Positions 1-64,000 of a DNA stretch of 64,000 bases are shown here, in pieces (within the stretch, counting starts at the first letter, position 1; the number at the start of each line of letters is the position of its first letter). The notes under the pieces are model-generated. The model had not been told where the DNA came from. It saw nothing but the letters and a program-made list of their open reading frames with translations, and made no database searches. Where the stretch lies: the NCBI RefSeq assembly GCF_002927635.1, contig NZ_PRDS01000003.1, positions 1 through 64,000 on the forward strand, given 5' to 3'. Both the position numbers and the translations under genes were made by a program. Source of the DNA: Albidovulum inexpectatum (GTDB lineage: Bacteria > Pseudomonadota > Alphaproteobacteria > Rhodobacterales > Rhodobacteraceae).

Positions 1-417
<417 letters not shown>

Positions 418-438
418 GAGACAGGTTCAGACAGGATC

Positions 439-470
439 GGGGCGGCCCCTCCGGGCCGCCCCTTTTGTTT
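439..470 (+). terminator. Intrinsic terminator of tuf
   Basis: A 10-bp perfect G/C stem (439-448 with 453-462) with a four-base loop is followed by TTTTGTTT. It lies 22 bp after the tuf stop codon and would end the tuf transcript. Confidence 0.93.
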
Positions 471-585
471 GACCCCGTGCGACAGGTCAGCCGATTCTGC
501 TGTCTCGGGCGCCAGGTTGTGCGTATGTGACAAGGGAGTCCGCGTGCGGAACCACGCAGATCGTTGTCCGTCCGTCAGAGACGGT

Positions 586-915
586 TCAATCCTTGGTGTT
601 TTCGCGCTCGATATAGGCCCGCAATTCCTCGGCCTCCTTGCGCGCGTCCCGCAATCCGTCCATTGCAGCTTCCAGTTCGGCCTCGACCTGGTGCAGGCGG
701 TTATTCAATTCCGCTTCGCGCTCGGCAAGGCGCTCTTCCGCGGCGTCCCGGGCAGCTTCGGCCTCGTGCAATTCGTGCGCCAGGCGCTCCAGCTCGCCCA
801 TGTCCGACTGGGTCACGCGCCCGAACCGTTGGACGATCCAGCAGGCCAGCCACCCCAGAAGGAAGGCCACGAACAGGATGACCGATGTGGCGATGATGAA
901 TTCCGTTCTGTTCAT
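586..915 (-). CDS. Small membrane-anchored coiled-coil protein, unknown function
   Basis: This 109-residue protein has one membrane helix near its N-terminus (about residues 7-29) followed by a highly charged, Glu/Ala/Arg-rich heptad region (about 38-105) that should form a long coiled coil in the cytoplasm. An AAGAGG sequence lies just before the ATG. It is 38 bp downstream of the OmpA-family gene on the same strand and may be co-transcribed with it. The architecture resembles small inner-membrane scaffold proteins such as YhcB, but I see no sequence match that would justify naming it. Confidence 0.75.
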   Translation of the reverse strand: MNRTEFIIATSVILFVAFLLGWLACWIVQRFGRVTQSDMGELERLAHELHEAEAARDAAEERLAEREAELNNRLHQVEAELEAAMDGLRDARKEAEELRAYIERENTKD

Positions 916-953
916 GACAGCCTCTTGCCTGCTTCTTCAAGGGACGCGTTGCA

Positions 954-2894
954 TTACCGGTTCGGCCGGGGCTTCGGTCGCACGGTATCGGGGCCGGGCG
1001 TCTTGACCGCGACCCGAGGTTCGCCCGCGGCCTTGTCTCCGGTCTCGTCGCTCGCGATATCCGTGTCGAGCAACCGGAACTCGATCCGGCGGTTGGCCTC
1101 GCGGCCCTCCTCGGTGTCGTTTGGCGCGATCGGCTGCGCTTCGCCATAGCCCACAGCCGTAAGGTTGCTGGTCAGCACGCGCCGGTCCAGCAGGGCCGCG
1201 ATCACCGCCTCGGCACGGCGCTGCGACAGCTGCTGATTCATCTCCTCGCGCCCCTGTGAATCAGTATGTCCGCCAACCTCCATCCGAACGTCGGCGCAGG
1301 ATCGCAGCTGTTCTGCGATCCGGTCCAAAGTACGCCCGGCCTCGGGCGTGATCTGCGCCGATCCCGGCTCGAATGTGATCTTTGACTCTGCCATGATTGC
1401 GTTGATCCGGGCGACGCATTCCTCCGGTGTCGGCAGCGCCTTCAGCGGGTCCAGCGATTCGTCATAGCGGATATCGAGCGTCAGCTTCTGCCCTTCGCCA
1501 AGGCGTTGGGTCAGAATGCGTGCGGCTTCGTCGCTGGCATTTTGCGAGCCGCTGACACCCGCGATCTCGATCCGGTCGGGAAGGATGCGCGCCGTACCGT
1601 GATCAACCTCACCCAACGCGTCCAGCGCCGCAAGCACGCGAACCGTCCAGCCTCGCGGCATCTCGGGATCAAGACGGGCCGCCATCAGCACGGCATCAGA
1701 GCCGAATTCGGCACGGGCAAAGCTTTCCACCGCCTCGCGCGCCAGATCGTCCGCGACGCGGCCGCGCAGCTCGATACGGCCGTCCTCGTCCAGGACGGCG
1801 ACGAATTCGCGGGGGCCTTCGGTACTGGCCTGTTCCTCGGCTCGCGGGGTCAAGGTCGCTTCGAGGGAAAAGACTTCGGGCAGGTTTGATTCCAGTTCCC
1901 CGACCACGCGGTCGAAATCGTCCTGCGAAACGGTTTCGCCGGCGATCAAGGCAACATCCGTGTCCGAGAAGGTGACCGAACCCGATCCAAGGCGCGCCAG
2001 GGCCCGGATCGCCATGCTGACCGCGTCGGCCCATTCCGGCGTGGGGACGCCCAGGCCGATGGTGCATGTCAGTTTGCCTTCGGCGCCTGCCTGGGACGCG
2101 GCAGCAAGGATGCGATCGCGGGCCGATTCGCTATCGGCTGCGCAAGCGTCGAAGCGTGCGCCCTTGTCATCCATGACAAAGCGCAGCGTGAAGGGTGCGA
2201 TCACCGGGCGTGGCGCGGAGATGTCCATCACCAGACGCAGGCCTGCGGGCTTGCGGCGGGCCAGCTCGGCCTCGATCCGTGCCTTTTCGGCCGCGCTATC
2301 AGAGATTGCCGTCACGGTCATCTCCTGGGCGGTGATCGAGATCTTGGAGCGCGGCAGTTTCTTCAGCGCCTCGGCCCCGAAGGCGACGGCCTTTTCCCAA
2401 CCCTCCGGGGGCGGGTAGTCCGCCGTTTCGACAAGATCGACCACGTCCTCCTTGGCCGCTGCGCTGAGTTCGGAGACCAGCCGCTCCTGATCGAACGATT
2501 CCGGAACCAGGCCGATCAGCGAGATGCCATCGGAATTGCGCAGGATCTCGAGGCTGAATTCAGGAGCAACGACGCCCGATCTGTCCTGAACGTCGATCAG
2601 GTCGACGACACGGTCCGAATCGATGACACCTGCCGCAACCGAAAGTGCCCGAAAGCGCGCGGCTTCGTTCGGGGCGGTGCCCGACAGCTGCACTTGCAAA
2701 CCGTCGGCATCGACATGGACCCAGGTCAGGCCGTTCCGTTCAAGCGCGTTTTCGACCGCCGCGACCGACCGGGTCTCGAGCACGCCAACGCTCCAGACCG
2801 AGGTTCCGATCGAAAAGATCAAACCCACCGCAAGCGCGATCCCTGTCAGAAGCGTCCGGCGCATGGTACCCGTCGATGTGGCCGCAGATGGCAT
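954..2894 (-). CDS. OmpA-family protein with BON-like repeats
   Basis: This 646-residue envelope protein has an N-terminal membrane helix or uncleaved signal (about residues 12-35), a long middle region of repeated BON-like alpha/beta units, and a C-terminal OmpA-type peptidoglycan-binding domain. The last is shown by the motif GHTDSQG and the block RRAEAVIAALL followed by GYGEAQP. Such proteins tether the membrane to the cell wall. The start was set at MPSAATSTGT because GAGAGGG lies directly upstream; an in-frame ATG 60 bp earlier lacks one. UbiA is encoded next upstream on the same strand. The substrate of the BON-like part is unknown. Confidence 0.88.
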   Translation of the reverse strand: MPSAATSTGTMRRTLLTGIALAVGLIFSIGTSVWSVGVLETRSVAAVENALERNGLTWVHVDADGLQVQLSGTAPNEAARFRALSVAAGVIDSDRVVDLIDVQDRSGVVAPEFSLEILRNSDGISLIGLVPESFDQERLVSELSAAAKEDVVDLVETADYPPPEGWEKAVAFGAEALKKLPRSKISITAQEMTVTAISDSAAEKARIEAELARRKPAGLRLVMDISAPRPVIAPFTLRFVMDDKGARFDACAADSESARDRILAAASQAGAEGKLTCTIGLGVPTPEWADAVSMAIRALARLGSGSVTFSDTDVALIAGETVSQDDFDRVVGELESNLPEVFSLEATLTPRAEEQASTEGPREFVAVLDEDGRIELRGRVADDLAREAVESFARAEFGSDAVLMAARLDPEMPRGWTVRVLAALDALGEVDHGTARILPDRIEIAGVSGSQNASDEAARILTQRLGEGQKLTLDIRYDESLDPLKALPTPEECVARINAIMAESKITFEPGSAQITPEAGRTLDRIAEQLRSCADVRMEVGGHTDSQGREEMNQQLSQRRAEAVIAALLDRRVLTSNLTAVGYGEAQPIAPNDTEEGREANRRIEFRLLDTDIASDETGDKAAGEPRVAVKTPGPDTVRPKPRPNR

Positions 2895-2954
2895 GACTAG
2901 CCCTCTCGTCTGGTCGTCCGCGCATTGTCTATGCGGGCATATGGCTGGGTTCAA

Positions 2955-3938
2955 TCAAAGCGCAGCCGCGATGGCAAGAAACAGCGCAGCCAGAAGGCCC
3001 GTGTCGCGGTTCGACCGAAACAGGCGCAGACAGGTATCCGGGTCGTCGATGTCCAGCCTTTGCAGTTGCCAAAGCAGATGCCAGCCCATCGACCACGGAG
3101 CGATCAACGCCACGGCCAGTTTCATCGGCGCGGCATGTGGCAGCAATTCGATCAGAATTGCGACGGTCATCAGCGAGACGGCAAGGATCAGGAACAGGCC
3201 CAGCCATTTGCCCGTCCTTTCCCCGAACAGCCGCGCGGTGGACTTGACGCCGATCAGCACGTCGTCTTCCTTGTCCTGGTGGGCATAGATCGTGTCATAG
3301 AACAGGGTCCACGCGATGCCCGAGGCATAGAGCAACACGGCCCCCGGTCCCACGCGCCCCGAATGGGCGGCATAGGCCAGGATTGCGCCCCAGTTGAACG
3401 CCAGCCCCAGAAAGACCTGCGGCCACCATGTGAAGCGCTTTGCAAAGGGGTAGATCGCCACAAGTGCCAGCGAGGCCACGCCCAGAAGAATCGCCAGCCG
3501 GTCGAAGGTGAACAGGATCAGCCCGGCCAGCGCCATTTGCGCGAACATCCAGATCAGCGCCTGCCTTACGCTGACCTGACCTGACGGGATCGGGCGTGAC
3601 CGGGTGCGCCGCACGGCCGCGTCGAAATCCCGATCGGTGATGTCGTTCCATGTGCAGCCGGCACCGCGCATCAGGAACGCGCCAAGCGCACAGCCCAGTG
3701 CGATCCACACGTCTTCGGACCGCCAGCGATCTCCCGCGGCGGCCAGTGCCAGCCCCCACCAGCAGGGCAGCAGCAACAGCCATGTCCCGATCGGCCGGTC
3801 CGCGCGCGACAGGCGCAGATAGGGGCGCACGGGCTCGGGCGCCCACGTGTCCACCCAGTTGCCGCGCACCGCGTCGGCGACCGGGGTATCGGAATTGCGT
3901 CCTGTTTCGGCCTCTGGTCTTTCGCCGGGCGCGCTCAT
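2955..3938 (-). CDS. ubiA: 4-hydroxybenzoate polyprenyltransferase
   Basis: This integral membrane prenyltransferase attaches the polyprenyl tail to 4-hydroxybenzoate in ubiquinone synthesis. The 327 residues contain both Asp-rich motifs of the UbiA family: NDITDRDFDAAVRRT, which binds diphosphate through Mg2+, and DTIYAHQDKEDD in the second half. About eight hydrophobic helices are visible. The N-terminal 40 residues are a polar extension. It diverges from rsmE with only 12 bp between the two start codons. Ubiquinone is the electron carrier upstream of the aa3 oxidase pathway encoded further along. Confidence 0.95.
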   Translation of the reverse strand: MSAPGERPEAETGRNSDTPVADAVRGNWVDTWAPEPVRPYLRLSRADRPIGTWLLLLPCWWGLALAAAGDRWRSEDVWIALGCALGAFLMRGAGCTWNDITDRDFDAAVRRTRSRPIPSGQVSVRQALIWMFAQMALAGLILFTFDRLAILLGVASLALVAIYPFAKRFTWWPQVFLGLAFNWGAILAYAAHSGRVGPGAVLLYASGIAWTLFYDTIYAHQDKEDDVLIGVKSTARLFGERTGKWLGLFLILAVSLMTVAILIELLPHAAPMKLAVALIAPWSMGWHLLWQLQRLDIDDPDTCLRLFRSNRDTGLLAALFLAIAAAL

Positions 3939-3950
3939 ACTCTCTGCCTC

Positions 3951-4676
3951 ATGCGGGATACAAGGATCAGGCTCTGTTTAGACCAGCCCCTTGGTGCGGG
4001 GCAATCGGTTCTCCTGGCCGAGGCGCAGGCGCATTACCTGTTCGGGGTCATGCGGCTGACCGAAGGTGCGCGGCTTCTGGTGTTCAATGGCTGTGACGGC
4101 GAATGGCTGGCCGAGGTGAGCGAGGCCCGGCGCAAGCGCGGCGCGCTGACATGTCTCGAGCAGGTTCGTTCGCAGCAGATGCCGCCCGATCTGTGGCTGA
4201 TCTTTGCCCCGGTCAAGAAGGCGCGAACCGATGTGATTGTCGAAAAGGCGGTCGAGCTTGGCGCCGCGCGTCTGATGCCGGTGCTGACCGACTACACCAA
4301 TTCCGAACGCTTCCGCCGCGACAAGGCCGAAGCCCACGTTCGCGAGGCCGCCGAGCAATGCGGAGCGCTGTGGCTGCCGCAGGTCGAGGATGCGCAGCCG
4401 CTCTCGCGCCTGTTGCAGGGATGGCCCGAAGGGCGAACCCTGTTCTGGGCCGACGAATCGCGCGCCGGTGCACGCGACAGTTTCGCATCCGCCCCCGACG
4501 GGCCGGCCGGGATCCTGATCGGACCCGAAGGCGGCTTTTCCCCCGCCGAACGTGGCCGTCTGACCGAACTGCCTTTCGTCCATCCCGTGTCCCTGGGGCC
4601 ACGGATCCTGCGTGCCGAGACCGCTGCGATCGCGGCCCTGACATTGTGGCAGGCCACCCATGGGGATTGGAGATGA
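3951..4676 (+). CDS. rsmE: 16S rRNA (uracil-1498-N3)-methyltransferase
   Basis: RsmE is a SPOUT methyltransferase that methylates N3 of U1498 in the decoding region of 16S rRNA. The 241-residue length is normal. The C-terminal knot is clear: the SAM-binding GPEGGFSPAER and the final LGPRILRAETAAIAAL. The start codon faces that of ubiA at 12 bp distance, with no clear Shine-Dalgarno sequence. The stop overlaps the next ORF as ATGA. Confidence 0.96.
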   Translation: MRDTRIRLCLDQPLGAGQSVLLAEAQAHYLFGVMRLTEGARLLVFNGCDGEWLAEVSEARRKRGALTCLEQVRSQQMPPDLWLIFAPVKKARTDVIVEKAVELGAARLMPVLTDYTNSERFRRDKAEAHVREAAEQCGALWLPQVEDAQPLSRLLQGWPEGRTLFWADESRAGARDSFASAPDGPAGILIGPEGGFSPAERGRLTELPFVHPVSLGPRILRAETAAIAALTLWQATHGDWR

Positions 4677-5242
4677 CCGGTCTGCGGCCCGAAGTCATCG
4701 AATTCCTGACACGCTGGCGCGAGCTGATCGCCGCCGTCGCCGCAGCACTTGTCGGCATCTGGGTTTGGTCGTGGGGGGGCTGGTTCTGGCAGGGCTTGGG
4801 TGTCGTGGTCGTGCTTGCCGCGGCAGGCTGGGCCCGGGTCGCATGGAGCCGTGCACGTCTTGCAGGCATCGCGCGCGCGCCTGGGATCGTCCAGGTGACC
4901 GAAGGCCAGATCTCGTTTTTCGGGCCTCATCGCGGAGGTTTCATCGCGCTGGCCGATCTGCGCGAGGTTCGTCTGTCGCAAGAGAATGGCCACCGCGTCT
5001 GGTGCCTGATCTCGACCGAGCGGGAAGCGCTGACCATTCCCGTTGCGGCCGAAGGCGCCGACAAGCTCTATGATCTGCTTGCCGCCCTGCCGGGCATGGA
5101 CATTGGCGCGGTCTCGGCGGCGATTTCCGGCCCGATCCCGCCGGGGGCCCTGTGGACCCGGCCAGGCTCCCGCGCCTTGTTCCGCGGTGGTGCAGACCTG
5201 CTGCGCATGGGGGCACAAAATCGCGATCCGGGCCGGGCTTGA
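4673..5242 (+). CDS. Conserved two-helix membrane protein, unknown function
   Basis: This 189-residue protein has two adjacent hydrophobic helices (about residues 17-55, Trp-rich) and then a soluble domain of about 120 residues predicted to be mostly beta-strand, which could be PH-like. The start is set by the ATGA overlap with rsmE, so the two are translationally coupled. I do not recognise a named family. The short space before gshA suggests this gene ends the rsmE unit. Confidence 0.7.
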   Translation: MTGLRPEVIEFLTRWRELIAAVAAALVGIWVWSWGGWFWQGLGVVVVLAAAGWARVAWSRARLAGIARAPGIVQVTEGQISFFGPHRGGFIALADLREVRLSQENGHRVWCLISTEREALTIPVAAEGADKLYDLLAALPGMDIGAVSAAISGPIPPGALWTRPGSRALFRGGADLLRMGAQNRDPGRA

Positions 5243-5302
5243 CTTGAAGCCGGTGCCGATACAGGTCTATCCGTCCTGAAAGCCATCAGATCGAGGCGCT
5301 TC

Positions 5303-6673
5303 ATGTCCATTCCCCAGACCGGCGGCGGTCCTATCGAACGCGAAGAGCAGCTGGCCGAGTTTCTTGCCGCGGGGTGCAAGCCCAGATCGGATTGGCGCAT
5401 CGGGACCGAGCACGAGAAGTTCGGATATTGCAAGGATACGCTGAAGCCCTTGCCCTATGACGGGCCTCGGTCTGTTCGGGCGATGCTGGAGGGCCTGCGT
5501 GACCGCTATGGCTGGCAGCCCGTCTTCGAGCAGGACAATATCATCGGTCTGGTCAAGGGTGGCGCGAATATCAGCCTTGAACCCGGCGGCCAGCTGGAAT
5601 TGTCCGGCGCGCCCGTGGAGACGATCCACCAGACCTGCGATGAGGTGAACGAACATCTGCGCGAGGTGCGCGATGTCGCAGAGACAATCGGCGCGGGGTT
5701 CATCGGACTGGGCGCGGCGCCGATCTGGCGTCACGAGGACATGCCGATGATGCCGAAGGGGCGCTATCGGCTGATGACCGACTACATGGACAAGGTCGGC
5801 ACCCACGGCAAGCAGATGATGTACCGGACCTGCACGGTGCAGGTGAATCTCGACTTCGCCTCGGAAGCCGACATGGTCAAGAAGCTGCGCGTGGCGTTGA
5901 GCCTGCAGCCGGTTGCAACGGCCCTGTTCGCCAATTCCCCCTTCTTTGAGGGCAAGCCGACCGGGTTCAAGTCGTGGCGATCGCGCATCTGGCGCGATCT
6001 TGATCCGTCGCGCACGGGCATGCTGCCCTTCGTCTTCGAGGACGGAATGGGCTTCCAGCGCTATGTCGATTACGCGCTCGATGTGCCGATGTATTTCGTC
6101 TATCGCGACGGCCGGTACATCAACGCGCTGGGCCAGTCCTTCCGCGACTTCCTGCGCGGCGAGCTGCCCGCCTTGCCCGGGGAGAAGCCCACGCTTTCGG
6201 ATTGGGCCGACCACCTGACGACGATCTTCCCCGAGGCACGCATCAAGAAGTTCATCGAGATGCGCGGCGCCGATGGGGGGCCTTGGCGGCGGCTATGCGC
6301 GTTGCCCGCGCTGTGGGTCGGTCTGATGTACGACGACAGCGCGCTGGACGCGGCATGGGATCTTGCCAAGAACTGGGATGCCGAGACGCGGGAAGCCTGG
6401 CGGGTCCAGGCCTCGATCCATGCGCTGCAGGCCGAGGTTGGCGGCCGCAAGATGCAGGATCTGGCGCGCGAGGTCGTCGCCATCGCCGAGGCGGGGCTGA
6501 AGGCCCGGGCGCGCAAGGGGGCGGGCGGCATGGTCCCCGATGAAACCCATTTCCTGAACCCGCTGCGCGAGAGTGTCGAGACGGGGCGCGTTCCGGCCGA
6601 TGAGCTGCTGGAAAAATATCATGGCGAATGGAACGGGGACCTGACCCGGATCTACGCGGAATACAGCTACTGA
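5303..6673 (+). CDS. gshA: Glutamate-cysteine ligase (plant/alphaproteobacterial type)
   Basis: This enzyme joins glutamate and cysteine in the first, ATP-dependent step of glutathione synthesis. At 456 residues it is the short, plant-like class typical of alphaproteobacteria rather than the E. coli class. Supporting blocks include RIGTEHEKFGY near the N-terminus (substrate and metal binding) and MYRTCTVQVNLDF near residue 175. A GAGG lies upstream of the ATG. It stands alone on the plus strand, convergent with plsY. Confidence 0.94.
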   Translation: MSIPQTGGGPIEREEQLAEFLAAGCKPRSDWRIGTEHEKFGYCKDTLKPLPYDGPRSVRAMLEGLRDRYGWQPVFEQDNIIGLVKGGANISLEPGGQLELSGAPVETIHQTCDEVNEHLREVRDVAETIGAGFIGLGAAPIWRHEDMPMMPKGRYRLMTDYMDKVGTHGKQMMYRTCTVQVNLDFASEADMVKKLRVALSLQPVATALFANSPFFEGKPTGFKSWRSRIWRDLDPSRTGMLPFVFEDGMGFQRYVDYALDVPMYFVYRDGRYINALGQSFRDFLRGELPALPGEKPTLSDWADHLTTIFPEARIKKFIEMRGADGGPWRRLCALPALWVGLMYDDSALDAAWDLAKNWDAETREAWRVQASIHALQAEVGGRKMQDLAREVVAIAEAGLKARARKGAGGMVPDETHFLNPLRESVETGRVPADELLEKYHGEWNGDLTRIYAEYSY

Positions 6674-6737
6674 ACAGCGCAAGCCCCGTGTTGCGCGGGG
6701 AAGGAAGGTCGCGCCGGTCCTGGGTGCAAGTGCGCGA

Positions 6738-7346
6738 TTACCTGCGCCCGCCGATCTTCGGTTCGGTCCCGGCCATCAGGCGTTCGATGTTCGGAATGTG
6801 CTTCCAGTAGATCATGGTCGCCAGGATGACCGTCAGATAGACAATCTGCGGATAACCAAGCCAGGCCGCCCAGATCGCAGCCAGAGCGGCAGAAACCAGC
6901 GCCGACAGCGACGAAATCCGTGTCACGAGAGCCGTCACCAGCCAGGTCGCGCAGGCCGCCAGCCCGACGGGCCAGGCAAGCGCCAGAAGCGTGCCAAGGA
7001 AGGTCGCCACGCCCTTGCCCCCGCGGAATTTCAACCAGACGGGGAACAGATGCCCGGCAAAGGCGCCAAGGGCGGCGGCCTGCGCGGCGTCCTCGGCGGC
7101 AATGGCGCGCGCGATCAGAACGGCCGCCGCGCCCTTGCCGCCATCGAGTATCAGCGTGGCCAGCGCTGCGGCCTTGTTGCCGGTGCGCAGCACATTGGTC
7201 GCCCCGATATTGCCCGACCCGATCCGCCGCAGATCGCCAAGGCCCATCAAGCGGGTAATCACCACCCCGAACGGGATCGAACCCAGCAGGTAGCCCAGAA
7301 GGAGCGCCCCGATCAGATACAGCGGCGCGGTCGTGAAATCGGGCAT
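6738..7346 (-). CDS. plsY: Glycerol-3-phosphate acyltransferase PlsY
   Basis: PlsY transfers an acyl group from acyl-phosphate to glycerol-3-phosphate at the inner membrane, starting phospholipid synthesis. The 202 residues form about five helices and carry the family signatures: LLGSIPFGVV, then RRIGSGNIGATNVLRTG, then LDGGKG, and FRGGKGVAT. The start MPDFTTAPL was chosen because GGAGG precedes it and it begins one base after the pyrC stop codon. It is the last gene of a pyrB-pyrC-plsY unit. Confidence 0.95.
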   Translation of the reverse strand: MPDFTTAPLYLIGALLLGYLLGSIPFGVVITRLMGLGDLRRIGSGNIGATNVLRTGNKAAALATLILDGGKGAAAVLIARAIAAEDAAQAAALGAFAGHLFPVWLKFRGGKGVATFLGTLLALAWPVGLAACATWLVTALVTRISSLSALVSAALAAIWAAWLGYPQIVYLTVILATMIYWKHIPNIERLMAGTEPKIGGRR

Positions 7347-7347
7347 G

Positions 7348-8625
7348 TCAGTCCTCCGGGGTGAAAACGCGATGGCCGCCGACCCAGGTGCCCAGCACCC
7401 GACCCTCCATCCGATGGCCGTCAAAGGGCGTGTTCTTGCACTTCGAGCGCAGCGAGAAGCGGTCCAGGACAAAGGGCTGGTCCGGGTCGAACAGGACCAG
7501 GTCGGCCGGTGCGCCCTGGCTCAGCCGACCTTGCGGCAGGCCCAGGATTCGCGCCGGGTTCAGAGACATCGCGCGGAACAGCTGTGGAATCGTCAGGTCC
7601 CCGGAGTGATACAGACGCATCGCGGCCGGCAGCATCGTTTCCAGCCCGACCGCGCCGGACAGCGCGTCTTCAAAGGGCAGGCGCTTGCTTTCCTCGTCCA
7701 GCGGCGTGTGCATCGAGCAGATGACGTCGATCAGCCCGTCCGCCACGGCCTGGACGACGGCCTGCCGGTCGTCCTCGGATCGCAGGGGGGGCGTCAGCTT
7801 GAAGAAGGTGCGATAGTCACCGACATCGAACTCGTTCAGCGTCAGGTGATGGATCGACGTTCCGGCCGTGACCTTCAGCCCATTGGCCTTGGCCCGCTGC
7901 AGGGGCGGCAGGGCCCGGGCCGTCGTGATCTGGTCGAAATGGTAGCGGCAGCCGGTCATCTCGACGAGGCCAAGGTCGCGGTCGATCCCGATACGCTCGG
8001 CCATGGGGCTGACGGCGGGCAGGCCGCGCAGGCTGGCGAACTTGCCGCTGGTCGCCGAGGCGCCGCGCGACAGGCCGGGTTCCTGCGGATGGCCGATGAC
8101 CAGCGCTTCCATGGCCCGGGCATAGGTCAGCGCACGCGACAGGACCTTGGTATCGGTCACGACCCGGTCGCTGTCGGTGAAGGCGACCGCGCCCGCATCT
8201 ATCAGAAAGCCAAGTTCGGTCATCTCGCGGCCTTCGCGGCCCTTGGTCAGGGCGGCCATGTGGCGGATGCGGACCGGGCTGGATTCGGCCGCGCGTCGCG
8301 TAACGAATTCCAGCGTTTCAGGTGTATCGATCGCGGGCGTCGTGTCAGGGCGCGCGATGATCGTGGTGACCCCGCCCGCCGCGGCCGCCAGCCCGGCCGA
8401 GCGGAAACTTTCCTTGTGGCGTTCGCCCGGCTCGCCGATCTTGACACCCAGATCGACGATGCCGGGCGCCAGGCATTTGCCGCCACAATCGATCACCTCG
8501 GCGTCCGACGGGGGCTCGACCTGGCCGACGGCCACGATCGCTCCGTCGCGGACGAGAAGATCGCCATGCGATTCGGTCAACGACTCGGGGTCGATCAGGC
8601 GGGCATTGGTGAACAGGATCGTCAT
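7348..8625 (-). CDS. pyrC: Dihydroorotase-family protein, probably catalytically inactive (PyrC homologue)
   Basis: This 425-residue amidohydrolase-fold protein is encoded directly after pyrB, with start and stop overlapping. It keeps the family frame ([20 protein letters not shown]) but lacks the metal ligands. The HxH that should follow the Asp at about residue 58 is Gly-Val-Lys. The His of the fourth strand region is in GHPQEP with no catalytic partner. The normally conserved Asp of TDHAP is Ser in CSMHTP. This is the pattern of the non-catalytic PyrC' subunits that support aspartate transcarbamoylase assembly in Pseudomonas. A working dihydroorotase must then be encoded elsewhere. Family certain; lack of activity is inference from residues. 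Confidence 0.93.
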
Positions 8626-9584
8626 GCCATTTCTCCCGCTGCCTGGCGCCCGCGATCGGCGCGCAGGTTTCGCGCCAGAAGATCAAGGCAGGCCATGCGC
8701 ACCGCCACGCCCATCTCGACCTGTTCCTGAATGACCGACCGGTTGATGTCATCGGCCAGTTCGCCGTCGATCTCGACCCCGCGGTTCATCGGGCCGGGAT
8801 GCATGACGATCGCATCGGGACGCGCCAGTTTCAGCTTCTCGGCGTCCAGGCCATAGCGGTGATAGTATTCGCGTTCCGACGGAATGAAGCCGCCATCCAT
8901 CCGTTCCTTCTGAAGACGCAGCATCATCACGACATCGGCATCCCGCAGACCCTCGCGCATGTCGTGATAGACCTCGCATCCCAGATCCGCGGCCCCCGCG
9001 GGCATCAGCGTCGGCGGCGCGATCAGGCGCACGCGGTTTTCCATCTTGCCCAGCAGGATCAGGTTCGACCGCGCCACGCGGCTATGTGCGATGTCGCCGC
9101 AGATCGCGATGGTCAGCCTCTGGATCCGCCCCTTCTTGCGCCGGATCGTCAGCGCGTCCAGCAGCGCCTGGGTGGGGTGTTCGTGCCTTCCGTCGCCCGC
9201 ATTGATGACGGCGCAGTTGACCTTTTGCGCCAGAAGTTCGGCCGCGCCCGAGGCCGGGTGGCGTACGACCAGCAGGTCGGGATGCATCGCGTTCAGCGTC
9301 AGCGCCGTGTCGATCAGCGTTTCGCCCTTCTTCACGCTGGACTGGGCCACGCCCATGTTCATCACGTCTGCGCCCAGCCGCTTGCCGGCAAGTTCGAAAC
9401 TGGCCTGCGTGCGCGTCGAGGGTTCGAAGAACATGTTGATCTGGGTCATGCCCGCCAGCGCATCCGAATGCTTGATCGTGCGCCGGTTCAGCGAGACATA
9501 GCTTTCGGCAAGGTCCAGAACGGTACGAATGTCCTCGGGCGAGAGATGCTCGATCCCCAGAAGGTGACGCGCGCGAAATGTCAT
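8622..9584 (-). CDS. pyrB: Aspartate carbamoyltransferase catalytic subunit
   Basis: PyrB condenses carbamoyl phosphate with aspartate in pyrimidine synthesis. The 320 residues contain the carbamoyl-phosphate motif [15 protein letters not shown], the [12 protein letters not shown] motif and the aspartate-domain motif [11 protein letters not shown]. The length is normal. No pyrI is present, and the following gene encodes a dihydroorotase-like protein that probably forms a complex with it. The gene overlaps the next by four bases and diverges from the uracil-DNA glycosylase gene. Confidence 0.97.
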
Positions 9585-9712
9585 GCAGCCGACCCTTTTC
9601 CGTTTGGTCGCTGCTTATGGCAAATGGCGGGGCATTGGGCAACGCCTGATGCGTCCTCTTGCCCCGCGCCTGCCACTTGCCCCGCCCGGCTTGGCGGCCT
9701 AGCTTGACCGCC

Positions 9713-10504
9713 ATGAACGAGCCCCGGCATATCGACCCCCATGCTGCCGCCGCGCTGCTGGCGTGGATGGTGGAACTTGGCGCGGATGAGCCGATCCTCG
9801 ATGCGCCGGTCGATCGCTATGCCCTGGCGGATGCGCCACGGCCCGCGCACGAGCCGGCGGCGGCCCCCGCAATCGTGGCTCCAGTCGTCGAGGAAGGTCC
9901 CGACCCGGTCGCCGTGGCGCGCGAGCTGGCCGCGCAGGCGCAGGACCTGGAAAGCCTGGCCGCACTTCAGGCTGGCTATGATCTGTGCGAGCTGAAGAAG
10001 GGCGCGCGGAATTTCGTTTTCGCCGATGGCGACCCATCGGCCCGCGTGATGATCATCGGTGAGGCGCCGGGGCGCGACGAGGATCTCGAGGGTCGGCCCT
10101 TCGTGGGGCGTGCCGGGCGCCTGCTGGACCGGATGTTTTCCGCCATCGGCCTGTCGCGCAATGCCAGCCATGCGGACGAAGCGCTTTACATCACCAATGT
10201 CATGCCGTGGCGGCCCCCGCGCAATCGCGACCCCGAGCCGCAGGAAATCGCGATGATGCTGCCCTTCGTGCAGCGCCATGTCGAGCTGGTCGATCCCGAG
10301 ATCATCGTGCTGATGGGCAACACGCCCTGTCAGGCCGCGCTGGGCCGCAAGGGCGTGCTGCGGTTGCGGGGCACATGGGTTCAGGCCTTCGGGCGCAGCG
10401 CGATGCCGATGACGCATCCGGCCTATCTGCTGCGCAATCCCGCCGCCAAGCGCGAGGCCTGGGCCGATCTGTTGGAAATCCGCGCCAGATTGAGGGACGC
10501 CTGA
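9713..10504 (+). CDS. Uracil-DNA glycosylase, family 4/5 type
   Basis: This 263-residue protein removes uracil from DNA in base-excision repair. It has the motif GEAPGRDEDLEGRPFVGRAG near residue 117, TNVMPWRPPRNRDP, and the active-site MTHPAYLLRNP near the end. The first 85 residues are a poorly conserved extension. Only two cysteines are visible in the whole protein (one in DLCELKK, one in NTPCQAAL), too few for the four-cysteine Fe-S site of classical family 4 enzymes. Start MNEPRHID was preferred over an upstream ATG that would lie in the divergent promoter region. Its stop overlaps moaB (TGATG). Confidence 0.88.
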   Translation: MNEPRHIDPHAAAALLAWMVELGADEPILDAPVDRYALADAPRPAHEPAAAPAIVAPVVEEGPDPVAVARELAAQAQDLESLAALQAGYDLCELKKGARNFVFADGDPSARVMIIGEAPGRDEDLEGRPFVGRAGRLLDRMFSAIGLSRNASHADEALYITNVMPWRPPRNRDPEPQEIAMMLPFVQRHVELVDPEIIVLMGNTPCQAALGRKGVLRLRGTWVQAFGRSAMPMTHPAYLLRNPAAKREAWADLLEIRARLRDA

Positions 10505-11046
10505 TGAGCCGCATCGACGAATCCAAGCCGTTCATTCCCGTTCGCATCGCCGTCCTGACCGTCTCGGACACGCGCAGCCTGGCCGAGGACCGCTCGGGCG
10601 ACACGCTTGTCGAACGCATAGAGGTCGCCGGGCATGTCGTGGCCGACCGCCGTATCGTGCGGGATGAGCGCGCCGAGATTGCCAGACAGTTGCGCGACTG
10701 GATCGCCGATCCCGGGGTTGACGTCATCCTGACCACCGGGGGGACGGGGCTGACGGGCCGTGATGTCACCGTCGAGGCGCATCGCGACGTCTATGAGAAG
10801 GAGATCGAGGCATTCTCGACCGTCTTTACCATTGTTTCGATGCAGAAGATCGGCACATCCGCGGTGCAGTCGCGGGCCTGCGGCGGGGTCGCGGGCGGGA
10901 CGTATCTGTTCGCCTTGCCAGGCAGTCCCGGCGCCTGCCGGGATGCATGGGACGAGATCCTGAAATGGCAGCTCGATTATCGCCATCGGCCCTGCAATTT
11001 CGTCGAGATCATGCCGCGCCTGCAGGAACATCTGCGGCGTAAATGA
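10504..11046 (+). CDS. moaB: Molybdenum cofactor biosynthesis protein MoaB
   Basis: MoaB/MogA-type protein that adenylylates molybdopterin before molybdenum insertion. The 180 residues include DRSGDTLVERI, ILTTGGTGLTGRDVT and a C-terminal LPGSPGACRDAWDEIL. Translation is coupled to the preceding glycosylase gene through a one-base overlap. No other molybdenum cofactor gene lies in the window. Confidence 0.92.
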   Translation: MSRIDESKPFIPVRIAVLTVSDTRSLAEDRSGDTLVERIEVAGHVVADRRIVRDERAEIARQLRDWIADPGVDVILTTGGTGLTGRDVTVEAHRDVYEKEIEAFSTVFTIVSMQKIGTSAVQSRACGGVAGGTYLFALPGSPGACRDAWDEILKWQLDYRHRPCNFVEIMPRLQEHLRRK

Positions 11047-11136
11047 TCACATGCGCCGTTCAGGCCGAATTGGGGGAAGACTTGGTGCATTCCGCCCGGA
11101 CGCGCTAGACTGACCGGCAGGAACGGAGCCGAAGAC

Positions 11137-12597
11137 ATGCGCTTTCTCTATCGCAGCCTGATCGGTCTTGCCCTGGCTGCCATCACGCTTGCCCTTCTGG
11201 TCATGGCCGCGATGACCCTGCGCGATGCGATCACGGCGCGCAATGCAGACCGCGGGGCAGGGCGTCCCGCGCAAGAGCGTGTGTTTGCCGCGCGCGTCAT
11301 CCGTCTGCAGCCTGCCCGCATCTCGCCGGTGCTCACGGCCTATGGCGAGATCCGTGCGCGCGACCAGATCGATCTGCGCGCCGCCGAGTCCGGCCGCATC
11401 GTCGAGCTGATCCCGGGATTTGGCGACGGGCTCCGAGTCGAGCGCGACGCCCTGATCGCGCGGATCGACCCCGAACCCGCGCGCACGGCGCTGGAACTTG
11501 CCCGGGCCGATCTGCGCCAGGCCGAGGCCGAACTGTCCGAGGCCGAGAATGCCCTGCAGCTGGCGCGCGACGATCTGGCGGCTGCCGAGGACCAGTTGCG
11601 ACTGCGGCGTCAGGCGCTGGACCGCGTGCGCGGCATCTCGGGCCGGGGGCTGAATACGGCGACCGACCTGGAGGCCGCCGAACTTGCCGCATCCAACGCG
11701 ACCCAGGCCGTCGTGTCGCGTCGGCAGGCGCTTGCAGCGGCCGAGGCGCGGCTGGATCAGGCGCGGATCATGCTGGATCGGCGCAGGCTTCAGGTCGCCG
11801 AGGCCGAGCGACGCCTGCGTGACACCGAAATCCGCGCCCCCTTTTCCGGCATCCTGGGAGAGACGGGCCCCAGCCTGGGCGCGCTGGTTGCACAGAACGA
11901 AGTCATTGCCCGGCTGATCGATACCGACCGGCTGGAAGTCGCGTTTCGCGTCTCGGCCGCCGCGCTGCAGGGGCTGACCGACCCGGATGGAGAGATCCTG
12001 CCGCTGCCGGTCATCGCCGAACTGGACGTTTCCGGGATGCGGCTTGGCGCCACGGGTCGGCTTGCGCGGCTGGACCCTTCGGTGGGCGAGGCCGCCGCGG
12101 GTCGCCTGCTCATCGCCGAACTGGACGCGGCGCGGGGGCTTCTGCCCGGTGACTTCGTGACCGTGCGCGTGGAAGAGCCTGCACGCGATGACCTTGCGCT
12201 TGTGCCGGCGCGTGCGCTGGACGCCGACGGGACCGTCCTGGTCGTGGGCGATCAGGATCGCCTGACAGAGGTTCCCGTTGTCCTGGTGCGCAGACAGGGC
12301 GACGATGCGCTGATCCGGGTCGGCGACCTTGCCGGGCGCGAGATCGTGGCCGAACGCACCGCGCTGCTTGGCGAGGGGATCCGCATACGCCCGCTGCGGC
12401 AGGAGCCGGACGCGCCCGACGCCAGCGATGCGGCGATGATCGAACTGACACCCGAACGGCGCAGCGCGTTGATTGCCTTCGTCGAGCGCGACGGAGACAT
12501 GACCGAAGAGACACGAAGCCGCATCCTGAGCGCCCTGCGCGCGACCCGCGTCCCGCGCGAGATCGTCGAACGGCTTGAATCGCGGATGGGGGGCTAG
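11137..12597 (+). CDS. RND efflux periplasmic adaptor subunit
   Basis: Membrane-fusion protein that links an inner-membrane RND pump to an outer-membrane channel. The 486 residues start with an uncleaved helix (about 8-27), continue with a lipoyl/barrel portion, a long Ala/Glu/Arg coiled-coil hairpin (about 110-215), then AEAERRLRDTEIRAPFSGILG, the second half of the lipoyl domain. A charged C-terminal extension (about 430-486) with no match I know follows the membrane-proximal domain. One base separates its stop from the permease start, so the two form an operon. Substrate unknown; no regulator is adjacent. Confidence 0.92.
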   Translation: MRFLYRSLIGLALAAITLALLVMAAMTLRDAITARNADRGAGRPAQERVFAARVIRLQPARISPVLTAYGEIRARDQIDLRAAESGRIVELIPGFGDGLRVERDALIARIDPEPARTALELARADLRQAEAELSEAENALQLARDDLAAAEDQLRLRRQALDRVRGISGRGLNTATDLEAAELAASNATQAVVSRRQALAAAEARLDQARIMLDRRRLQVAEAERRLRDTEIRAPFSGILGETGPSLGALVAQNEVIARLIDTDRLEVAFRVSAAALQGLTDPDGEILPLPVIAELDVSGMRLGATGRLARLDPSVGEAAAGRLLIAELDAARGLLPGDFVTVRVEEPARDDLALVPARALDADGTVLVVGDQDRLTEVPVVLVRRQGDDALIRVGDLAGREIVAERTALLGEGIRIRPLRQEPDAPDASDAAMIELTPERRSALIAFVERDGDMTEETRSRILSALRATRVPREIVERLESRMGG

Positions 12598-12598
12598 G

Positions 12599-15500
12599 AT
12601 GACCCGGCTGCGCGATGCGATGGCAGGGGCGTCCGGAATCCTTTCCTATTTCACGCGCCATGCGACGGCGGCAAACCTGCTGCTGATCGTCCTGATCGCC
12701 GCGGGGCTGTTCGCGCTGCCCCGGATGCGGGCACAGTATTTTCCCGACGTCATCATCGAGGAAATCTCGCTGACCGTCCGTTGGGAGGGCGCCGGGGCGG
12801 CGGATGTGGACCGCGCGATTGTCCAACCGCTCGAACCCGCCTTGTCGGCGGTCGAAGGCGTGACCTCGCTGCGGGCACGATCGCAGGAAGGAATCGCGCG
12901 GTTGTTCCTGGAATTCGAACCGGGCTGGGATCTTGGCCGGGCCATGGACGAGGTCAAGGCAGCGGTCGATTCAGTGACGGATCTGCCCGAGGATGCCGAG
13001 ACGCCCGAGATCATTCGCGCGGCCTGGCGCGACCGTGTCGCGGATGTGGTGATTTCGGGACCGCTCGGAGAAGAACAGCTGGCTCGGCTTGCCGACGAAT
13101 TCATGGCCCGTGCATGGGCGGAAGGCGTCACGCGGATCTCGGTCCAGGGGCTTGCGGGAACCGAAATCCGGGTCGAGGTCCCCATGGCCCAGTTGATCCG
13201 CCACGGCCTGACCCTGTCCGACATCGCCGCCCGCATCCGGGCCGAGACCCAGCCCGATCCGGCGGGCACGCTGTCGGACGGTTCGGCCCGGCTGCGCAGC
13301 GGCACTGAGCGGCGCAGCGCCGATTCGGTGGCCGGGATCGTGGTCATGACATTGCCCGATGGGGCAAGGGTAACCCTGGGCGATATCGCCGACATCCGGC
13401 ATGTCGGCGCGACCGAGTCGCGACGGTTCATGGTTGGCGACAATCCGGCGGTCACCCTGCGTGTCGATCGCTCGGCCGAGGGGGATGCCATCGAGATTCA
13501 TTCCCGGATCGAGAGCATCGCCGAAGCGATGCGCCCGGAACTGCCCGCCGGGGCGAAGATTGACCTGATCCGGGTGCGCACGAATGACATCATTGCCCGT
13601 CTGAACATCCTGGCCGAAAACGGCGCCTTCGGGCTGGCGCTGGTGCTGGGCCTGCTGTTTCTGTTTCTGAATGCCAGAACGGCGCTGTGGGTGGCGGCCG
13701 GAATTCCGGTCGCGATGCTGACCACCGTCGCGCTGATGTATGCCTTTGGGCTGACGCTGAACATGATCTCGCTTTTCGCGTTGATCCTGACGCTGGGCAT
13801 CGTCGTGGATGACGCGATCGTGGTCGGGGAACATGCCGATTTCCGCTTTCGCCGCCGTGGCGAAGGCCCGGTCGAGGCCGCCGAGAATGCCGTGCGCCGC
13901 ATGGCGGCGCCGGTCTTTTCTTCGACCATCACGACAATCATCGCCTTTCTGGGGCTGACGGCCATATCGGGACGGTTCGGCGATCTGATTTCTGACATTC
14001 CCTTTACGGTGGCGGTTGTCCTGGCCGCGTCGCTGATCGAATGTTTCCTGATCCTGCCAAATCACATGTCGCACGCGCTGGCCCATGCCGGGCAGGGGCG
14101 GTGGTACGATGCGCCCAGCCGCGTGTCCAACCGCGCGCTGGGCTGGTTTCGGGACCGCCTGATGCGGCCGATGACCGAGGCCGTGATGGCGGCCCGCTAT
14201 CCTGTGCTGGCGGCCGCGATCCTTGCGCTGGCGGTTTGCGTGGCCATGTTCCTGCGCGGCGACGTCACATGGCGGTTCTTCAACGCGCCGGAACGGCCGA
14301 CGATCACGGCCAATTTCGCCATGGTCGATGGCGCAAGCCGCGACGACACGGCGCGGATGCTGGCCGATCTGCAAGCGGCGATCGACGATCTTGCGCGGCA
14401 GTATCGCGAACAATACGGGGTCGAGCCGCTGAACCACGTGCTGGGCCAGATCGGTGCGAATTTCTGGCCCGAACTGGCCGTCGCCGAAACCAAGGACAAC
14501 GATCTTCTGGGCGGCGTCGCGATCGAACTTGTCGATCCCGATCTGCGTCCGTGGTCTGCCTCGCAATTCATTTCCGACCTGCAAGAGGCTGCCCCGCGTC
14601 ACCCATTGCTGGAGGAATTGTCGTTCCGCAGCTGGCGGCACGGTCCGGGCGGCGGCTCGCTGGAGGTCGATCTGACCGGCGCTGAGCCGGACGTTCTGAA
14701 GGAGGCGGCCGAGTCGCTGAAGCGCGAACTGGCGGGCTATCCCGAGGTGTCCGGGCTCGAAGACAGCCTGCCGTTCGATAAGGTCGAGCTGGTCCTGGAA
14801 TTGACACCCCTTGGCCGCCACCTGGGCTTCACGGCCGAGGCGCTGGGCGCAGAGCTTCGCAACCGCCTGACGGGCATCGAGGCGGCGACCTTCCCCGAGG
14901 GCACGCGCAGCGCGGCCATCCGCGTCGAACTGCCAGCCTCGGATCTGACGGCGGACTTCCTGGACCGAACCATGCTGCCCACCGCCCAGGGCCATCCGGT
15001 GCCTCTGTCCGATATCGTCAGGGTCACGATGCGGCAGGGGTTCTCGACGATCCGGCGTGAACAGGGGCAGGCCGTGGTCACCGTCTCGGGCGAGCTGTCC
15101 GAGGATGACCCCGCGCGGGCCGAGGCGATACGAAAGGCTCTCGAGCTTCAGATCCTGCCACGTCTGACCGAGGAACACGGCGTGGGCTGGCGGCTTTCGG
15201 GTCTGGCCGAACAGGAAACGCGCTTTCTGGGCGATGCGATGATCGGCTTTGGTGCGGCGCTGGCCGGCATCTATGCCGTCCTGGCCTGGATCTTTGCCAG
15301 CTGGACGCGTCCGCTGGTCGTGATGTCCGTCATTCCGCTGGGTCTGGTCGGCGCGATCTGGGGCCATTGGTGGTGGGATGTGCCCTTGTCGATGTTTTCG
15401 GTCGTTGGCCTGATCGGGATGTCGGGCATCATCATCAATGACGCGATCGTGCTGATTTCGACCATCGACGAAAAGGCCCGCATCCGGGCCCTGCGCCCTG

Positions 15501-15940
15501 CGATCGTCGAGGGTGTGGCCGAGCGTCTGCGGCCCGTCCTCTTGACGACCCTGACGACCGTGCTGGGACTTGCGCCGCTGCTGTTCGAAACCTCGCGTCA
15601 GGCGCAGTTCCTGAAGCCCACGGTCATCACGCTGTGCTACGGGCTGGCCTTTGGCATGGTGCTGGTGCTGGTCGTGATCCCGGCGCTGATGGTCGTGCAG
15701 CGCGATATCGGACTTGCGGCCCGCGGATTGCGCCGGGCGCTGAGGGTGCGGCGCCTGCGCGGCATTCTTTTCATCGTCGGGGTTGGTCTTGCCGGGGCCT
15801 TCGCCGCGATCATGGGGTCGGCGCTGATCTCGGGCGGGGGATGGTCCACGGCCTTCGCCCTGTTCGTGGCGGCGGTCGTGGCAATCGTGTCAATTGCGGC
15901 GGTTTTCGCAGCTTTCATGCGCGCCCGGCATGGCGCGTGA
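12599..15940 (+). CDS. RND-family efflux permease
   Basis: Inner-membrane proton-driven exporter of 1113 residues. The N-terminus begins a first helix near residue 25, and large periplasmic loops follow. Helix 4 carries GIVVDDAIVVGEH with the paired Asp residues of proton relay, and the second half has GMSGIIINDAIVLIST. It is longer than the usual 1020-1050 because about 75 residues after the last canonical helix encode two further hydrophobic stretches (residues about 1050-1105), suggesting 14 membrane passes. Start placed at MTRLRDAMAG, one base after the adaptor stop. Substrate cannot be inferred from sequence. Confidence 0.94.
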   Translation: MTRLRDAMAGASGILSYFTRHATAANLLLIVLIAAGLFALPRMRAQYFPDVIIEEISLTVRWEGAGAADVDRAIVQPLEPALSAVEGVTSLRARSQEGIARLFLEFEPGWDLGRAMDEVKAAVDSVTDLPEDAETPEIIRAAWRDRVADVVISGPLGEEQLARLADEFMARAWAEGVTRISVQGLAGTEIRVEVPMAQLIRHGLTLSDIAARIRAETQPDPAGTLSDGSARLRSGTERRSADSVAGIVVMTLPDGARVTLGDIADIRHVGATESRRFMVGDNPAVTLRVDRSAEGDAIEIHSRIESIAEAMRPELPAGAKIDLIRVRTNDIIARLNILAENGAFGLALVLGLLFLFLNARTALWVAAGIPVAMLTTVALMYAFGLTLNMISLFALILTLGIVVDDAIVVGEHADFRFRRRGEGPVEAAENAVRRMAAPVFSSTITTIIAFLGLTAISGRFGDLISDIPFTVAVVLAASLIECFLILPNHMSHALAHAGQGRWYDAPSRVSNRALGWFRDRLMRPMTEAVMAARYPVLAAAILALAVCVAMFLRGDVTWRFFNAPERPTITANFAMVDGASRDDTARMLADLQAAIDDLARQYREQYGVEPLNHVLGQIGANFWPELAVAETKDNDLLGGVAIELVDPDLRPWSASQFISDLQEAAPRHPLLEELSFRSWRHGPGGGSLEVDLTGAEPDVLKEAAESLKRELAGYPEVSGLEDSLPFDKVELVLELTPLGRHLGFTAEALGAELRNRLTGIEAATFPEGTRSAAIRVELPASDLTADFLDRTMLPTAQGHPVPLSDIVRVTMRQGFSTIRREQGQAVVTVSGELSEDDPARAEAIRKALELQILPRLTEEHGVGWRLSGLAEQETRFLGDAMIGFGAALAGIYAVLAWIFASWTRPLVVMSVIPLGLVGAIWGHWWWDVPLSMFSVVGLIGMSGIIINDAIVLISTIDEKARIRALRPAIVEGVAERLRPVLLTTLTTVLGLAPLLFETSRQAQFLKPTVITLCYGLAFGMVLVLVVIPALMVVQRDIGLAARGLRRALRVRRLRGILFIVGVGLAGAFAAIMGSALISGGGWSTAFALFVAAVVAIVSIAAVFAAFMRARHGA

Positions 15941-15949
15941 CCAGCCCGG

Positions 15950-16747
15950 TCAGGAGGCGCAGCCGCGTATCTCGATGGCCTTGCCGTTCTCGCCAATGAC
16001 CGTCACGCGCAGGGCCGAACGGTCGAGCGCGAAGGGGCGCGCGTTGGCCGGGACCATGTCGACCGTCGCGCGCAGGACGTCGCCCGCCCGCGCGGTTTCC
16101 GCAGCCGAGATCCAGACCGGTTGCGCCTGATCCAGCTCGACCACGGTGACCTCGCGCGGGCCGACCGAAGGCGCAGTGATCTCGGTTGTCAGTCGCAGTC
16201 CGTCGCGGATCGGTTCGGCCCTGCAGCGCGCCGCACCATCGACGGGGCGTGGCTGGTTGGCCAGCGCGGCCTCGATCACGGGGTCCGGGGCAGGGGTATT
16301 TGTCGTCTGGGCTGCAAGATCCAGGACCATCGGCATGCAGATGGTTTCGCATACGCCAAGCTCGACCGATGTCTTGACCGTAACCGGCTGGTCGGGATCG
16401 ACCGGCGCGATCTCGATCGGCAGGACCAGCTCGTCGCGGTAGCCTATGACCTCCATTCCGTTCAGGTCGAAGACCTGCGGGACTGGCCAGTGGAAGGCCA
16501 CCGCGCGCAGATTTCGCGAGCCCGACCAGTCGAAGCGTGGCGGTATGCCTGCTTCGCCGGGCGCGCGCCAATAGGTCTTCCAACCCGGCTGCAGCTTCAG
16601 ATGCAGCGCAACCATCCGGTTGCCGTTGGCCAGTCGCCAACCCGGGCGCAATTCGGCATCGGTTATGCCCTGAGGCACCGGTTGCGCAACGGCGGGCATG
16701 CCGCCGATGCTAAGCGCGAACGAAAGTATGGCCGTCGAAATCCTCAT
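15950..16747 (-). CDS. DsbD alpha-domain-like periplasmic protein
   Basis: A 265-residue exported protein with a signal peptide (cleavage likely after AVAQ, about residue 22). The rest corresponds to the N-terminal, immunoglobulin-like domain of thiol:disulfide interchange protein DsbD without the membrane part. It contains one Cys pair in GVCETICMPMV, spaced as a CxxxC. Such stand-alone domains probably receive electrons from a CcdA/DsbD-type membrane partner and reduce periplasmic disulfides, for example in cytochrome maturation. It converges on the RND permease gene with 9 bp between stops. Confidence 0.85.
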   Translation of the reverse strand: MRISTAILSFALSIGGMPAVAQPVPQGITDAELRPGWRLANGNRMVALHLKLQPGWKTYWRAPGEAGIPPRFDWSGSRNLRAVAFHWPVPQVFDLNGMEVIGYRDELVLPIEIAPVDPDQPVTVKTSVELGVCETICMPMVLDLAAQTTNTPAPDPVIEAALANQPRPVDGAARCRAEPIRDGLRLTTEITAPSVGPREVTVVELDQAQPVWISAAETARAGDVLRATVDMVPANARPFALDRSALRVTVIGENGKAIEIRGCAS

Positions 16748-16878
16748 GCAGCCAAGCTAGTGCGGGCGCGGCGGAAGAAAAGCGCCAATCGGCACCGATC
16801 ACGAAGAATTTTGTACGTACCGGGCCTTGTCTTGGCGCCATTCAGAACCGATCCTTATTGGGGAAGGAGGCATCGCCA

Positions 16879-17433
16879 ATGAACCTGACAGGCAAGATGC
16901 TGATCGCCATGCCCGGCATGGGCGATCCGCGTTTCGAACACAGCGTGGTTCTGGTCTGCGCCCATTCCGACGACGGCGCGATGGGCCTGATCGTCAACAA
17001 GCCGACGCCGGATCTGACGTTCAGGGACCTGCAGGAACAGCTTGGCATTCCGCAGACCGAAGCGTCACGCCAGATCCGCGTGCATTTCGGCGGCCCGGTC
17101 GAGGTTTCGCGCGGCTTTGTCCTGCATTCGGCCGATTATGACGGCGAGGGCTCCACGCTGAAAGTGTCAGAGCAGTTCGGCATGACCGCGACGATCGACA
17201 TCCTGCGTGCCATCGCGGCAGGGGCCGGTCCGCGACAGTCGCTTCTGGCGCTGGGTTATTCCGGCTGGGGCCCGGGGCAGCTGGAAAACGAGATCATGAT
17301 GAACGGATGGCTGACCTGTGATGCCGATCCCCAGCTGGTCTTTTCCAGCGATGACGGCACGAAATGGGAAAGCGCGTTGCGGGCGATCGGAATCGATCCA
17401 ATCGGTCTGTCGGCGACCGCCGGCCGGGCCTGA
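16879..17433 (+). CDS. YqgE/AlgH family protein
   Basis: A 184-residue cytosolic protein of the widespread YqgE/AlgH family, whose molecular function is not settled. It shows the family start LTGKMLIAMPGMGDPRF, then GAMGLIVNKP, and LGYSGWGPGQLENEI. The ATG at 16879 was chosen over an upstream TTG because GGAGG lies ten bases before it. It stands alone between the DsbD-like gene and the convergent threonylcarbamoyl-AMP synthase gene. Confidence 0.92.
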   Translation: MNLTGKMLIAMPGMGDPRFEHSVVLVCAHSDDGAMGLIVNKPTPDLTFRDLQEQLGIPQTEASRQIRVHFGGPVEVSRGFVLHSADYDGEGSTLKVSEQFGMTATIDILRAIAAGAGPRQSLLALGYSGWGPGQLENEIMMNGWLTCDADPQLVFSSDDGTKWESALRAIGIDPIGLSATAGRA

Positions 17434-17435
17434 TC

Positions 17436-18401
17436 TCAGCCCGCCCCGGGCCTTGGCGCGGCGGCACGGCGCAGGCGGTCGTTGATCGCGCGGCCCAATC
17501 CCTGGTCCGGGATCGGCGATACGGCGATCGTCGCGTCGGGGCTGATGCGCGCGTCGGCCTCGCGCAGATAGTGGAAGAGATTGGCCGCTGCTTCGACCAG
17601 ATCCGCCGCGGGCGACAGGTTCAGTTCGGCTCCGGCGGCCTCGGGGCCAAAGCCCAGCCAGAATTCGCCCGGCTCGGGGCTGCGGACATTCAGCCGGACC
17701 CGCGCGCGCGGCGCGTAATGCGAGGAAAGCTGGCCCGGCGCATTGGGGCGTTCGGCCGCGGCCATGTTGTCCAGACGGGTGCCCAGAAGATCCTCGATGG
17801 CCTCGACCGGCAGACCGCCTGGCCGCAGCAGAACGGGCCGGGGGCCGTATAGCCCAAGGATCGTCGATTCCACGCCCACCTTGCAGGGGCCGCCATCGAT
17901 CACCGCCGCGATCCGGCCCGAAAGGCCCGACAGGACGTGTTCCGCGCGCGTCGGGCTGACCCGCCCCGAGGGATTGGCCGAAGGCGCTGCGAGCGCGGCG
18001 CCAAATTCCGTCAACAGGGCCCGGGCCACCGGATGGGCCGGCACACGGATCGCCACCGTGTCCAGCCCGGCGGTCACCAGCGGCGACAGGCGGGCCCCTT
18101 CGGCAAGCGGCAGAACCAGCGTCAGGGGGCCGGGCCAGAACGCGTTCGCAATCCTTTCGGCCCTGTGGTCGAACCGGGCCAGCTTGCGCGCTGCGTCGAG
18201 CGAGGCGACATGCGCGATCAGCGGGTTGAAGCGCGGGCGGCCCTTGGCGTCGAAGATTCGGGCAACGGCGTGGTCATTGGCGGCGTCGCCGCCCAGGCCA
18301 TAGACCGTTTCGGTCGGAAAGGCGACTAGGCCGCCATCGCGAAGGATTTCGCGGGCGCGGGACAGTCCGGCATCGTCCGGTTGCAGGATTTCGGTCGTCA
18401 T
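17436..18401 (-). CDS. L-threonylcarbamoyladenylate synthase (Sua5/YwlC type)
   Basis: Makes threonylcarbamoyl-AMP for the universal t6A37 modification of ANN-decoding tRNAs. At 321 residues it is the two-domain Sua5 form: an N-terminal YrdC domain with FPTETVYGLGGDA and KGRPRFNPLI, and a C-terminal Sua5 domain (ending about residue 310) seen in PGQLSSHYAPRARV. Start at MTTEILQPDD; the upstream in-frame ATG lies within the divergent promoter region. The stop codon is two bases from that of yqgE on the other strand. Confidence 0.94.
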   Translation of the reverse strand: MTTEILQPDDAGLSRAREILRDGGLVAFPTETVYGLGGDAANDHAVARIFDAKGRPRFNPLIAHVASLDAARKLARFDHRAERIANAFWPGPLTLVLPLAEGARLSPLVTAGLDTVAIRVPAHPVARALLTEFGAALAAPSANPSGRVSPTRAEHVLSGLSGRIAAVIDGGPCKVGVESTILGLYGPRPVLLRPGGLPVEAIEDLLGTRLDNMAAAERPNAPGQLSSHYAPRARVRLNVRSPEPGEFWLGFGPEAAGAELNLSPAADLVEAAANLFHYLREADARISPDATIAVSPIPDQGLGRAINDRLRRAAAPRPGAG

Positions 18402-18543
18402 CTCGGTCACTTCGCGCGGGGTCCTTCGTGACGCAGCGTTGCGGTTTGATGGGCGGCGGTGGCGTGGCAATTATGGGTTCAGTGAATTGTTGACATACGC
18501 GCCCCGTTCCTGCTTGCCAAGGCGGGCAGACAAGGAGTTCCCG

Positions 18544-20232
18544 ATGCCCTATCGCGCACCTTCGGCCGATATTCGCTTCATCCTCGATCACGTCGTGCCG
18601 CTTGCCCCCGTTTCGGCGACCGAGAAATTCGCCGACGCGACAGCAGAGATGGCCGGCGCCATCCTGACCGAAGCCGGCCGCCTGTGCGAAACCATTCTGG
18701 CCCCGATCCAGCGCAACGGCGATCTGCACCCTGCGCGCCTGGAAGACGGGGTGGTGCGTACCTCACCGGGTTTCGCCGAGGCCTATCAGGCGATCTGCGA
18801 AGGCGGCTGGATCGCGGTCTGCGCGCCGACCGAACATGGCGGCATGGGCCTGCCGCAATGCGTGAACATGGCGATCCACGACATGATGTCGGGCGCCTGC
18901 CTGTCGTTGCAGCTTCTGCCGCTGATGACGCAGGGCCAGATCGAAGCCCTGGATCATCATGCCAGCGACGAACTCAAGGCGCTGTATCTGCCGAATCTCA
19001 TCTCGGGCAAGTGGGCGGGCACCATGAACCTGACCGAGCCCCAGGCGGGGTCCGATGTCGGGGCCCTGCGCACGCGGGCCGAGCCGAACGGCGATGGCAC
19101 CTATTCGATCACGGGGCAGAAGATCTTCATCTCCTGGGGCGACAGCGACCTGGTCGAGAATGTCTGTCACCTGGTCCTTGCCCGCCTTCCCGGGGCTGCG
19201 CCCGGCACCAAGGGCATCAGTCTTTTCATGGTGCCCAAATACATCCCCGACGAAAACGGTGCTCCGGGCAAGGCCAACAGCCTGCGGGTGGTCAGCCTGG
19301 AACACAAGATGGGCCTGCACGGATCGCCGACCTGCGTGATGTCGTACGAAGGCGCGACGGGATGGCTTGTGGGTCAGGAAAACCGCGGCATGGCGGCGAT
19401 GTTCACCATGATGAACAATGCGCGCCTTGGGGTGGCGATGCAGGGCATAGGTGTTGCCGAGGCCGCCTGCCAGGCCGCGACCGCCTATGCGGCCGACCGG
19501 CAGCAATTCGGCCCGATCATCAACCATGCCGATGTGCGCCGGATGCTGGCGGAAATGCGCTGCGAAACCTTTGCGGCGCGCGCGATCGCGCTGGCCTGCG
19601 CCCAGGCGATCGACATGGCGCATGCGACCGGGGATGCGGACTGGGCGGCGCGTGCGGCCTTCCTGACCCCGATCGCCAAGACCATCGGCACCGAAACCGG
19701 GATGCGCGCCGCCGAAACCGCGATGCAGGTCCATGGCGGCATGGGATTTGTCGAGGAAACCGGCATCGCGCAATATTACCGCGACGTGCGGGTGACCGCG
19801 ATCTACGAGGGCACGAACGGCATTCAGGCAATGGATCTGGTCGGCCGCAAGCTGTCGGACGGGGGCGAGGCCGCCTACCGCCTGCTTGAAGAGGTCCAGT
19901 CCTATGCCGAGTCGGTCCGCGCGGCAAATCCCGATCTTGCAGGGGCCGTCTGGGCCGCGGCCGAGACGCTGCGCGAGGCGACGGAATGGATGGTCGCGCA
20001 GGCCCCGCGGGATCGGCAGGCCGGGGCCATCCCCTATCTGCGCGCATTCGCGCGGGTCCTTGGCGCGCATTTCCACCTGAGGGCCGCCATGGCCGACGAA
20101 ATCGGCGCGCGCAAGGCGCTGGCCGGGTTCTTCATCCGCAGGCTGCTGCCGCAACATGCCTCGCTTCTGGCCGAGGCGCGCGATGGTGCCGAAACGGTCG
20201 ATTCCGTCACGCCGGAAGTGTTGGGCGCATGA
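18544..20232 (+). CDS. Acyl-CoA dehydrogenase, large DmdC-like type
   Basis: FAD-dependent alpha-beta desaturation of an acyl-CoA thioester. The 562 residues begin with the MPYRAPSADIRFILDHV block seen in the large, C-terminally extended acyl-CoA dehydrogenases that include methylmercaptopropionyl-CoA dehydrogenase (DmdC). FAD and substrate motifs NLTEPQAGSDVGALRT and GQKIFISWGD are present, as is IYEGTNGIQAMDLVGRKL near residue 420. AAGGAG precedes the start. The downstream metallo-hydrolase gene overlaps by four bases. The physiological acyl-CoA cannot be told from sequence, as paralogues of this class act on many substrates. Confidence 0.92.
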   Translation: MPYRAPSADIRFILDHVVPLAPVSATEKFADATAEMAGAILTEAGRLCETILAPIQRNGDLHPARLEDGVVRTSPGFAEAYQAICEGGWIAVCAPTEHGGMGLPQCVNMAIHDMMSGACLSLQLLPLMTQGQIEALDHHASDELKALYLPNLISGKWAGTMNLTEPQAGSDVGALRTRAEPNGDGTYSITGQKIFISWGDSDLVENVCHLVLARLPGAAPGTKGISLFMVPKYIPDENGAPGKANSLRVVSLEHKMGLHGSPTCVMSYEGATGWLVGQENRGMAAMFTMMNNARLGVAMQGIGVAEAACQAATAYAADRQQFGPIINHADVRRMLAEMRCETFAARAIALACAQAIDMAHATGDADWAARAAFLTPIAKTIGTETGMRAAETAMQVHGGMGFVEETGIAQYYRDVRVTAIYEGTNGIQAMDLVGRKLSDGGEAAYRLLEEVQSYAESVRAANPDLAGAVWAAAETLREATEWMVAQAPRDRQAGAIPYLRAFARVLGAHFHLRAAMADEIGARKALAGFFIRRLLPQHASLLAEARDGAETVDSVTPEVLGA

Positions 20233-21293
20233 GCGAAGCCCGCCTTGCCGATCCTGGGGCGGCGATCCGCCATCCTTTCGCGGACCCTCCCGCGCCCGGC
20301 GAGGCGGTCGAGATTGCAGAAGGAATCCTGTGGCTGCGTCTGCCGCTGCCGATGGCGCTGGACCATGTCAACCTGTATGCGCTGGACGATGGCGATGGCT
20401 GGACCCTGATCGATACCGGTCTGAACAGCCGCGCCTGCCGCGAGGCGTTGACGCGGGCTCTGGATGGTCCGCTGGCGGGCAAGGCCGTTCGGCGCGTCGT
20501 GCTGACACATTATCATCCCGACCATGTGGGGCTTGCGGGCTGGTTCCGCGAGCGCGGCGCCGAGCTGGTTGCCACCCGCACCACCTGGCTGTTCGCGCGG
20601 ATGCTGACGCTGGATGAACAGGGCCGTCCGCGCCCCGAGGTGCTGGACTTCTGGCGTGACGCGGGCATGCCGGCCGATGAGTTGGCGCGGCGCGCGGGCG
20701 AACGACCTTTTAACTTTGCCGACGTCGTGGCGCCGATCCCCCTGGGGTACACGCGCATTCGCGACGGGCAGGTGATCCGCATGGGCGGGCGTGACTGGCG
20801 CGTTCGCATCGGCGACGGCCATGCGCCGGAACACGCGACCTTCTGGGAGGAAGGCGGCGATCTGGTGATCGGCGGCGATCAGCTGCTGCCCGCGATATCG
20901 CCCAATCTGGGTGTTTATGCAACCGAACCGATGGCCGATCCGGTGGCCGAATGGCTGGGTTCGTGCCGGGCCTTTGCGACGGTCGCAGACGATGACCAAT
21001 TGGTCCTGCCCGGTCACCAGCTGCCCTTTACAGGCCTGTCCCGCCGACTGGGGCAGATGATCGACAATCACCTTGCCGCGCTGGCGCGGCTGGAAGACGC
21101 GCTGCAGGTTCCGCGAACGGCCGTCGAGTGCTTTCCGGTCCTGTATCGCCGTCGGATCGGACAGGGCGAATATACCCTGGCCCTGGTTGAAGCCGTGGCC
21201 CATCTGAACCATGTTTACCTCGCGGGTCGCATCACGCGGCAACGCCGCGAAGATGGAGCCTGGCTATGGAAGAGAAAGACGTCGGAAAGCTGA
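20229..21293 (+). CDS. Metallo-beta-lactamase-fold hydrolase
   Basis: A 354-residue MBL-fold enzyme with the metal motif THYHPDHVGLAGW near residue 95, a second ligand in GDGHAPEHATFW, an Asp ligand in GGDQLLPAISPN, and a distal His in LPGHQLPF. These suggest a two-metal hydrolase of the glyoxalase-II-like class. The start overlaps the acyl-CoA dehydrogenase stop (ATGA) and its own 3' end overlaps the next gene by 28 bp. The tight coupling suggests it acts on a product or by-product of the dehydrogenase, possibly a thioester, but this is inference. Confidence 0.88.
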   Translation: MSEARLADPGAAIRHPFADPPAPGEAVEIAEGILWLRLPLPMALDHVNLYALDDGDGWTLIDTGLNSRACREALTRALDGPLAGKAVRRVVLTHYHPDHVGLAGWFRERGAELVATRTTWLFARMLTLDEQGRPRPEVLDFWRDAGMPADELARRAGERPFNFADVVAPIPLGYTRIRDGQVIRMGGRDWRVRIGDGHAPEHATFWEEGGDLVIGGDQLLPAISPNLGVYATEPMADPVAEWLGSCRAFATVADDDQLVLPGHQLPFTGLSRRLGQMIDNHLAALARLEDALQVPRTAVECFPVLYRRRIGQGEYTLALVEAVAHLNHVYLAGRITRQRREDGAWLWKRKTSES

Positions 21294-21757
21294 TACAGAC
21301 CTCGGCCGAGGTCCACGAGGCCAGCGCCTTGCCCTGTGCCCGCGTCGTTCATACCGCGCCGGATGCCCCGCGCACAGCCGAGATGCAACCGTTGCCCGAC
21401 AGTGTCGCCGCCCAGCCGATCGAGGAAAAGAGCCCCGCCCAATGGGCCTATGAGCGGCTGATCCTTTACATTCGCAATTTCGAGGAACAGCTTGACGACG
21501 AACACGAAGTCGCCATGGGCTTTGTCGGCGGCGATACTGGCGTTCTTCGGATCGAGGGCCTGGGATATTTCGATCCCGACATCATCACATTCTACGGCGC
21601 GGGCGAAGATGGCGTGCGGATGCAACTGATCCAGCATGTCAGCCAGCTTTCGGTCATGCTGCGCGCCATGCCGAAGGCGCCGGAAGTCCAAGAGCCGCGC
21701 CGGATCGGCTTTCGGCTCGTCTCGGCGCTGGAGAGGGACAAGCAGGCCGACGGCTAA
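21266..21757 (+). CDS. DUF6173 family protein
   Basis: A 163-residue soluble protein. After a disordered first 55 residues comes the compact block SPAQWAYERLILYI, then MGFVGGDTGVLRIEG, YFDPDIITFYG, and LIQHVSQLSVML, which I recognise as DUF6173, common in Rhodobacteraceae and of unknown function. It overlaps the end of the metallo-hydrolase gene by 28 bp and is the last gene of the acyl-CoA dehydrogenase unit; tldD converges on it 5 bp later. Confidence 0.78.
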   Translation: MEEKDVGKLIQTSAEVHEASALPCARVVHTAPDAPRTAEMQPLPDSVAAQPIEEKSPAQWAYERLILYIRNFEEQLDDEHEVAMGFVGGDTGVLRIEGLGYFDPDIITFYGAGEDGVRMQLIQHVSQLSVMLRAMPKAPEVQEPRRIGFRLVSALERDKQADG

Positions 21758-21762
21758 GCCGA

Positions 21763-23184
21763 TCAGGTCGCCGAGCCGCCAACGGTCAGCCCACCGATCA
21801 GCAAGGTCGGCTGGCCCACGCCCACCGGCACCCACTGACCGGCCTTGCCACAATTGCCCATTCCCGGGTCCAGCGCCATGTCGTTGCCGATCGCCCGGAT
21901 GTTCAGCAGCGCCGTCGCGCCGTCGCCGATCAGCGTGGCGCCCTTGACCGGATCGCCGATCCGGCCGTTCTTCACGCGGTAGGCTTCGGTGCAGGAAAAG
22001 ACGAACTTGCCGTTGGTGATGTCCACCTGCCCGCCGCCAAAGCCCACGGCATAGATGCCATCCTTCAGCTCTGACAGGATGGCCGAAGGTTCGGCCGAAC
22101 CGCCCAGCATGTAGGTGTTGGTCATGCGCGGCATGGGGGCATGGGCAAAGCTTTCGCGCCGCCCGTTGCCCGTGGGGCTGACGCCCATCAGCCGCGCGTT
22201 CTGCCGGTCCTGCATGAAGCCCACCAGGATGCCGTCCTCGATCAGGACATTGCGGCCCGACGGCGTGCCTTCGTCGTCCACGGTGATCGAGCCGCGGCGT
22301 TCGGGGATCGTGCCGTCATCGACGACCGTCACGCCGGGCGCGGCGATGCGCTGTCCCATCAGTCCGGCAAAGGCAGAGCTCCGCTTTCGGTTGAAGTCGC
22401 CTTCCAGCCCATGCCCCACGGCCTCGTGCAGCAGGATGCCCGGCCAGCCCGGGCCCAGCACGACGTCCATCACGCCGGCCGGCGCGGGCACCGCGCGCAG
22501 ATTGACCGCGGCGATGCGCAGGGCCTCGCGCACCTGGGCCTGCCAATGGGCGGGGTCCAGCAGCGCGGCCAGTCCGTGCCGACCGCCGCCGCCGGCCGAT
22601 CCGGTCTCGCGCCGGCCGTCTTCCTCGACGATCACCGAGACGTTCAGACGCACAAGGGGGCGGATGTCGCTGACGGTCTCTCCCTCGGGGCGCAGGATGA
22701 CGACTTCCTGCAGCGAAGCCGCGATCGAGGCAGTCACCTGCACGACGCGTGGGTCCAGGGCCCGGGCAAAGGCATCGATTTCGCGCAGGGTTTCGACCTT
22801 CAGGCCAAAGCCTGCATCCGCCAGCGGATTCAGCTGGGGATACAGGTGCCGGTTGGTTCCGGGCGGGGGCGGGGCCATCACGCCGCCGCCATCGGCCACG
22901 GCCAGCCGGGCCGTCTGTGCCGCGCGGCGCAGGGCAGCCTCGGATATCTCGGTCGCATGGGCATAGCCCGTGACCTCGCCCCGCACGGCGCGCAGGCCAA
23001 AGCCCTCGGCCGCGTCGTAACTGGCCGAGCGCAATCGGCCGTCGTCGAAGACAAGCGATTCGGACCGCCGCCGTTCGAGGAACAACTCGCCGTCATCGGC
23101 CCCGGCGGTCGCCTCGCGCAGGATACGCAGGGCCGTGTCGCGGTCGATGAGGGTCTGGAACGGTGAAAAGCAGCTGTCTGTCAT
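21763..23184 (-). CDS. tldD: Metalloprotease TldD
   Basis: TldD pairs with TldE/PmbA to form a Zn protease that degrades unfolded peptides and processes microcin- or antitoxin-type substrates. The 473 residues contain the HExxxH zinc site in LLHEAVGHGLEGDF near residue 255 and the family-specific C-terminal GNCGKAGQWVPVGVGQPTL. Start at MTDSCFSPF; a more distant ATG would reach into the divergent cox promoter. No pmbA lies in the window. Confidence 0.95.
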   Translation of the reverse strand: MTDSCFSPFQTLIDRDTALRILREATAGADDGELFLERRRSESLVFDDGRLRSASYDAAEGFGLRAVRGEVTGYAHATEISEAALRRAAQTARLAVADGGGVMAPPPPGTNRHLYPQLNPLADAGFGLKVETLREIDAFARALDPRVVQVTASIAASLQEVVILRPEGETVSDIRPLVRLNVSVIVEEDGRRETGSAGGGGRHGLAALLDPAHWQAQVREALRIAAVNLRAVPAPAGVMDVVLGPGWPGILLHEAVGHGLEGDFNRKRSSAFAGLMGQRIAAPGVTVVDDGTIPERRGSITVDDEGTPSGRNVLIEDGILVGFMQDRQNARLMGVSPTGNGRRESFAHAPMPRMTNTYMLGGSAEPSAILSELKDGIYAVGFGGGQVDITNGKFVFSCTEAYRVKNGRIGDPVKGATLIGDGATALLNIRAIGNDMALDPGMGNCGKAGQWVPVGVGQPTLLIGGLTVGGSAT

Positions 23185-23241
23185 TGTGGGACTCCGCGGT
23201 CCTTGATCTGCGTCAATTCGCGGCGGTTTGCCGCTATGGTT

Positions 23242-23269
23242 TTGCTTGTCGGACTGCACTTAATATGAT
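23242..23269 (+). promoter_or_regulatory. Candidate sigma-70 promoter of the cox cluster
   Basis: TTGCTT and TATGAT are separated by 16 bp in the tldD-coxB divergent space. A start of transcription near 23276 gives a leader of about 85 bases to coxB and rules out an upstream in-frame GTG as start. Confidence 0.6.
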
Positions 23270-23359
23270 TTTAGGGTGCGCGGATACAACCGGGCCCCGG
23301 AAAAACCTGGGTCAGATCTGAAAGCGGCGCGAAAGCCGCGGCAAGAACGGGAATTCGAC

Positions 23360-24223
23360 ATGCGCTTTGCGACCAAACTTTCCGGCCTTGGGGCCGCCTT
23401 CAGTGCAATGATGGCGGCCGGGACGCTGATGGCACAGGACGGGATCACGGGACTCGAGGTCGTGGGTGCTCCGCACCCCAAGGGAACCGGGTTCCAGCCG
23501 GCGGCGACCGAACTGGCCCGCGATCAGCAATGGCTTGATCACATGCTGCTGTATCTTTGCATCGGCGTGGTTGCGCTGGTGCTGACGCTGCTGCTGGTGG
23601 TCATCCTGCGCTACAACCAGCGGGTCAACCCCAAACCGTCGCGCTTTACGCACAATACGCCGCTGGAGGTGACCTGGACGTTGATCCCGATCATCATCCT
23701 TGTGGTTCTGGGTTCCTTCTCGTTGCCGGTCCTGTTCAAGCAGCAGGAGATCCCCGAAGCCGACGTGGTCATCAAGGCGATCGGCAACCAGTGGTACTGG
23801 TCCTACGAATATCCCGATGAGGGGATCTCGTTCGACAGCTTCATGCTGGCCAAGGAAGACCTGGCCGACTACGGATATTCGGAAAGCGACTATCTGCTGG
23901 CCACGGACACGGCGGTCGTCGTTCCCGTGGGCAAGAAGGTCGTCGTTCAGGTCACCGCCAACGACGTGATCCATTCGTGGAAGATTCCGGCCTTTGCCGT
24001 GATGCAGGACGCCGTTCCGGGCCGCATCGCCGAGGCCTGGTTCCAGGCCGATCGCGAGGGTATCTATTTCGGCCAGTGCTCGGAACTGTGCGGCAAGGAC
24101 CACGCCTATATGCCGATCACGGTCAAGGTCGTCAGCGAAGAGGTCTATCAGGACTGGCTGCAGCGGACCAAACTGGCCCAGATGGGCACCTCGGCCCCGG
24201 TTCAGGTGGCGCAGGCCGAGTGA
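23360..24223 (+). CDS. coxB: Cytochrome c oxidase subunit II
   Basis: Carries the CuA centre that accepts electrons from cytochrome c in the aa3-type oxidase. The 287 residues begin with a signal peptide, followed by two helices (about 60-85 and 105-125). The CuA domain then shows [21 protein letters not shown] with its His ligand, and [16 protein letters not shown] with the Cys-x3-Cys, His and Met ligands. First gene of coxB-ctaB-small ORF-ctaG-coxC. Subunit I is not in the window, which is usual for this family. Confidence 0.97.
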
Positions 24224-24235
24224 CGCGAAATCCTG

Positions 24236-24263
24236 CCGGGCGCTGGCATCGTGCCATGCCCGG
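24236..24263 (+). other. Stable hairpin between coxB and ctaB
   Basis: CCGGGC (24236-24241) pairs with GCCCGG (24258-24263) and an inner TGGCA/TGCCA stem fills the loop. No U-tract follows. It sits 12 bp after the coxB stop and could act as a processing or stability element that raises coxB over downstream genes, or as a weak attenuator. Confidence 0.5.
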
Positions 24264-24317
24264 TATTTGCCTGGGAGAGAGGGCGCCCGCTGCTGACGCG
24301 GACGCGAGGATGCAGGG

Positions 24318-25259
24318 ATGAGCGATTTCACTGCGATAGAGCAGAGCCGCGAGGCAGGTTTCGGCGATTACGTGCAATTGCTGAAACCGCGCGTGATGTC
24401 TCTGGTCGTGTTCACGGCGATGGTGGGCCTCGTGGTTGCGCCTCAGCCGGTTCATCCCTATGTGGCCTTCGTCTCGATCCTGCTCATCGCGCTTGGGGGC
24501 GGCGCGTCCGGCGCGCTGAACATGTGGTATGACGCGGATATCGACCGTGTCATGCGCCGTACCATGGGACGCCCCATTCCGTCCGGACGCGTCAGCGAGG
24601 GCGAAGCCCTTGGACTTGGCCTTGGTCTTTCCGGCCTGTCCTGCCTGATGCTGGGGCTTGCGGCGAACTGGTTTGCCGCGGCCTTTCTGGCGTTCACGAT
24701 CTTCTTCTATGTCGTCATCTACACGATGTGGCTGAAGCGCTTGACGCCGCAGAACATCGTGATCGGTGGCGCGGCGGGGGCGTTCCCGCCGATGATCGGC
24801 TGGGCCGTAGCGACCGGCGGGGTCAGCGTCGAATCCATCCTGATGTTCGCGCTGATCTTCATGTGGACGCCGCCGCATTTCTGGGCGCTGGCGCTGTTCA
24901 TGAAGGACGACTATTCCCGCGCGGGCGTGCCGATGCTGACGGTGACGCATGGCCGCGCGGCCACGCGTCGGCACATCCTGGTCTACACGGTCCTTCTTGT
25001 ACCGGTGGCGTTTGCACTGGCGTTCAGCTCGATAGGCGGTCCGGTGACCCTGCTCGCCGCTGTCATCCTGAACGCAATGTTCCTGCGCGGCGCCTGGGCG
25101 ATCCGGCAGCGTGACGAGGCTGAGGCCGAGGCCGATGGCTATCGGATCGAAAAATCGTTCTTCAAGCTTTCGCTTGCCTATCTCTTTGCCCATTTCGGTG
25201 CGCTTCTGGTCGATGCATCGCTGAGGTCCTTCGGGGTCGGAGGCTGGGGATGGCTCTGA
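24318..25259 (+). CDS. ctaB: Protoheme IX farnesyltransferase (heme o synthase)
   Basis: Adds a farnesyl group to heme b, giving heme o for the oxidase. The 313 residues form about nine membrane helices with the prenyltransferase motif [19 protein letters not shown] and the second loop LYDYSRAG-type region at [12 protein letters not shown]. It belongs to the same superfamily as UbiA. The 3' end overlaps the start of a 55-codon ORF. The heme a synthase ctaA is not in the window. Confidence 0.96.
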
Positions 25260-25417
25260 ATCGTGAGCATGATCTTCATCGGCGCCGTTTGGGCCGCAAC
25301 ATGGGGCTGGGCCTGGTGCTTGGCGCACTGGTCCTGATGATCTTCGGTCTGTCCATCGTGAAGATGTCGCGGCTGGAAGAGGGCAAGCTGCCCGCGTCGC
25401 AGGAGACGTCGCAATGA
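25250..25417 (+). CDS. Small single-helix membrane protein of the cox cluster
   Basis: A 55-residue protein between ctaB and ctaG. It has a basic N-terminus ([17 protein letters not shown]), one hydrophobic helix (about residues 18-37) and a short polar tail. Both ends overlap its neighbours: the ATG is ten bases inside ctaB, and the stop shares ATGA with ctaG. This arrangement strongly supports translation. Alphaproteobacterial oxidase clusters commonly hold such a small ORF, sometimes called CoxF, at this place. A role in oxidase assembly is inferred from position only. Confidence 0.85.
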
Positions 25418-25992
25418 AACGTCTGGACGGAAATGCACGTATCGCTGCGCTGCTGGTCGGCGTGGTCGTTGGCATGGGGGCACTGGCATGGGCGGCGGTG
25501 CCGTTCTACGACTGGTTCTGCCGCGTCACGGGCTATGGGGGCACCACGAACGTGGCCGAACAGGCCTCGGACAGGGTTCTGGACCGGACGATCAGCGTGC
25601 GTTTCGATGCGAATACCGCCCCCGACATGCCGTGGCAGTTCCGTTCCAAGCAGAATGTCATGAAGGTCCGTATCGGCGAGACCGCGATGGCGTTCTACGA
25701 GGCCTACAATCCCACGGACAAGCCCGTGGCCGGGACGGCCAGCTACAATGTCGCACCGGACGTGGCGGGCTATTACTTCAACAAGATCCAGTGCTTCTGC
25801 TTTACCGAGCAGGTATTGCAGCCCGGCGAGCGGGTCGAAATGCCGGTTGTGTTCTATGTCGATCCCGAAATCGTGGACGACCCGGATGCCAACCGTGTTC
25901 ACCAGATCACGCTCAGCTATACCTTCTATCAGACCGAACTGCCGGACGTGCAGGCGGGACTTCCGTCGACAGAAGGCACGACCTATAACTGA
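25414..25992 (+). CDS. ctaG: Cytochrome c oxidase assembly protein CtaG/Cox11
   Basis: Delivers copper to the CuB site of subunit I. The 192 residues have one N-terminal helix (about 10-30) and a periplasmic immunoglobulin-like domain. The copper motif CFCFTEQ lies near residue 128, followed by the family block [17 protein letters not shown]. The ATG overlaps the stop of the preceding small gene. Confidence 0.96.
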
Positions 25993-26030
25993 GGCCAACC
26001 AGAGACACAGGCCAAATCAGGGAAACCGAC

Positions 26031-26837
26031 ATGGCGCATACCAAGAACCACGACTATCAGATCCTTCCCCCGTCAATCTGGCCGCTTCTGGGCTCGCTGG
26101 GCGGCTTCACGATGCTGTTCGGCGCGGTGCTGTGGATGCAGGGTATCACGCCCTTCGTCTTTGTCGCCGGGGCGATCCTTGTTGCCTATGTCATGTACGG
26201 CTGGTGGTCGGACATGATCCGCGAGGCGAATGCCGGCGAACACACCCCGGTCGTGCGGATCAGCCTGCGCTATGGCTTCATCCTGTTCATCATTTCCGAA
26301 GTGATGTTCTTCGCGGCGTGGTTTTGGACCTTCTTCAAGCACGCGCTGTACCCGATGCATCCCGAAGGGCTCAGCCCCAAGGTCGATGGCGTCTGGCCGC
26401 CTGCGGGGATCGAGACCTTTGACCCCTGGCATCTGCCGCTGATCAACACGCTTATCCTGCTTTGCTCGGGCGCGGCCGTGACCTGGGCTCACCATGCGCT
26501 GGTGCATGAAAACAACCGCAAGGACGTGGTCAACGGTCTTGCCCTTGCCGTGTTCCTGGGGGTCTGCTTCACGATCCTGCAGGTCTATGAATACAGCCAT
26601 GCGGCCTTTGGTTTCGCGGGCAACATCTATGGCGCGACCTTCTTCATGGCGACCGGCTTCCACGGCGCGCATGTGATCATCGGCACGATCTTTCTGCTGG
26701 TCTGCATGATCCGCGCGATGAAGGGCCACTTCACGCCGGAACAGCATGTCGGCTTCGAGGCAGCCGCCTGGTACTGGCACTTCGTCGACGTGGTCTGGCT
26801 GTTCCTGTTTGCCGCGATCTATATCTGGGGCAGATGA
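26031..26837 (+). CDS. coxC: Cytochrome c oxidase subunit III
   Basis: Seven-helix core subunit of the aa3 oxidase, 268 residues. Characteristic blocks are [19 protein letters not shown] near the start, [20 protein letters not shown] with the conserved Glu, and [20 protein letters not shown] at the end. A strong terminator follows 25 bp after the stop. Confidence 0.97.
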
Positions 26838-26862
26838 GTCGCTCCTGCATGAAGAATGCCGA

Positions 26863-26889
26863 ACGCGGGGGCCGGTCCCCCGCGTTTTT
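26863..26889 (+). terminator. Intrinsic terminator after coxC
   Basis: Stem AACGCGGGG/CCCCGCGTT with a six-base loop, followed by TTTTTC. The U-tract ends only 12 bp before the SURF1 start codon. Confidence 0.9.
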
Positions 26890-26901
26890 CTGTGAGGACG
26901 C

Positions 26902-27582
26902 ATGAAACGATATCTGTCCGCGCTGATCCTTGGTCTTGGCGGTGTTGCGATTCTGGTTTCGCTGGGCGTGTGGCAGTTGCGCCGGCTCGAATGGAAGGAA
27001 GGCGTCATCGCCGCAATCGAGGCGCGGCTGAACGCTGACCCGGTGCCGCTGGCCCAGATCGAGTCGCCTGATCCCAGGAATGATCAGTATCGTCCGGTCC
27101 GGGTAAGCGGCCGCACCACCGGCCAGGAATTCCTTGTCCTGTCGGGCCGAAAGGGGCAGGGGGCCGGCTTTCGGGTGATCTCGGTCTTCCAGACCGAGGA
27201 TGGCCGCCGGATCTTGCTCGACCGCGGTTTCATCCCCGAATCCCTGCGCGATGCCCCGCGCCCGCCTGCGCCGCTGTGGGTGGTTGGCAATCTGCTGTGG
27301 CCGGATGACGCCGACTCGTTCACGCCGCCGCCGGATCAGGCCACGGGGATCTGGTTCGCCCGTGATGTTCAGGAAATGGCCCGAGTGGCAGGAACAGAAC
27401 CGGTCATGGTCGTTGCCCGCGCAATCGCCGGCGAGCTGCAAGGGGTCGAGCCGGTCGCCCTTGACACCTCGCATATCCCCAACGATCACCGCAACTACGC
27501 GATCACGTGGTTTTCCCTGGCCGTCGTCTGGGCGGGGATGACAGGCGTGCTTGTGTGGCGTATCAGGCAACGAACCGTTTGA
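26902..27582 (+). CDS. SURF1-family oxidase assembly protein
   Basis: A 226-residue inner-membrane protein with one helix at each end (about 5-25 and 200-220) and a periplasmic domain between, the SURF1/Shy1 layout. The N-terminal WQLRRLEWKEGVIAAIEARL and the C-terminal NYAITWFSLAVVWAGM blocks are typical. SURF1 helps insert heme a into subunit I. It follows coxC but behind a terminator, and runs directly into thrC with a 9-bp gap. Confidence 0.92.
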   Translation: MKRYLSALILGLGGVAILVSLGVWQLRRLEWKEGVIAAIEARLNADPVPLAQIESPDPRNDQYRPVRVSGRTTGQEFLVLSGRKGQGAGFRVISVFQTEDGRRILLDRGFIPESLRDAPRPPAPLWVVGNLLWPDDADSFTPPPDQATGIWFARDVQEMARVAGTEPVMVVARAIAGELQGVEPVALDTSHIPNDHRNYAITWFSLAVVWAGMTGVLVWRIRQRTV

Positions 27583-27591
27583 GGAGGCGAC

Positions 27592-28983
27592 ATGCGCTAT
27601 GTCTCGACCCGGGGGGCTGCCCCGACGCTTGGCTTTGACGAGGCGATGCTGACGGGCCTGGCCCGCGACGGTGGCCTGTACGTGCCCGAGACGGTTCCGA
27701 CCTTGTCCCCCGACGAGATTGCGGCCCTTTCCGGCGTTTCCTATGAAGAGGCGGCCTACCGCGTGATCCGGCCCTTCATCGGCGACAGCTTTACCGACGA
27801 CGAGCTGCGCGGAGCAATCGAGCGGGCCTATGCCCGGTTCGGGCACGCAGCGCGCGCGCCAATCGTGCAACTGGCGCCCAATCATTTCCTGCTGGAGCTG
27901 TTCCACGGCCCGACCCTGGCCTTTAAGGATTTCGCCATGCAGCTGATCGGGCAGCTGTTCCAGATCGCCCTTGCGCGTGACGGGCGGCGGATCACCATCG
28001 TCGGTGCGACCTCGGGCGATACCGGTTCAGCCGCGATCGAGGCCTTCCGTGGCCTGCCCAATGTCGATGTCTTCATCCTGTTTCCCGAGGGTCGCGTGTC
28101 GGACGTCCAGCGCCGCCAGATGACCACGCCGGACGAGGACAACGTGCATGCACTGGCCATTCAGGGCGATTTCGATGATGCCCAGGCGCGCGTAAAGGAC
28201 ATGTTCAACCATTTTGAGTTCCGCGATTCAGTAAATCTTGCCGGTGTGAACTCGATCAACTGGGCGCGGGTCCTGGCGCAGGTCGTCTATTACTTTACCT
28301 CGGCCGTATCCCTTGGTGCCCCGCACCGGCCGGTCAGCTTTACGGTGCCCACGGGCAATTTCGGCGATATCTATGCAGGCCATGTCGCGCGACGCATGGG
28401 GTTGCCGATCGACCGGCTGGTGATTGCGACCAACCAGAACGACATCCTGCACCGCTGCCTGACGACTGGCGAGTATCGACCCGATGGGGTCAAGCCGTCG
28501 ATCTCGCCTTCGATGGACATTCAGGTCTCGTCGAATTTCGAACGGGCGCTGTTCGATGCCTATGGCCGCGACGGCAAGGCCGTGGCCCAGCTGATGGACG
28601 AATTGAAGCGCAACGGGGCCTTCAGCGTCTCGCAAGGGGCAGGCGAAGCGCTGCGCGAGGTCTTTGACTCGGGTCGCGTGTCCGAGGATCAGACGCTGGC
28701 CACGATCGCGCGGATCCGTCGGTCGACCGGGCAGCTGGTATGCCCGCATACGGCGGTCGGTATCGCCGTGGCAGAATTGCGGCACGATCCCGCGGTCCCG
28801 ATGATCACCCTGGCTACGGCGCATCCCGCGAAGTTCCCCGATGCGGTGGAGCAGGCGACCGGTGAGCGGCCCGCACTGCCCGATCGCATGTCGGATCTCT
28901 TCTCGCGCCCCGAACGTGTGACCTCGGTTCCCAATGACCTGTCGGCCATCGAAAACCTGATTCAGCAAAGGCGCAGACGATGA
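27592..28983 (+). CDS. thrC: Threonine synthase
   Basis: PLP enzyme that converts O-phosphohomoserine to threonine. The 463-residue length marks the longer, gamma-proteobacterial/yeast-like class. The PLP lysine is in TLAFKDFAMQ (near residue 108) and the phosphate loop is near GATSGDTGSAAIEAF. AGGAGG precedes the ATG. The stop overlaps the M16 peptidase gene (ATGA). With lysC elsewhere in the window, two aspartate-family enzymes are represented. Confidence 0.96.
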   Translation: MRYVSTRGAAPTLGFDEAMLTGLARDGGLYVPETVPTLSPDEIAALSGVSYEEAAYRVIRPFIGDSFTDDELRGAIERAYARFGHAARAPIVQLAPNHFLLELFHGPTLAFKDFAMQLIGQLFQIALARDGRRITIVGATSGDTGSAAIEAFRGLPNVDVFILFPEGRVSDVQRRQMTTPDEDNVHALAIQGDFDDAQARVKDMFNHFEFRDSVNLAGVNSINWARVLAQVVYYFTSAVSLGAPHRPVSFTVPTGNFGDIYAGHVARRMGLPIDRLVIATNQNDILHRCLTTGEYRPDGVKPSISPSMDIQVSSNFERALFDAYGRDGKAVAQLMDELKRNGAFSVSQGAGEALREVFDSGRVSEDQTLATIARIRRSTGQLVCPHTAVGIAVAELRHDPAVPMITLATAHPAKFPDAVEQATGERPALPDRMSDLFSRPERVTSVPNDLSAIENLIQQRRRR

Positions 28984-30242
28984 GCACCGAACTGACTTCC
29001 CTGGACAATGGCCTGCGCGTCGTCACCGAACGGATGCCGGGACTGGAATCGGCCAGTATCGGCATCTGGATCCGGGCGGGTGCGCGCCATGAGCGTGCCG
29101 AACAGAACGGTATCGCGCATTTCCTCGAGCACATGGCTTTCAAGGGCACGTCCCGCCGCAGCGCGCGCCAGATCGCCGAGGAGATCGAGGACACCGGGGG
29201 CTACATGAACGCCTACACTTCGCGCGAGATGACGGCGTATTACGCGCGTGTCCTGCGCCAGGACGTACCGCGCGCCTTCGATGTCCTGTCCGATATCCTG
29301 CTGAACCCGCTGTTCCGGGATGCCGACATCGAAACCGAACGCCATGTCATCCTGCAAGAGATCGGCCAGGCGCTCGATACGCCCGATGACGTCATTTTCG
29401 ACTGGTTGCAGGAGGTCGCCTATCCCGATCAGCCCTTGGGTCGCACGATCCTGGGGCCGGCAAAGCTGGTGGAACGGTTCGACGCCGAGGACCTGCGGGC
29501 ATTCGTGGCCGAACATTACGGGCCCGACCGCATGATCGTGGCCGCGGCCGGCGCGGTCGAACACGATCAGATCGTACGTCTGGCCGAGGCGGCCTTTGGC
29601 GCGCTTGCGCCGCGAGGCGGCGGAGAGTTCGATCCAGCCCGCTGGGGCGGGGGTGAAAGACGCGAGGTCAAGGACCTGGAACAGGTCCACCTGACGATGG
29701 CCTTTCCGGCCCCCTCGGTGCGTGATGACGATTACTACATCGCCCAGGTCTATGCGACGGCAATGGGCGGGGGCATGTCCTCGCGCCTGTTCCAGACGAT
29801 CCGCGAAGAGCGCGGGCTTGCCTATGCGATCCACGCGCAGGCGGGCAGCTACGAGGATACCGGCATGATCTCGATCTACGCCGGAACGTCGGGCTCGGAA
29901 ATCGCGGAATTGTCCACCCTGACGATGGACGAGCTGAAGCGCGCCGCCGACGACATGTCCGAAGCCGAGGTTGCACGGGCCAGGGCCCAGTTGAAGGCCG
30001 GGTTGCTGATGGGGTTGGAGCGTCCTTCGGCGCGGGCCGAGCGAATGGCGCGGTCGCTTGCGATCTGGGGCCGGGTGCCTGACCCGGCGGAAACGGCGGC
30101 GCTGATCGATGCTGTCGGGCGCGATGACGTGCGCAGATTTGCCGCGCGATTGGCCGAAACGCCGAACATGGCAATGGCGCTGTATGGTCCGGCAGACGGC
30201 GCGCCGCACATCGACGCCCTGCGCGAAAGGTTGGCTGCCTGA
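28980..30242 (+). CDS. M16-family zinc peptidase (mitochondrial processing peptidase-like)
   Basis: A 420-residue homologue of the beta subunit of mitochondrial processing peptidase. The inverted zinc motif is intact in HFLEHMAFKGT (His47, Glu50, His51) and the distal Glu lies in ERHVILQEIGQ. The C-terminal half carries GGGMSSRLFQTIREERGLAY. No signal peptide is evident, so it is probably cytosolic. Translation is coupled to thrC upstream and to the GNAT gene downstream, an arrangement common in this family. Substrates are unknown. Confidence 0.94.
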   Translation: MSTELTSLDNGLRVVTERMPGLESASIGIWIRAGARHERAEQNGIAHFLEHMAFKGTSRRSARQIAEEIEDTGGYMNAYTSREMTAYYARVLRQDVPRAFDVLSDILLNPLFRDADIETERHVILQEIGQALDTPDDVIFDWLQEVAYPDQPLGRTILGPAKLVERFDAEDLRAFVAEHYGPDRMIVAAAGAVEHDQIVRLAEAAFGALAPRGGGEFDPARWGGGERREVKDLEQVHLTMAFPAPSVRDDDYYIAQVYATAMGGGMSSRLFQTIREERGLAYAIHAQAGSYEDTGMISIYAGTSGSEIAELSTLTMDELKRAADDMSEAEVARARAQLKAGLLMGLERPSARAERMARSLAIWGRVPDPAETAALIDAVGRDDVRRFAARLAETPNMAMALYGPADGAPHIDALRERLAA

Positions 30243-30832
30243 TGTTTCTGCGCCGTCGCAGGGTCCGCATCGAAACCGAGCGCATGACCCTGCGCCTGCC
30301 GCAACATACCGATTATCGTGCCTGGGCCGCCCTGCGCGCGCAAAGCCGGGACTTCCTGACCCCATGGGAGCCGACATGGGCGCCCGACCATCTCAGCCGC
30401 CGGGCCTTTACCAATCGTGTCTATTGGGCGCAGCGGGCCGAAACACAGGGAACCGCTTTGCCGCTGTTCCTGATCCGGCGCGAGGACCAGGTGCTTCTGG
30501 GCGCGATCACGGTGGACAATATCCGTCGGGGCCCGGCCCAGGCCGGCACGATCGGTTATTGGATCGGTCAACCCCATGCGCGCCAGGGATACATGGCCGA
30601 AGCCCTGCGTGCCGTCATCCATCATTGTTTCACGGTGCTGGACCTGTCGCGGCTGGAAAGCGCCTGCCTGCCGGAAAATGCCGCCTCGCGTGCCTTGCTG
30701 GAAAAATGTGGCTACAAGTACGAAGGCGTCGCGCAAAGCTATCTCCAGATCAACGGGCGTTGGCGAAATCATGTGCTGTACGCGAATCTTCGGGGCGACC
30801 GGCGCGGTCGCACCGATATCGGGCGCGGCTAG
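30242..30832 (+). CDS. GNAT N-acetyltransferase, RimJ-like
   Basis: A 196-residue GNAT enzyme resembling RimJ, which acetylates the N-terminal Ala of ribosomal protein S5. The acetyl-CoA loop appears as GYWIGQPHARQGYMAEALRA, and the C-terminal ENAASRALLEKCGYKYEG is typical of the RimJ/RimL group. The start overlaps the M16 gene stop by one base. The target cannot be proved from sequence. Confidence 0.9.
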   Translation: MFLRRRRVRIETERMTLRLPQHTDYRAWAALRAQSRDFLTPWEPTWAPDHLSRRAFTNRVYWAQRAETQGTALPLFLIRREDQVLLGAITVDNIRRGPAQAGTIGYWIGQPHARQGYMAEALRAVIHHCFTVLDLSRLESACLPENAASRALLEKCGYKYEGVAQSYLQINGRWRNHVLYANLRGDRRGRTDIGRG

Positions 30833-30880
30833 GCCATCGCCGCGCTTGCGCAGCCCGTTTCTGCCGTGCTTCATCATCCC

Positions 30881-32317
30881 ATGCTGAACCCTGCCGACGC
30901 AACCTTTGCCCAGCGCCTTGCCGAGCGGCTTCCGCCCGATACGATCGGACCGGCAGAGCCGCGCCACCTGGAAGATCCGCGCGGGCGGGCGCGCACGCCG
31001 CAAGCCGTGCTGGCCCGTCCGCGCAGCGTAGCAGAGGTCGCCACGATCCTGAGCGCCTGCGCGAGCGCGCGGGTGGGGCTGGTGCCCTTCGGCGGAGGGA
31101 CGGGGCTGGTTCTGGGGCAGATCGTGCCCGATGGTCCCGCGCCGCTGATCCTGTCGCTCGAGAGGATGAACAATCTGCGCGGCATCTGGCCCGAGGAAGG
31201 GCTGATGATCGTCGAGGCGGGCATGACGCTTGCCGCCGCGCAGGAGGCCGCGCAGGCGGCGGGCCGGCTGTTTCCGCTTTCGCTCGCCTCCGAGGGCACG
31301 GCGCGGATCGGCGGGGTGCTTGCGACGAATGCCGGCGGGGTCAACGTCTTGCGCTATGGCAATGCGCGCGAGCTGTGTCTTGGGATCGAGGCCGTCATGG
31401 CCGATGGATCGGTGCTGCATGGTCTGAAACGGCTGCGCAAGGACAATACGGGCTATGACCTGAAGGACCTGCTCATCGGTTCCGAGGGGACGCTGGGCAT
31501 CATCACGGCGGCGGTGCTGCGGCTTTGGCCGATCCCCGCGGGTCGCGCCACGGCGCTGGTTCAGGTTCCGTCGCCCGAAGCGGCATTGAGCCTTCTGTCC
31601 CTGGCGCAGGACCACACCGGCGGCAATGTCACGAGCTTCGAACTGATCAGCGGGCAGGGGCTGCACTTCCTGCACGAGGTGATGCCCGATCTGCGCCAGC
31701 CCTTCGATCCGATTCCGGAATGGTCGGCACTGGTCGAACTGGGTCTGCCCCGCGGCGTCGATCCGGCCAGCACCATGGAAACCATCCTGCAGGCAGGCGC
31801 AGAGCGTGCGCTGCTGTCGGATGGCGTCATCGCGCAGTCCGAATCCCAGGCGCAGGCCCTTTGGACCATGCGCGAATCGATACCGCTGGCCAATCGCCGG
31901 ATCGGCGCGATCGTCTCGCACGATATCGCGGTTCCCTTGGGCGAGATCGGAAATTTCGTGCGCGAGGCCACCCGTGCCGTGGGTCAGATCGGGCCGTTCC
32001 GCGTGAACTGCTTCGGCCATCTGGGCGACGGAAACCTGCATTTCAACGTCTTTCCACCCGCAGGCAACAGCGCGCAGACCTACCGGGCGCAGGCAGACGA
32101 AATCCAGCGGCGGGTTCATGACCTTGTCGATCGCTACGGGGGATCGATCAGCGCCGAACACGGTATCGGCCGCGCCAAGCGCGCCGAGCTTGAGCGTTAC
32201 GGCGATCCGACGAAGCTTGCAGCGATGCGGGCGATCAAGGCGGTGCTAGATCCGGTGGGGATCCTCAATCCCGGTGCGGTGATCGGGCCGGCTTGGCCAG
32301 ACAAGATCCTTTCTTGA
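30881..32317 (+). CDS. FAD-linked 2-hydroxyacid oxidase/dehydrogenase (GlcD/D2HGDH type)
   Basis: A 478-residue flavoprotein of the FAD_binding_4 / FAD-oxidase C class. FAD loop PFGGGTGLVLGQIV is near residue 73, the second flavin segment is LATNAGGVNVLRYGNAREL, and the C-terminal catalytic part has FGHLGDGNLHFNV and SAEHGIGRAKR. Such enzymes oxidise D-lactate, glycolate or D-2-hydroxyglutarate; sequence alone does not separate these. An in-frame GTG 15 bp upstream is possible but less likely than MLNPADATF. Confidence 0.9.
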   Translation: MLNPADATFAQRLAERLPPDTIGPAEPRHLEDPRGRARTPQAVLARPRSVAEVATILSACASARVGLVPFGGGTGLVLGQIVPDGPAPLILSLERMNNLRGIWPEEGLMIVEAGMTLAAAQEAAQAAGRLFPLSLASEGTARIGGVLATNAGGVNVLRYGNARELCLGIEAVMADGSVLHGLKRLRKDNTGYDLKDLLIGSEGTLGIITAAVLRLWPIPAGRATALVQVPSPEAALSLLSLAQDHTGGNVTSFELISGQGLHFLHEVMPDLRQPFDPIPEWSALVELGLPRGVDPASTMETILQAGAERALLSDGVIAQSESQAQALWTMRESIPLANRRIGAIVSHDIAVPLGEIGNFVREATRAVGQIGPFRVNCFGHLGDGNLHFNVFPPAGNSAQTYRAQADEIQRRVHDLVDRYGGSISAEHGIGRAKRAELERYGDPTKLAAMRAIKAVLDPVGILNPGAVIGPAWPDKILS

Positions 32318-32348
32318 AAAGGCCCCGCCGGAGAGAGACGGCGGGGCC
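32315..32348 (-). terminator. Terminator downstream of apt
   Basis: A 10-bp perfect G/C stem (32321-32330 with 32339-32348), followed on the minus strand by TTTTC. It lies about 115 bp after apt and directly after the stop of the convergent oxidase gene, so it may serve both, though only the minus side has a U-run. Confidence 0.65.
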
Positions 32349-32464
32349 CAACGAACGCGTGCGGGCGAAACCGTTGAGTAGTGGCTCAATTCTGCGAACC
32401 ACGATCCTGTCGCTGCCTGCCCGGTTACGTTGCCACGCGGACCTTTTCAACGGGTTAACGACGC

Positions 32465-32998
32465 TCAACTTCCCTCGAATTCGCACAGGACGTGTACGTT
32501 CATCCCCATCTGTTCCAGCAGGCGATGACCGCCAAGTTCGGGCAGATCGACGACAAAGGCACAGCCCACGACCTCGGCGCCCAGCCGTTCGCAAAGCTTG
32601 ATCGCGGCTTCACAGGTGCCGCCCGTGGCCAGAAGGTCGTCGACGATCAGGACCTTCTCGCCGGGTTGCAGGGCGTCGTCATGGATCTCCATCACCGCTT
32701 CGCCATATTCCAGCTTGTAGGCCTGGCTGATCACCGCGCCGGGCAGCTTGCCCTTCTTTCGGATCGGGACGAAGCCCGTCGCCAGCTGATGGGCAACCGC
32801 GCCACCCAGGATGAAACCGCGCGCCTCCAGCCCGACGACCTTGTCGATCCGCTGCCCTGCGAACGGGTGCAAGAGCTGGTCCACCGCCATGCGGAACCCG
32901 CGCGCGTCGGCAAACAGCGTGGTCACGTCGCGGAACATGATTCCTTCGTGCGGGAAATCGGCGATCGTGCGGATGTAGTCCTTGACGGTCTTTTTCAT
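32465..32998 (-). CDS. apt: Adenine phosphoribosyltransferase
   Basis: Converts adenine and PRPP to AMP. The 177 residues contain the PRPP loop [18 protein letters not shown] near residue 118 and the adenine-specific N-terminus with [20 protein letters not shown]. It lies 18 bp after mtnP on the same strand. MtnP releases adenine from methylthioadenosine, so the pair forms a direct salvage line. AAAGGATC precedes the ATG. Confidence 0.97.
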
Positions 32999-33016
32999 GG
33001 GGATCCTTTCGGCTGG

Positions 33017-33898
33017 TCAGGTCTGCGCACCCAGAACGCGTCCGGCCACGGCGTCAAGCCGGGCAAGCAGCCGGGGGTCGCGCCGGTCGGGTGCGGTCAT
33101 GATCGCGTGGTCCAGCGCCCGGTCGCAGCCCTGCGGGCAGGCCGCGTGACGGGACGACAAAAGACCCGGCAAGGCGGCGATCAGCGCCCGGGCATTCGCG
33201 GCGTTCTGGCCGACGGTCTTGATGACAGCAGCCACGTCTACCGCATCGTGGTCGGGATGCCAGCAATCATAATCGGTGACCATCGCGACCGAGGCATAGC
33301 AAAGCTCGGCCTCGCGGGCCAGCGCCGCCTCGGGCATTCCGGTCATGCCGATGATGTCGGCGCCCCAATGGTCGCGATACATCAGGCTTTCGGCGCGGGT
33401 CGAGAATTGCGGCCCCTCCATCGCCAGGTAGGTGCCCCGTTCATGCACGCGCAGGTCCAGCGCGCGCGCGGCCTGCAGGCACAGCGCCGAAAGGCGCGCG
33501 CAGGTCGGATGGGCAAGGCTGACATGGGCCACGCAGCCGGTGCCAAAGAATGACTTTTCGCGCAGATGCGTGCGGTCGATGTACTGATCGACGATCACGA
33601 AATCGCCTGGCGCCATCTCCTCGCGAAAGCTTCCGCAGGCCGACACCGCGATCACGTCGGTCACACCCAGGCGCTTGAGCGCGTCGATATTCGCCCGATA
33701 CGGCACGGTCGAGGGCGAATGCACGTGCCCCCGCCCGTGGCGTGGAAGAAAGGCCATGCGCATGCCGCCCAGCCGACCCGTCAGGATCTGGTCGCTGGGC
33801 TTGCCCCATGGCGTGTCCACGCTGACCCAGCGCGCATCCTCGAGCCCCGCGATGTCATAGACGCCCGAGCCGCCGATCACGCCGATCATGGTTTCCAT
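33017..33898 (-). CDS. mtnP: S-methyl-5'-thioadenosine phosphorylase
   Basis: Splits methylthioadenosine, a by-product of polyamine and homoserine-lactone synthesis, into adenine and methylthioribose-1-phosphate. The 293 residues show the N-terminal phosphate site IGVIGGSGVYDI, FLPRHGRGHVHSPS, and MTGMPEAALAREAELCYASV of the MTAP class. AGGAGG lies seven bases before the ATG chosen. The adjacent apt uses its adenine product. Confidence 0.95.
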   Translation of the reverse strand: METMIGVIGGSGVYDIAGLEDARWVSVDTPWGKPSDQILTGRLGGMRMAFLPRHGRGHVHSPSTVPYRANIDALKRLGVTDVIAVSACGSFREEMAPGDFVIVDQYIDRTHLREKSFFGTGCVAHVSLAHPTCARLSALCLQAARALDLRVHERGTYLAMEGPQFSTRAESLMYRDHWGADIIGMTGMPEAALAREAELCYASVAMVTDYDCWHPDHDAVDVAAVIKTVGQNAANARALIAALPGLLSSRHAACPQGCDRALDHAIMTAPDRRDPRLLARLDAVAGRVLGAQT

Positions 33899-33969
33899 TC
33901 CCCAGCCTCCTGTTCTGGCGTCGTTGTCGCCGGCAGGTTAGTGCGCGAGGGGCGCGCGGCAAAGGGGTC

Positions 33970-34554
33970 TCATGCCTCGTCGGGACGTGGCATTTCGAAG
34001 ACCGAATCGATCCGGGCGTAATCGCGATATCCGCAGCGCGCGAGCGGCCGGACCAGTGTCAGATCGAACCGGCCGTCGCGCAGGCAATCGTCGCGCATGT
34101 GGATGCCGGTGACCTCGGCGATGACCATGTGATTGTCGGGGCCCTCCAGCCGCAGGATCTGACGCGCGGTGCATTCAAGAACGGCGGGCGAATCCGCCAC
34201 GCGGGGGCAATCGATGGTTTCGCATTCGGCCTTTGGCACACTGGCATGGATGAATTCGTCCGTTCCGGCCGGAAGCGTGGCCGAGGTCAGGTTCATGCGC
34301 TCGGCCATTTCGGAAGCGACGATATTGACCGAAAAGACACCGGTTTCCTCGATATTTCGCAAGCTGTCCTTGCGCGCGGTCGAGGCGAACATGACCTGTG
34401 GCGGCGTATAGGCCACCGCGTTGAAGAATGAATAGGGCGCAAGATTGTCGCCCAGCCGGCCGCGCGTGGCGATCCATCCGATGGGGCGCGGGGCGACGAT
34501 CGCGTTGAACGGGTTGTGGGGCAGGCCATGGCCGTCCTGCGGACGATAGAACAT
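33970..34554 (-). CDS. Flavin reductase-like FMN-binding protein
   Basis: A 194-residue split-barrel flavoprotein. The start MFYRPQDGHGLPHNPFNAIV and the following APRPIGWIATRG place it in the flavin_reduct (DIM6/NTAB) family, which binds FMN and either reduces it or acts on small molecules. It diverges from the adjacent GNAT gene with 83 bp between starts. No partner monooxygenase is nearby, so its electron acceptor is unknown. Confidence 0.88.
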   Translation of the reverse strand: MFYRPQDGHGLPHNPFNAIVAPRPIGWIATRGRLGDNLAPYSFFNAVAYTPPQVMFASTARKDSLRNIEETGVFSVNIVASEMAERMNLTSATLPAGTDEFIHASVPKAECETIDCPRVADSPAVLECTARQILRLEGPDNHMVIAEVTGIHMRDDCLRDGRFDLTLVRPLARCGYRDYARIDSVFEMPRPDEA

Positions 34555-34637
34555 GCGTGTCTCCGATCCGGTTTGAACCGACAATTTCCCCATGATAGGG
34601 CCGATTGCCAGCGGATTCGCCAAGAGGGGGTGCCGCA

Positions 34638-35135
34638 ATGTACAGGTTGCAGCAGGAAAGCGAGGCCGACGAACCCGAAGTCGAGGCCCTGTACGACCTG
34701 TGTTTTGCGCCGGGACGGACGGCACTGTCCTCTTATCGCTTGCGCGAGGGGGTGGATCCGGTCCGCGACCTGTGCCTGATCTTGCGCGATGGCGAGGGCA
34801 TCCTGGCGGCGGCAATCCGGTACTGGCCGGTCCGGGTGGGAGGACAAGACGCTTTGCTGCTGGGTCCTGTCGCCGTTCATCCGACGCGGCAGGGCGAGGG
34901 GCTGGGTGCGATGCTGATCCTGCAAAGCCTGGCCGAGGCCGCACGACTGGGCTGGGAACGGGTGCTGCTGGTGGGCGATCTGCCCTATTACCAGCGTTTC
35001 GGTTTCCGGCGCCTTGACGGGGTCGTGATGCCGCCCCCCACCAACCCGGATCGGGTTCTGGGCCTGGAACTGCGTACAGGCGCGTGGGAGGGTGTAACCG
35101 GCGCCGTCATGCGCGCATGTCCTGGTGCCGATTGA
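34638..35135 (+). CDS. GNAT N-acetyltransferase (YhbS-like)
   Basis: A 165-residue acetyltransferase. The acetyl-CoA loop is LGPVAVHPTRQGEGLGAML, followed by RVLLVGDLPYYQRFGF, a form seen in YhbS-like enzymes. GAGGGGG lies six bases before the ATG at 34638. The substrate is unknown. Its last bases precede an EcsC-family gene on the same strand with 31 bp between. Confidence 0.88.
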   Translation: MYRLQQESEADEPEVEALYDLCFAPGRTALSSYRLREGVDPVRDLCLILRDGEGILAAAIRYWPVRVGGQDALLLGPVAVHPTRQGEGLGAMLILQSLAEAARLGWERVLLVGDLPYYQRFGFRRLDGVVMPPPTNPDRVLGLELRTGAWEGVTGAVMRACPGAD

Positions 35136-35166
35136 CCCAGGTTCCTTCGGCCCCCATCTTCATGTC

Positions 35167-35982
35167 ATGAGCAAGGCCATCGAAACACAGCCCGGCAACG
35201 GGTCGCTGCCGGACCCCGGTCATTCGCTGCCGCCCCAGGCACGGGCGCGGGTCGCCGACTATGTGCGCCGCATGCGGCGGGCGAACGGGCCGGTCATTCG
35301 GGCGATTAATTCCTTGGGGGGTGGGCTGGAGAAACAGCTCAACTTTCTGCCACCTTCGGTCGCGCGGCTGGTCATGACTGGAACCGAGGGACTTCTGGAG
35401 CGCGCCTATCACGCCGCGGGGCGGATCGGCGCCGCCCAATTGCCCGATGCCGGAAATTGGGGGCATGCCGTGGCTGCAGCCACGGGCGGCGCGCTGGGCG
35501 GAATGGGCGGGCTGGGAACCGCGCTTGTCGAGCTGCCCGCCACCGTGACGTTGTTCTTCTCGGCCATGCAGAAGGTCGCGCAGGAACATGGTTTTGCACC
35601 CGAATCAGACGAGACGCGCCTTGCGTGCCTCGAGATTTTCGGCGCGGGCGGCCCGCTGGCCGATGATGACGGGGTGAATACCGCCTTTCTTGGCGCGCGG
35701 CTTGCGCTGAGCGGCCGCAGCGTGCAGGTGCTGATCCAGCAGGTCGCGCCGGGACTGGCGGCGGTGCTGACGCGCAAGCTGGCCAGCCAGGCCGTGCCGG
35801 TGCTTGGCGCCGCGGCAGGGGCGGGCGTCAACCTGGCCTTCCTGAGTTACTATCGCGAAATGGCGCATGTACGCTTTGGGTTGATGCGGCTTTCGCTGGA
35901 TCATGGCCACGAACCGGTCGAGGCCGCCTTTCGCCGCGCATTGCTTGACGAGGGGCGCAAGCAGCGCGTTGGGACCGATTAG
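35167..35982 (+). CDS. EcsC family protein
   Basis: A 271-residue protein of the EcsC family, of unclear function (in Bacillus, EcsC is encoded with an ABC transporter). It has a Gly/Ala-rich hydrophobic segment (about residues 110-140) that may insert into the membrane, and the family block RLACLEIFGAGG. An in-frame GTG at 35125 would overlap the GNAT gene; ATG 35167 is preferred. The 3' end overlaps ptsP on the opposite strand by four bases. Confidence 0.8.
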   Translation: MSKAIETQPGNGSLPDPGHSLPPQARARVADYVRRMRRANGPVIRAINSLGGGLEKQLNFLPPSVARLVMTGTEGLLERAYHAAGRIGAAQLPDAGNWGHAVAAATGGALGGMGGLGTALVELPATVTLFFSAMQKVAQEHGFAPESDETRLACLEIFGAGGPLADDDGVNTAFLGARLALSGRSVQVLIQQVAPGLAAVLTRKLASQAVPVLGAAAGAGVNLAFLSYYREMAHVRFGLMRLSLDHGHEPVEAAFRRALLDEGRKQRVGTD

Positions 35983-38237
35983 GCTTCGGCGGATTCGGTA
36001 TTCGCTGCCAGCCAGGCCGTGATCGCGGGTCGCAGATTGTCTGTTCCCGCGTCGCATTCCGCGCGGATCATTTCCCCCAGTTCGCGCAGGTTCACGCGTC
36101 GAACAAGATGCTTGACCGGACCGATCGAGGCCGGGCGCATCGACAATGTCCTGAACCCGATCGCGGCCAGGCTGACCGCCTCGATCGGGCGGCCCGCGTC
36201 TTCGCCGCAGAATGACAGGGGCGTTCCGGTTTCGGCGCAACGCTCGACGATCGTCATCAGGAATCGCATGAACGACCCGTTCAGCATGTCATAGCGCCGC
36301 CTTACGGCCTCGTTCTCGCGGTCGGCGGCAAAGAAGAACTGCTTCAGGTCGTTGCCCCCGACCGAGATGAAATCGACCTCTTCGAAGAAGCTTCGGGGAG
36401 CAAAGGCCAGTGACGGGGTCTCCAGCATCGCCCCGATTTCCAGCTTTTGCGGCAGAACATGGCCAAGCGCGCGTTCGCGCTCGACCTCGGCCAGCAGCAT
36501 GTCACGGGCGGTGCGAAATTCGGACGGTTCGGCCACGAAGGGAAACATCACGGCCAAGGGATGACCCCTGGCGGCGCGAAGCAGGGCCTGCAGTTGCATC
36601 CGCAGGATCCCGGGCCGGTCCAGCGCCAAGCGGATCGCGCGCCATCCCATCGCCGGATTCGGTTCCGGCACGCGCTTCATGTAGGGCAGCACCTTGTCCG
36701 ACCCGATGTCGAGCGTGCGAAATGCCACGCGCTTGCCCGCCGCGGCATCCATCACGCCGGCGTAGATTCGGGCCAGTTCGCCGCGTTTGGGAACGTTGCT
36801 GCGCACCAGGAACTGCAGCTCGGTCCGGAACAGTCCGACGCCTTCGGCGCCGGACCCCTTGAGCGAGGGCAGGTCCGCCATCAGGCCGGCATTCATGTGC
36901 AGCGAAATCGTCGTCCCGCAGCGCGCCGTGGCAGGCTTGTCGCGCAAGCTGGCATAGCGGCTCTGGGCGCTGGCCTGCATCGCGACCTTGTCACGGAAAG
37001 CCGCGGCGACGGCATCATCGGGGCGCAGGTGAACGATTCCCTGGTCGCCGTCGACCAAAATCGGATCGCCATTCAAGGCTTCGGTCGTGACACGCGCGGC
37101 ATGAATGACCAGGGGGATCGCAAGCGCCCGGCAGACGATCGCCGCATGAGAGCCGACGGCGCCTTCCTCCAGTACGACACCTTTCAGCTTGCGCCCGTAA
37201 TCCAGCAGCTCTGCCGGCCCGATATTGCGCGCGACAAGAATCGGATCTTCGGGCATCTGGGCGCCCGTGTCGTTGCCCTGACCGGTCAGAATGCGCAGCA
37301 GCCGGTTCGACAGGTCATCCAGATCGTGCAGACGTTCGCGCAGATAGGGGTCGGGCACCGTTTCCAGACGCGCGCGCGCGATGGATTGCTCTTTCTCGAC
37401 GGCGGCTTCGGCGGAAAGACCCGCGGCGATGTCTTCTTCCATTCGCCGCATCCAGCCGCGCGAATTGGCGAACATGCGATAGGCTTCAAGAACCTGGCGC
37501 TGTTCGGGGTTCTGCGCGTCGGTCATGGTCAGCATGGAATCGACCGAAATGCGCAATTGTTCGACCGCATCATGCAGCCTCTTGCGCTCGCGCTCGGGGT
37601 CGTCGGCGACCGGATTGGTCACGACGACGCGCGGTTCATGCAGCCAGACATGGCCAATGGCCGCGCCCTCCTGCGCGGTCGTGCCGCGGATCATGACCGG
37701 GCGCTGGTGCAGTGCCGACAGGGCCTCGCCCTCTCCGACAAAGGCGCCCAGTTCGGCCATTTCGGCCAGAACCATCGCAACGACTTCCAGCGCATAGACC
37801 TCGTCGTCGGAAAAGGCGCGGGCTTCCTTGGACTGGACAACCAGAACCCCCAGGCGTTCGCCAAGCCGCTGGATCGGGACGCCAAGGAAGGAGGAATAGA
37901 TTTCCTCGCCCGTCTCGGGCATGTAGCGGAAGCCCTTTTCGGCGGGCGCGTTCGCGGTGTTGATCGGCGCGGCCGTCTTGGCGACGCGACCGACAAGGCC
38001 TTCGCCAACCCGCAGCCGGGTCTGATGCACGGCCTCGGGGCGCAGGCCTTCCGTCGCGCACAGTTCCAGCGTGTCGCGGTCGCGGAACAGGTAGATCGAG
38101 CACACTTCGGTGTGCATGGAATCGGCGATCAGATGCGTGATGCGATCCAGCCGCTCTTGCCCCGCGGCGGGCTCGGCCAGCGTGTCACGCAGGCGGCGCA
38201 GCAATTTGCGACTTTCGCTTTCCGTCCGGTCGGCCAT
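35979..38237 (-). CDS. ptsP: Phosphoenolpyruvate-protein phosphotransferase PtsP (EI-Ntr)
   Basis: First enzyme of the nitrogen-related PTS, which takes phosphate from PEP and passes it to NPr and EIIA-Ntr. The 752 residues carry an N-terminal GAF sensor domain (about 1-160), the phospho-His domain with GSHAAIVCRALAIPLV (His near 360), and a C-terminal PEP-binding barrel with SVGGNDLKQFFFAADREN. The GAF domain distinguishes it from sugar-PTS enzyme I. Start MADRTESES has GGGACGG upstream. NPr and EIIA-Ntr genes are not in the window. lysC lies upstream on the same strand. Confidence 0.95.
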   Translation of the reverse strand: MADRTESESRKLLRRLRDTLAEPAAGQERLDRITHLIADSMHTEVCSIYLFRDRDTLELCATEGLRPEAVHQTRLRVGEGLVGRVAKTAAPINTANAPAEKGFRYMPETGEEIYSSFLGVPIQRLGERLGVLVVQSKEARAFSDDEVYALEVVAMVLAEMAELGAFVGEGEALSALHQRPVMIRGTTAQEGAAIGHVWLHEPRVVVTNPVADDPERERKRLHDAVEQLRISVDSMLTMTDAQNPEQRQVLEAYRMFANSRGWMRRMEEDIAAGLSAEAAVEKEQSIARARLETVPDPYLRERLHDLDDLSNRLLRILTGQGNDTGAQMPEDPILVARNIGPAELLDYGRKLKGVVLEEGAVGSHAAIVCRALAIPLVIHAARVTTEALNGDPILVDGDQGIVHLRPDDAVAAAFRDKVAMQASAQSRYASLRDKPATARCGTTISLHMNAGLMADLPSLKGSGAEGVGLFRTELQFLVRSNVPKRGELARIYAGVMDAAAGKRVAFRTLDIGSDKVLPYMKRVPEPNPAMGWRAIRLALDRPGILRMQLQALLRAARGHPLAVMFPFVAEPSEFRTARDMLLAEVERERALGHVLPQKLEIGAMLETPSLAFAPRSFFEEVDFISVGGNDLKQFFFAADRENEAVRRRYDMLNGSFMRFLMTIVERCAETGTPLSFCGEDAGRPIEAVSLAAIGFRTLSMRPASIGPVKHLVRRVNLRELGEMIRAECDAGTDNLRPAITAWLAANTESAEA

Positions 38238-38423
38238 GTTCCGTCCCGCTGTGAAATCCCCCTCTCTATAAGGGGGTTGGCGCCGGAAAGGAATCCGGAA
38301 TTGCCCGCAGGATCCGCCAATGGGCAAACCATCGCGCGGCGCGGGCGCGGTGGGGCTGACACATGCGCAAGGCCCGGACGCAGTCGCGCCCGGGCCCGTG
38401 CAATCTGTACCGAGCGGCCAGTG

Positions 38424-39683
38424 TCAGGCGGTCTTGTCCAGTTCAAAGGCGTCGTGCAGCGCCTGGACCGCAAGTTCCATGTACTTTCGGTCGATCAGGA
38501 CCGAGACCTTGATCTCGGACGTGGCGATGACCTTGATGTTGATATTCTCGTCGGCCAGCGCCTTGAACATGCGTGCAGCCACCCCGGACTGCGAGCGCAT
38601 CCCGATTCCGACGACCGAAACCTTTGCGACCTCGGTATCAACGACCAGATCATCATAGGCGATCTCGCCACGTTCCCGGGCATCCTGAAGCGCCTTCTTG
38701 GCCCGTTCGACCTGATTGATGGGGCAGGAAAAGGTCATGTCGGTCACCGCGCCGCTGTGACCTTCGTAATTCTTTTCCGAGATGTTCTGCACGATCATGT
38801 CGACATTCACACCGGCCTCGGCCAGCGGGCCGAAGATCGCCGCGGCGATGCCGGGCTTGTCCTCGACTGTGACGAGCGTGATCTTGGCCTCGTCGCGGCT
38901 ATAGGCGATGCCCGATACGGCTTTCGATTCCATGATTTCCTCCTCGTCACACACCAGGGTGCCGGAATTTTCGTCAGTATCCTCGAAACTGGACAGAACG
39001 CGCAGGCGTACCTTGTAGCGCATCGCCAGTTCGACCGACCGGGTCTGCAGGACCTTGGCGCCAAGGGATGCAAGTTCCAGCATCTCCTCGAAGGCGATCT
39101 TGTCAAGCTTGCGCGCCTTCGAGCAGATCCGCGGATCGGTCGTATAGACTCCATCGACGTCGGTATAGATATCGCAGCGTTCGGCGCCAAAGGCCGCCGC
39201 AAAGGCGACTGCTGTCGTGTCGGAACCGCCCCGGCCCAGCGTGGTGATGCGGCCTTCGGGGCTGACGCCCTGAAAGCCAGCGACCACGGCGACCTTCATG
39301 CCTTCCTCGAACTTGCGGTCGATATTGTCGCGCGGGATCGACACGAAGCGCGCCGCGCCATGCGCGCTGGTCGTGTTGATCGGCACCTGCCAGCCCTGCC
39401 AGCTGCGCGCAGGAATGCCCATTTCCTGCAGCCTCAGGGCCATCAGGCCGGCCGTCACGTTTTCCCCGGACGAAACGACTGCATCGTATTCGCGCGCGTC
39501 ATACAGGTGCGATGTCTGCTCGACCCAGTTGACCAGTTCGTTGGTCTTGCCCGCCATGGCCGAGACGATGACAATGACGTTGTAGCCGCGATCGACCTCG
39601 CGCTTGACCTTCTCGGCGGCATTGGCAATGCGGTCGAGATCGGCCACCGAGGTGCCACCGAATTTCATCACCAGAAGCGGCAT
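38424..39683 (-). CDS. lysC: Aspartate kinase
   Basis: Phosphorylates aspartate, the entry to lysine, methionine and threonine synthesis. The 419 residues comprise the kinase domain with MKFGGTSVADLDRI at the start and GRGGSDTTAVAFAAAF near residue 160, then two ACT regulatory domains (about 265-419). Start at MPLLVMKFGG agrees with the family. Feedback control by lysine and/or threonine is expected from the ACT pair. Confidence 0.97.
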   Translation of the reverse strand: MPLLVMKFGGTSVADLDRIANAAEKVKREVDRGYNVIVIVSAMAGKTNELVNWVEQTSHLYDAREYDAVVSSGENVTAGLMALRLQEMGIPARSWQGWQVPINTTSAHGAARFVSIPRDNIDRKFEEGMKVAVVAGFQGVSPEGRITTLGRGGSDTTAVAFAAAFGAERCDIYTDVDGVYTTDPRICSKARKLDKIAFEEMLELASLGAKVLQTRSVELAMRYKVRLRVLSSFEDTDENSGTLVCDEEEIMESKAVSGIAYSRDEAKITLVTVEDKPGIAAAIFGPLAEAGVNVDMIVQNISEKNYEGHSGAVTDMTFSCPINQVERAKKALQDARERGEIAYDDLVVDTEVAKVSVVGIGMRSQSGVAARMFKALADENINIKVIATSEIKVSVLIDRKYMELAVQALHDAFELDKTA

Positions 39684-39775
39684 TCCAGCCCCCCAGCTGT
39701 GGCGCGCATGCGCACGGTCCAAGTCGCGCGCTTCTTATGCGCCCGCGCAGGCAAGGGCAAGGGGGCAGGAAAGTT

Positions 39776-40420
39776 TCAGAAAGGAATCGGCTGCCCCGTG
39801 TAATCTTCGAAACATCCGCTGGTGTTCGGGCCCAGCGCATCGAACCGGCCCAGCAATCCGCGCGCGGCCTCCTCGGGTTCGACCTGGGCCTGCGGGCCGC
39901 CCATTTCGGTGCGGACCCAGCCAGGATGATAGATGCCGACCGAAATGCCCCGCGGGGCAAGATCGACGGCCAGGTTGCGGCCCAGGTTCAGCGCCGCCGC
40001 CTTCGAGGCGCGATAGGCGTAGCTGCCGCCGGGCGCATTTGCATCGGATGCCATGATCGACGACAGGATGGCGATCTTTCCGCGTGCCTGCTCGACATTG
40101 GGCAGAAGCGCGCGGATCGTCAGGAAGACGCCCGTGACATTGACCGCGAACGCCTCGGCCCAGACCTCGGGGCCATAGCCATCCTCCAGCCGGTGTCCTT
40201 TGTCGGGATAGACGCCCGCATTGCAGACCAGCAGGTCGATCGGCTGACCCGACAGCCGGTCCGCCAGCGCACGCACCGATGCCGCGTCGGTGACGTCAAG
40301 CGGCAGCAGGTCATCTGCGGGCCGTCGCGCCGTGCCGGTGACGATATCCCCGCGAGCGCGCGCGGCGTCGGCCAGGGCCTTGCCGATGCCTCGGTTTGCG
40401 CCTGTGATCAGAACATGCAT
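39776..40420 (-). CDS. Short-chain dehydrogenase/reductase
   Basis: A 214-residue NAD(P)-dependent SDR of the short 'classical-like' group. The cofactor loop ITGANRGIG starts at residue 5, the structural NAG is in LLVCNAGVY, and the active site Tyr-x3-Lys is YRASK with the Ser upstream in LSSIMAS. The substrate is unknown. It follows the DUF1178 gene by 9 bp. Confidence 0.9.
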   Translation of the reverse strand: MHVLITGANRGIGKALADAARARGDIVTGTARRPADDLLPLDVTDAASVRALADRLSGQPIDLLVCNAGVYPDKGHRLEDGYGPEVWAEAFAVNVTGVFLTIRALLPNVEQARGKIAILSSIMASDANAPGGSYAYRASKAAALNLGRNLAVDLAPRGISVGIYHPGWVRTEMGGPQAQVEPEEAARGLLGRFDALGPNTSGCFEDYTGQPIPF

Positions 40421-40429
40421 CGCGTATCC

Positions 40430-40864
40430 TCAGTTTGCCTTGCGCGTGGGCAGAAAGGGCAGGGGGGTGACGGGCACGCCATCCTCGATCAGGGTGCGGG
40501 CATCCTCGAGCCGCGCCTCGCCATAGATCGGCCGTTCGGGCGCCTCGCCTTCGTGAATGGCGCGCGCCTCGGCGGCAAAGTTCATGCCGACATATTCAGA
40601 GCTTGCCTCGATCTTGCGGCGCAGCTCGGCAAGCATGTGTTCGACCGGGTTCCTGGGCGCGTTCAGGGCCGGTTCGGAGGCCTTTTCCTCGGCCTTGCGG
40701 CCGCCCACGACCGAGGGCGCCATCAGCGATTTCGTGACTTCGGTCGAACCGCAGACCGCGCAGGCGACGTGGCCGCCCGCGTTCAGGCGATCGAAGGCGT
40801 CGGCAGACTGGAACCAGCTGTCGAAATCATGACCATCGGCACAGACGAGCGAGTAGCGGATCAT
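40430..40864 (-). CDS. DUF1178 family protein
   Basis: A 144-residue protein with the DUF1178 N-terminus MIRYSLVCADGHDFDSWF and a zinc-ribbon-like CAVCGS in the first 45 residues, followed by a helical, charged C-terminal half with YVGMNFAAEARAIHEGEAPER. Proteins of this family are conserved in Rhodobacteraceae with no known function. Probably co-transcribed with the SDR gene after it. Confidence 0.86.
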   Translation of the reverse strand: MIRYSLVCADGHDFDSWFQSADAFDRLNAGGHVACAVCGSTEVTKSLMAPSVVGGRKAEEKASEPALNAPRNPVEHMLAELRRKIEASSEYVGMNFAAEARAIHEGEAPERPIYGEARLEDARTLIEDGVPVTPLPFLPTRKAN

Positions 40865-40915
40865 GTGGCACCCTCAGGCTTGTGAGAGCATATCTGGTGA
40901 TGTCTGCCGGAAGGA

Positions 40916-41401
40916 TCAAGTCCGGTCATCAGGGCCGGTCGCCCTGGATGGCGGATGAAACGCGGCAAGCAGCGCCTGCAATTCGGGCTCGTCCACGCGC
41001 CGGGCTGCTTCCTCGGGGCTGACCCAGTCGCGCCGACGCTGGCGACGTTCGGGAAAATCGTCGACGACCTTGCGCACGGCGACCGGAAAGACCGAAACCA
41101 CGACCGGCCGGGTCGATCCGTCCTTGAGCCGCTTGTCGTAGGCGTAGAAGCCCACGCAATCCGCGCAGACCTCGCCCTTGACCCCGGCTTCCTCCCAGGC
41201 TTCCTGAAGGGCTGCGTGCGGGTCGGACTTGCCCTTGATCGGCCAGCCCTTGGGAATGACCCAGCGCCCGGTGTCGCGGCTGGTGACCAGCAGGATTTCG
41301 GGCCGATCTTCGCGCATACGCCAGCACAGGGCGGCGACCTGCGACTTCACCTTCTCCCTGGTCCTGTCCTGCGCGGATCTTTTCCTTGACTCCTGCTTCA
41401 T
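40916..41401 (-). CDS. Nudix hydrolase (diphosphoinositol polyphosphate hydrolase-like)
   Basis: A 161-residue Nudix protein. The Nudix helix is GKSDPHAALQEAWEEAGV; compared with the consensus GX5EX7REUXEEXGU, the first Glu is Ala and the Arg is Gln, while the three Glu residues that bind metal are kept. The sequence before it, VIPKGWPIKG, is typical of the DIPP/NUDT3-like group. The substrate is unknown. The first 20 residues are highly charged and the true start could be a few codons later. Confidence 0.85.
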   Translation of the reverse strand: MKQESRKRSAQDRTREKVKSQVAALCWRMREDRPEILLVTSRDTGRWVIPKGWPIKGKSDPHAALQEAWEEAGVKGEVCADCVGFYAYDKRLKDGSTRPVVVSVFPVAVRKVVDDFPERRQRRRDWVSPEEAARRVDEPELQALLAAFHPPSRATGPDDRT

Positions 41402-41552
41402 CCTGACGGTCTGTCTGTCCTGCCTCGAAATCGGTCTTGTGGCCGCTCATGCCGTTGCGCCGGTGTCAGCACCGATCCGCAATTGCCTTCGGAACAGGAT
41501 AGCAGCCTTGATTCGCGCCTTCCAGTGCCTGCTGCGCGGCGTGCAAGCTATT

Positions 41553-42803
41553 TCACGGCGCCAGGGGCAGGCCGGTCGCCTGAGCCAGCTCTTGCCGGAA
41601 CGCGGCCAGCCCCGACGGGTCGGCCAGGGCCGCCAGAGCCTCGCGCCCCTTTCGGCCCAACTCGGCTTGTGCAGCTGGGTTCCCAAGCGTGACGAGCGCG
41701 CGCGCAAGGCTGTGGGCGTCGGTGACCTCGATCGCGGCATTCCCGGCGCGCAAGGCCGCATAGGCCGGCGCCGAATTCGACACGTGGGGGCCATGCAGTA
41801 TGGCGCAATCATGCGCCGCGGGCTCGAATGGCGTATGTCCGCCGCGATCGACCAGCGACCCGCCGACGAACACGATTCCGGCGGCGGAATACCACAGCGC
41901 CATTTCGCCCATCGTATCGGCCAGATAGACCGACGTCCGGGGCTGGATCGGAGTGCCGCGCGAGCGTGTCGCGAAGTCGAGGCCACGTTTGCGCAGCATG
42001 GCCTCGATATCGTCGCGACGCCTTGGGTGCCGCGGAGCCAGGACAAGGCGCAGCTCGGGCCGATGGAGCCGTGCGCGGTCAAAGGCGTCAAGCACGACTT
42101 CCTCTTCGCCCTCGTGGGTTGATGCGGCAAGAAACGTGTCCTCGCGCCGCCAGGGCAGTCCGTGCTCGGCGTCGGGGGGCAATGCGGCATGGGTCGCCTT
42201 CAGGTTCACCAGAGGCCCAAGGCGCGAATCCGGCAGCCCAAGGGCGCGAAAGCGTGCCTGCGAAGCGGGGTCCTGGGCGCAGAGCATCCGGACTGATCGC
42301 AACATGCGGCGCATGACGAAGGGTAGCCAGCGCCAGGCCCGGTACGACCCTTCGGACATTCGGGCGCCAATCACGAAGACCGGAACCGCGTGGCGAGCGC
42401 ACATGGCGATACGCTCGGGCCAGAGCTCGGCCTCGATCACGATCAGTGCAAGCGGCTGCCAGCGGTCGAGGAATGCGCGCAGGGCAGGGCGGGTGTCGAA
42501 AGGGGCGAAGGCTGAACGAATGCGGCGGACGCCCCAGCTTTCGACCAGATCCCTGGCGGTCTGGCTGTTCACCGTCACCAGGACCGTCAGGTCCGGGGCG
42601 GCAGACAGAAGTTCCTGGATCATGGCGCGGGCCGATGTGACCTCGCCGTTCGAGGCCGCATGGACCCATATCAGCGGGCCAGACTCTTGCCGTTCCGGCC
42701 CGCGCGCCAGACGTTCGGCCAGTTCATCGGATCGGCCCGCGCGCCGCAGCTTGCGGGCGTAGATTGCAAAGCCAATCCGGGCAAGAAGTCGATAAAGCGG
42801 CAA
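41553..42803 (-). CDS. waaA: 3-deoxy-D-manno-octulosonic acid transferase
   Basis: Adds Kdo residues from CMP-Kdo to lipid A at the inner membrane. The 416 residues have an N-terminal membrane anchor segment, WVHAASNGEVTSARAMI with the catalytic Glu near residue 50, and a C-terminal GT-B nucleotide domain with VFVGGSLVDRGGHTPFEPA. The lpxK gene, often adjacent, is not here. It has no close operon partner; the Nudix start codon lies 150 bp downstream. Confidence 0.94.
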   Translation of the reverse strand: MPLYRLLARIGFAIYARKLRRAGRSDELAERLARGPERQESGPLIWVHAASNGEVTSARAMIQELLSAAPDLTVLVTVNSQTARDLVESWGVRRIRSAFAPFDTRPALRAFLDRWQPLALIVIEAELWPERIAMCARHAVPVFVIGARMSEGSYRAWRWLPFVMRRMLRSVRMLCAQDPASQARFRALGLPDSRLGPLVNLKATHAALPPDAEHGLPWRREDTFLAASTHEGEEEVVLDAFDRARLHRPELRLVLAPRHPRRRDDIEAMLRKRGLDFATRSRGTPIQPRTSVYLADTMGEMALWYSAAGIVFVGGSLVDRGGHTPFEPAAHDCAILHGPHVSNSAPAYAALRAGNAAIEVTDAHSLARALVTLGNPAAQAELGRKGREALAALADPSGLAAFRQELAQATGLPLAP

Positions 42804-42867
42804 GTTTCACCGGCCAGAATGGAAATCTGGCGCCAAACTGACCAGATGCAGGGTCCGGTTGCAAGCC

Positions 42868-44112
42868 TCAGGCGCCTCCGGCACTGTCCCGTGCAATCGC
42901 CGCCCGATACCAGTCACGGATCAGCGCGCGTTCCTCGGGTTCGATGAACGAGATGTTCGCGGGTGGCATCGCATGGGTGACGCCTGCCTGCAGATAGATC
43001 TCGCGCGCATGGATCGCGATCCGGGCCGGCGTGTCCAGCATCACGCCCCGCGGCGGCGCGACGAATCCCTCTTGCACCGGTTCGGCCGCATGGCACATCG
43101 AACACCGGCCAAGGACGATCGACTCGACGTCTTCGAACTGGGGGGCTGCGGCAAAGCGCAGCGCCGATCCGGGGATCGCGGCGCTGTCATCCCCAGAGCC
43201 GCGCAGGAGCGCGGTGGACAGCCAGATGAGGGCAAGAAACAGCAGCGCGGTGACAAACCATGTCCATGTCGGGCTGCCCTTGCGCGCGTGTCGCGTGTTG
43301 AACCAGTGCCGGATCGTCACGCCCATCAGGAAGACCAGCGAGGCGATGATCCAGTTGTATTCCGTGGCAAAGGCCAGCGGATAGTGGTTCGACAGCATCA
43401 TGAAGATGACCGGCAGCGTCAGGTAGTTGTTGTGGGTCGAACGCAGCTTGGCGATGCGGCCATATTCAGGGTCGGGCCTGCGCCCCGCGATCAGGTCGGC
43501 GACCACGATCTTCTGGTTGGGAATGATGACCATGAAGACATTTGCCGACATGATCGTGGCGGTCACCGCCCCCAGATGCAGCAGCGCGGCACGGCCCGAA
43601 AAGACTTGCGTGTAGAACCATGCCAGCGCGACAAGGATCACGTACAGAACCACCATCAGCGCGGTCGGGTGATGCCCGAGCCGCGAGCGGCACAGCCTGT
43701 CATACAACACCCAGCCCGCGGCCAGCGACGCCAGAGAGATGGCGATGGCCTGCCAGGGCGCCAGCGCGCGCACCTGCGGGTCAATCAGGTACAGGTCGGC
43801 CCCAAGGTAATAGACCAGAACCAGCAGCGCGAATCCCGACAGCCACGTGCTGTAGCTTTCCCACTTGAACCAGACCAGATCGTCCGGCATCCGCTCGGGC
43901 GCGACCAGATATTTCTGGATATGGTAGAAGCCGCCGCCATGGACCTGCCATTGTTCGCCATCCGCGCCGCTCTCCAGCCTCCGGTCGCGGTGCAGCCCCA
44001 GATCCAGCGCAATGAAATAGAAGGATGAACCGATCCAGGCGATGGCGGTGATGACATGCAGCCAGCGCACGGCGAATTCCAGCCATTCGCCCATGATGAT
44101 CCAGTCCTGCAT
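42868..44112 (-). CDS. puuD: Urate hydroxylase PuuD (membrane urate oxidase with cytochrome c domain)
   Basis: Oxidises urate to 5-hydroxyisourate and passes electrons to the respiratory chain. The 414 residues have about eight membrane helices in the urate oxidase N-terminal domain (1-305), with RWLHVITAIAWIGSSFYF at the start. The C-terminal domain has a heme-c site CSMCH at residues 337-341 and a Met-rich tail with AMPPANISFI. Start at MQDWIIMGEW. Other purine-degradation genes are absent from the window. It diverges from a LysR regulator. Confidence 0.93.
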   Translation of the reverse strand: MQDWIIMGEWLEFAVRWLHVITAIAWIGSSFYFIALDLGLHRDRRLESGADGEQWQVHGGGFYHIQKYLVAPERMPDDLVWFKWESYSTWLSGFALLVLVYYLGADLYLIDPQVRALAPWQAIAISLASLAAGWVLYDRLCRSRLGHHPTALMVVLYVILVALAWFYTQVFSGRAALLHLGAVTATIMSANVFMVIIPNQKIVVADLIAGRRPDPEYGRIAKLRSTHNNYLTLPVIFMMLSNHYPLAFATEYNWIIASLVFLMGVTIRHWFNTRHARKGSPTWTWFVTALLFLALIWLSTALLRGSGDDSAAIPGSALRFAAAPQFEDVESIVLGRCSMCHAAEPVQEGFVAPPRGVMLDTPARIAIHAREIYLQAGVTHAMPPANISFIEPEERALIRDWYRAAIARDSAGGA

Positions 44113-44155
44113 CCTTGCTCTCCATTCTACTGGCAGGGTCAGCCTATCGCGGGCA

Positions 44156-44213
44156 GGATTGTCCTGATAATCCTGAGAATGACAGAAAACCTTCAATCAT
44201 GGCCTGACAATCC
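44156..44213. promoter_or_regulatory. Inverted repeat between puuD and the LysR gene
   Basis: GGATTGTC at 44156-44163 is matched by its exact complement GACAATCC at 44206-44213, 42 bp apart, in the divergent promoter region. This is the kind of two-site arrangement a LysR dimer pair could use, but no T-N11-A box is decisive. The proposal of operator function is inference. Confidence 0.4.
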
Positions 44214-44224
44214 AAAGGTATCCC

Positions 44225-45256
44225 ATGGCCTATGTCAGCAATATCCGAATGTTCGTGCGTGTCTATGAACTGGGCTCGATGTCGGCGGCGGCGCGCGATC
44301 AGCGCACCTCGCCCGCCGTGGCGTCGGCCCGGATTGCCGAACTCGAGCGGCATCTGGGGGTGCGGCTGTTCAACCGAACGACGCGCCGTCTGCAGCCGAC
44401 CGAAAGCGGACGGCTGTTCTATGACGGCGCGCGCCGGATACTCGAGGCGATCGACGACGCCGAGGCCGCAGTCATGGATTCCACGCGCAATCTGCGGGGA
44501 ACGATCTTCGTTGCCGCGCCGCTGGGCGTCGGGCGGCGGTTCATCGCGCCCTGCCTTCCCGAGTTCAAGGATCAGCATCCCCGGATCGACATTCGGTTGC
44601 GCCTGTCGGACCGTCGGATCGACGTGGTCGGCGAGGGGCTGGACCTGGCCTTTCATCTGGGCCCGCTCGAGGATTCCTCGCTCAAGCGCCGCGTGGTCGC
44701 GGAATGTCCGCGCATATTATGCGCCGCTCCGTCCTATGTCGAACGGCGGGGCGATCCGGTCACGGCCGAGCGCATGGTGGCCGAGCGGCATGATTGTCTG
44801 AACCTTAGGTTCCCCGGCGCGCGCGAGTTCCGGTGGACCCTGATGACCCCGGACGGCCCGCGCCCCTTCGAGGTATCAGGCCCGTTCGAAAGCGATGATG
44901 GCGACGTGCTGACGGGATGGGCGCTGGATGGGCGGGGAATCGTGATGAAGCCCATATTCGAGGTGGCCGAGCATCTGAAGGCGGGCCGGCTGGTGCCGGT
45001 CGTGCGGGACTCTCCGCCGCTGCCGGTTCAGCTGGTCTGTCTGACGCAGCATCGGCGCCTGCGCGACCCGAAGATCCGCGCCTTTTCCGATTTCGTGATC
45101 GAGCGTTGCCGGGCCGAGCTGAATCGCGTGACCGAACGCCTGGATACCGCCTGTCTTTCCGGCGCGGGTCAGGTGGCTCTACGCCACGTCATGCTGGACG
45201 CAAATGCCGTTAGGAAGGATGATCCGCGTGGGGAGACGTTCAGGGAGGACCCGTAA
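44225..45256 (+). CDS. LysR-family transcriptional regulator
   Basis: A 343-residue regulator. The N-terminal winged helix-turn-helix covers about residues 5-65 (SMSAAARDQRTSPAVASARI and the following LGVRLFNRTTRRLQPTESG). The C-terminal co-inducer domain has GLDLAFHLGPLEDSS. Its tail, after about residue 300, is longer than usual. It diverges from puuD, so control of urate oxidation is a fair guess. The stop codon TAA is immediately followed by the ATG of the DUF2147 gene. Confidence 0.92.
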   Translation: MAYVSNIRMFVRVYELGSMSAAARDQRTSPAVASARIAELERHLGVRLFNRTTRRLQPTESGRLFYDGARRILEAIDDAEAAVMDSTRNLRGTIFVAAPLGVGRRFIAPCLPEFKDQHPRIDIRLRLSDRRIDVVGEGLDLAFHLGPLEDSSLKRRVVAECPRILCAAPSYVERRGDPVTAERMVAERHDCLNLRFPGAREFRWTLMTPDGPRPFEVSGPFESDDGDVLTGWALDGRGIVMKPIFEVAEHLKAGRLVPVVRDSPPLPVQLVCLTQHRRLRDPKIRAFSDFVIERCRAELNRVTERLDTACLSGAGQVALRHVMLDANAVRKDDPRGETFREDP

Positions 45257-45640
45257 ATGAAGAAATATGTTGCCGCCGCGCTGTTGTCGCTTGTGGCCGG
45301 GATGGCTGCGGCCGATCCGGTGGAAGGCGTCTGGCAGACCGAGCCCGATGACGGCGCCTTTGCCCATGTGGTGATCGAGCCCTGCGGTCAGGCTTTCTGC
45401 GGCAAGATCGCGCGCACGTTCCGCGCGGATGGCGAATACAAGTCGCCCAACCTGGGCAAGACGCTGGTGATCGACATGGTGCCGAACGGGCCGAACGCCT
45501 ACAAGGGCAAGGTCTGGCGTCCGTCGAACAACAAGATCTATCTGGGCAAGATCAAGCTGAATGGCGATCAGCTGAAGCTTTCGGGCTGCGTGGCGGGCGG
45601 TCTTCTGTGCTCCAGCCAGACCTGGGTGCGCGTGAAATAG
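45257..45640 (+). CDS. DUF2147 domain protein, secreted
   Basis: A 127-residue exported protein with a clear signal peptide (cleavage after MAAA, about residue 19). The mature part begins DPVEGVWQTEPDDGAF and contains DUF2147 features including IEPCGQAFCGKI and a second Cys pair in SGCVAGGLLCSSQTW, so two disulfides are likely. The family is a small lipocalin-like fold of unknown ligand. It starts directly after the LysR stop and ends in a good terminator. Confidence 0.88.
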   Translation: MKKYVAAALLSLVAGMAAADPVEGVWQTEPDDGAFAHVVIEPCGQAFCGKIARTFRADGEYKSPNLGKTLVIDMVPNGPNAYKGKVWRPSNNKIYLGKIKLNGDQLKLSGCVAGGLLCSSQTWVRVK

Positions 45641-45663
45641 TCGACCGCGACCGCAGGAATTCG

Positions 45664-45694
45664 GGCCCGGAGCGGATATCGCCCGGGCCTTTTC
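45664..45694 (+). terminator. Terminator after the DUF2147 gene
   Basis: GGCCCGG (45664-45670) pairs with CCGGGCC (45683-45689), followed by TTTTC that touches the end of hisH on the other strand. Confidence 0.8.
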
Positions 45695-46335
45695 TATGGC
45701 TTCCAGGTCAGGAAATTCGCGATCAGCCTCAGCCCGGTTGCCTGGCTCTTCTCGGGATGGAACTGCGTGCCGACCATGTTGTCGCGCCCGACGATTGCCG
45801 TGATCGGGCCGCCATAGTCGCAATGCGCGACGAGATGTGCGGGGTCGGCAACGCGGAAGTGATAGGAATGGACGAAATAGGCGTGGCAGCCGGTTTCCAC
45901 GCCGTTCAGAACCGGATGAGCGCGGTCGATCACCAAATCGTTCCAGCCCATATGCGGCACCTTCAGCGTCGGATCGACCGGCGTGATCCGCTCGACCTGG
46001 CCGGGGATCCAGCCAAAGCCCGCCGTTTCGCGATATTCCAGCCCGCGCGAGGCCATCATCTGCATTCCGATGCAGATTCCCAGGAACGGCCGCGCACGCG
46101 CAATCACGGCGTCCTCGATCGCTTCGAAAAGGCCCGATCGGCTGTCCAGCGCCACGCGGCAGGCGGGGAATGCGCCATCGCCCGGCAATACGATGCGATC
46201 GGCGCGCGCGATGTCCTCGGGGCGGGCAGAAACAAGAATCTCGCCCGCACCGACATCCTGGGCCATGTGGGCAAAGGCCTTGGCGGCCGAATGCAGATTG
46301 CCCGATTCGTAATCGACAAGAACCGTCAGGCTCAC
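45694..46335 (-). CDS. hisH: Imidazole glycerol phosphate synthase, glutaminase subunit
   Basis: Supplies ammonia from glutamine to HisF in histidine synthesis. The 213 residues carry the triad: Cys in [11 protein letters not shown] (near residue 88), and His and Glu in [10 protein letters not shown] near the end. The start is a GTG that overlaps the hisB stop as GTGA, with GAAAGG upstream; there is no ATG at the right place. hisA and hisF do not follow; a convergent gene does. Confidence 0.95.
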
Positions 46336-46919
46336 AGCGCACCTTTCGTCGATGGAAGGCTGTCCCCTGCGCGCGGATCGGGTTCGACCGCCATGCGCAG
46401 CGCCCGGGCAACGGACTTGAAGGCCGCTTCGGCGATGTGGTGGCTGTTCAGCCCGTGCACCAGATCGACATGCAGCGTGATGCCGCCATGAGTGGACAGG
46501 GCCTGGAAGAATTCCCGCACCAGTTCGGTGTCGAATGTACCGATCTTCTGTGTCGGGAAGGACAGGTTCCAAACCAGATACGGTCGGCCCGACAGGTCAA
46601 GCGCGCAGGAGACCTGTGCGTCGTCCATCGCCAGGGCGAAATGTCCATAGCGGCGAATACCGCGCTTGTCGCCCAGCGCCTGGGCCAATGCCTGGCCCAG
46701 GGCGATGCCGGTATCCTCGACCGTGTGGTGATCGTCGATATGCAGATCGCCCTTTGCCCGAACATTCATGTCGATCATCGAGTGGCGGGCAAGCTGGTCA
46801 AGCATGTGGTCGAAGAAGCCGACGCCGGTGCTGTTGGCGTATCGGCCCTGGCCGTCCAGGTCGATTTCGACGGTGATGTCGGTTTCCGCCGTCTTGCGGC
46901 TGATCGACGCCTTGCGCAT
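46332..46919 (-). CDS. hisB: Imidazoleglycerol-phosphate dehydratase
   Basis: Dehydrates imidazoleglycerol phosphate in histidine synthesis. The 195 residues are the monofunctional form. Metal motifs are [29 protein letters not shown] and [15 protein letters not shown], all with intact His residues. Start [15 protein letters not shown] fits the family. It is the first gene of the hisB-hisH pair and diverges from the peptidase gene. Confidence 0.97.
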
Positions 46920-47090
46920 GGCTGCCTCCGCTGTCTGCCCGCTGCTTATAGGCGGCGGTTCGCTTGGAGAAAAGGGGCAGGGTGCGCGGAAATCCGCATC
47001 CCCGTGGCTGCCGTGATCTTGACGATTGCCCAACCGGCCCGTCTTGCCTCAATCAGCGCCCCAAAGCGGTAACCAGTTGGGGAAGATCAC

Positions 47091-47735
47091 ATGAATTTTG
47101 GGCAGGGGGCGATCGCGGATCGCCCGTCGTGGCGTGTGACTCTGGCGATCGCAATTGCCGTCGTTGCGTGTGCAACTGGCCCGATTGGTTCGCCCGCCCA
47201 TGGACGCGGGCTGAAGGATGTCCCGGCGCATCTGAGCACGATCAAGCCGATTCCGGCGCCGCCCGGTTTTGGCGGGATTTGCACGAAATACCCCTGGGCC
47301 TGTGCTGCCGATCGACACAAGACGGGCCTTACCCCAGAGGAGGTCCAATTGGTTAAGGCCGTAAACCGTGAGGTCAACCGCCGTGTCCCGATGGTCGAGG
47401 ACCGGGTCCAATACGGCACCGATGAGCTGTGGACGTTGCCCGGTTCACGCGGGGGCGATTGCGAGGACCTTGTGCTGCTGAAAAAGCAGATCCTTATCTC
47501 GCGCGGAATTCCGGCGGGCAACCTGTTGATCGCCGCCGTTCTGGACAGGTCGGGCAGGTCGCATGCCGTGCTGGTTGCGCGTGCGGGCCATGCGGATCTG
47601 GTTCTGGATACCCTGACCGATCGCGTTCTGCCCTGGCATCGGACGGGGTACAGCTTTCTGAAGATGCAAAGTCCGCGGGCTCCCTCCCGCTGGGGGGCGG
47701 TTCTGGCAGGCGGTATCTTCAACCCCCGGCAGTAA
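47091..47735 (+). CDS. LapG-like transglutaminase-type cysteine peptidase (BTLCP)
   Basis: A 214-residue exported protein with a hydrophobic N-terminal segment (about 16-38). The rest is the bacterial transglutaminase-like cysteine proteinase fold (DUF920) with a plausible triad: Cys124 in RGGDCEDLVLLKK, His158 in RSHAVLV and Asp173 in LVLDTLTDRV. In Pseudomonas, LapG of this family trims a giant adhesin at a double-Ala site under control of LapD. No lapD or large adhesin is visible here. The next two genes encode secreted repeat proteins, convergent with it. Confidence 0.87.
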   Translation: MNFGQGAIADRPSWRVTLAIAIAVVACATGPIGSPAHGRGLKDVPAHLSTIKPIPAPPGFGGICTKYPWACAADRHKTGLTPEEVQLVKAVNREVNRRVPMVEDRVQYGTDELWTLPGSRGGDCEDLVLLKKQILISRGIPAGNLLIAAVLDRSGRSHAVLVARAGHADLVLDTLTDRVLPWHRTGYSFLKMQSPRAPSRWGAVLAGGIFNPRQ

Positions 47736-47764
47736 ACACGGCCGCGACGAGGCGCGACCGTGTT
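47735..47764 (-). terminator. Possible shared terminator hairpin
   Basis: A 12-bp stem (47735-47746 with 47753-47764) is complete on the minus strand with one G-U pair but has a C-A mismatch on the plus strand. It lies between two convergent genes. No real U-tract follows on either strand, so termination is uncertain. Confidence 0.4.
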
Positions 47765-47792
47765 CCTTCATGACCAGGCCAAGAGCGAAGAG

Positions 47793-48722
47793 TTACTTCG
47801 CATCCGACTTCTCGGAGCCTTTTTCCTCCCGTTCCGGTTTCGAAGGCTCGGATCTTTCGGTTCGTTCGTCAGCCGTCTCGGCCTTGTCGGTTCCCTTGCG
47901 TCCGGGGCCATCTTCCTTCTTGCCCGGTCCATCCTTCTTTCCATGCCCGTCTTCCTTCTTTCCAGGCCCGTCGTTCTTTCCCGGTCCATCCTTCTTGCCG
48001 GGACCATCTTCCTTCTTGCCCGGGCCGTCCTTCTTCCCGGGGCCCTTGTGCTCTCCCGATCCGTCATCGCCGCCGCCGGAACCACCACTGCTGCCACCGG
48101 AACCATCCGACCCGCCACCGGCACCACTACCGCTGCCGTCCGAGCCACCACCGCTGCCGCCCGAGCCACCGGATCCACCCGACCCGCCGCCAGTACCACC
48201 GCCGCTGCCGCCCGAGCCGCCGGAACCACCCGACCCGCCGCCGGAACCGCCACCGCTGCCGCCCGAGCCACCCGACCCGCCACCGGTACCACTACCGCTG
48301 CCGCCCGAGCCACCGGATCCACCCGACCCGCCGCCGGTACCACCGCCGCTGCCGTCCGAGCCACCGGAGCCACCCGACCCGCCAGAGTCAGAGCCAGACC
48401 CGCCTCCGGCATTTCCGCCCGGGTTTGAATCTCGGTCAGAGGACGGATTCTCGTCACTGCCTGGAATCGCGGCTGTCGGCTGGCTGGTCAGCGCGGCCAT
48501 GACAAGCGGACAATTCTGCAGGGTGTATTCGACGATCTGTGGGAAATCGGGGCTACGCTGCAGGCGCTGGATCTCGCTACGGTAAAACACGTCGCGCGCG
48601 CAAAGCTCGCGCAGGAATTCTTCCGTGACTGCGGCTTCGGCGCCTGAAGGCGCGACCGTCGGGGCAGTCAGGGCTGTCGCAATCATCAGGAATTTCAACG
48701 TGGGCCTGATACTCGCAATCAT
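47793..48722 (-). CDS. Secreted Gly/Ser-repeat protein with charged GPGKKD tail, unknown function
   Basis: A 309-residue protein in three parts. Residues 1-30 are a signal peptide. Residues 33-87 are a compact domain with two Cys (41 and 71) and the block VFYRSEI, then LQRSPDF, QIVEYTL and CPLVMAALTSQPT. From about 95 to 235 there are near-perfect Gly/Ser repeats with a unit of about 17 residues (GGSGGSGGSGGGTGGGS). The last 75 residues repeat DGPGKKE and end in a Lys/Glu-rich tail. The next gene upstream encodes a paralogue with 43 of 53 identical residues in the folded domain. I know no characterised homologue. Start chosen from AGGAG upstream of MIASIRPT. Confidence 0.8.
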   Translation of the reverse strand: MIASIRPTLKFLMIATALTAPTVAPSGAEAAVTEEFLRELCARDVFYRSEIQRLQRSPDFPQIVEYTLQNCPLVMAALTSQPTAAIPGSDENPSSDRDSNPGGNAGGGSGSDSGGSGGSGGSDGSGGGTGGGSGGSGGSGGSGSGTGGGSGGSGGSGGGSGGGSGGSGGSGGSGGGTGGGSGGSGGSGGSGGGSDGSGSGAGGGSDGSGGSSGGSGGGDDGSGEHKGPGKKDGPGKKEDGPGKKDGPGKNDGPGKKEDGHGKKDGPGKKEDGPGRKGTDKAETADERTERSEPSKPEREEKGSEKSDAK

Positions 48723-48829
48723 GGTGCACACTCCTGGCCGCAATGGCCATCTGGGTGAGGATGGCTTGATCCTCTGTGATGCGGTGGCCTGACCGAAAAT
48801 CGGCTCATCACCGCTTGGCATTCGGTTGA

Positions 48830-48858
48830 AAAATGGGCCTTTCGCCGCAATGTGTCAA
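48830..48858 (-). promoter_or_regulatory. Candidate promoter of the first Gly/Ser-repeat gene
   Basis: TTGACA and CATTTT spaced by 17 bp on the minus strand, about 108 bp before the start codon. The spacer holds TTGCGGC, also found in the spacer of the paralogue's promoter. Confidence 0.6.
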
Positions 48859-48908
48859 TTGGGCGTCAGAAATAGGGCGCAAACGTGGCAATCATGCCTC
48901 ACACGATT

Positions 48909-48930
48909 GGGCGCGCCGCAAGGCGCGCCC
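48909..48930 (-). other. Perfect G/C hairpin after the second Gly/Ser-repeat gene
   Basis: GGGCGCGCC and GGCGCGCCC form a 9-bp perfect stem with a four-base loop (GCAA on plus, TTGC on minus), 28 bp after the stop codon at 48959. There is no U-tract. It may end or protect the 3' end of that mRNA. Confidence 0.5.
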
Positions 48931-48958
48931 AGGTTCACGGCAGGTTGCCATGACCGTG

Positions 48959-49600
48959 TCAATTGGCGGAGCCTCCGAGCCCGCCGCCGGAACCACCGCC
49001 ATTGCCTCCGACACCGCCGGAACCACCGCCATTGCCTCCGACACCGCCGGAACCACCGGTTCCACCGCCGGAGCCGCCGCCATTGCCACCGACACCGCCA
49101 GAGCCACCGCCAGAGCCACCGGTTCCACCGCCGGAACCACCGCCGCTGCCGCCCGAGCCACCGGCACCGCCACCGCTGCCGCCCGAGCCGCCGGAGCCTC
49201 CCGATCCGCCGCCGGTGCCACCACCGCTGCCGCCCGAGCCGCCGGAGCCACCCGATCCGCCGCCGGCACCGCCACCGCTGCCGCCCGATCCGCCGGAGCC
49301 TCCCGGCCCGCCGCCGTCATTGTCATCATCGCTGGGCGCGGGGATCGATGCGGTCGGTTGGCTTGTCAGCGCAGCCATCACCAAGGGACAGTTTTTCAAT
49401 GTATATTCAACGATCTGGGCGAAATCCGGGCTGCGCTGCAGCTTGCGTATCTCGCTGCGATAGAAGACCTTCTTCTGGCACAGCGATTTCAGAAATTCCT
49501 CGCTTACATCGGCTCTGGACGCCGTCGGAGCGAGCATGGGCAGGGTCAACGCTGTCGCGACAACCAGCGACCTCCAGACCGTTCGCGAATGGGTAATCAT
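48959..49600 (-). CDS. Secreted Gly/Ser-repeat protein, paralogue of the neighbouring gene
   Basis: A 213-residue paralogue of the adjacent protein. Signal peptide residues 1-30; folded domain 33-87 with Cys41 and Cys71 at identical positions; then an acidic linker (PSDDDNDGG) and Gly/Ser repeats to the end, turning into GGVGGNGGGSGG units and stopping at GGSAN. It lacks the charged tail of its neighbour. GGAGG lies eight bases before ATG 49600, making the earlier TTG unlikely. It has its own promoter. The C-terminal part is low complexity and probably unfolded or polyglycine-like. No function is known to me. Confidence 0.8.
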   Translation of the reverse strand: MITHSRTVWRSLVVATALTLPMLAPTASRADVSEEFLKSLCQKKVFYRSEIRKLQRSPDFAQIVEYTLKNCPLVMAALTSQPTASIPAPSDDDNDGGGPGGSGGSGGSGGGAGGGSGGSGGSGGSGGGTGGGSGGSGGSGGSGGGAGGSGGSGGGSGGGTGGSGGGSGGVGGNGGGSGGGTGGSGGVGGNGGGSGGVGGNGGGSGGGLGGSAN

Positions 49601-49692
49601 CTTCAAATCCTCCGTCTCGAATGAGGCAGCTGAAAAATGTGTTCGTGCCGGCCCAATGCCGGGCGGACTGCCAAAAATTATGACATTGCCAA

Positions 49693-49721
49693 ATTGTGCG
49701 CGGAAAATGCCGCAAGGTCAA
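49693..49721 (-). promoter_or_regulatory. Candidate sigma-70 promoter of the second Gly/Ser-repeat gene
   Basis: TTGACC and CACAAT spaced by 17 bp on the minus strand, giving a leader of about 86 bases. Confidence 0.65.
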
Positions 49722-49870
49722 ACATGCGGCAAAAATGTGGCAGCAATATAGCTGATTTGCTCGTCACTCATGTGTGCGCTCCCGGCAGGGGCCACGACCT
49801 GCAAGTCTTGGCGCTGTGACGGCGCTGCGTCGAACGGCCACGGGACCCGACATTGATGGAGGAAAACTGG

Positions 49871-49942
49871 AGCGGGCGATGAGATTCGAACTCACGACCC
49901 TTACCTTGGCAAGGTAATGCTCTACCCCTGAGCTACGCCCGC
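49871..49942 (-). tRNA. tRNA-Gly (anticodon GCC), copy 1
   Basis: The 72-base minus-strand sequence folds as a cloverleaf: acceptor GCGGGCG/CGCCCGC, D-stem GCTC/GAGC, anticodon loop TTGCCAA (GCC, reading GGC/GGU), T-arm with TTCGAAT, discriminator T. The CCA end is encoded (49868-49870). It is identical to the second copy 205 bp away but has its own promoter (49956-49983). Confidence 0.97.
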
Positions 49943-49955
49943 TCTGTGCGGCTGC

Positions 49956-49983
49956 ATCTAGCGATTCTTCCCAATGGATGCAA
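49956..49983 (-). promoter_or_regulatory. Candidate promoter of tRNA-Gly copy 1
   Basis: TTGCAT and CTAGAT spaced by 16 bp on the minus strand; predicted start about 7 bases before the mature 5' end. Confidence 0.5.
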
Positions 49984-50032
49984 GGGCAAAAATGCGCGAT
50001 TCCAGTCGCTTGGGCGTGGCGCGATGGAGGGT

Positions 50033-50063
50033 AAAAAACAAAGGGCGCCCCGTTGGCGCCCTT
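50033..50063 (-). terminator. Terminator between the two tRNA-Gly genes
   Basis: Perfect 9-bp stem AAGGGCGCC/GGCGCCCTT (50041-50049 with 50055-50063), followed on the minus strand by TG then six T. It ends the transcript of tRNA copy 2 before copy 1 begins. Confidence 0.88.
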
Positions 50064-50075
50064 GTTTTCGAATGG

Positions 50076-50147
50076 AGCGGGCGATGAGATTCGAACTCAC
50101 GACCCTTACCTTGGCAAGGTAATGCTCTACCCCTGAGCTACGCCCGC
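50076..50147 (-). tRNA. tRNA-Gly (anticodon GCC), copy 2
   Basis: Same 72-base sequence as copy 1, with the same GCC anticodon and an encoded CCA (50073-50075). It is followed by an intrinsic terminator, so the two copies are separate transcription units. Confidence 0.97.
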
Positions 50148-50166
50148 CCCGTTTCGATGCGCCGTC

Positions 50167-50194
50167 AGATAATTCGATCCGCCGGGGGCTTCAA
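50167..50194 (-). promoter_or_regulatory. Candidate promoter of tRNA-Gly copy 2
   Basis: TTGAAG and TTATCT spaced by 16 bp on the minus strand, with a predicted start about 13 bases before the mature tRNA. Confidence 0.55.
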
Positions 50195-50343
50195 GAGGAA
50201 AATTGCGGCCTGGCGTGATTTTTCGTCAACGTCCGCCCCCGGGGAGGCCCGGCGCCTTGCCTGCCGGGTGGCCCGCCATGCCCCAATCGACGGGGATCCG
50301 GGCCGGGCCGATTCTCACCTTCACTGCTCTCTTGCCGGTCACG

Positions 50344-50372
50344 CAAAAGGCCGGCGCAATCATGCGCCGGCC
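50344..50372 (-). terminator. Terminator of pyc
   Basis: Perfect 10-bp stem (50349-50358 with 50363-50372) with a four-base loop, then TTTTGCG on the minus strand, 23 bp after the pyc stop. Confidence 0.9.
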
Positions 50373-50394
50373 AGTGGGCGGGTTATCCCGCACT

Positions 50395-53300
50395 TTATTG
50401 GGCTTCGAACTCGATCAGCAGATCCTTGGCCTCGATCTGGCTGCCCGGCTGAACGTGCACCGCCTTGATGACGCCCGCCCGTTCCGAGTGGATGCCGGTT
50501 TCCATCTTCATGGCCTCGATCGTCAGCAGCAGATCGCCCTGGCCCACCTTCTGCCCCGGCTGAACCGCGACCGAGGCGACCGAGCCCGGCATCGGGGCGC
50601 CGACATGGTTGGGATTGCTCTCGTCGGCCTTCAGACGCGCGGCGGCCTTCGACTTGATCATGCGGTTCGGGACACGAATGACGCGCGGCTGGCCGTTGAG
50701 TTCGAAGAAGACCTTCACGTCGCCCTTGTCGTCGGTGTCGCTGACGGCCTGCAGGCGGATCTCCAGCGTCTTGCCAGGATCGATCTCGACCGAGATTTCC
50801 TCGCCCGGCTCCATCCCGTAAAAGAAGGTCCGGGTGGGCAGGGTGCGCACGGGGCCATAGATTCGGTGCCGGCCCATGTAGTCGAGGAAGACCTTCGGAT
50901 ACATCAGGTATCCATTCAGGTCCTCATCATCGACCTTGAAGCCCTCGAGCTCTTCGGACAGCTTGCGGCGCGTTTCCTCCAGATCCACCGGCGGCAGGTG
51001 CTTGCCCGGCCGGTCGGTCATCGGCTTTTCGCCTTTCAACACCTTCTTGACGATGCCCTCGGGGAATCCGCCCGGCGGCTGGCCCAGATTGCCACGCAGC
51101 ATGTCCACCACCGAGTCGGGGAAGGCGACCTCGACATTCGGGTCCTCGACCTGCTCGCGTGTCAGTCCCTGCGCGACCATCATCAGCGCCATGTCGCCCA
51201 CGACCTTCGACGATGGCGTGACCTTGACGATGTCACCGAACATCTTGTTGGCGTCCGCATAGGCCTGCGCGACTTCGTGCCAGCGTTCTTCCAGCCCCAG
51301 CGAGCGCGCCTGCGCCTTGAGATTGGTGAACTGCCCGCCCGGCATCTCGTGCAGGTAGACCTCGGAGGCGGGCGCCTGAAGACCCGATTCAAAGGCGGCA
51401 TACTGGGCGCGGACCGCTTCCCAGTAGTTCGAGATCTCGCGGATGGCGCCGATATCCAGACCCGTGTCACGCTCGGTATGGCGCAGCGCCTCGACGATCG
51501 AACCCAGGCAGGGTTGCGATGTTCCGCCCGAGAACGCATCCATCGCCGCGTCAACCGCATCCACGCCCGCATCGGCCGCGGCAAGGATCGTCGCCCCCGC
51601 GATACCGCTGGTGTCATGTGTGTGGAAGTGAATCGGCAGACCGACCTCTTCCTTCAGCGCCTTGATCAGCACGCGCGCCGCGGCGGGTTTCAAAAGCCCC
51701 GCCATGTCCTTCAGACCCAGGATATGGGCCCCGGCATCGCGCAGCTGCTTGCCCATGTTGACGTAATAGTTCAGATCGTATTTCGCGCGATCCGGGTCAA
51801 GGATGTCGCCGGTATAGCAGATCGTGCCTTCGCAGACCTTGTTCTGCTCGATCACAGCATCCATGGCGACGCGCATGTTCTCGACCCAGTTCAGGCTGTC
51901 GAAGACGCGGAAGACGTCGACGCCGGTTTCCGCCGCCTGGCGGATGAATTCCCGCACGACGTTATCGGGATAGTTGGTATAGCCCACCGCGTTCGAGGCC
52001 CGCAGCAGCATCTGCGTCATCAGATTCGGCATGGCCGCGCGCAGGTCGCGCAGGCGCTGCCATGGACATTCCTGCAGGAAGCGATAGGCCACGTCGAAGG
52101 TCGCGCCGCCCCAGCATTCGACCGAGAACAGCTGCGGCAGGTTCGCCGCATAGGCGGGCGCCACCCGGATCATGTCGATCGAGCGCATCCGCGTCGCCAG
52201 AAGCGATTGATGCCCGTCACGCATCGTCGTGTCGGTGATCAGCACCCGCTTCTGTTCGGCCATCCAGTCGGCGACCGCCTGCGGACCCTTTTCGAGCAGC
52301 AGGTTTCGCGTGCCCGGCGCGGGTTCGGCCCGCAGCGCCGGCGGTTTGGGCTGGCGCGCTTCGGCCGGAGGCTTGGGCCGACCGGCGGTTTCGGGATGCC
52401 CGTTCACCGTGATGTCGGCAATATAGGTCAGGATCTTCGTCGCCCGGTCGCGCCGCTTGCGGAAGTTGAACAGCTCGGGCGTCGTGTCGATGAACTTCGT
52501 CGTGTATTCGTTCGACAGGAAGGTCGGGTGTTTCAGCAGGTTGATGACGAAGTCGATATTCGTGCTGACGCCGCGGATGCGGAATTCGCGCAGCGCCCGG
52601 TCCATGCGCGCGATGGCCTGTTCGGGCGTGTTGGCCCATGCCGTGACCTTGACCAGAAGCGAGTCATAATAACGCGTGATCACCCCGCCGGCATAGGCGG
52701 TGCCGCCGTCCAGACGAATGCCCATGCCCGTGGCCGAGCGATAGGCGGTGATGCGACCGTAATCGGGGATGAAGTTGTTCTGGGGGTCCTCGGTCGTGAC
52801 CCGGCATTGCAGGGCGTGACCGGACAGCGTGATGTCCTCTTGCCGCGCGACGCCGGTCGCCTCGGCCAGTGTCTTGCCCTCGGCGATCTTGATCTGCGCC
52901 TGGACGATGTCGATGCCGGTCACTTCCTCGGTGACCGTATGTTCGACCTGGATGCGGGGGTTGACCTCGATGAAGTAGAAGGCGCCCGTGTCCATGTCCA
53001 TCAGGAACTCGACGGTTCCGGCGCATTCATAGCCGACATGGGCGCAGATGCGGCGGCCAAGCTCGCACAGCTCCTCGCGTTGCTCTTGCGTCAGGTATGG
53101 GGCAGGCGCGCGCTCGACCACCTTCTGGTTGCGCCGCTGCACCGTGCAGTCGCGTTCGTAGAGGTGATAGATGTTGCCGTACTTGTCGCCGAGGATCTGG
53201 ACCTCGACATGGCGGGCGCGCTGGATCATCTTTTCCAGATAACCCTCGCCATTGCCGAAGGCAGCCTCGGCCTCGCGCCGGCCTTCGCGAATCTTTTCGA

Positions 53301-53841
53301 TCAATTCGTCCGGGCCAAGGATCGGGCGCATGCCGCGTCCGCCGCCGCCCCAGCTGGCCTTCAGCATCAGCGGATAGCCGATCTTTTCGGCTTCGGCCCT
53401 GATGGCCTCCCAATCGTCGCCCAGGACGTCCGTGGCAGGGATCACCGGCACGCCCGCTTCGATCGCCACGCGCCGGGCGCTGGCCTTGTCGCCAAGCGCG
53501 CGCATCGTTTCCGGGCGCGGGCCGATGAAGGCGATACCGGCCTTTTCGCAGGCTTCGGCGAATTCGGGATTTTCGGACAGAAGGCCATAGCCGGGATGAA
53601 TCGCATCCGCGCCGCATTCCCTGGCGACCCGGATGATCGAGGGAATCGAAAGATAGGCCTGCACCGGGCCCAGCCCTTCGCCGATGCGATAGGCCTCGTC
53701 AGCCTTGAAGCGGTGAAGCGAGAGCTTGTCTTCCTCGGCATAGACGGCGACGGTGCGCTTTCCCAGCTCGGTCGCGGCGCGCATGACGCGGATCGCGATC
53801 TCGCCGCGGTTGGCCACAAGGATTTTCTTGAACTCGGTCAT
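50395..53841 (-). CDS. pyc: Pyruvate carboxylase
   Basis: Biotin enzyme that carboxylates pyruvate to oxaloacetate, refilling the TCA cycle. The 1148 residues hold all three parts in one chain: biotin carboxylase (about 1-460, with ILVANRGEIAIRVMRA and the ATP loop SWGGGGRGM), carboxyltransferase (about 530-810, with DTTMRDGHQSLLATRMR), and a C-terminal biotinyl domain with EAMKMETGIHSERAG around the biotinylated Lys. Start at MTEFKKILVAN, the family start. A GTTGCAAC repeat lies upstream. It is a single-gene unit with its own terminator. Confidence 0.98.
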   Translation of the reverse strand: MTEFKKILVANRGEIAIRVMRAATELGKRTVAVYAEEDKLSLHRFKADEAYRIGEGLGPVQAYLSIPSIIRVARECGADAIHPGYGLLSENPEFAEACEKAGIAFIGPRPETMRALGDKASARRVAIEAGVPVIPATDVLGDDWEAIRAEAEKIGYPLMLKASWGGGGRGMRPILGPDELIEKIREGRREAEAAFGNGEGYLEKMIQRARHVEVQILGDKYGNIYHLYERDCTVQRRNQKVVERAPAPYLTQEQREELCELGRRICAHVGYECAGTVEFLMDMDTGAFYFIEVNPRIQVEHTVTEEVTGIDIVQAQIKIAEGKTLAEATGVARQEDITLSGHALQCRVTTEDPQNNFIPDYGRITAYRSATGMGIRLDGGTAYAGGVITRYYDSLLVKVTAWANTPEQAIARMDRALREFRIRGVSTNIDFVINLLKHPTFLSNEYTTKFIDTTPELFNFRKRRDRATKILTYIADITVNGHPETAGRPKPPAEARQPKPPALRAEPAPGTRNLLLEKGPQAVADWMAEQKRVLITDTTMRDGHQSLLATRMRSIDMIRVAPAYAANLPQLFSVECWGGATFDVAYRFLQECPWQRLRDLRAAMPNLMTQMLLRASNAVGYTNYPDNVVREFIRQAAETGVDVFRVFDSLNWVENMRVAMDAVIEQNKVCEGTICYTGDILDPDRAKYDLNYYVNMGKQLRDAGAHILGLKDMAGLLKPAAARVLIKALKEEVGLPIHFHTHDTSGIAGATILAAADAGVDAVDAAMDAFSGGTSQPCLGSIVEALRHTERDTGLDIGAIREISNYWEAVRAQYAAFESGLQAPASEVYLHEMPGGQFTNLKAQARSLGLEERWHEVAQAYADANKMFGDIVKVTPSSKVVGDMALMMVAQGLTREQVEDPNVEVAFPDSVVDMLRGNLGQPPGGFPEGIVKKVLKGEKPMTDRPGKHLPPVDLEETRRKLSEELEGFKVDDEDLNGYLMYPKVFLDYMGRHRIYGPVRTLPTRTFFYGMEPGEEISVEIDPGKTLEIRLQAVSDTDDKGDVKVFFELNGQPRVIRVPNRMIKSKAAARLKADESNPNHVGAPMPGSVASVAVQPGQKVGQGDLLLTIEAMKMETGIHSERAGVIKAVHVQPGSQIEAKDLLIEFEAQ

Positions 53842-53917
53842 GTCCGTTTCTCCCCCGGTCGCGCTTGCAGCGCACAATAGGGATGCCGCGTCGCCGCGCA
53901 AGGCCCGTTTGCGACGC

Positions 53918-53936
53918 GTTGCAACATTCGTGCAAC
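53918..53936 (-). promoter_or_regulatory. Operator-like GTTGCA repeat upstream of pyc
   Basis: On the minus strand GTTGCACG and GTTGCAAC follow each other with three bases between, an 11-bp period, about 80 bp before pyc. The second is a perfect palindrome. The pattern recalls the paired TTTGCAAA sites of PccR-type acyl-CoA regulators, but spacing and bases differ. Regulatory role is inference. Confidence 0.4.
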
Positions 53937-54010
53937 AAGTTGTTCGATTGATGTCCGGCATTCCGACGATTTGCCGGAGGCAGCCGACAATATGACGGAA
54001 TTTGCGTCAT

Positions 54011-55156
54011 TTACCGAACCAGGCGATGGGCCAGGTCGGACAGGCGCGCAGCTCCCATCTGGCCCATATTGGCCCGAAGATCGCGCGCCAGGATCTCGAC
54101 CAGATGGGCGGGACCATCCGCACCCAGCGCGCCCAGCGCATAGTGCCAGGCCCGGCCCAGCATCACGAAATCGGCGCCCAGCGCAAGCGCGCGGCAGATG
54201 TCCAGGCCGCTCTCTATGCCGCTGTCGAACAAGATCGGCAGATCCGTGGCCGCGCGGATTTCGGGCAGGACTTTGATCGAGGCGGGCGCGGCATCGAACT
54301 GGCGCCCCGCATGGTTTGACACCCAGACCGCATCGACCCCCTCCTGTTCCAGGCGCCTGGCGTCGTCTGCGCGCAGGATGCCCTTGACGATCAAGGGCCC
54401 CCGCCATGCGTCCCGCACGGCACGCAGATAATCCCAGTCGGGCGACACACGCAGGCGATAGCCGATATGGTCGGTCGAGGAGCGGCTCTCGCAGCTGTCG
54501 GCATACTTTTCCAGCGTTCGCAGGCGGGGGCGGCCTTCTCGAGCGACATGCGCCGTCATTCCCAATGCCCATGCGGGGCGGGCCAGGACCTGCGCCAGCA
54601 ATCCGGGCGTCAGCCGGGGCGGCTGGGTCAGGCCCGCGCGCACTTGCCGTTCGCGACGGCTTGCCGCGGGAAGATCCACCGTAAAAACCAACGCTGCAAA
54701 GCCCGCTTCCCTTGCGCGGCGCAAAAGGTCCGCCCGGATCTCGGGGTCGCGGGGCGGGTAGAGCTGGAACCAGCCATCCGGGCCGATAGCGGGCGCCAGT
54801 GCCTCGGGCGGCTGGGCCGCGACGGTGGAGAGGACATAGGGGATGCCCGCGCGCGCAGCGGCGCGTGCCAGAATGCGCTCGGCGTCGGGCCAGACCAGCC
54901 CCGACATCCCGACCGGCGCGATCCCGAACGGCAGTGGGTATTCGCGCCCCAGAAGCCGGGCCGAAAGGTCGGTCTCGATCTCTCCATGCAGGACCGAGGG
55001 GTAAAAAAGGATCTCGTCCAGTTTCCGGCGGTTGCGCTTCTGCGTGGCCTCGGTCCCGGTGGCGCTGTCGAGAAATTCCCAGACAAAATGTGGAATTCGC
55101 TCCCGGGCGCGGGATTTCAGATCCGATATCGCGGGATAGCGCTGGTGCAGGTCCAT
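54011..55156 (-). CDS. FMN-dependent alpha-hydroxyacid dehydrogenase (L-lactate dehydrogenase-like)
   Basis: A 381-residue TIM-barrel flavoenzyme of the lactate/glycolate/mandelate oxidase family. FMN and substrate residues are visible in PFGIAPVGMSGLVWPDAE, the catalytic His and Arg in VWVSNHAGRQFDAAPAS, and FDSGIESGLDICRALALGADFVMLGRAW at the phosphate site. Start at MDLHQRYPAI. The usual substrate is L-lactate, but homologues use glycolate, mandelate and others. Together with the FAD-linked oxidase at 30.9 kb the window holds two respiratory 2-hydroxyacid oxidases. Confidence 0.91.
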   Translation of the reverse strand: MDLHQRYPAISDLKSRARERIPHFVWEFLDSATGTEATQKRNRRKLDEILFYPSVLHGEIETDLSARLLGREYPLPFGIAPVGMSGLVWPDAERILARAAARAGIPYVLSTVAAQPPEALAPAIGPDGWFQLYPPRDPEIRADLLRRAREAGFAALVFTVDLPAASRRERQVRAGLTQPPRLTPGLLAQVLARPAWALGMTAHVAREGRPRLRTLEKYADSCESRSSTDHIGYRLRVSPDWDYLRAVRDAWRGPLIVKGILRADDARRLEQEGVDAVWVSNHAGRQFDAAPASIKVLPEIRAATDLPILFDSGIESGLDICRALALGADFVMLGRAWHYALGALGADGPAHLVEILARDLRANMGQMGAARLSDLAHRLVR

Positions 55157-55269
55157 GCGCGAGTTGTCCAAAGCGTGCGCGGAAAAGTCCAGAGTTTTGC
55201 GCAAAGGCCTCTGGAACAGAGTGTGAACTTCTCTTTTCTTCGCCGTGCGATGCGTCTAGATTGCCGCAC

Positions 55270-57630
55270 ATGACCCGTACCGACGATACCGCCCCCGGCA
55301 ACATGGTTCCGCTTTCCCGGCGCGCGATGGCTGCGCGCCCCGCGCCCTATCTGGAGGGCCTGAACCCCGCCCAGCGCGAGGCGGTCGAGGCGTTGGATGG
55401 GCCGGTCTTGATGCTGGCTGGCGCGGGAACCGGCAAGACGCGTGCCCTGACGGCGCGGATCGCGCATATTCTGGCGCAGGGCCGCGCGCGCGAGGGCGAG
55501 ATCCTCGCCGTGACCTTTACCAACAAGGCCGCCCGCGAGATGAAGGAGCGCGTGGGCCAGCTGATGCGCCAGCCGGTCGAGGGGATGCCATGGATGGGCA
55601 CGTTCCATTCGATCTGTGCCAAGATCCTGCGACGTCATGCCGAAATGGTGGGGCTGAAATCCAGCTTCGCGATCCTGGATACCGACGATCAGATCCGGTT
55701 GCTGAAACAGGTCATCACGGCCGCGAATATCGACGAAAAGCGCTGGCCGGCGCGGCAGCTGGCGGGCTTGATCGATCACTGGAAGAACCGCGCATGGCGG
55801 CCCGAACAGGTGCCGGCGGCCGAGGCTGGCGCCTTCAACCACCGGGGAAGCGAGCTGTATGCAGCCTATCAGGCGCGGCTTGTGACGCTGAACGCGGTCG
55901 ATTTCGGCGACCTGCTGCTGCATGTCGTGACGATCTTCCAGAAGAACCCCGACATACTGACCCGGTACCAGCAGAAGTTCCGTTTCATCCTGGTGGACGA
56001 ATACCAGGATACCAACGTGGCCCAGTATCTGTGGCTACGGCTTTTGGCGGCCGGCCATCGCAACATCTGCTGCGTGGGCGACGACGACCAGTCGATCTAT
56101 GGCTGGCGCGGCGCCGAGGTCGGCAACATCCTGCGCTTTGAAAAGGATTTCCCGGGCGCCCGCGTGATCCGGCTGGAGCAGAATTACCGATCCACCGAAC
56201 ATATCCTGGGTGCGGCCTCGGGGCTGATCGCGGCCAATGCGGGCCGGCTGGGCAAGTCGTTGTGGACCGAATCGACGGGCGGCCAGAAGGTGCGCCTGAT
56301 CGGCCACTGGGACGGCGAGGAAGAAGCGCGCTGGATCGGCGAGGAAATCGAGTCACTGGCCCGCGGCCGCGGCGAGATGGATCCCGTGCGGCTGAACGAT
56401 CAGGCGATCCTGGTGCGCGCCAGCCACCAGATGCGCGCCTTCGAGGATCGTTTCATGACGATCGGTCTGCCCTATCGCGTCGTGGGTGGTCCGCGATTCT
56501 ACGAAAGGCTCGAGATACGCGATGCGATGGCCTATTTCCGCCTGGCCGTTTCTCCCGCCGACGATCTGGCTTTCGAGCGGGTGGTCAACACGCCCAAGCG
56601 CGGTCTTGGCGACAAGGCGCAGCAATTGATCCAGTCGACCGCGCGCGCGGCGGGCACCAGCCTGTTCGAAGGCGCGCGCGCCGTCATCGAGAATGGGGCA
56701 TTGGGTGGCAAGGGGGCGCGGAATCTGCGCGAATTCCTTTCGGGGATCGAACGCTGGCATGCCCAGACACTGCGACCGGGATACGACCACATTCGCCTTG
56801 CCGAAACGATCCTTGACGAATCCGGCTACACGGCGATGTGGCAGAATGACAAGACGCCCGAGGCGCCGGGGCGGCTGGACAACCTCAAGGAACTGGTCAA
56901 GGCGCTGGAAGGGTTCGAGAACCTGCAGGGCTTTCTTGAACACGTCGCCCTGGTCATGGACAACGATGCCGAAGAGGGCGAGGACAAGGTCACCATCATG
57001 ACCCTGCATGCGGCCAAGGGGCTGGAGTTTCCCGTGGTCTTTCTGCCGGGCTGGGAGGACGGCCTGTTTCCCAGCCAGCGCAGCATGGACGAGAACGGCC
57101 TGAAGGGGCTGGAGGAAGAGCGCCGCCTGGCCTATGTCGGCATTACTCGGGCCGAACGTCTGTGCACCATATCCTTTGCCGGCAACAGGCGCGTCTATGG
57201 CCAGTGGCAAAGCCAGATGCCGTCGCGCTTCATCGATGAATTGCCGGCCGAGCATGTCGAGGTTCTGACGCCACCGGGCCTGTATGGCGGCGGCTATGGC
57301 GCGGCGTCCACGGCAGGCACTGCGTCCGGGATCGAAGAACGCGCCGCGCGGTCCGATGCCTATAATTCGCCCGGCTGGCGCCGCCTGCAAGAGCGGGCCC
57401 AAACGCGGCCGACAAGTCAGCCGCGCGAGGCGCGCAACGTGATCATCGACCTTGATGCCTCTTCCGTCTTCACGCTGGGCGACAGGGTGTTCCACCGAAA
57501 GTTCGGCTATGGCACGGTCGAGGCGATCGAAGGCGACAAGCTGGTCGTGGCCTTTGACAAGGCGGGTACCAAGCATGTCGTGGCGGGCTATGTCGTGGCC
57601 GCCGCGGCGGCGGACGACATGCCTTTCTGA
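55270..57630 (+). CDS. uvrD: ATP-dependent DNA helicase UvrD/PcrA
   Basis: Superfamily 1A 3'-5' helicase for nucleotide-excision and mismatch repair. The 786 residues show motif I GAGTGKTRALT (near residue 57), motif Ia TFTNKAAREMKER, motif II VDEYQDTNVAQ, GDDDQSIYGWRGA (III), and motif VI VGITRAERL. The C-terminal VFTLGDRVFHRKFGYGTVEAI is the tudor-like tail of PcrA/UvrD that contacts RNA polymerase. Start MTRTDDTAPG sits in the divergent gap with the hydroxyacid dehydrogenase. Confidence 0.96.
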   Translation: MTRTDDTAPGNMVPLSRRAMAARPAPYLEGLNPAQREAVEALDGPVLMLAGAGTGKTRALTARIAHILAQGRAREGEILAVTFTNKAAREMKERVGQLMRQPVEGMPWMGTFHSICAKILRRHAEMVGLKSSFAILDTDDQIRLLKQVITAANIDEKRWPARQLAGLIDHWKNRAWRPEQVPAAEAGAFNHRGSELYAAYQARLVTLNAVDFGDLLLHVVTIFQKNPDILTRYQQKFRFILVDEYQDTNVAQYLWLRLLAAGHRNICCVGDDDQSIYGWRGAEVGNILRFEKDFPGARVIRLEQNYRSTEHILGAASGLIAANAGRLGKSLWTESTGGQKVRLIGHWDGEEEARWIGEEIESLARGRGEMDPVRLNDQAILVRASHQMRAFEDRFMTIGLPYRVVGGPRFYERLEIRDAMAYFRLAVSPADDLAFERVVNTPKRGLGDKAQQLIQSTARAAGTSLFEGARAVIENGALGGKGARNLREFLSGIERWHAQTLRPGYDHIRLAETILDESGYTAMWQNDKTPEAPGRLDNLKELVKALEGFENLQGFLEHVALVMDNDAEEGEDKVTIMTLHAAKGLEFPVVFLPGWEDGLFPSQRSMDENGLKGLEEERRLAYVGITRAERLCTISFAGNRRVYGQWQSQMPSRFIDELPAEHVEVLTPPGLYGGGYGAASTAGTASGIEERAARSDAYNSPGWRRLQERAQTRPTSQPREARNVIIDLDASSVFTLGDRVFHRKFGYGTVEAIEGDKLVVAFDKAGTKHVVAGYVVAAAAADDMPF

Positions 57631-57687
57631 AGACTGAAGCGGTTGTGAGGGTTGGCCCGCATTCGGGTCCGGATCGGCCGGCCGCAC

Positions 57688-58713
57688 TTACCCGTGAATC
57701 AGGGCGATCGCCTCGTATTTCTTCAGGCACGGCCTTGCCGCGGATGCCGGAGCGTCGAGACTGGGTGCAAGGCCGGGAAACAGCATGCGCTGCTCTGCCA
57801 GAACCTCGGTTTCGGCATCGCTCAATGCGCTATCGGGGCCCAGAGCGTTGTCGGGATAGAAGCTTTCGCTTGGCACCCCGTTTGACAGAACGATCTCATG
57901 CCGGTCGAAAAGCAGATGAAAATAGGTGATCAGCATGCCTTCGGCACGGATGATGGTGCGCCCATTGACCATGTGCTTGGCTGCCACCAGAGCTTCGCGA
58001 AATCCGGTCAGCAATTCCAGCTTCGGACCGCGGACCAGCATGCGGTGATTGGGCGATACGCGCAGCTTGCCCTTGTTGCCGATCGCGCCATCGGCAAAGA
58101 CGACCGGCGCCATGTCGCCCCTGGCAAGACATACGCTGCGTGCCACATGACGAAGCGGTTGGGGGCCATGATCAAGCGTCATCACCAGATCGCCGGGCGA
58201 CAGCGATTCGATCGGGCGTTCTCCCCCGGGGGTCGCGATCATCGTGCCGCCGCAGAAGCAGGCAAGATTGGCATAGTCGACCTCGTTCCGGCCGATATTG
58301 AATTCTTGAATGAACGTGTATTGCTGCCCGGGTGTCAGGGGGCCTTCGGAAATCAGTGCGGTCGTTGTGTTGTTGCCTGAATTCGTGCCGCCGATCGTTA
58401 TCGAATAGACGCGAAGGCCGTTCGCATCCTCCAACCCGTAGTTGACGAATATCCGGGTGCCGGCAGGATAGGTGGTCCCATCTATGGTGACCGGGGCGTC
58501 CAGAACCTGATTCGCGGAACTGATTTCGTCGAACCCATCGTTGCCGCCATCGTTGACCTGGACCTGTATTGGCTGGGCGGTCGGTTTCAGTTGCAGGTTG
58601 AACGGAGGAGACCCCTGTGCACGCGCGCCTTGCTCGTCCGGCGGCGCAATGTTGCCGCCGGATGTCTCGAAATCCGAGAGCTGGTAGACCCATTGAAGCT
58701 TCTCTATCGTCAT
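57688..58713 (-). CDS. Hint-domain protein
   Basis: A 341-residue protein with a variable, Thr/Asn/Gly-rich N-terminal half (1-150) that has the look of a beta-sandwich, and a C-terminal Hint (Hedgehog/intein) domain. The Hint region starts at ACFCGGTMIATPGG, with the Cys that would be the splice/cleavage nucleophile, continues with GDLVMTLDHGPQPLRHV, and contains VSPNHRMLV. This is the autoproteolytic 'Hint_2' type common in Rhodobacteraceae, often on secreted proteins; no classical signal peptide is visible. Substrate and role are unknown. Confidence 0.85.
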   Translation of the reverse strand: MTIEKLQWVYQLSDFETSGGNIAPPDEQGARAQGSPPFNLQLKPTAQPIQVQVNDGGNDGFDEISSANQVLDAPVTIDGTTYPAGTRIFVNYGLEDANGLRVYSITIGGTNSGNNTTTALISEGPLTPGQQYTFIQEFNIGRNEVDYANLACFCGGTMIATPGGERPIESLSPGDLVMTLDHGPQPLRHVARSVCLARGDMAPVVFADGAIGNKGKLRVSPNHRMLVRGPKLELLTGFREALVAAKHMVNGRTIIRAEGMLITYFHLLFDRHEIVLSNGVPSESFYPDNALGPDSALSDAETEVLAEQRMLFPGLAPSLDAPASAARPCLKKYEAIALIHG

Positions 58714-58827
58714 GCTTCGATGCTAAGGGCTCTTTTGGGTTTTCGCAATTCGGAACAGGTCCTGTGCTGCCGGAACGCGTATCCGGGCCGTACGGCGTGC
58801 GACTGATGATGGAAAAGTGCCGCGAAA

Positions 58828-58857
58828 CGAAAAAAGGCGGCGCCATTTGGCGCCGCC
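58828..58857 (-). terminator. Terminator of the DUF1127/CcsR transcript
   Basis: Perfect 9-bp stem GGCGGCGCC/GGCGCCGCC (58836-58844 with 58849-58857) with a four-base loop, followed on the minus strand by six T. It ends the small-RNA array. Confidence 0.93.
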
Positions 58858-59170
58858 AGTTGCAACCACGATCCAGGGAGGAGGATCGTCGCAATTCCGC
58901 AGGCAGGGCAGTGTCGCGGGGAGGAGGAACACGACACTGCCCGCCTTGCAAAGGCGGCCCGGGGAGGGGGATGGGCCGCCAGAGGGGCTGAAGTGCGGCG
59001 GTGGCTGGGAGGAGGAAGCCACCGCCGCTCTTCACGACGCCAACCCAGGGAGGAGGAGGGAGGTCGGCGCGTTCTTCAGGCCGTTCTGGCCAAACTGTGC
59101 GGCGGCATCAGGGAGGAGGAGGTGCCGCCGCAACTCGCGCGCCTCGAGGGGGAGGAGAAGAGGCGCGGAG
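58858..59170 (-). ncRNA. ccsR: CcsR/cuckoo-type small-RNA array: seven CCUCCUCCC-loop hairpins
   Basis: Downstream of the DUF1127 gene the minus strand holds seven hairpins, each exposing a CCUCCUCCC-like sequence in the loop. Stem positions: 59138-59145/59160-59167, 59098-59107/59123-59132, 59038-59045/59062-59069, 58995-59006/59017-59028, 58953-58960/58973-58980, 58906-58916/58932-58942, 58868-58873/58884-58889. One stem pairs fully only on this strand, through a G-U. In Rhodobacter sphaeroides, DUF1127 gene RSP_6037 (CcaF1) is followed by four homologous sRNAs CcsR1-4 with this anti-Shine-Dalgarno motif, induced by stress sigma factors. Gap lengths suggest four two-hairpin units here, the terminator being the last hairpin. 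Family known; unit limits inferred. Confidence 0.87.
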
Positions 59171-59175
59171 AAACC

Positions 59176-59391
59176 TTACTTGCCGTAGGCGGCTTCGATC
59201 GCGATCGACCGGATGGACGAGCGCGAGATGCCGAGATCGTTCAGTTCGCGGTCCGACAGCGCGGACAGTTCACGCACGGTCTGACGGTACATCTTGTAGC
59301 GGCGATGCGCGTCGCGCAGATTGCTGACAAGATTGCGGATCTGGTCGATAAGGCCGTGATCGGCCGTGCGGATCGTGTTCGAATAAGCCAT
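59176..59391 (-). CDS. DUF1127 small protein, CcaF1-like
   Basis: A 71-residue basic protein. The second half is the DUF1127 signature RQTVRELSALSDRELNDLGISRSSI followed by IRSIAIEAAYGK (the two runs are contiguous). In R. sphaeroides the homologue CcaF1 binds RNA and affects small-RNA maturation and turnover, and is transcribed with the CcsR sRNAs. Here the gene is directly followed by such an array and a shared terminator, so the same arrangement is kept. GAGGAAAAAG precedes the ATG. A candidate RpoH-type promoter is about 90 bp upstream. Confidence 0.93.
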   Translation of the reverse strand: MAYSNTIRTADHGLIDQIRNLVSNLRDAHRRYKMYRQTVRELSALSDRELNDLGISRSSIRSIAIEAAYGK

Positions 59392-59482
59392 GTCTTTTTC
59401 CTCGTTACTGACTGGCGGGGTCGTTCGTCGCTGATCCGTTCAGGTCCGATCGGCTGCGGCCCCGTCGATGCCGTTGCCCACA

Positions 59483-59510
59483 AGATGGCGCCAATGCTGC
59501 GCATGCACAA
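59483..59510 (-). promoter_or_regulatory. Candidate RpoH-type promoter of the DUF1127/CcsR locus
   Basis: TTGTGC and CCATCT on the minus strand, 16 bp apart. CCATnT is the usual -10 form for heat-shock/oxidative-stress sigma factors RpoHI/RpoHII, which are known to drive the R. sphaeroides locus. The -35 is only a partial match. Confidence 0.5.
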
Positions 59511-59731
59511 TCCCGGGAATGCTCAATGCCGCTATGCAGCAATTGCATGGCAAGCGTCACATTTCTGTTAATGCTTCCGGCATTGGCAGCTTGCCCGCAG
59601 TCTAGGCAGCAAGCAGATGGCCAGCGCGTTCGCGCGATACGGCTTACGCGACGCGGCGGGGGCTGCCATGTGCTTGCGCCTGGTTGCCTTGCCGATGGCC
59701 CCACCGGATTTGAGTTGCATGGAATTCCCGT

Positions 59732-59745
59732 TGGGAAATCATGGG
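59732..59745 (+). promoter_or_regulatory. MraZ-box-like motif 1
   Basis: TGGGAAATCATGGG: two TGGG elements 10 bp apart, the operator pattern described for E. coli MraZ (TGGGN repeats with 5-bp spacers). A TGGA at 59720 sits 12 bp before it. Confidence 0.6.
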
Positions 59746-59773
59746 TGCCGCGTCGGGGGCCGTGATCGTTCCA

Positions 59774-59788
59774 TGGGAATTCATGGAA
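59774..59788 (+). promoter_or_regulatory. MraZ-box-like motif 2
   Basis: TGGGAATTCATGGAA: TGGG and TGGA starting 10 bp apart with the same ATTCA spacer as the box in the mraZ promoter. Confidence 0.6.
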
Positions 59789-59931
59789 CTGGCGGCACCG
59801 AGAGCGGGCGCACGGGCGAATCACCCGGGGTGTTCGCGCGTATCAGGCCGGATTATCGCGGCTTGCAGTCGCTGATCGGTCGGACCTCAATGGCGCTGAC
59901 GGCGCGATCTGCGGGTTTTGATGCAAAAATA

Positions 59932-59946
59932 TGGGATTTCATGGAA
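59932..59946 (+). promoter_or_regulatory. MraZ-box-like motif 3, next to a possible promoter
   Basis: TGGGATTTCATGGAA, elements 10 bp apart. It ends five bases before the -35-like TTGAGG at 59951. Confidence 0.6.
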
Positions 59947-59950
59947 CCGT

Positions 59951-59980
59951 TTGAGGTCCGTTCCGTCCGGGCCATATGTA
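59951..59980 (+). promoter_or_regulatory. Possible upstream promoter of the dcw cluster
   Basis: TTGAGG and TATGTA spaced by 18 bp on the plus strand, directly downstream of MraZ-like box 3. A transcript from here would have a leader of about 415 bases to mraZ. Confidence 0.4.
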
Positions 59981-60022
59981 GTAAATTTCTCATCGATATG
60001 CGCATCATCATGTGTTGGTCTA

Positions 60023-60037
60023 TGGATGTGCGTGGAA
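60023..60037 (+). promoter_or_regulatory. Degenerate MraZ-box-like motif 4
   Basis: TGGATGTGCGTGGAA: two TGGA elements 10 bp apart. Weaker than the others because neither has the third G. Confidence 0.3.
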
Positions 60038-60095
60038 TTTTCCTATCCATTCATTCGATTTCTGCCTTCTCGACGGCCTGCTGCCGAAAAGATTT

Positions 60096-60124
60096 TTGTT
60101 GATTCCCATGAATTCCCATGTCAT
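60096..60124 (+). promoter_or_regulatory. Candidate promoter of the mraZ leader/UpsM
   Basis: TTGTTG and TGTCAT spaced by 17 bp. The predicted start near 60131 gives a leader of about 273 bases to mraZ and about 206 bases to the internal terminator, close to what is known for R. sphaeroides. A perfect MraZ-like box fills the spacer. The -10 element is a weak match by itself. Confidence 0.5.
60103..60118 (-). promoter_or_regulatory. MraZ-box-like motif 5 inside the mraZ promoter
   Basis: On the minus strand TGGGAATTCATGGGAA: two perfect TGGGA elements 10 bp apart, lying between the -35 and -10 of the candidate mraZ promoter. Binding here would block transcription, consistent with MraZ autorepression. 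Confidence 0.65.
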
Positions 60125-60130
60125 CCCTTG

Positions 60131-60336
60131 AGGCACGATGAGGACGGGCTGACAAGGGCGGCAAGACCCAAACGGCGAAAGTCAGGTTTCATACAGGCAC
60201 CCGCTTTCATCGCACAAAAGATCCGGCGCGCAAGCGAGCAGACATCCCCCCCAGGTGGCAAGCGCAGTCGGACACCCCAGTGATGGGACGAGGGCGGCGG
60301 ATTGGGCAGTGGCAGCAGCCCGGTCCGCCGTTTTCC
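60131..60336 (+). ncRNA. upsM: UpsM-like small RNA in the mraZ 5' leader
   Basis: In R. sphaeroides the dcw cluster has a long 5' leader whose first part is released as the abundant sRNA UpsM. The same arrangement appears here: a candidate promoter ending at 60124, then about 206 bases, then a terminator-like hairpin with a short U-run at 60331-60334, about 70 bases before mraZ. Start and end are inferred from these signals; I did not have a homologue to align. A complete terminator would produce only the sRNA, and readthrough would transcribe mraZ. Confidence 0.6.
60295..60334 (+). terminator. Terminator-like hairpin in the mraZ leader
   Basis: CGGCGGA (60295-60301) pairs with TCCGCCG (60324-60330), an inner GGGC/GCCC stem extends it, and TTTTCC follows. 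The short U-run suggests partial termination. Confidence 0.7.
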
Positions 60337-60367
60337 ATCCCGGGACATCAGGCGGTTCGATCCGACC

Positions 60368-60394
60368 TGGGGGACGAAGGGGACAGGTAGGGAG
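60368..60394 (+). promoter_or_regulatory. G-run repeat overlapping the mraZ ribosome binding site
   Basis: TGGGGG, AGGGGA and AGGGAG follow at 10-11 bp spacing (60368, 60378, 60389). The last supplies the Shine-Dalgarno sequence of mraZ, 9 bases before the TTG start. The periodicity is like the upstream boxes, but the elements are only G-runs. Confidence 0.4.
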
Positions 60395-60403
60395 CGCGGG
60401 CCC

Positions 60404-60922
60404 TTGGCACGCAGGTTCAGAGGTTCCGAGACTTACAAGGTGGACGCGAAGGGTCGCGTCTCCATCCCGGCCTCGTTCCGCCGCGTGATCGAGGCATGCG
60501 ACCCAGACTGGAAGGAAGGTCTGCGCCCGAATATCGTCATCGTCTATGGTCCCGAAAGCCAGAAATTCCTTGAAGTCTATTCGATGGAGGCGATCCACGA
60601 GATCGACGAGCAGATCTCGCTGATGCAGCGCGGCTCTCCCGAACGCCTTCTGGTCGAAGAGCGCATGTACGGCCAATCGCTGGAAACCCAGATCGACGAT
60701 GATGGTCGCCTGACGATCCCCCAGAAGTTGCGCGAAAAGATCGGCCTGAAGAACGAAGCCTTCTTCATCTCGGCCGGGGATTACTTCCGCATCTGGAATC
60801 CCGAAACCTATGCCGAACACCAGGCGCGGCTCAGCCAGCGCGCGGCCAGCCAGTATCCCGAGGATTTCGATCCGCGCAGCCTGCTGCCGCCGCTGCCGGG
60901 GCGAACGGGCCATGGGGGCTAG
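60404..60922 (+). CDS. mraZ: Transcriptional regulator MraZ
   Basis: DNA-binding protein at the head of the dcw cluster, which represses its own operon in E. coli. The 172 residues contain two SpoVT/AbrB-like repeats, YKVDAKGRVSIPASFRRV and QIDDDGRLTIPQKLRE. The start is taken as TTG 60404: the protein then begins with the family's ARRFRGSE, GGGAG lies nine bases upstream, and an ATG 102 bp earlier falls in the leader hairpin. rsmH follows after three bases. Its likely operators lie 0.3-0.7 kb upstream. Confidence 0.93.
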   Translation: MARRFRGSETYKVDAKGRVSIPASFRRVIEACDPDWKEGLRPNIVIVYGPESQKFLEVYSMEAIHEIDEQISLMQRGSPERLLVEERMYGQSLETQIDDDGRLTIPQKLREKIGLKNEAFFISAGDYFRIWNPETYAEHQARLSQRAASQYPEDFDPRSLLPPLPGRTGHGG

Positions 60923-60925
60923 GCG

Positions 60926-61906
60926 ATGAGTGCAGGTTCCGGATCGCCCCACGTTCCCGTCCTGATCGATCCCCTGATCGCGGCCGTCGCGCCGATATCG
61001 GGAACCTGGGTGGATGGCACCTTTGGCGCAGGCGGATATGCCCGGGCCTTGCTGGATGCCGGGGCGGACAGGGTGATCGGCATCGACCGCGACCCGACGG
61101 TCTTTGACCCGGCGCGGGCCTGGGCGGATGTCCATGGCGACAGGCTGATCCTGCGACAGGGCACCTTCTCGGATCTCGACCAGATTGCGGGCCAGCCGGT
61201 GGATGGTGTGGTCCTTGATCTGGGGGTTTCCTCGATGCAGCTGGATCAGCCCGAGCGCGGCTTTTCCTTTCAGAAGGACGGGCCGCTGGACATGCGCATG
61301 GGCGACAGCGGCCCGACCGCTGCCGATCTGGTCAACTCGGCCTCCGAGGCCGAGCTGGCCGACATCCTGTACCATTATGGCGAGGAACGCGCGGCGCGCC
61401 GGATCGCGCGTGCCATCGTCGCGCGCAGACCATTCACCCGGACGCTGGAACTGGCCGAAGTCATCGCATCGTGTCTGCCACGCCAGAAACCGGGACAAAG
61501 CCACCCGGCCACGCGCAGCTTCCAGGCACTCCGCATTGCGGTGAATGACGAATTCGGCCAGCTGGCCGAAGGGCTGATCGCGGCCGAGCGCGCATTGAAG
61601 CCGGGCGGCCAGCTTGCGGTGGTGACCTTCCATTCGCTCGAGGACCGGATCGTCAAGAGGTTCTTCCAGATCCGTTCCGGGGCTTTGGGGCAGGGCAGCC
61701 GCCACGCGCCCGAACAGCAGGAGATCGCGCCGACCTTCACGCTCAAGACACGCAGGGCGATCGCACCCGATGATGCGGAGCTGGCACGCAATCCGCGCGC
61801 GCGCTCGGCGCGGCTGCGGATCGGCGTCCGCACCGATGCGACCCCGGGTCCGATCGACAGGGCATCTCTTGGTCTTCCCATGCCGGCAAGGAAGGGAGGG
61901 GGCTGA
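60926..61906 (+). CDS. rsmH: 16S rRNA (cytosine-1402-N4)-methyltransferase
   Basis: SAM-dependent methylation of C1402 in the ribosomal P-site. The 326 residues begin [13 protein letters not shown] and hold the SAM loop [17 protein letters not shown], the acidic IGIDRDP, and [15 protein letters not shown] towards the end. Second gene of the dcw cluster; its stop overlaps the ftsL start (TGATG). Confidence 0.97.
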
Positions 61907-62253
61907 TGCGCATTCTGTTCGCAATCTTCACCATCATTTCCGTCATGGCTCTTGCCTTCTGGGCCTATCGAGAGAACTACCGGACCCAGGCAGAACTGTC
62001 CGAGATGCGCGAGCTGCAGGCCGAAATCGGTCAGTTGAACGAAAGCCTTGCCGTGCTGCGCGCCGAATGGGCCTATCTCAACCGGCCGGATCGTCTGCGC
62101 GAACTGGCCGACATCAATTTCGCCCGCCTCGGGCTGTTGCCCCTGGATCCGCGGCAATTCGGTCGCGTGGCGGATGTCGGCTATCCGGCCCCCGACCTGC
62201 CGCCGATCACCAAGCCGGTCGATACGGTTGCAACGCAGGATCTGACGCAATGA
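61906..62253 (+). CDS. ftsL: Cell division protein FtsL
   Basis: Short bitopic protein of the divisome that joins FtsB and FtsQ and helps activate FtsWI. The 115 residues have one N-terminal helix (about 3-19) and a coiled coil (about 25-60) with a Leu-rich heptad, followed by LNRPDRLRELADINFARLGL typical of alphaproteobacterial FtsL. Position between rsmH and ftsI, with overlaps at both ends, fixes its identity. Confidence 0.9.
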   Translation: MRILFAIFTIISVMALAFWAYRENYRTQAELSEMRELQAEIGQLNESLAVLRAEWAYLNRPDRLRELADINFARLGLLPLDPRQFGRVADVGYPAPDLPPITKPVDTVATQDLTQ

Positions 62254-64000
62254 CTCGCACGCCTCTACGTCCTCTTGCGCGCATTCTGGCCGCCCGGGCA
62301 AAGGGCGAAAATCCCGACGCGATCGAACGCGAGAATATCCGTCTTCGGCACGAACAGATGCGCGACAAGGCGCGGATGCGGGCCGAAAGCCGGCTTTTGA
62401 TCCTGTCGGTTGCATTTGTCATGGGCTTTGGCCTTGTTGGCGCGCGGATGGCATCGCTTGCCGCCTCTGAACCGTCAGAGCCGCAGGTTGCTTCGCATGG
62501 CGCGGGAATCGTCGCGCAGCGCGCCGATATCGTCGACCGACGCGGCCGCATTCTGGCGACGAACCTTCTGACCCATTCGCTGTATGCGCAGCCGCCGCTG
62601 ATGGTCGATCCGCAGCGCGCGGCACACGAACTGGCCGCGATCTTCCCGGACCTGGACGAGGATCGGCTGCTGAAGGATTTCACCGGCAAGCGCAAGTTTC
62701 TGTGGATCAAGCGCCGCATCTCGCCCGAGCAGATGCAGGCCGTGCACGAGATCGGCGAGCCGGGGCTTCTGTTCGGCCCGCGCGAAATGCGCCTGTATCC
62801 GAACGGGCCGCTGGCAGCCCATGTTCTTGGCGGTGCGGGGTTCGGGCGCGAAGGTGTGCGCGCGGCGGAAATCGTCGGACGCGCGGGGGTGGAAAAGACG
62901 TTCGATGCCTGGCTGCGCGACCCCGCCAATGCCGGCAAGCCCCTGCAGCTGTCTCTGGATCTGACCGTGCAGGCCACGGTCGAAGAGGTCCTGGACGCGG
63001 GCATGAAGCTGATGAACGCCAAGGGCGCGACCGCCATCCTGATGGATGCCCATAACGGCGAGATCGTGGCAATGGCCTCGCTGCCCGATTTCGATCCGAA
63101 CGATCGGCCCTCTCCGCCCGTGTCGGGCGACCCTTCGGACAGCCCGTTGTTCAACCGCGCCGTGCAGGGCCTTTACGAGCTTGGGTCGACCTTCAAGCTG
63201 TTTGCCATCGCGCAGGCCGTCGATATGGGGCTGGTCAACCCCGATACGATGATCGACACCAAGGGGCCCCTGGTCTGGGGGCGTTTCAAGATTCGCGACT
63301 TCCACAATTACGGGCCCCAGCTTTCCGTCACCGATGTTCTGGTCAAGTCCTCGAATATCGGGACGGCGCGCATCGCGCTGCAGATCGGTGCGGTCAAGCA
63401 GCAGGAATTCCTGCGCGCGCTGGGCATGTTCGATCCCACCCCCGTCGAGCTGGTCGAGGCGCCGGGCGCCAAGCCCCTGCGCCCCGAAAAATGGCCCGAG
63501 ATCACGACGATGACCGTTTCCTACGGGCATGGAATCGCGGCAAGCCCGCTGCATCTGGCGGCGGCCTATGCCTCGCTTGTCAACGGCGGCACGCGGATCA
63601 CGCCGACATTGCTACGTCGAGATCATGTCGAACCGGGGCCGCGAATCATCTCGGAGCGTACCTCGGCGATCCTGCGGGACATGCTGCGACAGGTCGTTGC
63701 GCGCGGCACGGCCAGCTTCGGCGACGTGCCGGGCTATTCCGTCGGCGGCAAGACCGGCACGGCCGACAAGCCGCTGCGCACGGGCAAGGGCTATGCCAAG
63801 GACAAGGTGATCGCCACCTTCGCTTCGGTGTTTCCGACCACCGATCCGAAATACGTCCTTGTCGTCTCGCTGGACGAACCGGTCGAGACTTCGGGCGCCG
63901 AGCCGCGCCGCACCGCCGGATGGACGGCGGTACCCGTCGCGGCCGAGATCATCCGGCGCACCGCGCCCTTGCTGGGCCTTCGTCCGGAACTTGAACCCGT
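62250..64000 (+). CDS. ftsI: Penicillin-binding protein FtsI (PBP3), 3' end outside window
   Basis: Septal peptidoglycan transpeptidase. 583 codons are present before the window ends. There is a cytoplasmic N-terminus, one membrane helix (about 50-68), and the PBP dimerisation region starting RADIVDRRGRILATNL. The transpeptidase motifs are complete: Ser313 in GSTFK, SSN at 367-369, and KTGT from Lys501. The ATG overlaps the ftsL stop as ATGA. Only the C-terminal few residues should be missing. Confidence 0.97.
   Translation, partial: MTRTPLRPLARILAARAKGENPDAIERENIRLRHEQMRDKARMRAESRLLILSVAFVMGFGLVGARMASLAASEPSEPQVASHGAGIVAQRADIVDRRGRILATNLLTHSLYAQPPLMVDPQRAAHELAAIFPDLDEDRLLKDFTGKRKFLWIKRRISPEQMQAVHEIGEPGLLFGPREMRLYPNGPLAAHVLGGAGFGREGVRAAEIVGRAGVEKTFDAWLRDPANAGKPLQLSLDLTVQATVEEVLDAGMKLMNAKGATAILMDAHNGEIVAMASLPDFDPNDRPSPPVSGDPSDSPLFNRAVQGLYELGSTFKLFAIAQAVDMGLVNPDTMIDTKGPLVWGRFKIRDFHNYGPQLSVTDVLVKSSNIGTARIALQIGAVKQQEFLRALGMFDPTPVELVEAPGAKPLRPEKWPEITTMTVSYGHGIAASPLHLAAAYASLVNGGTRITPTLLRRDHVEPGPRIISERTSAILRDMLRQVVARGTASFGDVPGYSVGGKTGTADKPLRTGKGYAKDKVIATFASVFPTTDPKYVLVVSLDEPVETSGAEPRRTAGWTAVPVAAEIIRRTAPLLGLRPELEP

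Follow-up and report, generated by a model that had tools for sequence, protein, structure and literature searches.

A ccaF1–CcsR-type array of anti-Shine-Dalgarno hairpins in Albidovulum inexpectatum, with a candidate LysR-type promoter module upstream

The closest described counterpart of the locus considered here is the ccaF1–CcsR1-4 (CIN1) cluster of R. sphaeroides, in which the gene for a 71-aa DUF1127 protein is followed, on the same strand, by four small-RNA units and an intrinsic terminator (PMC10253847; this and the other published sources are cited from the portions of their text that were available). Gene and RNAs are co-transcribed there, and the transcript is processed by RNase E and by CcaF1 itself (PMC10253847). 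Hairpins with CCUCCUCCC in their loops are also found in the Sinorhizobium meliloti RNA alpha-r14/NfeR1 (RF02344), whose promoter contains a TGCA-N6-GCAT site upstream of the −35 element. This site, placed at −72 to −60 (or −57, as given at another point of the paper), is bound by the LysR-type regulator LsrB, and its mutation abolished both binding and promoter activity (PMC10746234). NfeR1 differs from the locus considered here in having three hairpins, a promoter of its own and repression by NtrC, and the available part of its description names no DUF1127 gene (PMC10746234). A further relevant system is the VtlR/LsrB regulon of Rhizobiales and Brucella, where a LysR-type regulator acts on DUF1127 genes as well as on the anti-Shine-Dalgarno AbcR small RNAs (PMC12595884; PMC8844928).

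The window, that is, the whole 64-kb stretch of A. inexpectatum DNA that was analysed, carries on its minus strand a locus of the R. sphaeroides anatomy. The initial annotation had described an upstream DUF1127 gene, seven successive anti-Shine-Dalgarno hairpins and an intrinsic terminator, and had compared them with the published order of CcaF1 followed by CcsR RNAs. Each of these elements was recovered: the gene at 59176-59391 with a PF06568 match, the hairpins at 58868-59170 with CCUCC in every loop and with the coordinates originally given, and the terminator at 58830-58857; the R. sphaeroides order is indeed as published (PMC10253847). The individual features, from the gene side, are as follows.

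59176-59391, minus strand: ccaF1-like gene, open reading frame for a 71-aa DUF1127 protein (PF06568, E 1.3e-13, 50.9 bits, cut-off 23.3)
59094-59174, minus strand: CcsR-like unit 1, hairpins 1 and 2 (RF02791, 44.3 bits, E 2.2e-9, below gathering)
59134-59170, minus strand: hairpin 1, loop TTCTCCTCCCCCTC (hairpin detector)
59098-59132, minus strand: hairpin 2, loop region CCTCCTCCTCCC (hairpin detector; covariation in 18 sequences)
58990-59074, minus strand: CcsR-like unit 2, hairpins 3 and 4 (RF02791, 34.2 bits, below gathering)
59037-59070, minus strand: hairpin 3, loop CCCTCCTCCTCCCT (hairpin detector)
58989-59034, minus strand: hairpin 4, loop TCCTCCTCCC (hairpin detector)
58900-58986, minus strand: CcsR-like unit 3, hairpins 5 and 6 (RF02791, 22.8 bits, below gathering)
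58953-58980, minus strand: hairpin 5, diverged loop ATCCCCCTCCCC (hairpin detector)
58896-58952, minus strand: hairpin 6, loop TTCCTCCTCCC (hairpin detector)
58830-58897, minus strand: CcsR-like unit 4, hairpin 7 and terminator (RF02791, 21.9 bits, below gathering)
58868-58889, minus strand: hairpin 7, loop TCCTCCCT (hairpin detector)
58830-58857, minus strand: intrinsic terminator and second hairpin of unit 4 (sequence, fold, position inside the RF02791 match 58830-58897)

All of these lie on one strand, and the first hairpin starts 5 bases past the DUF1127 stop codon. The terminator is made up of GGCGGCGCC-AAAT-GGCGCCGCC-T6. The gaps between hairpins had been listed only roughly; recomputed from the gene side they are 5, 1, 27, 2, 8, 0 and 6 bases, then 10 to the terminator, values that depend on the stem ends as called in this analysis. 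Variation among the loops, which had also been reported, is real: hairpin 5 has CCCCCUCCCC, and in hairpins 2 and 3 the loop motif is lengthened to CCUCCUCCUCCC. The suggestion that the units may thereby have diverged in target range found no clear support; CCUCC is kept in all seven loops. By the hairpin calls, the full CCUCCUCCC is present in four of the seven; in hairpin 7 all nine of its bases are there, the first two of them paired. In a duplex calculation all seven loops paired with Shine-Dalgarno-like strings (five were tried), the pairing of loops 5 and 7 being weaker for most of these strings. The array departs from R. sphaeroides CIN1 in that the full CCUCCUCCC is missing from three of its seven loops, its units score below the RF02791 gathering threshold, and its last unit has a single anti-Shine-Dalgarno loop.

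It is the clustering of these hairpins, not their single occurrence, that exceeds chance, lone ones being common in GC-rich DNA. Among 200 dinucleotide shuffles of the 351 bases concerned (58828-59178), 140 had no such hairpin, 56 had one and four had two; more than two never occurred. Elsewhere in the window the same detector found isolated CCUCC-loop hairpins, 10 on the plus and 5 on the minus strand, and shuffles of the whole window (n = 10) yielded 10-22 per strand. The sequence CCTCCTCCC has five copies in the window, all within the array, a number reached by none of 100 shuffles.

The grouping into four two-hairpin units, with the terminator serving as the eighth hairpin, had been deduced from the gaps and is supported by four consecutive matches to the CcsR1 model RF02791. 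A covariance-model search with the cuckoo family, which the initial annotation had recommended, thus did return four matches in a row, yet all of them fall below the gathering score of 65.3 bits and were found by an E-value threshold instead; at gathering scores no Rfam family matches the locus. Of the 16 CcsR1 matches that the 3.0-Mb genome yields at E <= 10, the four units are the top four; the remaining 12, the first of them at 20.1 bits, are weak (E 0.02 and worse). Counting against these assignments, 12 of 14 control genomes from unrelated organisms also give matches at this loose threshold; by score, therefore, units 1 and 2 alone are convincing, and units 3 and 4 rest on adjacency. The ar14 family (RF02344) has two matches here, which score 42.3 and 33.1 bits and fall below its gathering score of 58.8. 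Judged by its sequence, the locus is of the same type as CcsR1 but, scoring below gathering, is not filed as RF02791. Pairing within unit 1 was followed in an alignment of 18 genus sequences, whose rows were picked for both hairpins being detected, a choice that favours pairing: hairpin 2 has 95.7% of its cells paired, and both sides have changed in five of its 10 pairs, which one of 500 shuffles reached; its covariation score was reached by none of 500. Slid versions of the alignment gave at most 74% paired cells and at most one pair changed on both sides.

Arrays of this kind are frequent behind related genes. The comparison covered 215 DUF1127 loci, namely one from the genome itself, 30 from the family, 24 from the genus, 80 named ones (the best 80 of 156), the nearest of which come from Rhodobacterales, and 80 viral ones (the best 80 of 119). 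At least two chained anti-Shine-Dalgarno hairpins lie downstream of the gene in 86 of the 135 non-viral loci, with 2-17 hairpins per array; near-duplicates occur among them (for example L113 and L136), and the 86 arrays are therefore not independent cases. In these arrays the full CCUCCUCCC stands in the loop of 493 of 572 hairpins, and the stems differ. The window array, with its four canonical loops in seven, ties for 13th lowest among the 86 and is rather diverged. The 49 non-viral loci without an array are mostly Rhizobiales DUF1127 genes.

Several individual loci show how such arrays may vary. In L003, L010 and L028, which have 14, 13 and 17 hairpins, groups with the same loops repeat every ~114, 108 and 139 bases, a regularity that suggests recent unit-by-unit expansion. 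L022 (G007:C6, about 20600-22600) holds four consecutive DUF1127 matches with groups of anti-Shine-Dalgarno hairpins between them, possibly a tandem duplication of the whole locus. The idea of phage-borne arrays was rejected, since chained anti-Shine-Dalgarno hairpins lie downstream in none of the 80 viral-contig DUF1127 loci (the best 80 of 119). The end of one IMG/VR contig (L034, 1713-1793) bears two anti-Shine-Dalgarno hairpins and a short DUF1127 gene that, by eye, is preceded by a TGCA-N6-GCAT box; this stretch may belong to the host, at the edge of a prophage.

Upstream of the gene lies a second conserved element. When the ~260 bases preceding the gene are aligned across 20 genus loci, a strongly conserved block stands out, whose parts in the window are the following.

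59495-59547, minus strand: promoter module TGCR-N6-GCAT-N23-TTGTGCA-NNY-GCAGCA, found once in the genome (pattern search of family genomes)
59534-59547, minus strand: TGCAATTGCTGCAT, a TGCA-N6-GCAT box of LsrB/VtlR LysR type (T-N11-A), the same motif as the NfeR1 LsrB site
59524-59538, minus strand: TGCATAGCGGCATTG, 13 of 15 bases identical to the reverse complement of the Brucella VtlR box
59495-59510, minus strand: TTGTGCATGCGCAGCA, a −35-like TTGTGC with the conserved GCAGCA (column counts in 73 loci)
59482-59487, minus strand: −10-like CATCTT, 17 bases past TTGTGC (inspection and column counts)

If transcription starts 7 bases after CATCTT, the start would lie near 59475 and the LysR box at about −72 to −59. 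A 16-base core of the box is present with at most two mismatches in 69 of the 86 array loci; in base-wise shuffles of the 135 upstream regions (one each) it was never matched better than with four. The left arm TGC, which lies outside the core used for selection, is kept in 68-69 of these 69 boxes. The pattern TGCR-N6-GCAT occurs between −300 and +60 of the start codon in 84 of the 86 array loci, against 1.0 expected from shuffles. Its combination with TTGTGC, searched with a gap of 20-32 bases, is found in 73 of them, with a gap of either 22 (13 loci) or 23 (60 loci). What follows TTGTGC in these 73 loci is equally constant: an A in 71, two free bases, a pyrimidine in all 73 and then GCAGCA, five bases of which are kept in 73 and one in 72. 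The GCAGCA is possibly a second LysR contact. Counting against a LysR-type regulator, the module as searched was not found in 13 of the 86 array loci. Five of the 49 non-array loci carry it: L142, whose contig breaks off immediately, L132 and L148, with a single hairpin each, L208, with no hairpin, and L196, with an odd spacing of 30.

The exact 52/53-base pattern occurs in 243 of 394 Rhodobacteraceae genomes (215 of the 347 good-quality ones), with two sites in nine genomes by eye, and the reversed pattern has no match among the rows listed for the 394. Its absence in this exact long form from the other 151 counts against the regulator. A DUF1127 open reading frame lies within 450 bases of the module in 28 of 30 fetched matches, some of which were already in the locus set; among these 28 are L280, where hairpins are absent, and L279, which has a single one. 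At the remaining two, L285 (G113) and L301 (G149), the module is followed by nine and six anti-Shine-Dalgarno hairpins, and no DUF1127 frame was found over the same 450 bases, a picture that would fit loss of the protein gene and retention of the RNA array. Within the A. inexpectatum genome, the exact 15-base TGCATRGCDGCATTG is a single copy, upstream of ccaF1; with one mismatch allowed there are seven sites, this one included, and the reversed pattern has one. The six additional copies, which were set aside, each overlap a long open frame.

These loci bear on a different account of the hairpins, in which they would stabilise the DUF1127 mRNA, or form a terminator of several hairpins for it, and would not act in trans. 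Their position wholly within the 3′ UTR, ending at the terminator, would suit such a role. It is nonetheless very improbable: over the 572 hairpins of the 86 loci it is the loops that are kept while the stems differ, hairpins can follow the promoter where no DUF1127 frame is found (L285 and L301, two of the 30 fetched module loci), and in R. sphaeroides flhR mRNA is a CcsR target (PMC8307010). A CcsR-type array of trans-acting RNAs is the reading retained here.

The promoter module likewise admits of more than one explanation. It could simply be an extended RpoHI/RpoHII promoter without any LysR-type regulator. The R. sphaeroides ccaF1 gene does have an RpoHI/RpoHII promoter (PMC10253847), and TTGTGC-N17-CATCTT, judged by inspection, agrees with the −35 TTG given for another DUF1127 gene, rsp_0557, and less closely with its −12 TAT (PMC10673084). 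A sigma factor site, however, explains poorly why TGCA-N6-GCAT should be conserved upstream of −35, or GCAGCA within the spacer, and we regard a purely sigma-dependent module as rather unlikely. A widespread LysR-type regulator that switches the cluster on is preferred because the promoter element is strictly spaced and common to many relatives.

Comparison with published sites points to the VtlR/LsrB type. The Brucella VtlR box is CAATGCAGCCATGCA (PMC12595884); its reverse complement differs from the 69 boxes at one (29 loci), two (36) or three (four) of 15 bases, and from the window box at two. The NfeR1 form TGCA-N6-GCAT is found in 45 of the 69, and in 65 when R is allowed for A. The Rhizobiales VtlR consensus GCAT-N3-TG-N3-T (PMC7486931; PMC8844928), on the other hand, is matched by none of the 69 array-locus boxes, which counts against the regulator reading. 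Among the 35 of the 49 non-array loci that record titles assign to Rhizobiales, 25 match this consensus, each time in the register TGC-N7-GCAT, and TGCR-N6-GCAT is present in 32; base-wise shuffles averaged 0.45 for the consensus, 0.0 for the register and 0.2 for TGCR-N6-GCAT. On these counts the left half of the box is common to both orders and the right half differs, being mostly RGC-RGCATTG here instead of the N3-TG-N3-T of the VtlR/LsrB regulon.

A box of this kind could also be read as a site for PhaR, the polyhydroxybutyrate regulator, which would link CcsR RNAs to carbon storage. R. sphaeroides PhaR binds CTGCNNNGCAG (PMC12542648), and the PhaR consensus CTGCN3GCAG is matched exactly by 46 of the 69 boxes. 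The window box, CTGCATAGCGG, fails that consensus. Across the 69, moreover, positions of the PhaR consensus vary (T to C in seven, A to G in 16) while the left arm TGC outside the selection is constant in 68-69, and the central AT, free for PhaR, is constant in all 69, a point that weighs less, being part of the box selection. The Rhizobiales DUF1127 loci, too, have TGCR-N6-GCAT in 32 of 35. Control by PhaR is accordingly judged improbable, and the VtlR/LsrB-type site is kept.

Is there a protein that could bind it? A LysR gene after trxB is the published arrangement for vtlR (PMC7486931). In Agrobacterium tumefaciens MEJ076 a LysR gene does follow trxB. In A. inexpectatum this gene order fails, and the regulator was therefore looked for by sequence: no LysR frame adjoins trxB in this genome, G010 or G051 (three of three genomes, which counts against the assignment), and the genes that flank trxB in A. 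inexpectatum were read by eye as one of Lrp type and one for sulfate activation. The search led to a candidate at G000:C2:262754-263656, the reciprocal best match of Agrobacterium VtlR in a comparison with a single Agrobacterium genome (43% identity, 255 bits, next own regulator 131; in reverse, 251 bits against 137 for the runner-up). Its DNA-binding domain is identical to that of VtlR at 49 of 65 positions; for the two other LysR regulators of the genome that were compared, the figures are 26 of 64 and 27 of 67. The solved chain 9hh1 aligns with the MEJ076 LysR protein across all 300 residues (663 bits) and is also the best solved relative of the candidate (254 bits, next 114). We take this chain to be the LsrB structure of PMC11975290.

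In a 14-row tree the VtlR rows were grouped in 26% of bootstrap trees, although a single clade is not rejected either (p-AU 0.386), and among the NCBIfam matches listed no model scored above its cut-off for the candidate or for VtlR, YafC being best for both and far below. The candidate lies beside a PurL-like gene instead of trxB, as its counterpart in Paracoccus ferrooxidans lies beside purL; a homologue on an Octadecabacter plasmid adjoins other genes. That homologue (L308), a VtlR-like LysR gene 74% identical, sits near repABC on the 63-kb plasmid pOA307_63 of Octadecabacter antarcticus. The four redox cysteines of A. tumefaciens LsrB, C144, C236, C244 and C273 (PMC11975290), are missing: their columns read V, V, V and A in all three homologues aligned, that from G010 having a cysteine two places off the C236 column. 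Because of this the candidate is not filed as a redox-sensing LsrB. LsrB has been called unique to Rhizobiales (PMC11975290), while the regulator and the trxB–vtlR order have been called conserved in Alphaproteobacteria (PMC7486931); against this disagreement over the reach of VtlR/LsrB, exactly one gene at E <= 1e-60 was found here in 58 of 61 Rhodobacteraceae genomes, and in 56 of 56 good-quality ones. As a PhaR-type protein (PF07879) is present in 59 of the 61, A. inexpectatum included, presence cannot separate the two regulators.

The DUF1127 protein itself has relatives at E <= 0.001 in 58 of 61 Rhodobacteraceae genomes and in 21 of 22 genus genomes; plasmid records gave no match to CcaF1 at E 1e-5. 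Divergently oriented to the gene is mraZ (60302-60922, plus strand, PF02381, start codon uncertain), an arrangement also seen in the fetched flank of 23 of the 80 named DUF1127 loci (the best 80 of 156); a search of the mraZ leader for known RNA families gave two chance-level matches only. On the other side, ~120 bases beyond the array terminator and on the same strand, lies the gene for a Hint_2-domain protein (57688-58713, minus strand). The genome has a second DUF1127 gene (G000:C5:218168-218311, L002), downstream of which no array was found and upstream of which there is no close match to the box. Inspection of the conserved 5′ UTR by eye for a leader peptide revealed no conserved frame. 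A search for candidate target sites found GGGAGGAGG 3-10 bases 5′ of an ATG three times in the genome, against once for the reversed pattern.

Taken together, the locus is very probably a ccaF1–CcsR (cuckoo/CIN1) locus, with four units and a terminator on one minus-strand transcript. This transcript would comprise the DUF1127 mRNA and four two-hairpin units, the terminator doubling as the last hairpin. Homology and anatomy are the grounds on which the R. sphaeroides mechanism is transferred to the window: RNase E together with CcaF1 would cleave the 3′ UTR to release stable small RNAs, and the CCUCC loops exposed on them would pair with the Shine-Dalgarno sequences of target mRNAs and block these mRNAs under stress. 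Transcription would be switched on by a VtlR/LsrB-related LysR activator that sits about 60-70 bases ahead of the start, on TGCA-N6-GCAT; TTGTGCA-NNY-GCAGCA would serve either as a second LysR contact or as the −35. That CcaF1–CcsR transcription depends on such a regulator is a prediction from binding-site and protein similarity that we hold to be reasonably probable. The bolder proposal, that a VtlR/LsrB relative devoid of redox cysteines is the dedicated ccaF1–CcsR activator throughout the family and acts through a rigid two-part site, is one toward which the evidence tilts slightly.

The hairpin cluster, then, is of a previously described type, one more, somewhat diverged, CcaF1–CcsR array. 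The upstream module is less expected, and it raises the question of what regulator the CcsR RNAs answer to in addition to RpoHI/RpoHII. Neither the module nor VtlR-type control of CcsR was found in print by the titles and the opening parts of abstracts of the papers listed, and the primary CcsR papers could contain either. The analysis provides a candidate for this regulator, together with its site and the bases to be mutated. If the proposal is true, the link between a LysR-type regulator, DUF1127 proteins and anti-Shine-Dalgarno small RNAs would predate the split from Rhizobiales, and its input would have changed from thiol redox to another signal.
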